From Chitinispirillaceae bacterium (GTDB lineage: Bacteria; Fibrobacterota; Chitinivibrionia; Chitinivibrionales; Chitinispirillaceae): a stretch of 10,044 nt of DNA. Positions 1 through 10,044 of the stretch are shown here, piece after piece. Both the position numbers and the translations under genes were made by a program. The stretch is taken from NCBI GenBank assembly GCA_016926315.1, contig JAFGOU010000123.1, forward strand, positions 1 through 10,044, given 5' to 3'. The notes beneath the pieces were generated by a model. It saw nothing but the letters and a program-made list of their open reading frames with translations. It had not been told where the DNA came from and searched no databases. Position 1 is the first letter of the stretch; every line of letters begins with the position of its first letter.

Positions 1-1
1 G

Positions 2-658
2 CTGATCGCCGAATTTCCCGGAAGCGACTACGTCCGCCAGGCGCGAAGGGATATGTCCTCCGCCGCCGGGATAAAGAGCCGCAAGGAATCCGCCGAAGAG
101 TCGTTCCGCGCCGCGGAAAAAACCTGGGTGGAAAAAAACGACGTTAAAACGTCGGTCACGATGTATTATGACCTCTACAGAAATTTCAGCGATCTCGATA
201 TCGCGCCAAAGAGCCTTTTTGTCGCCGCATGGCTGACCGACAATGAATTACAAAAGAAAAAAACCGCGAAGTCCCTCTACGAAAAGATCTGTGACCGCTA
301 TCCAAAATCGCTCTACTGCACCGACGAAGCAAAGCCCCGCTTGAAAACGGTCCTTGATACTCTCGAGGCGCTCCGGCAGCAGCGCAAGGCGCAGCAGGGC
401 GATACCGCAAAGAAAAAAAACGGCGCTCCGGCGGAAAAAAACGCCGCTAAAACGGATACGCCCGGCGACAGCGCCGCCTCGGCTCCGGCCGACGCTCTTC
501 TTGAAAATGACTCCGTACCGGACGATTCGGCAGGTCTGGTGCCGGAAGGGAAACCGCCAGCCCCCATGCCCGACACCGGCGACGCTTTTACCCGCAGACC
601 GGGGTACCGGGGATCCGTTCCGGAAGAGAAGCGTGACAGGAAAAACTCCCCGGAATAA
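2..658 (+). CDS. TPR-type protein, 3' end only (N-terminus outside window)
   Basis: The reading frame is open from the window edge to the TAA at 656-658, giving 218 residues of an incomplete protein. The ATG at 53 is internal: the frame runs on upstream without a stop and encodes the end of a TPR-like helix pair (EFPGSDYVRQAR), the pattern of TPR_6/YbgF/BamD-like repeats in envelope proteins. A second set of helices follows at in-window residues about 35-105, with a further repeat-like motif (YEKICDRYPKSLYC). From about residue 129 to the end the sequence is low-complexity, rich in Ala, Lys, Pro, Asp and Glu, and probably disordered. TPR proteins of this kind scaffold envelope complexes; no specific role can be read here. 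It ends 100 bp before the sigma factor gene, so it is probably a separate unit. I am confident it is coding and only moderately confident of the TPR assignment. Confidence 0.75.
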   Translation: MIAEFPGSDYVRQARRDMSSAAGIKSRKESAEESFRAAEKTWVEKNDVKTSVTMYYDLYRNFSDLDIAPKSLFVAAWLTDNELQKKKTAKSLYEKICDRYPKSLYCTDEAKPRLKTVLDTLEALRQQRKAQQGDTAKKKNGAPAEKNAAKTDTPGDSAASAPADALLENDSVPDDSAGLVPEGKPPAPMPDTGDAFTRRPGYRGSVPEEKRDRKNSPE

Positions 659-758
659 AACGAACGACCGGATTCACGAGCCCGTCGTATTTTCACACTG
701 TCCGATCCGGAGCGCTTTTTTCTCCTTTAAGCGTCTATACAGCAGTAAGAAAGGGACC

Positions 759-1283
759 ATGGCCGGTATCAACCGAGAGACCGAGCAGGAACTTGAATCG
801 CTCTACAAACGGTATGCGTCGCTCGTGCATGCGCGGTGTCGTTCGATCCTGCACTCCGACGACGAGGCCTGGGACGCAACGCAGGATATCTTCATGAAGC
901 TGTATGGTGCACTCCAGACGATCGAGAAAAAAGGGTCCATTTACTCATGGCTCCTCTCCGTGACCACCAATCACTGCATCTCCCTGCTGCGCAGGCGTCG
1001 TACCGTTGAATTTCATGAGGAGATCCACAGCGACTCTCAAGATGAAAGGGTTCCGTTCCAGGAAAGGCACCTTCTTCTGAAGGAGATGCTCAGCCGTTTT
1101 CTGATGCCCTGGGACCGCAAAACGCGCGAGGTGATCATGTATACCTATTTCGACGGTTACAAGCAGGATGAGGTCGCCGAACTGACAGGGCTCGGCGCAT
1201 CAACGGTGCGTAAATACCTGACGCGCTTCAAACGGCAGGCGGCCGTTTCAGGCCTGACTTTTGAGGAGGCTACCTATGGCTGA
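759..1283 (+). CDS. ECF-family RNA polymerase sigma factor (sigma-70 family)
   Basis: This 174-aa protein has the size and two-domain layout of group 4 (ECF) sigma factors. Region 2 spans about residues 11-80, with the typical DAxQDIFMKLY segment (39-49) and SWLLSVTTNHCISLLRRRR (63-81), which would bind core polymerase and the -10 element. Region 4 spans about 108-162, with a helix-turn-helix at 135-157 (YKQDEVAELTGLGASTVRKY) for -35 recognition. The frame is open further upstream, but I start at the ATG at 759: it is preceded by a purine-rich AGAAAGG stretch, and the upstream part is an out-of-frame reading of the previous gene. The stop lies 8 bp inside the next gene, so translation is probably coupled. 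The partner is the membrane anti-sigma factor immediately downstream. Its target promoters are unknown; autoregulation is usual for such pairs but is inference here. Confidence 0.93.
   Translation: MAGINRETEQELESLYKRYASLVHARCRSILHSDDEAWDATQDIFMKLYGALQTIEKKGSIYSWLLSVTTNHCISLLRRRRTVEFHEEIHSDSQDERVPFQERHLLLKEMLSRFLMPWDRKTREVIMYTYFDGYKQDEVAELTGLGASTVRKYLTRFKRQAAVSGLTFEEATYG
1263..1269 (+). promoter_or_regulatory. Strong Shine-Dalgarno that sets the anti-sigma start
   Basis: GAGGAGG lies inside the last codons of the sigma factor gene, 6 nt before the ATG at 1276. It fixes the anti-sigma start at 1276 rather than at the in-frame TTG at 1261, which would overlap the ribosome site itself. Confidence 0.8.
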
Positions 1284-2091
1284 ATCCGGATGCAGCCGCC
1301 TGGCAGTCGAGCGACTGGCAGCAGGCGAACTCACCGACAGCGACGCGGAAAAAATCGAAACCCATCTGCGCTCCTGTTCCTCCTGCGCCGCATACCGTAC
1401 GCGGCTTGAACAGACCCGGCAGGAGTTTCTGCGCATCCATCCGTTTACCGAGCTGAAGGCGGTCGGCGCAACACGGAAAAGCGGCGAACTCTGGTATGAA
1501 CGGCTGCTGGGCGCCATTACCGTTCCGGTGTTGCGGCCGGTGCTGATCCCGGTCTGCATCGCACTCCTTGCCGGTATTATGATACTCCCCTTCACCGGAA
1601 GAAGGGGGCTTATTGATACCGATTACCGGCAGGACATCCGGTATAAAGGAACGTCGCAGCCGCTGTCGTATATTTATAAACGGGGTGATCAGGTGCGCGA
1701 AAGCTCTCTGCACGATACGCTCAGGGCGGGAGACAAGGTCCAGATTTTCTACGACTCCCGTAAGGATCAGTTTTTGACGCTTTTCAGCGTTACGGACCGT
1801 GGCGGCGTCTCATTCTACCATCCCGATGCCCGCTCGCTTCTGTGCAGCATCCGTACCGGCGTGGGAAAGCGGCTCGCGTATCCGGTGAGCATTGAACTCG
1901 ATTCTACCGAAGGCAACGAATTGTTGGTCGGGCTCTTTTCCGAGAAACCGTTCGATACTGCAGGCATCAAACAATGGATCGCCGGGCTGGTGGAACCCGG
2001 AAAGGCGACCGCTCTCCTCGAGCAAACGATACAGCGGCGCCTGCCGCACAGGCAGAGTTCGGTTGCCACACTCATGCTGCGGAAGGAATAG
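1276..2091 (+). CDS. Transmembrane zinc-finger anti-sigma factor with DUF4384-like periplasmic domain
   Basis: This 271-aa protein has three parts. Residues 1-46 form an anti-sigma zinc finger of the zf-HC2 type: Cys6 plus H30-x3-C34-x2-C37 are the metal ligands, and this part would grip the sigma factor in the cytoplasm. One hydrophobic segment at about 88-106 (PVLIPVCIALLAGIMIL) is the membrane anchor. Residues about 125-235 look like the DUF4384 family: a ligand-like KRGDQV region, then LRAGDKVQIFYDS, then LFSVTDRGGVSFYHPD, ending with an ELLVGLFSEKPF segment. This domain should face the periplasm and is the likely sensor. The gene overlaps the sigma gene by 8 bp and precedes the caspase gene by 8 bp. 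The zf-HC2 and membrane assignments are solid; the DUF4384 match is from motif memory and its ligand is unknown. Confidence 0.88.
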   Translation: MAESGCSRLAVERLAAGELTDSDAEKIETHLRSCSSCAAYRTRLEQTRQEFLRIHPFTELKAVGATRKSGELWYERLLGAITVPVLRPVLIPVCIALLAGIMILPFTGRRGLIDTDYRQDIRYKGTSQPLSYIYKRGDQVRESSLHDTLRAGDKVQIFYDSRKDQFLTLFSVTDRGGVSFYHPDARSLLCSIRTGVGKRLAYPVSIELDSTEGNELLVGLFSEKPFDTAGIKQWIAGLVEPGKATALLEQTIQRRLPHRQSSVATLMLRKE

Positions 2092-2099
2092 CACCGCCA

Positions 2100-3632
2100 A
2101 TGAATCCCGTCCGCTTCCTGTGCTTCTGCTGCTTCCTGCTGCTCCCGGCGCTTCCGTTGTCCGCCGACCGCCATGCGCTCCTTGTCGGATGCAATAACGG
2201 CGGGCCCACGGTCGGGCCGCTGCGCTGGGCCGAAGCCGATGCGGAGCGGTTCGCGTCGGTCCTCCGCAGCCTGGGCGGATTTCGTCCGTCCGACGTCGTA
2301 ACCATGACCGGCCCCGACAGCGCGACTCTGGAACGAGAATTACGCAAAGTAAATTCTCTGCTGCGCTCCTCCAAAACGCCGGAAGCCGATCTGTTCCTGC
2401 TCTACTATTCCGGTCATGCCGACGGCACGGATGTTCTGCTTGGAAACAGCCGTTTTCCCCTTACAACGCTTCAGGAAACGCTCGATTCCCTGCCGGTGGG
2501 CATCAGGATCGGGATCTTTGACGCCTGTCACAGCGGCGCGGTGACGGCATACAAGGGCGGAACGCGCGCCGAACCTTTTTATCTCATCAATCCGCCCAGA
2601 ATCAAGGGACAGGTGATTATCGCCTCTGCAACCGCCAGCCAGCGCGCCCAGGAATCGGAATCGCTGAAGAGCTCCCTTTTTACCTTTTACTGGCTCAACG
2701 GTCTCCGCGGCAGTGCCGACCTTTCCGGCGATCGTCGCGTCACGATCGACGAGGCATACCGTTACGCCTACCGCAAAACCGTCGAAACCTCCACGCTGAC
2801 CGGTGGCGAGGCGCAGCACCCCATGTACCGGTTCACGATCCAGGGCCAGGGAGACATCATGCTCACCGACCTGACCGACAGGAGCAACGGCATACTGTTC
2901 GACCGTACCTGCGAAGGAACGTTCCTGATACTGAGCGACGTCTATACCGACATTTTTGCCGATTTCTCCAAGAAAAAAAACAGCGAGTGGTTCGTCGCGC
3001 TTGAACCGGGCAGCTATCGGGTCATCAATGCCCATGATCGCGAGGTCGGAATGCGGAACATCGAGATAGCCCGGACAGGCGGAACGATCAGGTTCAACCG
3101 CTCCATGCTCGCCCCGATCGAGCGGTCCCGGAACCGGATCAAGGGCCTCGATCAAGCGTCAGACGCCGTGATCAGCGCGCCGGCAACGCGACCGCTTTCG
3201 ACCTGGACCTGGGGCGCAGGAGGCGGCGCCATGAAAAACATCGGGACCTCCGCTGCGCCCATCCTGTTCAGCCTTTCCAACCTCTTCCTTATCAATGACC
3301 GGTGCGAACTGTTCGTCGACCTCCTCTTCCTGACCGGCGGCCTGAACGGGGGCGCGACCGTCGGCGCCGATCTGCTGACCAAGCCAGGGAAAAACCGGTG
3401 GTACGGCGGTCTGGGGGGAGGGTTGTTCCACTTTGACAAAGACGGGGGCATCGTCCCTGCCGTCACCGCGCATGCCGGTTTCGTGACCGATGTCGGCAAA
3501 CGGCTGCAGTTCGCGGTCCAGACGCCGTACCTGGCGTCCTTTGGCGCCGGCGGTATCGCCCACCGCCTCGGCCTGGAGATGAAGCTCCTGATCGCCGGAA
3601 AATACCGGGGGGTAACGGCTCTGGAGTATTGA
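2100..3632 (+). CDS. Secreted caspase-family (peptidase C14) protein with C-terminal beta-barrel-like domain
   Basis: This 510-aa protein begins with a signal peptide (residues 1-22, cleavage near LSA|D). The caspase-like fold covers about 23-245. The catalytic dyad is intact: His106 in YYSGHAD and Cys143 in FDACHSG, with the usual ASATASQRAQES segment after it. A second beta-rich domain follows at about 251-350 (GDIMLTDL onward, with LEPGSYRV), seen in other bacterial caspase-family proteins as I recall. The last part, about 370-510, is glycine-rich with alternating hydrophobic strands and resembles a small outer-membrane barrel. It matches the next gene's product closely (see findings). Cleavage specificity cannot be read directly; bacterial relatives (orthocaspases) usually cut after basic residues. 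The ATG at 2100 follows GGAAGGAA at 2081-2088, and only this start gives a signal peptide. The protein should act in the periplasm or at the outer membrane, unlike typical cytoplasmic bacterial caspases. Confidence 0.9.
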   Translation: MNPVRFLCFCCFLLLPALPLSADRHALLVGCNNGGPTVGPLRWAEADAERFASVLRSLGGFRPSDVVTMTGPDSATLERELRKVNSLLRSSKTPEADLFLLYYSGHADGTDVLLGNSRFPLTTLQETLDSLPVGIRIGIFDACHSGAVTAYKGGTRAEPFYLINPPRIKGQVIIASATASQRAQESESLKSSLFTFYWLNGLRGSADLSGDRRVTIDEAYRYAYRKTVETSTLTGGEAQHPMYRFTIQGQGDIMLTDLTDRSNGILFDRTCEGTFLILSDVYTDIFADFSKKKNSEWFVALEPGSYRVINAHDREVGMRNIEIARTGGTIRFNRSMLAPIERSRNRIKGLDQASDAVISAPATRPLSTWTWGAGGGAMKNIGTSAAPILFSLSNLFLINDRCELFVDLLFLTGGLNGGATVGADLLTKPGKNRWYGGLGGGLFHFDKDGGIVPAVTAHAGFVTDVGKRLQFAVQTPYLASFGAGGIAHRLGLEMKLLIAGKYRGVTALEY

Positions 3633-3720
3633 TGACCGCCATAGCGTATTTTCCCTGTCGGCGCGTCTATTACCATGAAACCGGAACCGGATCGAAATCT
3701 TTCCTGAAAGCGAGGATTGT

Positions 3721-4290
3721 ATGTTCAAAAAAATAACAGCCGTCTCGGCGGTTCTCGGCATGTGCCTCTCTACATGGGCAGCCGATCCTTCCGAAAAAGG
3801 GGTCCCGACCTCTCCGCTCACCATCTACAGCGGCGGGTTCGGCGTGGGCGCGTCCCATCCCCTGAACGATGAGCTGAAGGCGCAGCAGTCCAATTTTCTC
3901 AAGCTCACCCTTGCAAACACGGTTTTTTTTAAAGACAATGTCGCCGTGTTCATCGATGCCGACTGGTTCCTGCCCGGCAGCAACTTCGGGGCGGACCTCG
4001 GATTCGATTTCATGATCAGGAGCAGCGGTACCTTCAGGCCGTTTATCGGCGCGGGTATCGGCGCGCAGTATTTTGACAAAGGGAACGACTTCGGGGATGA
4101 CTTTGGCCCGTCCGGCACCGTACATCTCGGATTGGTGCTGGACCTCTCCGACCATGTCCAGATGCGCGTTCGCGTGCCGTACCATCTGGTGGGCAGCGAG
4201 ACGCCGGACCACCTGATCGGCCTTGAGGTGGGATTCCTGTTCTCGAACAAATTCCGGCGCGTGAAAAAACTTGATTATAACAAGCTGTAA
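3721..4290 (+). CDS. Small outer-membrane beta-barrel protein, paralogous to the caspase C-terminus
   Basis: This 189-aa protein has a Sec signal peptide (1-20, likely cleaved at TWA|AD). The rest is a run of short amphipathic beta strands rich in Gly and aromatic residues (for example FGVGASHP, FGADLGFDFM, FIGAGIGAQYF), which fits an eight-stranded-type outer-membrane barrel. It lacks a clear terminal Phe; a basic tail (KFRRVKKLDYNKL) follows the last strand. Its landmarks (GxNxGAxxGxD, FDK at 118-120, VPY at 152-154, GLE at 167-169, KFRRVxxLDY at 177-186) recur in the same order in residues 370-510 of the upstream caspase. The ATG follows a GCGAGGA sequence. It lies 88 bp after the caspase stop and 36 bp before the next gene, so it may share transcription with both. 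Its function is unknown: structural protein, anchor or caspase partner are all possible. Confidence 0.82.
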   Translation: MFKKITAVSAVLGMCLSTWAADPSEKGVPTSPLTIYSGGFGVGASHPLNDELKAQQSNFLKLTLANTVFFKDNVAVFIDADWFLPGSNFGADLGFDFMIRSSGTFRPFIGAGIGAQYFDKGNDFGDDFGPSGTVHLGLVLDLSDHVQMRVRVPYHLVGSETPDHLIGLEVGFLFSNKFRRVKKLDYNKL

Positions 4291-4326
4291 TCGATCAACA
4301 AAACCCATTTTGCCCTGGAGGCTGCT

Positions 4327-4905
4327 ATGAAAAAAATTCTTGCGCTCACGGTCATGCTCACGCTTGCGGCATCTGGCGCCTATGCCGGCAACACCGGCAA
4401 ATCCGGCGACAAAAACATCACCGTGATTTCGGCCGAATCCAAGGTGGACGGCAAGTCCGAGATCAGCGAAAAGCTGCTTGAAGAGTGCATCGTTTCGCTG
4501 CCAACCGTTGACGAACTCGAAGCGGAGGTCTCTTCAAGCTCGGGGTATGTCAAGGAGATCAACGGCGACCCGAACAAAAACGAATTCGTGAAGATGTTCT
4601 CGGCCGTCATCGAGATCAACTACATGCTCCACCAGCAGTCGCTCATGATCGTGACCACCTCCTCCGTGCAGGGCCAGGAGCCGGTCATGAAGGTGTTTGA
4701 GAAAAGCCTGGCGCGGTCCAAGCGGTTTGAATCCAACCCGACTGAAGGCGGACATTATGCCGGCCGGTCGAACCGCCAGTACTACTTCCCGTCCGCCGAG
4801 GCCGCGGTGCAGGACGTCAAGAGACGGGCCGCGATCTGGCTCAAGCAGCAGTCGGCAGTGGTGTGCAAGGGCCAGTCCTACAGCACGCCGAAAAAAGTCC
4901 AGTAA
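4327..4905 (+). CDS. Secreted protein of unknown function, between barrel and lpoB-like genes
   Basis: I do not recognise this 192-aa protein. It has a clear Sec signal peptide (residues 1-20, cleavage at AYA|GN) and no lipobox, so the mature form is probably soluble in the periplasm. The mature part has a Lys/Asp/Ser-rich start, a predicted helix around KLLEECIVSL (49-58), a central mixed region, and a C-terminal amphipathic helix (AAVQDVKRRAAIWLKQQ). Its two mature cysteines, Cys54 and Cys180, could form a disulfide; that is inference. The start is set by GGAGG at 4317-4321, 5 nt before the ATG. It sits 36 bp after the barrel gene and 87 bp before the LpoB-family gene, roughly where some gamma-proteobacterial lpoB loci carry another small envelope gene, but I see no similarity to YcfL. 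Confidence 0.8.
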   Translation: MKKILALTVMLTLAASGAYAGNTGKSGDKNITVISAESKVDGKSEISEKLLEECIVSLPTVDELEAEVSSSSGYVKEINGDPNKNEFVKMFSAVIEINYMLHQQSLMIVTTSSVQGQEPVMKVFEKSLARSKRFESNPTEGGHYAGRSNRQYYFPSAEAAVQDVKRRAAIWLKQQSAVVCKGQSYSTPKKVQ

Positions 4906-4992
4906 GGGACATTGCCGGGTATCCGGAAACAACGTATTTTAGCCTGGTACCGGCCAAGCCGTTTATCACCACTATTTATAGAGGAGGCGTAC

Positions 4993-5589
4993 ATGCGTTC
5001 CGTAACAAAAAAAGTGCTGTTCCTGGTCCTGCCCCTGCTCGTCATCGGGTGCTCGAATAAAGTCACCAGGGTCCAGAGCGATTCCACGATCGACCTTTCG
5101 GGCCGCTGGAACGACGCCGATTCGCGGCTCGTGTCCGAGCAGATGATCAATGACTGCCTCAACCAGCGATGGCTCTATAAATGGGAAACAGCGAACAAAC
5201 GGCCGACCGTAATCGTGGGCAAGGTCACGAATAAAAGCCACGAACATATAAGCACCGAGACCTTTGCCAAGGACATGGAACGCGCGCTCCTCAACTCCGG
5301 CAAGGTAACCTTCGTGGCCAACAAGACCGAACGGGAACAGCTCCGCGACGAAAAAGAAGACATGCAGGACAACGCTTCGGTTCAAACAGCCAAATCAATC
5401 GGCGAGGAGACCGGCGCCGACCTCATGATCATCGGCACGCTCAATTCCATCGTTGACCAGGAAGGCCGGGAGGCCGTGGTGTTTTACCAGGTCAATATGG
5501 AGCTGGTCGAAATCGAAAGCAACCAGAAGGTCTGGATCGGAGAGAAGAAGATCAAGAAATACGTTTCGCGGGCGACGAAGAAGTTTTAA
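4993..5589 (+). CDS. lpoB: LpoB-family outer-membrane lipoprotein, predicted penicillin-binding protein activator
   Basis: This 198-aa lipoprotein has a type II signal peptide with lipobox VIGC (Cys20 lipidated). Residues about 50-195 match the LpoB/COG3417 family, with its CsgG-N-like fold. Telling segments are PTVIVGKVTNKSHEHISTETF, split here as PTVIVGKV and NKSHEHISTETF, then LLNSGKVTFVANK, ETGADLMIIGTLNSIVD and the closing NQKVWIGEKKIKKYV. In Escherichia coli LpoB spans the periplasm from the outer membrane and stimulates PBP1b glycosyltransferase and transpeptidase activity. By analogy this protein would regulate a class A PBP, though none is encoded here. It lacks the long Pro-rich linker of the E. 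coli protein, so its reach through the peptidoglycan may differ. The ATG at 4993 follows an excellent GAGGAGG at 4981-4987; upstream in-frame codons have no such site and would spoil the signal peptide. The symbol denotes family membership, not proven orthology. Confidence 0.9.
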   Translation: MRSVTKKVLFLVLPLLVIGCSNKVTRVQSDSTIDLSGRWNDADSRLVSEQMINDCLNQRWLYKWETANKRPTVIVGKVTNKSHEHISTETFAKDMERALLNSGKVTFVANKTEREQLRDEKEDMQDNASVQTAKSIGEETGADLMIIGTLNSIVDQEGREAVVFYQVNMELVEIESNQKVWIGEKKIKKYVSRATKKF

Positions 5590-5622
5590 CTTTTGGCTTC
5601 GACCCGGGACGTTGCGGACGAT

Positions 5623-5700
5623 ACCCTGACGATGCTCGCCCATTGTCTGTCGAAGCGTCCCGCCATCAGTAAGGCGACCCTTCGACAGCTCAGGGTGACA
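5623..5700. repeat. REP-like interspersed element, short form
   Basis: The unit at 5678-5700 reads CCCTTCGAC, AGC, then TCAGGGTGACA, a word typical of widespread REP-like repeats. Upstream, ACCCTGA (5623-5629) and GTCGAAG (5649-5655) are exact reverse complements of TCAGGGT (5690-5696) and CTTCGAC (5680-5686), so the whole can fold as an imperfect hairpin. The same words recur in opposite orientation at 8681-8727. It lies in the 205-bp spacer between the LpoB-family and COG3014 genes and could affect transcript ends or stability there. Confidence 0.65.
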
Positions 5701-5794
5701 GCAGCATCCATCAGCAATCCGGCTTTTCTGGCGCCGATTTCGATCCTGACATTTCGAATACATAAAATCCGCCGACAGGGCTGATACATCTCCT

Positions 5795-7243
5795 ATGACC
5801 CGAACCCGCCTTCAGCAATTGCTACTCCCCCTGCTTGCGCTTCTCGCCTCATGCGCCGGCGGGTCGGCGCTCCGCTTTGAAAAGCTGGCCGGAGCCACGG
5901 CAAACCAGGAGTACCTTGCCGCAATCGCCACCATCAAAAAGAACGGCAAGAAACTCTACGGAAATACCAACCAGCTCCTCTACCATATGGACATCGGCAT
6001 GCTGTACCACTATGCCGCCATGTTCGATTCCAGCAACGCCTACCTGCTCAAGGCGGTCGACATCCACCGCGACCTGTTCGCCCGGTCAGTGACCAACGAA
6101 GCGGCCTCGCTCATGATAAACGACAACGTACGGCCCTACCGCGGCAAACCGTACGAACTCGTGCTGCTGCACCAGATCATCGCGCTCAATTTCCTGGCAG
6201 ACAACAATACCGAAGGCGCACTGGTCGAAGCGCGGCAGACCCAGCTTCTCTTAAACGAGCTCGAACGCAAGGACAAGCGGGGCGAAAAATACTCCACTGA
6301 CGGCATGTTCCACCTCCTCTCTTCCATTGCCTACGACGCCGCAGGCCAGAGTGACGACGCCATGATATCGCTGTTTCACGCGGTCAAGGCGTTCAAGGAG
6401 GGGCCGGTGCCGCTCCCCGGGCCGGTCAAGGACTACGCCTACCACCTGCTGCGGAAAAACGACCGCCCGGATGACATCACGCTGCTCGACATTGCCGCGG
6501 ATGCGCCGGAGGAAAGCATTCCCGGATTGCGCAATGGCGAGACCGAGATCATTCTCATAGGCTATGCGGGACGCGGCCCGGCGCTCGATGAAAACAACTG
6601 GTGGGGCACCTACATCAAGGACGGCCTGCTCATCATGAACTACAAAACCGCCAGTGGCGCAACCGAGACCATGCAGCTCCCGGCCCCTCCGCTCCCGGCC
6701 AAAGAGTACGAAAAGGCGGCAAAGGGAGAAAAGACCGCTTCAGGCACCACCTTTCACGTGAGTTTCTCCCTGCCCGCGCTAAAACCGCTCTCCTCACAGA
6801 CGGGCTTCTTTACCGTGAGCGGCCCGCAGCTCGCCGCACCGGTGACCGCCATAACCATCAACGATTACGATCTTCAGGCGCAGAAAAACCTCGACGACAC
6901 GCGCAACGCAACGCTCACCCGCACCGCTATTCGCGTCGTGCTCCGCACCATTGCCGCGCAAAAGGCGAAAAGCGGGATGCAGACCGAGAGCCCGATCGCC
7001 AACCTGCTCATCAATATCGGCACCGACGTGCTTGCCGACCAGCTCGAACGCGCGGACACCAGGAGCTGCTTCATGATCCCGAAAACCGTGCAGATCGCAA
7101 GGATACCGGTAAAACCGGGAACGTATTCGTTCGAGGCGTCAGCGCGCACTCGTTCAGGCAATGTGATCGGGAGCAAGATTTTTGAGAAGGTGAACGTAAA
7201 GCAGGGAGAGAAGAAGTTCCTGTTTTACTGTTCGTTAAAATAA
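5795..7243 (+). CDS. COG3014-family TPR lipoprotein
   Basis: This 482-aa protein has a type II signal peptide with lipobox LASC (Cys20). Residues about 30-225 are alpha-helical and TPR-like, including YHMDIGMLYHYAAMFDSSN, the diagnostic ASLMINDNVRPYRGKPYE, then ALNFLADNNTEGALVEARQ. The C-terminal half, about 240-480, is mixed beta and ends with RIPVKPGTYSFEA and a basic KQGEKKFLFY tail. The whole matches the uncharacterised COG3014 family, whose genes often neighbour lpoB in Vibrio-type genomes as I recall. It would sit on the periplasmic face of the outer membrane; its biochemical role is unknown. The ATG at 5795 has only a weak AGGG 14 nt upstream, but it is the only start that gives the lipoprotein signal. 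The 205-bp gap to the LpoB-family gene suggests its own promoter or processing; CTGACA and ATAAAAT-like stretches around 5746-5768 are candidates only. Confidence 0.88.
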   Translation: MTRTRLQQLLLPLLALLASCAGGSALRFEKLAGATANQEYLAAIATIKKNGKKLYGNTNQLLYHMDIGMLYHYAAMFDSSNAYLLKAVDIHRDLFARSVTNEAASLMINDNVRPYRGKPYELVLLHQIIALNFLADNNTEGALVEARQTQLLLNELERKDKRGEKYSTDGMFHLLSSIAYDAAGQSDDAMISLFHAVKAFKEGPVPLPGPVKDYAYHLLRKNDRPDDITLLDIAADAPEESIPGLRNGETEIILIGYAGRGPALDENNWWGTYIKDGLLIMNYKTASGATETMQLPAPPLPAKEYEKAAKGEKTASGTTFHVSFSLPALKPLSSQTGFFTVSGPQLAAPVTAITINDYDLQAQKNLDDTRNATLTRTAIRVVLRTIAAQKAKSGMQTESPIANLLINIGTDVLADQLERADTRSCFMIPKTVQIARIPVKPGTYSFEASARTRSGNVIGSKIFEKVNVKQGEKKFLFYCSLK

Positions 7244-7578
7244 ACTGCCTGATAAAAACGACGCATGAATGGCAACATCGCTTTTTTCCCCAAAAGAAGG
7301 AGAAAAAAATATTTGCATTCCGACTTGGAAACATGTATTTATAGAAGGTTTTTTTACGGGATACCTACCGTAAGGCGGTTGGGTGTTTTCGTTTTTGCTC
7401 TTGTTGCATATTTCACGTATGCAATAGGTAGGCAATTAAAAGGTATTGTGCAGCAATAAAACAATGCCTATATTTTTCCTGTTTTTTCATACTCACGTCT
7501 TGTACTTTTTAACACTTTTGACAGAATACAGACGTTAAGGGCGCTGGACGTTTAAACATCATTTTAAAGGGAGGTTGT
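7244..7578. other. AT-rich intergenic spacer with inverted repeats
   Basis: This 335-bp spacer is visibly richer in A and T than its neighbours. It holds a perfect 7-bp inverted repeat, TTGCATA (7404-7410) and TATGCAA (7418-7424), around a 7-nt loop, a candidate operator or hairpin. It also contains the possible terminator at 7429-7487. A TTGACA at 7518-7523 could be a -35 box for the downstream lipoprotein gene, but I find no convincing -10 at the usual spacing. A 64-codon open frame at 7265-7459 is treated in the findings. No RNA gene is recognised. Confidence 0.6.
7429..7487 (+). terminator. Possible weak intrinsic terminator after the COG3014 gene
   Basis: TAGGCA (7429-7434) pairs with TGCCTA (7465-7470), and within it TATTG (7444-7448) pairs with CAATA (7454-7458). 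The interrupted stem is followed by T5 at 7473-7477 and T6 at 7482-7487. The stem is AT-rich and bulged, so termination would be weak; it could instead be a regulatory hairpin. It lies 186 bp after the COG3014 stop. Confidence 0.35.
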
Positions 7579-8436
7579 ATGAAGAAGTTGCTTGCGCTTG
7601 TTTGTGCGGCGGGAATGGCAGGGCTTTGGAGCGGATGCGGACTCACGGATCCGACTGATGCGGAAATTACCGTTACCATCAACACCATTCCTGCGGTAAC
7701 GGCGAATAGCGGCTCGGTGAGTTTTACCGTCAAGATCGAATCAGACTCCGCAATTTCCGCTATGACCTATCAGGTCAAACAAGGCGGGACTGACAAAACA
7801 TCTTTATTTACGATCACCCCGCCCGCGGTCAATGACTATAATGGCAAGAAAAACGTCACGCTGAACTTCTCTCTTGCGGCAGGATCAGGCGCGAACGGTT
7901 CCTATGACTTCTACGTCAATGTCACGGCCGGCGACATCAACGATGACGATACCCGGGCGTTCACGGTGACGGGCGGCGGGACACCGGTGACCGAAAAAAC
8001 GGACATATCGCTTGGCGCGCAAAATGCGGCACCTCCGTCACTTCTTGACGCGGATAATATGACTACTCACAGCGTGACCATAACTGACGAAACTACCAGG
8101 GGAAGTATAGATGTCATCTTTGTTTATGCCACTGTCAGCGGTAATCAATTCCTTGCTTTCACCTCCCCATCAGTTGCGGCGGGCAGCCCCTATGATACGT
8201 GGACAAATAAAGCCGCTTCAGAATTCAAAAAGGTGACAGCCGACTATGCCACTATTACCACACAGGAACAAATTGATGCTCTTTGGGGCACTGAAGCGGG
8301 TGACACGCGCGTTCAAATTGCCCAGGGCGATGTGATCGTCATAAAGACGAGCGCGGGAGCCTATAAGCTCGTGCAGATCACGGCAATCAGCGGCACCGAT
8401 GGATCAGCGACCATGAGTATCAAGGGCAAGTATTAA
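7579..8436 (+). CDS. Probable lipoprotein with Ig-like beta domains, unknown function
   Basis: This 285-aa protein starts with a hydrophobic signal sequence ending in LWSGC (Cys20). Trp at -3 is unusual for a lipobox, so lipidation is probable but not certain. After the Cys, residues about 28-133 form an Ig-like or cadherin-like beta sandwich (ITVTINTIPAVTANSGSVSFTVKI, given here in two parts: ITVTINTIP and SGSVSFTVKI). A Gly/Thr/Pro linker at 134-143 leads to a second domain, about 144-285, opening with DISLGAQNA and carrying TTQEQIDALW and a closing ISGTDGSATMSIKGKY. I recall similar two-domain lipoproteins in Fibrobacterota-type genomes, which is a weak hint on the host. The start follows AAAGGGAGG at 7566-7574. 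It is flanked by an AT-rich spacer and a strong terminator, so it is probably monocistronic. It could be a surface or carbohydrate-associated protein; nothing in the sequence settles this. Confidence 0.85.
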   Translation: MKKLLALVCAAGMAGLWSGCGLTDPTDAEITVTINTIPAVTANSGSVSFTVKIESDSAISAMTYQVKQGGTDKTSLFTITPPAVNDYNGKKNVTLNFSLAAGSGANGSYDFYVNVTAGDINDDDTRAFTVTGGGTPVTEKTDISLGAQNAAPPSLLDADNMTTHSVTITDETTRGSIDVIFVYATVSGNQFLAFTSPSVAAGSPYDTWTNKAASEFKKVTADYATITTQEQIDALWGTEAGDTRVQIAQGDVIVIKTSAGAYKLVQITAISGTDGSATMSIKGKY

Positions 8437-8471
8437 TCTGTAGCGTCGGCAACAATGTTGACGAAAAAGGC

Positions 8472-8506
8472 AAAGGCGCCTCCCTGACGGGAGGCGCCTT
8501 TTGTTT
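8472..8506 (+). terminator. Strong Rho-independent terminator
   Basis: A perfect 13-bp stem (AAAGGCGCCTCCC at 8472-8484 with GGGAGGCGCCTTT at 8489-8501) closes a 4-nt loop, TGAC. A T-rich tail (TTTTGTTT) follows on the + strand. It lies 36 bp after the lipoprotein stop and ends that transcript. The A-run before the stem might give some termination in the reverse direction, but no minus-strand gene is seen nearby. Confidence 0.93.
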
Positions 8507-8599
8507 CCCCCGCTCACGCCGGCCATCCCTTCCCCTTAACAAACGATCTCCCGACGGGTCCAGACCGGTTCTCCGCCCGCCTTTTCCGCCAGAAACCAC

Positions 8600-8750
8600 A
8601 AGCCTGTCGAAGTACTCGGGAAGGAATTTTAATCCGTTGAATTCATTACGGAAGATTTCTCGCCCGGCCTGCCCTGAACGGTCACCCTGAGTACTTCGAC
8701 TACGCTCAGCACGGGCTTGTCGAAGGGTTATCGAAGGGCTCGAAATGACA
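8600..8750. repeat. REP-like interspersed element, long form
   Basis: GTCGAAGTACTC (8606-8617) is an exact 12-bp inverted repeat of GAGTACTTCGAC (8689-8700). The right half runs GTCACCCTGAG (8681-8691), CTTCGACTACGCTCAGC (8694-8710) and CTTGTCGAAGGG (8716-8727). TCGAAGGG then repeats 11 nt later at 8731-8738, and TCGAA once more at 8740-8744. The TCACCCTGAG and GTCGAAGGG words match the element at 5678-5700 in opposite orientation. Such repeats are scattered intergenically in many genomes and are often linked to RAYT (REP-associated) transposases; none is encoded in this window. Confidence 0.72.
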
Positions 8751-8929
8751 CCAGTTTTTTTCCATCCCGAACAGATGCCAACCAGTCGAAAATTATTCCC
8801 CTCGCCAAGGCAATCAAGTATATTATTTTCCATCACTGAGATAGCGTCTTCTTACCTGAAAAGGTATTGTCAGATGTTAAAAATAATCTCGTCATTCATC
8901 ACTCTAAATCGTCCAGAAAGGGGTCATCT

Positions 8930-10044
8930 ATGAAAGCTTTGTTACGCTTTTCATGTTTGATCGCAGTACTGGCGGCTCCGGCTGTTTTTGCCGCCAACAC
9001 CCTCAGCACCGGAGGGCATAACGGCGTTGTGCGCAGCCAATCCGCCGACGTGCTCGGCGTCGGAAACCTGCAGCTCGGAGGGGCCATGGAGTACAGCCAG
9101 GAGTGGCATTATATCCACTCCGTAACTCCTGCAGAAGAGCGTTATGGCAGCCCCCGGCTCGTATCCGGGGTACTGTATCTTGGTGTCGGCGTTGCTCCGA
9201 ATCTTGATATCGGGCTGAATTTCCCGATGTACTACGATAACCCGCAGTTCGGCAGCACCAGGCCCATGGGCATCGGCGACCTCGAGCTGTCGTTCAAACT
9301 GGCCGATTTCTGGTTGAATGAGGAAGAGGATCCGGTCACCCTTGCCTATTATCTCGCACTGCAGTTCCCCATCGGCAATAAGAATTACGGTTTTTTCCCG
9401 CGTCATGCCTATTACGGCAGTTACGGCAACTGGTCTTCGGGAAAGGTCATTGTCCATCCCATGGCTTTGGCCACCATCCACTTCGACCGCATGGAGGCGA
9501 ACGCGCCGCTGCGGCTGCATCTCAATTTTGGCGGAATAGCCAACGCGCCGGGGAGAAATGAAGCCTTGACCGCCTCGATGAGTCTCGAATACTTTCCAAC
9601 CGAGCAGTGGACCTTTTTCACGGAAATCAGCGCGGAAGAGCGGATCAGGACCATACGCAAGGAACACCCTTTTGCCGACCTTATCAATGATCCGGTTTTC
9701 ATCACCCCGGGGTTGAAGTTTACCATCCCGCAGTCGAATCTTACCCTGACCGTTGCGGGAGATATCGGTCTCTCAGAGTCAAAAGAAGAGTTTGCTCACC
9801 TCAACACGTCTGAAAACGGGCACACGATTCTGCACCAGGCGAATCTGCTGTACAACGCGTATTTCGGCCTTAACTGGCTGATTCCGTCGGGTCCCAAAGA
9901 CGCAGACGGCGACGGGATCGTTGACAAGGATGACGGTTGTCCCGACCAGGTCGAGGACATGGACGGCTATGAGGACACCGACGGATGCCCGGATTTCGAC
10001 AATGACGGCGATGGCATTCCCGACTCGCTCGACAAGTGCCCGAA
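8930..10044 (+). CDS. Outer-membrane protein with thrombospondin type 3 repeats, 5' part (cut at window end)
   Basis: The frame is open from the ATG at 8930 to the window edge, 371 complete codons without a stop. A Sec signal peptide occupies residues 1-21 (VFA|AN). Residues about 22-320 are beta-rich with strands such as LQLGGAMEYSQ, LYLGVGVAPNLDIGLNFP and LRLHLNFGGIA, which fits an outer-membrane barrel or transporter-like fold. From residue 324 begin calcium-binding thrombospondin type 3 repeats (DADGDGIVDKDDGCPD, then DNDGDGIPDSLDKCP), with the usual Asp ladders and paired Cys-Pro motifs. In this architecture an OmpA-like peptidoglycan-binding domain commonly follows; that part lies beyond the window and is inference. 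The start follows AAAGGGG at 8917-8923 with good spacing. The gene is separated from the lipoprotein gene by a strong terminator and so should have its own promoter. Confidence 0.87.
   Translation, partial: MKALLRFSCLIAVLAAPAVFAANTLSTGGHNGVVRSQSADVLGVGNLQLGGAMEYSQEWHYIHSVTPAEERYGSPRLVSGVLYLGVGVAPNLDIGLNFPMYYDNPQFGSTRPMGIGDLELSFKLADFWLNEEEDPVTLAYYLALQFPIGNKNYGFFPRHAYYGSYGNWSSGKVIVHPMALATIHFDRMEANAPLRLHLNFGGIANAPGRNEALTASMSLEYFPTEQWTFFTEISAEERIRTIRKEHPFADLINDPVFITPGLKFTIPQSNLTLTVAGDIGLSESKEEFAHLNTSENGHTILHQANLLYNAYFGLNWLIPSGPKDADGDGIVDKDDGCPDQVEDMDGYEDTDGCPDFDNDGDGIPDSLDKCP

Follow-up and report, generated by a model that had tools for sequence, protein, structure and literature searches.

A predicted outer-membrane caspase encoded with an ECF sigma factor and its anti-sigma factor: a candidate site-1 protease in a conserved cassette

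What does an exported caspase do when it is encoded directly behind an ECF sigma factor and a membrane anti-sigma factor? In bacteria, relatives of caspases are known chiefly from cell death or defence. The question is raised by a 10,044-nucleotide stretch (the window) of a Chitinispirillaceae bacterium (assembly GCA_016926315.1, contig JAFGOU010000123.1), in which the three genes follow one another with an 8-bp overlap and then an 8-bp gap. An earlier sequence-only reading had described these coordinates and an operon-like layout, and both were confirmed when the sequence was read again. The genes and their main parts are:

759..1283, + strand: ECF sigma factor, 174 aa, regions 2 and 4 (Pfam, NCBIfam)
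1276..2091, + strand: membrane anti-sigma factor, 271 aa (Pfam, structure model, alignment)
2100..3632, + strand: exported caspase (metacaspase-like) with a predicted outer-membrane barrel, 510 aa
2100..2162, + strand: signal peptide region of the caspase, residues 1-21 (sequence; helix in the model)
2169..2843, + strand: caspase domain, residues 24-248 (profile, alignment, model)
2415-2417 and 2526-2528, + strand: catalytic His106 and Cys143
3198..3623, + strand: predicted 8-stranded beta-barrel, residues 367-508 (AlphaFold2 strands 369-499)

The first protein matched Sigma70_r2 (1.2e-13) and Sigma70_r4_2 (1.7e-8) in Pfam, and TIGR02937 above the cut-off in NCBIfam; with sigma regions 2 and 4 alone, above curated cut-offs, it belongs to the ECF group. 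The anti-sigma factor consists of a zinc-finger anti-sigma domain (residues 8-54), a transmembrane (TM) helix (84-106) and a DUF4384-like periplasmic beta domain (130-271). It is of the ZAS type, with H30, C34 and C37 forming an HxxxCxxC motif (detected in 31 of 77 anti-sigmas across the loci), a single TM helix, and a zf-HC2 score of 24.8 bits against a cut-off of 22.2. The zf-HC2 half of its earlier zf-HC2/DUF4384 label holds; the DUF4384 half scored 20.7 bits, below the Pfam cut-off of 27, though PF14326 is present in many close relatives. Residues 104-127 had pLDDT values under 50 in AlphaFold2 (AF2).

The third protein matched Peptidase_C14 with 44.5 bits (Pfam). Its signal peptide is plausible, as judged by eye from the hydrophobic N-terminus and from helix 3-17 in the model. 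His106 and Cys143, previously described as intact, proved invariant in 84 aligned full-length relatives and align with metacaspase dyads. D47 and D141 are likewise invariant in this alignment and align with Asp residues of metacaspase-1; we predict that they are the S1 acids for Arg/Lys. The His-Cys dyad, the acidic S1 pocket residues and the fold place the protein with the metacaspases/orthocaspases (C14B), although the fold matches do not set metacaspases apart from Asp-specific caspases. We infer from these residues that it is an Arg/Lys-specific, metacaspase-like protease. At its C-terminus, the barrel strands appeared as blocks of pLDDT 93-98, and the model matched the OmpA, OmpX, NspA and OprF barrels. 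The combination of a signal peptide and a closed C-terminal barrel, both predicted, is that of an outer-membrane beta-barrel protein. The confident prediction of this 8-stranded barrel makes outer-membrane anchoring of the caspase probable. The barrel, the [K/R]-G motifs and the promoter presented below were absent from the sequence-only reading.

The trio is not confined to the window. Sigma, anti-sigma and caspase profiles were iterated on the 80 best caspase loci plus the window; by these same profiles, all three genes lie together in 74 of the 80, spread over many phyla, and four of the six loci without the full trio lie near contig ends. Since so many related loci keep all three genes, the association goes beyond chance, and the recurring synteny anticipated earlier is seen, Myxococcota included. 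The caspase was present in 48 of 60 sampled Fibrobacterota genomes. In Myxococcota the cassette is common. Several other origins and roles were discarded. Long caspase frames in L029, L032, L063, L077 and L080 looked as if the periplasmic domain of the anti-sigma were naturally fused to the caspase, but the anti-sigma gene turned out to be a separate frame. The sole match pointing to anti-phage defence was a generic PADLOC caspase model (6e-5). A single-sequence query, which reaches close relatives only, detected no related locus in viral contigs, and there was no near match in plasmids; on this basis a virus or plasmid origin was set aside.

A near-invariant [K/R]-G, often RxKG, was found at three sites left disordered by AF2. 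Two are in the caspase, one in the loop behind the catalytic Cys and one in the barrel linker; the third is in the linker of the anti-sigma, immediately beyond the inner membrane. In the window these are:

1639..1650, + strand: R122-Y-K124-G125 in the disordered linker that follows the TM helix of the anti-sigma, predicted motif for site-1 cleavage
2553..2558, + strand: K152-G153 of the caspase, predicted autoprocessing motif (disordered loop following the catalytic Cys)
3135..3146, + strand: R346-I-K348-G349 of the caspase, predicted release site (disordered linker joining the beta-sandwich to the barrel)

All 81 loci had [KR]G in the caspase loop (80 with K, one with R), and all 81 had it in the barrel linker, where the flanks are variable and K348 and G349 are invariant in alignment A2 of the caspase relatives. 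Among 77 aligned anti-sigmas, KG was present in 72 and RxKG in 66. At all three sites, many columns flanking the motif had entropies near 3 bits or more. Both caspase segments (residues 145-168 and 343-357) had pLDDT values under 50. The AF2 disorder at the motifs may stem from thin alignments (84 and 36 rows). The loop motif could also be structural.

The loop was also counted in a second locus set of 67 caspases, of which the 55 scoring 160 bits or more were used and 12 divergent ones left out. At the aligned loop site, these 12 have K in 10, R in two and G in all; L181, L187, L200 and L203 look unlike the others. Of 11 caspases outside trios, the loop was read in six: L122, L123, L127 and L140 had no [KR]G there, and in L146 and L147, where no partners were detected, the loop reads RGG. 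The caspase of L062 keeps its motifs with both partners absent. Covariation at P3 between loop and anti-sigma was weak (p 0.077).

We then compared anti-sigmas by their neighbours. The motif was missing in 5 of 8 anti-sigmas without a caspase neighbour versus 3 of 66 with one. For this count, 90 loci were read, with eleven further listed places left out, and the 74 with a sigma gene adjoining the anti-sigma were kept. L213 (caspase group), L232 (KG) and L207 (RG) were assigned by hand, and L220, L221, L237 and L196, whose automatic label was absent or came from another place, were scored as motif-lacking. Beside intact caspases, the exceptions had M at P1 (L071, L074, L220, L237) or S at P1′ (L221). 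RG is present in the anti-sigmas of L200 and L203, in an uncertain register, and L234 keeps the motif with no sigma detected. The motif-lacking, caspase-less anti-sigmas L165, L166, L168 and L172 look like essentially one related group, to which L196 is similar. The DUF4384 anti-sigmas of L155, L188 and L181 keep KG without an adjoining caspase; a gene beside L181 is, from its look, presumably IS66-like. A zf-HC2 control set of 30 loci came down to 19, after removal of 9 without a usable TM frame and 2 trio members; its frames were picked by a simple pattern, and some may be wrong.

The sigma gene is preceded by a conserved promoter, which in relatives lies mostly before envelope genes. The features of the window that bear on this are:

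709..737, + strand: predicted autoregulatory ECF promoter GGAGCG-N17-CGTCTA, 21 nt upstream of the sigma ATG (conserved upstream motif)
3641..3669, + strand: second, weaker promoter-like site upstream of the OMP gene (with 2 mismatches, not significant by itself)
3721..4290, + strand: stand-alone barrel protein, paralogous to the barrel of the caspase (30% identity, E 4e-17)

Within the window's group, nine of the 11 loci have GAGC-N18-CGTC 5′ of the sigma gene (the best of 10 shuffles gave 3), and the window's upstream sequence matches KGAGC-N18-CGTCTA. Of 27 matches in relatives, L240 and L261 gave no downstream frame, L238 (MMPL) looks located within a gene, and L259, L263 and L264 lead to non-envelope or very short frames. 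Genes orthologous to the window's OMP gene have exact promoter sites in three genomes. The stand-alone barrel protein gene, found downstream in 9 of 10 related loci, is a likely member of the regulon.

We consider it somewhat more probable than the contrary that the caspase, acting as a site-1 protease with Arg/Lys specificity, detaches itself from its barrel and cuts the anti-sigma factor, releasing sigma. The order of events, trigger and topology that we infer would make a self-contained envelope-to-nucleoid signalling cassette. The zinc-finger anti-sigma spanning the inner membrane would hold sigma, and the exported protease would be anchored in the outer membrane by its barrel. Upon an envelope disturbance, the caspase would process its own activation loop at K152-G153 and cut its barrel linker at K348-G349, becoming a soluble periplasmic protease. 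This could cut the anti-sigma at R122-Y-K124-G125, ∼16-18 residues past the TM helix. An RseP-type M50 protease would complete the cleavage, and the free sigma would transcribe its own operon and envelope genes. M50 homologues were present in 8 of 8 genomes and in all 14 control genomes as well, which is compatible with regulated intramembrane proteolysis (RIP) of the anti-sigma. The earlier suggestion that the caspase acts on the periplasmic part of the anti-sigma is indirectly supported by the motifs common to both proteins, albeit in the sense of an activating site-1 cleavage and not of simple feedback.

Alternatively, the caspase could be an output of sigma, an envelope quality-control or lysis protease, with another site-1 protease freeing sigma and the KG motifs serving only its own maturation. 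ECF sigma factors often drive downstream targets, the predicted regulon consists largely of envelope proteins, and the promoter precedes the whole operon. This is unlikely, however, given the same motif in the anti-sigma linker and its absence from most anti-sigmas lacking an adjoining caspase; nor would a mere target be expected to stay the third trio gene so consistently while its C-terminal part diverges (16% mean identity). Still less probable is that the anti-sigma periplasmic domain restrains the caspase, with the RxKG linker as pseudosubstrate or tether and sigma released by binding rather than cutting. The conserved motif and the folded DUF4384-family domain, also found beside other, non-trio caspases (L081/L123, L084/L127), would fit, but the linker that holds the motif is predicted to be disordered, as suits a cut site, and the two similar caspase motifs are easier to read as processing sites. 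That the motifs are structural, or the targets of an unrelated trypsin-like or Lys-specific protease, with shared ancestry as the only link to the caspase, would agree with KG in three caspase-less anti-sigmas and with the relatedness of the motif-lacking ones, but appears the least probable reading, since the motif persists amid variable flanks at three sites and since divergent caspases, L183 and L209 among them, still have KG where the loop has changed.

The proposed site-1 cleavage invites comparison with known switches. The RIP-controlled ECF system sigmaE-RseA-DegS-RseP uses an inner-membrane PDZ serine protease at site 1. The window resembles it in the membrane anti-sigma, the proposed two-step proteolytic release and the M50 protease in the genomes, but its proposed site-1 protease is an operon-encoded, outer-membrane-anchored caspase. 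The FecI-FecR-FecA system shares with the window a sigma factor, an inner-membrane anti-sigma, an outer-membrane barrel partner and, as proposed for the window, cleavage of the partner. The same likeness extends to FoxI-FoxR-FoxA, for which the account in PMC11637429 gives the site-1 protease as still unidentified. Unlike in these systems, the window's barrel is 8-stranded and the partner carries the protease; no Pfam domain of a TonB-dependent 22-stranded transducer or STN type was found among the ten window proteins scanned.

Caspases have been placed near sigma factors before. As far as its section 'Metacaspases in Operons' goes, Asplund-Samuelsson et al. 2012 (PMC3501461) reported that, of five M. 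xanthus metacaspases, four have a sigma-70 gene in their operons, and described similar operons in Anaeromyxobacter, Haliangium, Sorangium, Ralstonia and Fibrobacter; N-terminal helices, maybe signal peptides, were noted there for metacaspases in general. These operons very probably represent the same cassette. The sigma/caspase association is therefore partly known, and the exported, sigma-regulated setting stressed in the sequence-only reading can count as new only in part. In contrast to the window cassette, the text in question names no anti-sigma (the term is absent), beta-barrel, cleavage motif or mechanism. EACC1/EACC2 caspases, some EACC2 neighbourhoods of which include an ECF sigma factor, are described in PMC8195603 as combined with constant EACC and variable C-terminal domains, unlike the window's caspase, which scored 61 bits, under the cut-off of 140, with the EACC1-associated caspase model NF047832. 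ECF54 with CHAT-domain neighbours is similar in that a caspase-superfamily protease is proposed to control an ECF sigma, but in the account of PMC8999054 this applies to ECFs without an anti-sigma factor, which the window has.

We put at little better than even the chance that the cassette represents a widespread kind of signalling, in which an ECF switch has a barrel-docked outer-membrane caspase as its dedicated site-1 protease and one RxK↓G-like code serves self-activation, barrel release and anti-sigma cleavage, passing a transcriptional signal across the envelope rather than killing. If true, a caspase would take on a new role as a signalling protease in gene control, exported prokaryotic caspases would gain a concrete function and substrate, and a site-1 protease would be identified whose gene lies with that of its target. 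As cutting is predicted at three short motifs, the proposal is testable at once, and the cassette-rich Myxococcota include genetically tractable members such as Myxococcus xanthus.

The sequence-only reading had described three tightly packed genes on one strand of the window. This layout was confirmed, and the domain scans agreed with all three assignments:

759-1283, + strand: ECF sigma factor gene
1276-2091, + strand: membrane anti-sigma gene, overlapping the sigma gene by 8 bp
2100-3632, + strand: exported caspase gene, after an 8-bp gap

The nearest named relative of the caspase is a Chitinispirillaceae protein (70% identity), which makes Fibrobacterota the probable source of the window.

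A scan of genome contigs with a caspase alignment of 46 sequences (A1) identified 507 stretches coding for relatives, of which the best 80 were retained. The trio is a conserved cassette: the order sigma-anti-sigma-caspase on a single strand was found in 74 of these best 80 loci, and the recurrence proposed earlier extends over many phyla. The taxa, as labelled, include Fibrobacterota, Spirochaetes, Acidobacteria, Myxococcota, other Deltaproteobacteria, Gemmatimonadetes, Eisenbacteria and one gammaproteobacterium, among others. Four of the six non-trio loci (L034, L063, L068 and L075) have <1.4 kb of DNA upstream of the caspase domain; L050 retains the DUF4384 protein but lacks sigma, and in L062 neither a sigma gene nor a DUF4384 protein lies beside the caspase. 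Among 60 Fibrobacterota genomes, 51 gave any match to the caspase profile A2, and in 48 the caspase match was strong (E 1e-59 or better). Sigma and anti-sigma are both present in 29 of the 30 Fibrobacterota loci listed; in the one without both partners, L265, the caspase starts ~590 bases from the contig end. One cassette (L038) lies on a contig titled Klebsiella pneumoniae MAG, a name that probably reflects a mistake in binning or labelling. In L070 (9932-13326) a single sigma/anti-sigma pair is followed by two caspase genes in tandem, with a 4-bp overlap.

The expectation of uncharacterised cassettes in Myxococcota-like genomes held for their presence and failed in part for "uncharacterised", since the presence of sigma-70 genes in operons with metacaspases had been described in 2012 (PMC3501461); the term anti-sigma is absent from the text of that paper. 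Other associations of caspase or CHAT proteases with ECF sigma factors appear in two reports: EACC2 caspase neighbourhoods include ECF sigma factors (PMC8195603), and ECF54 occurs with CHAT proteases (PMC8999054). Among the open-access papers listed, none has a title or opening abstract lines that propose a caspase as an anti-sigma site-1 protease.

A [K/R]-G pair recurs at three places in the cassette. In the best 80 loci plus the window (n = 81), it was present in the caspase loop following the catalytic Cys in 81/81 (80 K, 1 R; the longer RxKG in 66), and in the linker ahead of the predicted C-terminal barrel, also in 81/81 (44 R, 37 K), with motif flanks whose entropy is mostly at least 3 bits. 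The loop [KR]G was likewise found in all 30 Fibrobacterota loci listed. In the anti-sigma segment from the TM helix to the folded periplasmic domain, KG was present in 72 of the 77 aligned proteins, and the longer RxKG in 66 of them; those without KG have RG (L077), MG (L071, L074) or RS (L050), or are masked at the site (L044). Shuffled segments gave rates of 14% for KG and 1% for RxKG in the anti-sigma, 31% for [KR]G in the caspase linker and 23% for KG in the loop. In the window, all three sites fall within segments of pLDDT <50 (anti-sigma 104-127; caspase 145-168 and 343-357).

Such residue pairs can be drawn into register by an aligner, and therefore a separate Myxococcota sample matters. 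DUF4384 proteins from 97 genomes of this phylum, that of Corallococcus, yielded 90 loci that were read, with a sigma gene adjoining in 74. The pair was present at the site in 63/66 anti-sigmas adjoining a caspase (60 KG, 3 RG, the register of the RG in L200 and L203 being uncertain), versus 3/8 sigma-linked DUF4384 anti-sigmas without a caspase neighbour (L155, L188 and L181; Fisher p 1.7e-4, for rows that share ancestry and a motif-less group that is mostly one lineage, L165, L166, L168 and L172). The three caspase-linked exceptions carry M at P1 (L220, L237) or S at P1' (L221). In the 55 caspases scoring at least 160 bits, the loop has K in 54 and R in one, with G in all 55; the His-Cys dyad and both Asp residues predicted as S1 acids are conserved in 55/55, and the linker pair, read by eye, in 53/55 (L218 has KS, and the L170 site is outside coverage). 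The motif-less lineage and L196 consist of sigma and DUF4384 anti-sigma pairs in which no caspase was detected and KG is absent, possibly a caspase-free offshoot.

In nine genomes, the motif was found in 0/19 zf-HC2 anti-sigmas with a usable frame that do not adjoin a caspase. The same genomes gave 27 caspase matches: the 16 in trios all have the loop KG, and among the 11 non-trio caspases, loops read in six showed no [KR]G in L122, L123, L127 and L140, and RGG in L146 and L147. L139 and L140 represent a second type of caspase, divergent in sequence and beginning like a lipoprotein, whose gene adjoins one resembling an anti-sigma gene; a sigma gene was also seen in L139. The loop KG is absent, as read in L140, but KG occurs in the linker of the anti-sigma-like protein and towards the N-terminus of the caspase.

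In L050, the membrane DUF4384 protein beside the caspase (8432-9136) has no cytoplasmic anti-sigma domain and has also lost RxKG; tblastn with 78 sigmas over 17.9 kb gave no match, and the caspase retains both motifs. This joint loss, a single case, is as a cleavage model predicts. L234, where anti-sigma domain and motif are intact but no sigma was detected, is a counter-case.

Going past conservation and predicted structure, we infer as the most likely mechanism one in which the caspase would be held waiting at the outer membrane. A disturbance would activate it, and it would cut its own loop and its own tether; the freed caspase would then cut the anti-sigma linker, and an M50 protease would remove the membrane stub, allowing the sigma factor to act. 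The tether site fits this geometry, because a ~30-residue linker on a barrel-bound protease could hardly reach the anti-sigma site, which lies 16-18 residues from the inner-membrane helix. M50 site-2 proteases were found in 8/8 genomes, and likewise in all 14 control genomes.

Downstream of the trio (3721-7243) lie genes for a barrel protein, a small exported protein, LpoB and a large lipoprotein, a set that recurs in most of the closest loci and suggests a link to peptidoglycan synthase activation. The first three recur in 9/10 closest loci, and are more distant in L007.

The window was grouped with the ten loci most similar to it (L001-L009, L018) under our own label, Chitinispirillia. Upstream of the sigma gene, GAGC-N18-CGTC was present in 9 of these 11 (best of ten shuffles, 3), and GTAAC-N17-GTGTT in 14 of the 72 loci of the full set whose upstream DNA was long enough (null, 3). 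A search with TGAGC-N18-CGTCTA returned 27 sites in 8 genomes (none in genome G110), whereas the reversed control pattern gave 6. Downstream of five lies the sigma gene, of three an orthologue of the stand-alone barrel gene 3721-4290, and of one a gene related to that of the lipoprotein 7579-8436; others stand ahead of MMPL transporter, DUF6515-type, lipoprotein-like, DUF1573 and DUF3108 genes, and a few are followed by the gene of an LRR protein or a 4Fe-4S protein, or by frames that are very short. The predicted promoter is common to DUF6515-type proteins (L251, L257, L260) and an unnamed lipoprotein-like family (L256, L262) in different genomes. Since the predicted sites precede the sigma gene and mostly envelope genes, the system looks self-regulated and largely envelope-directed.
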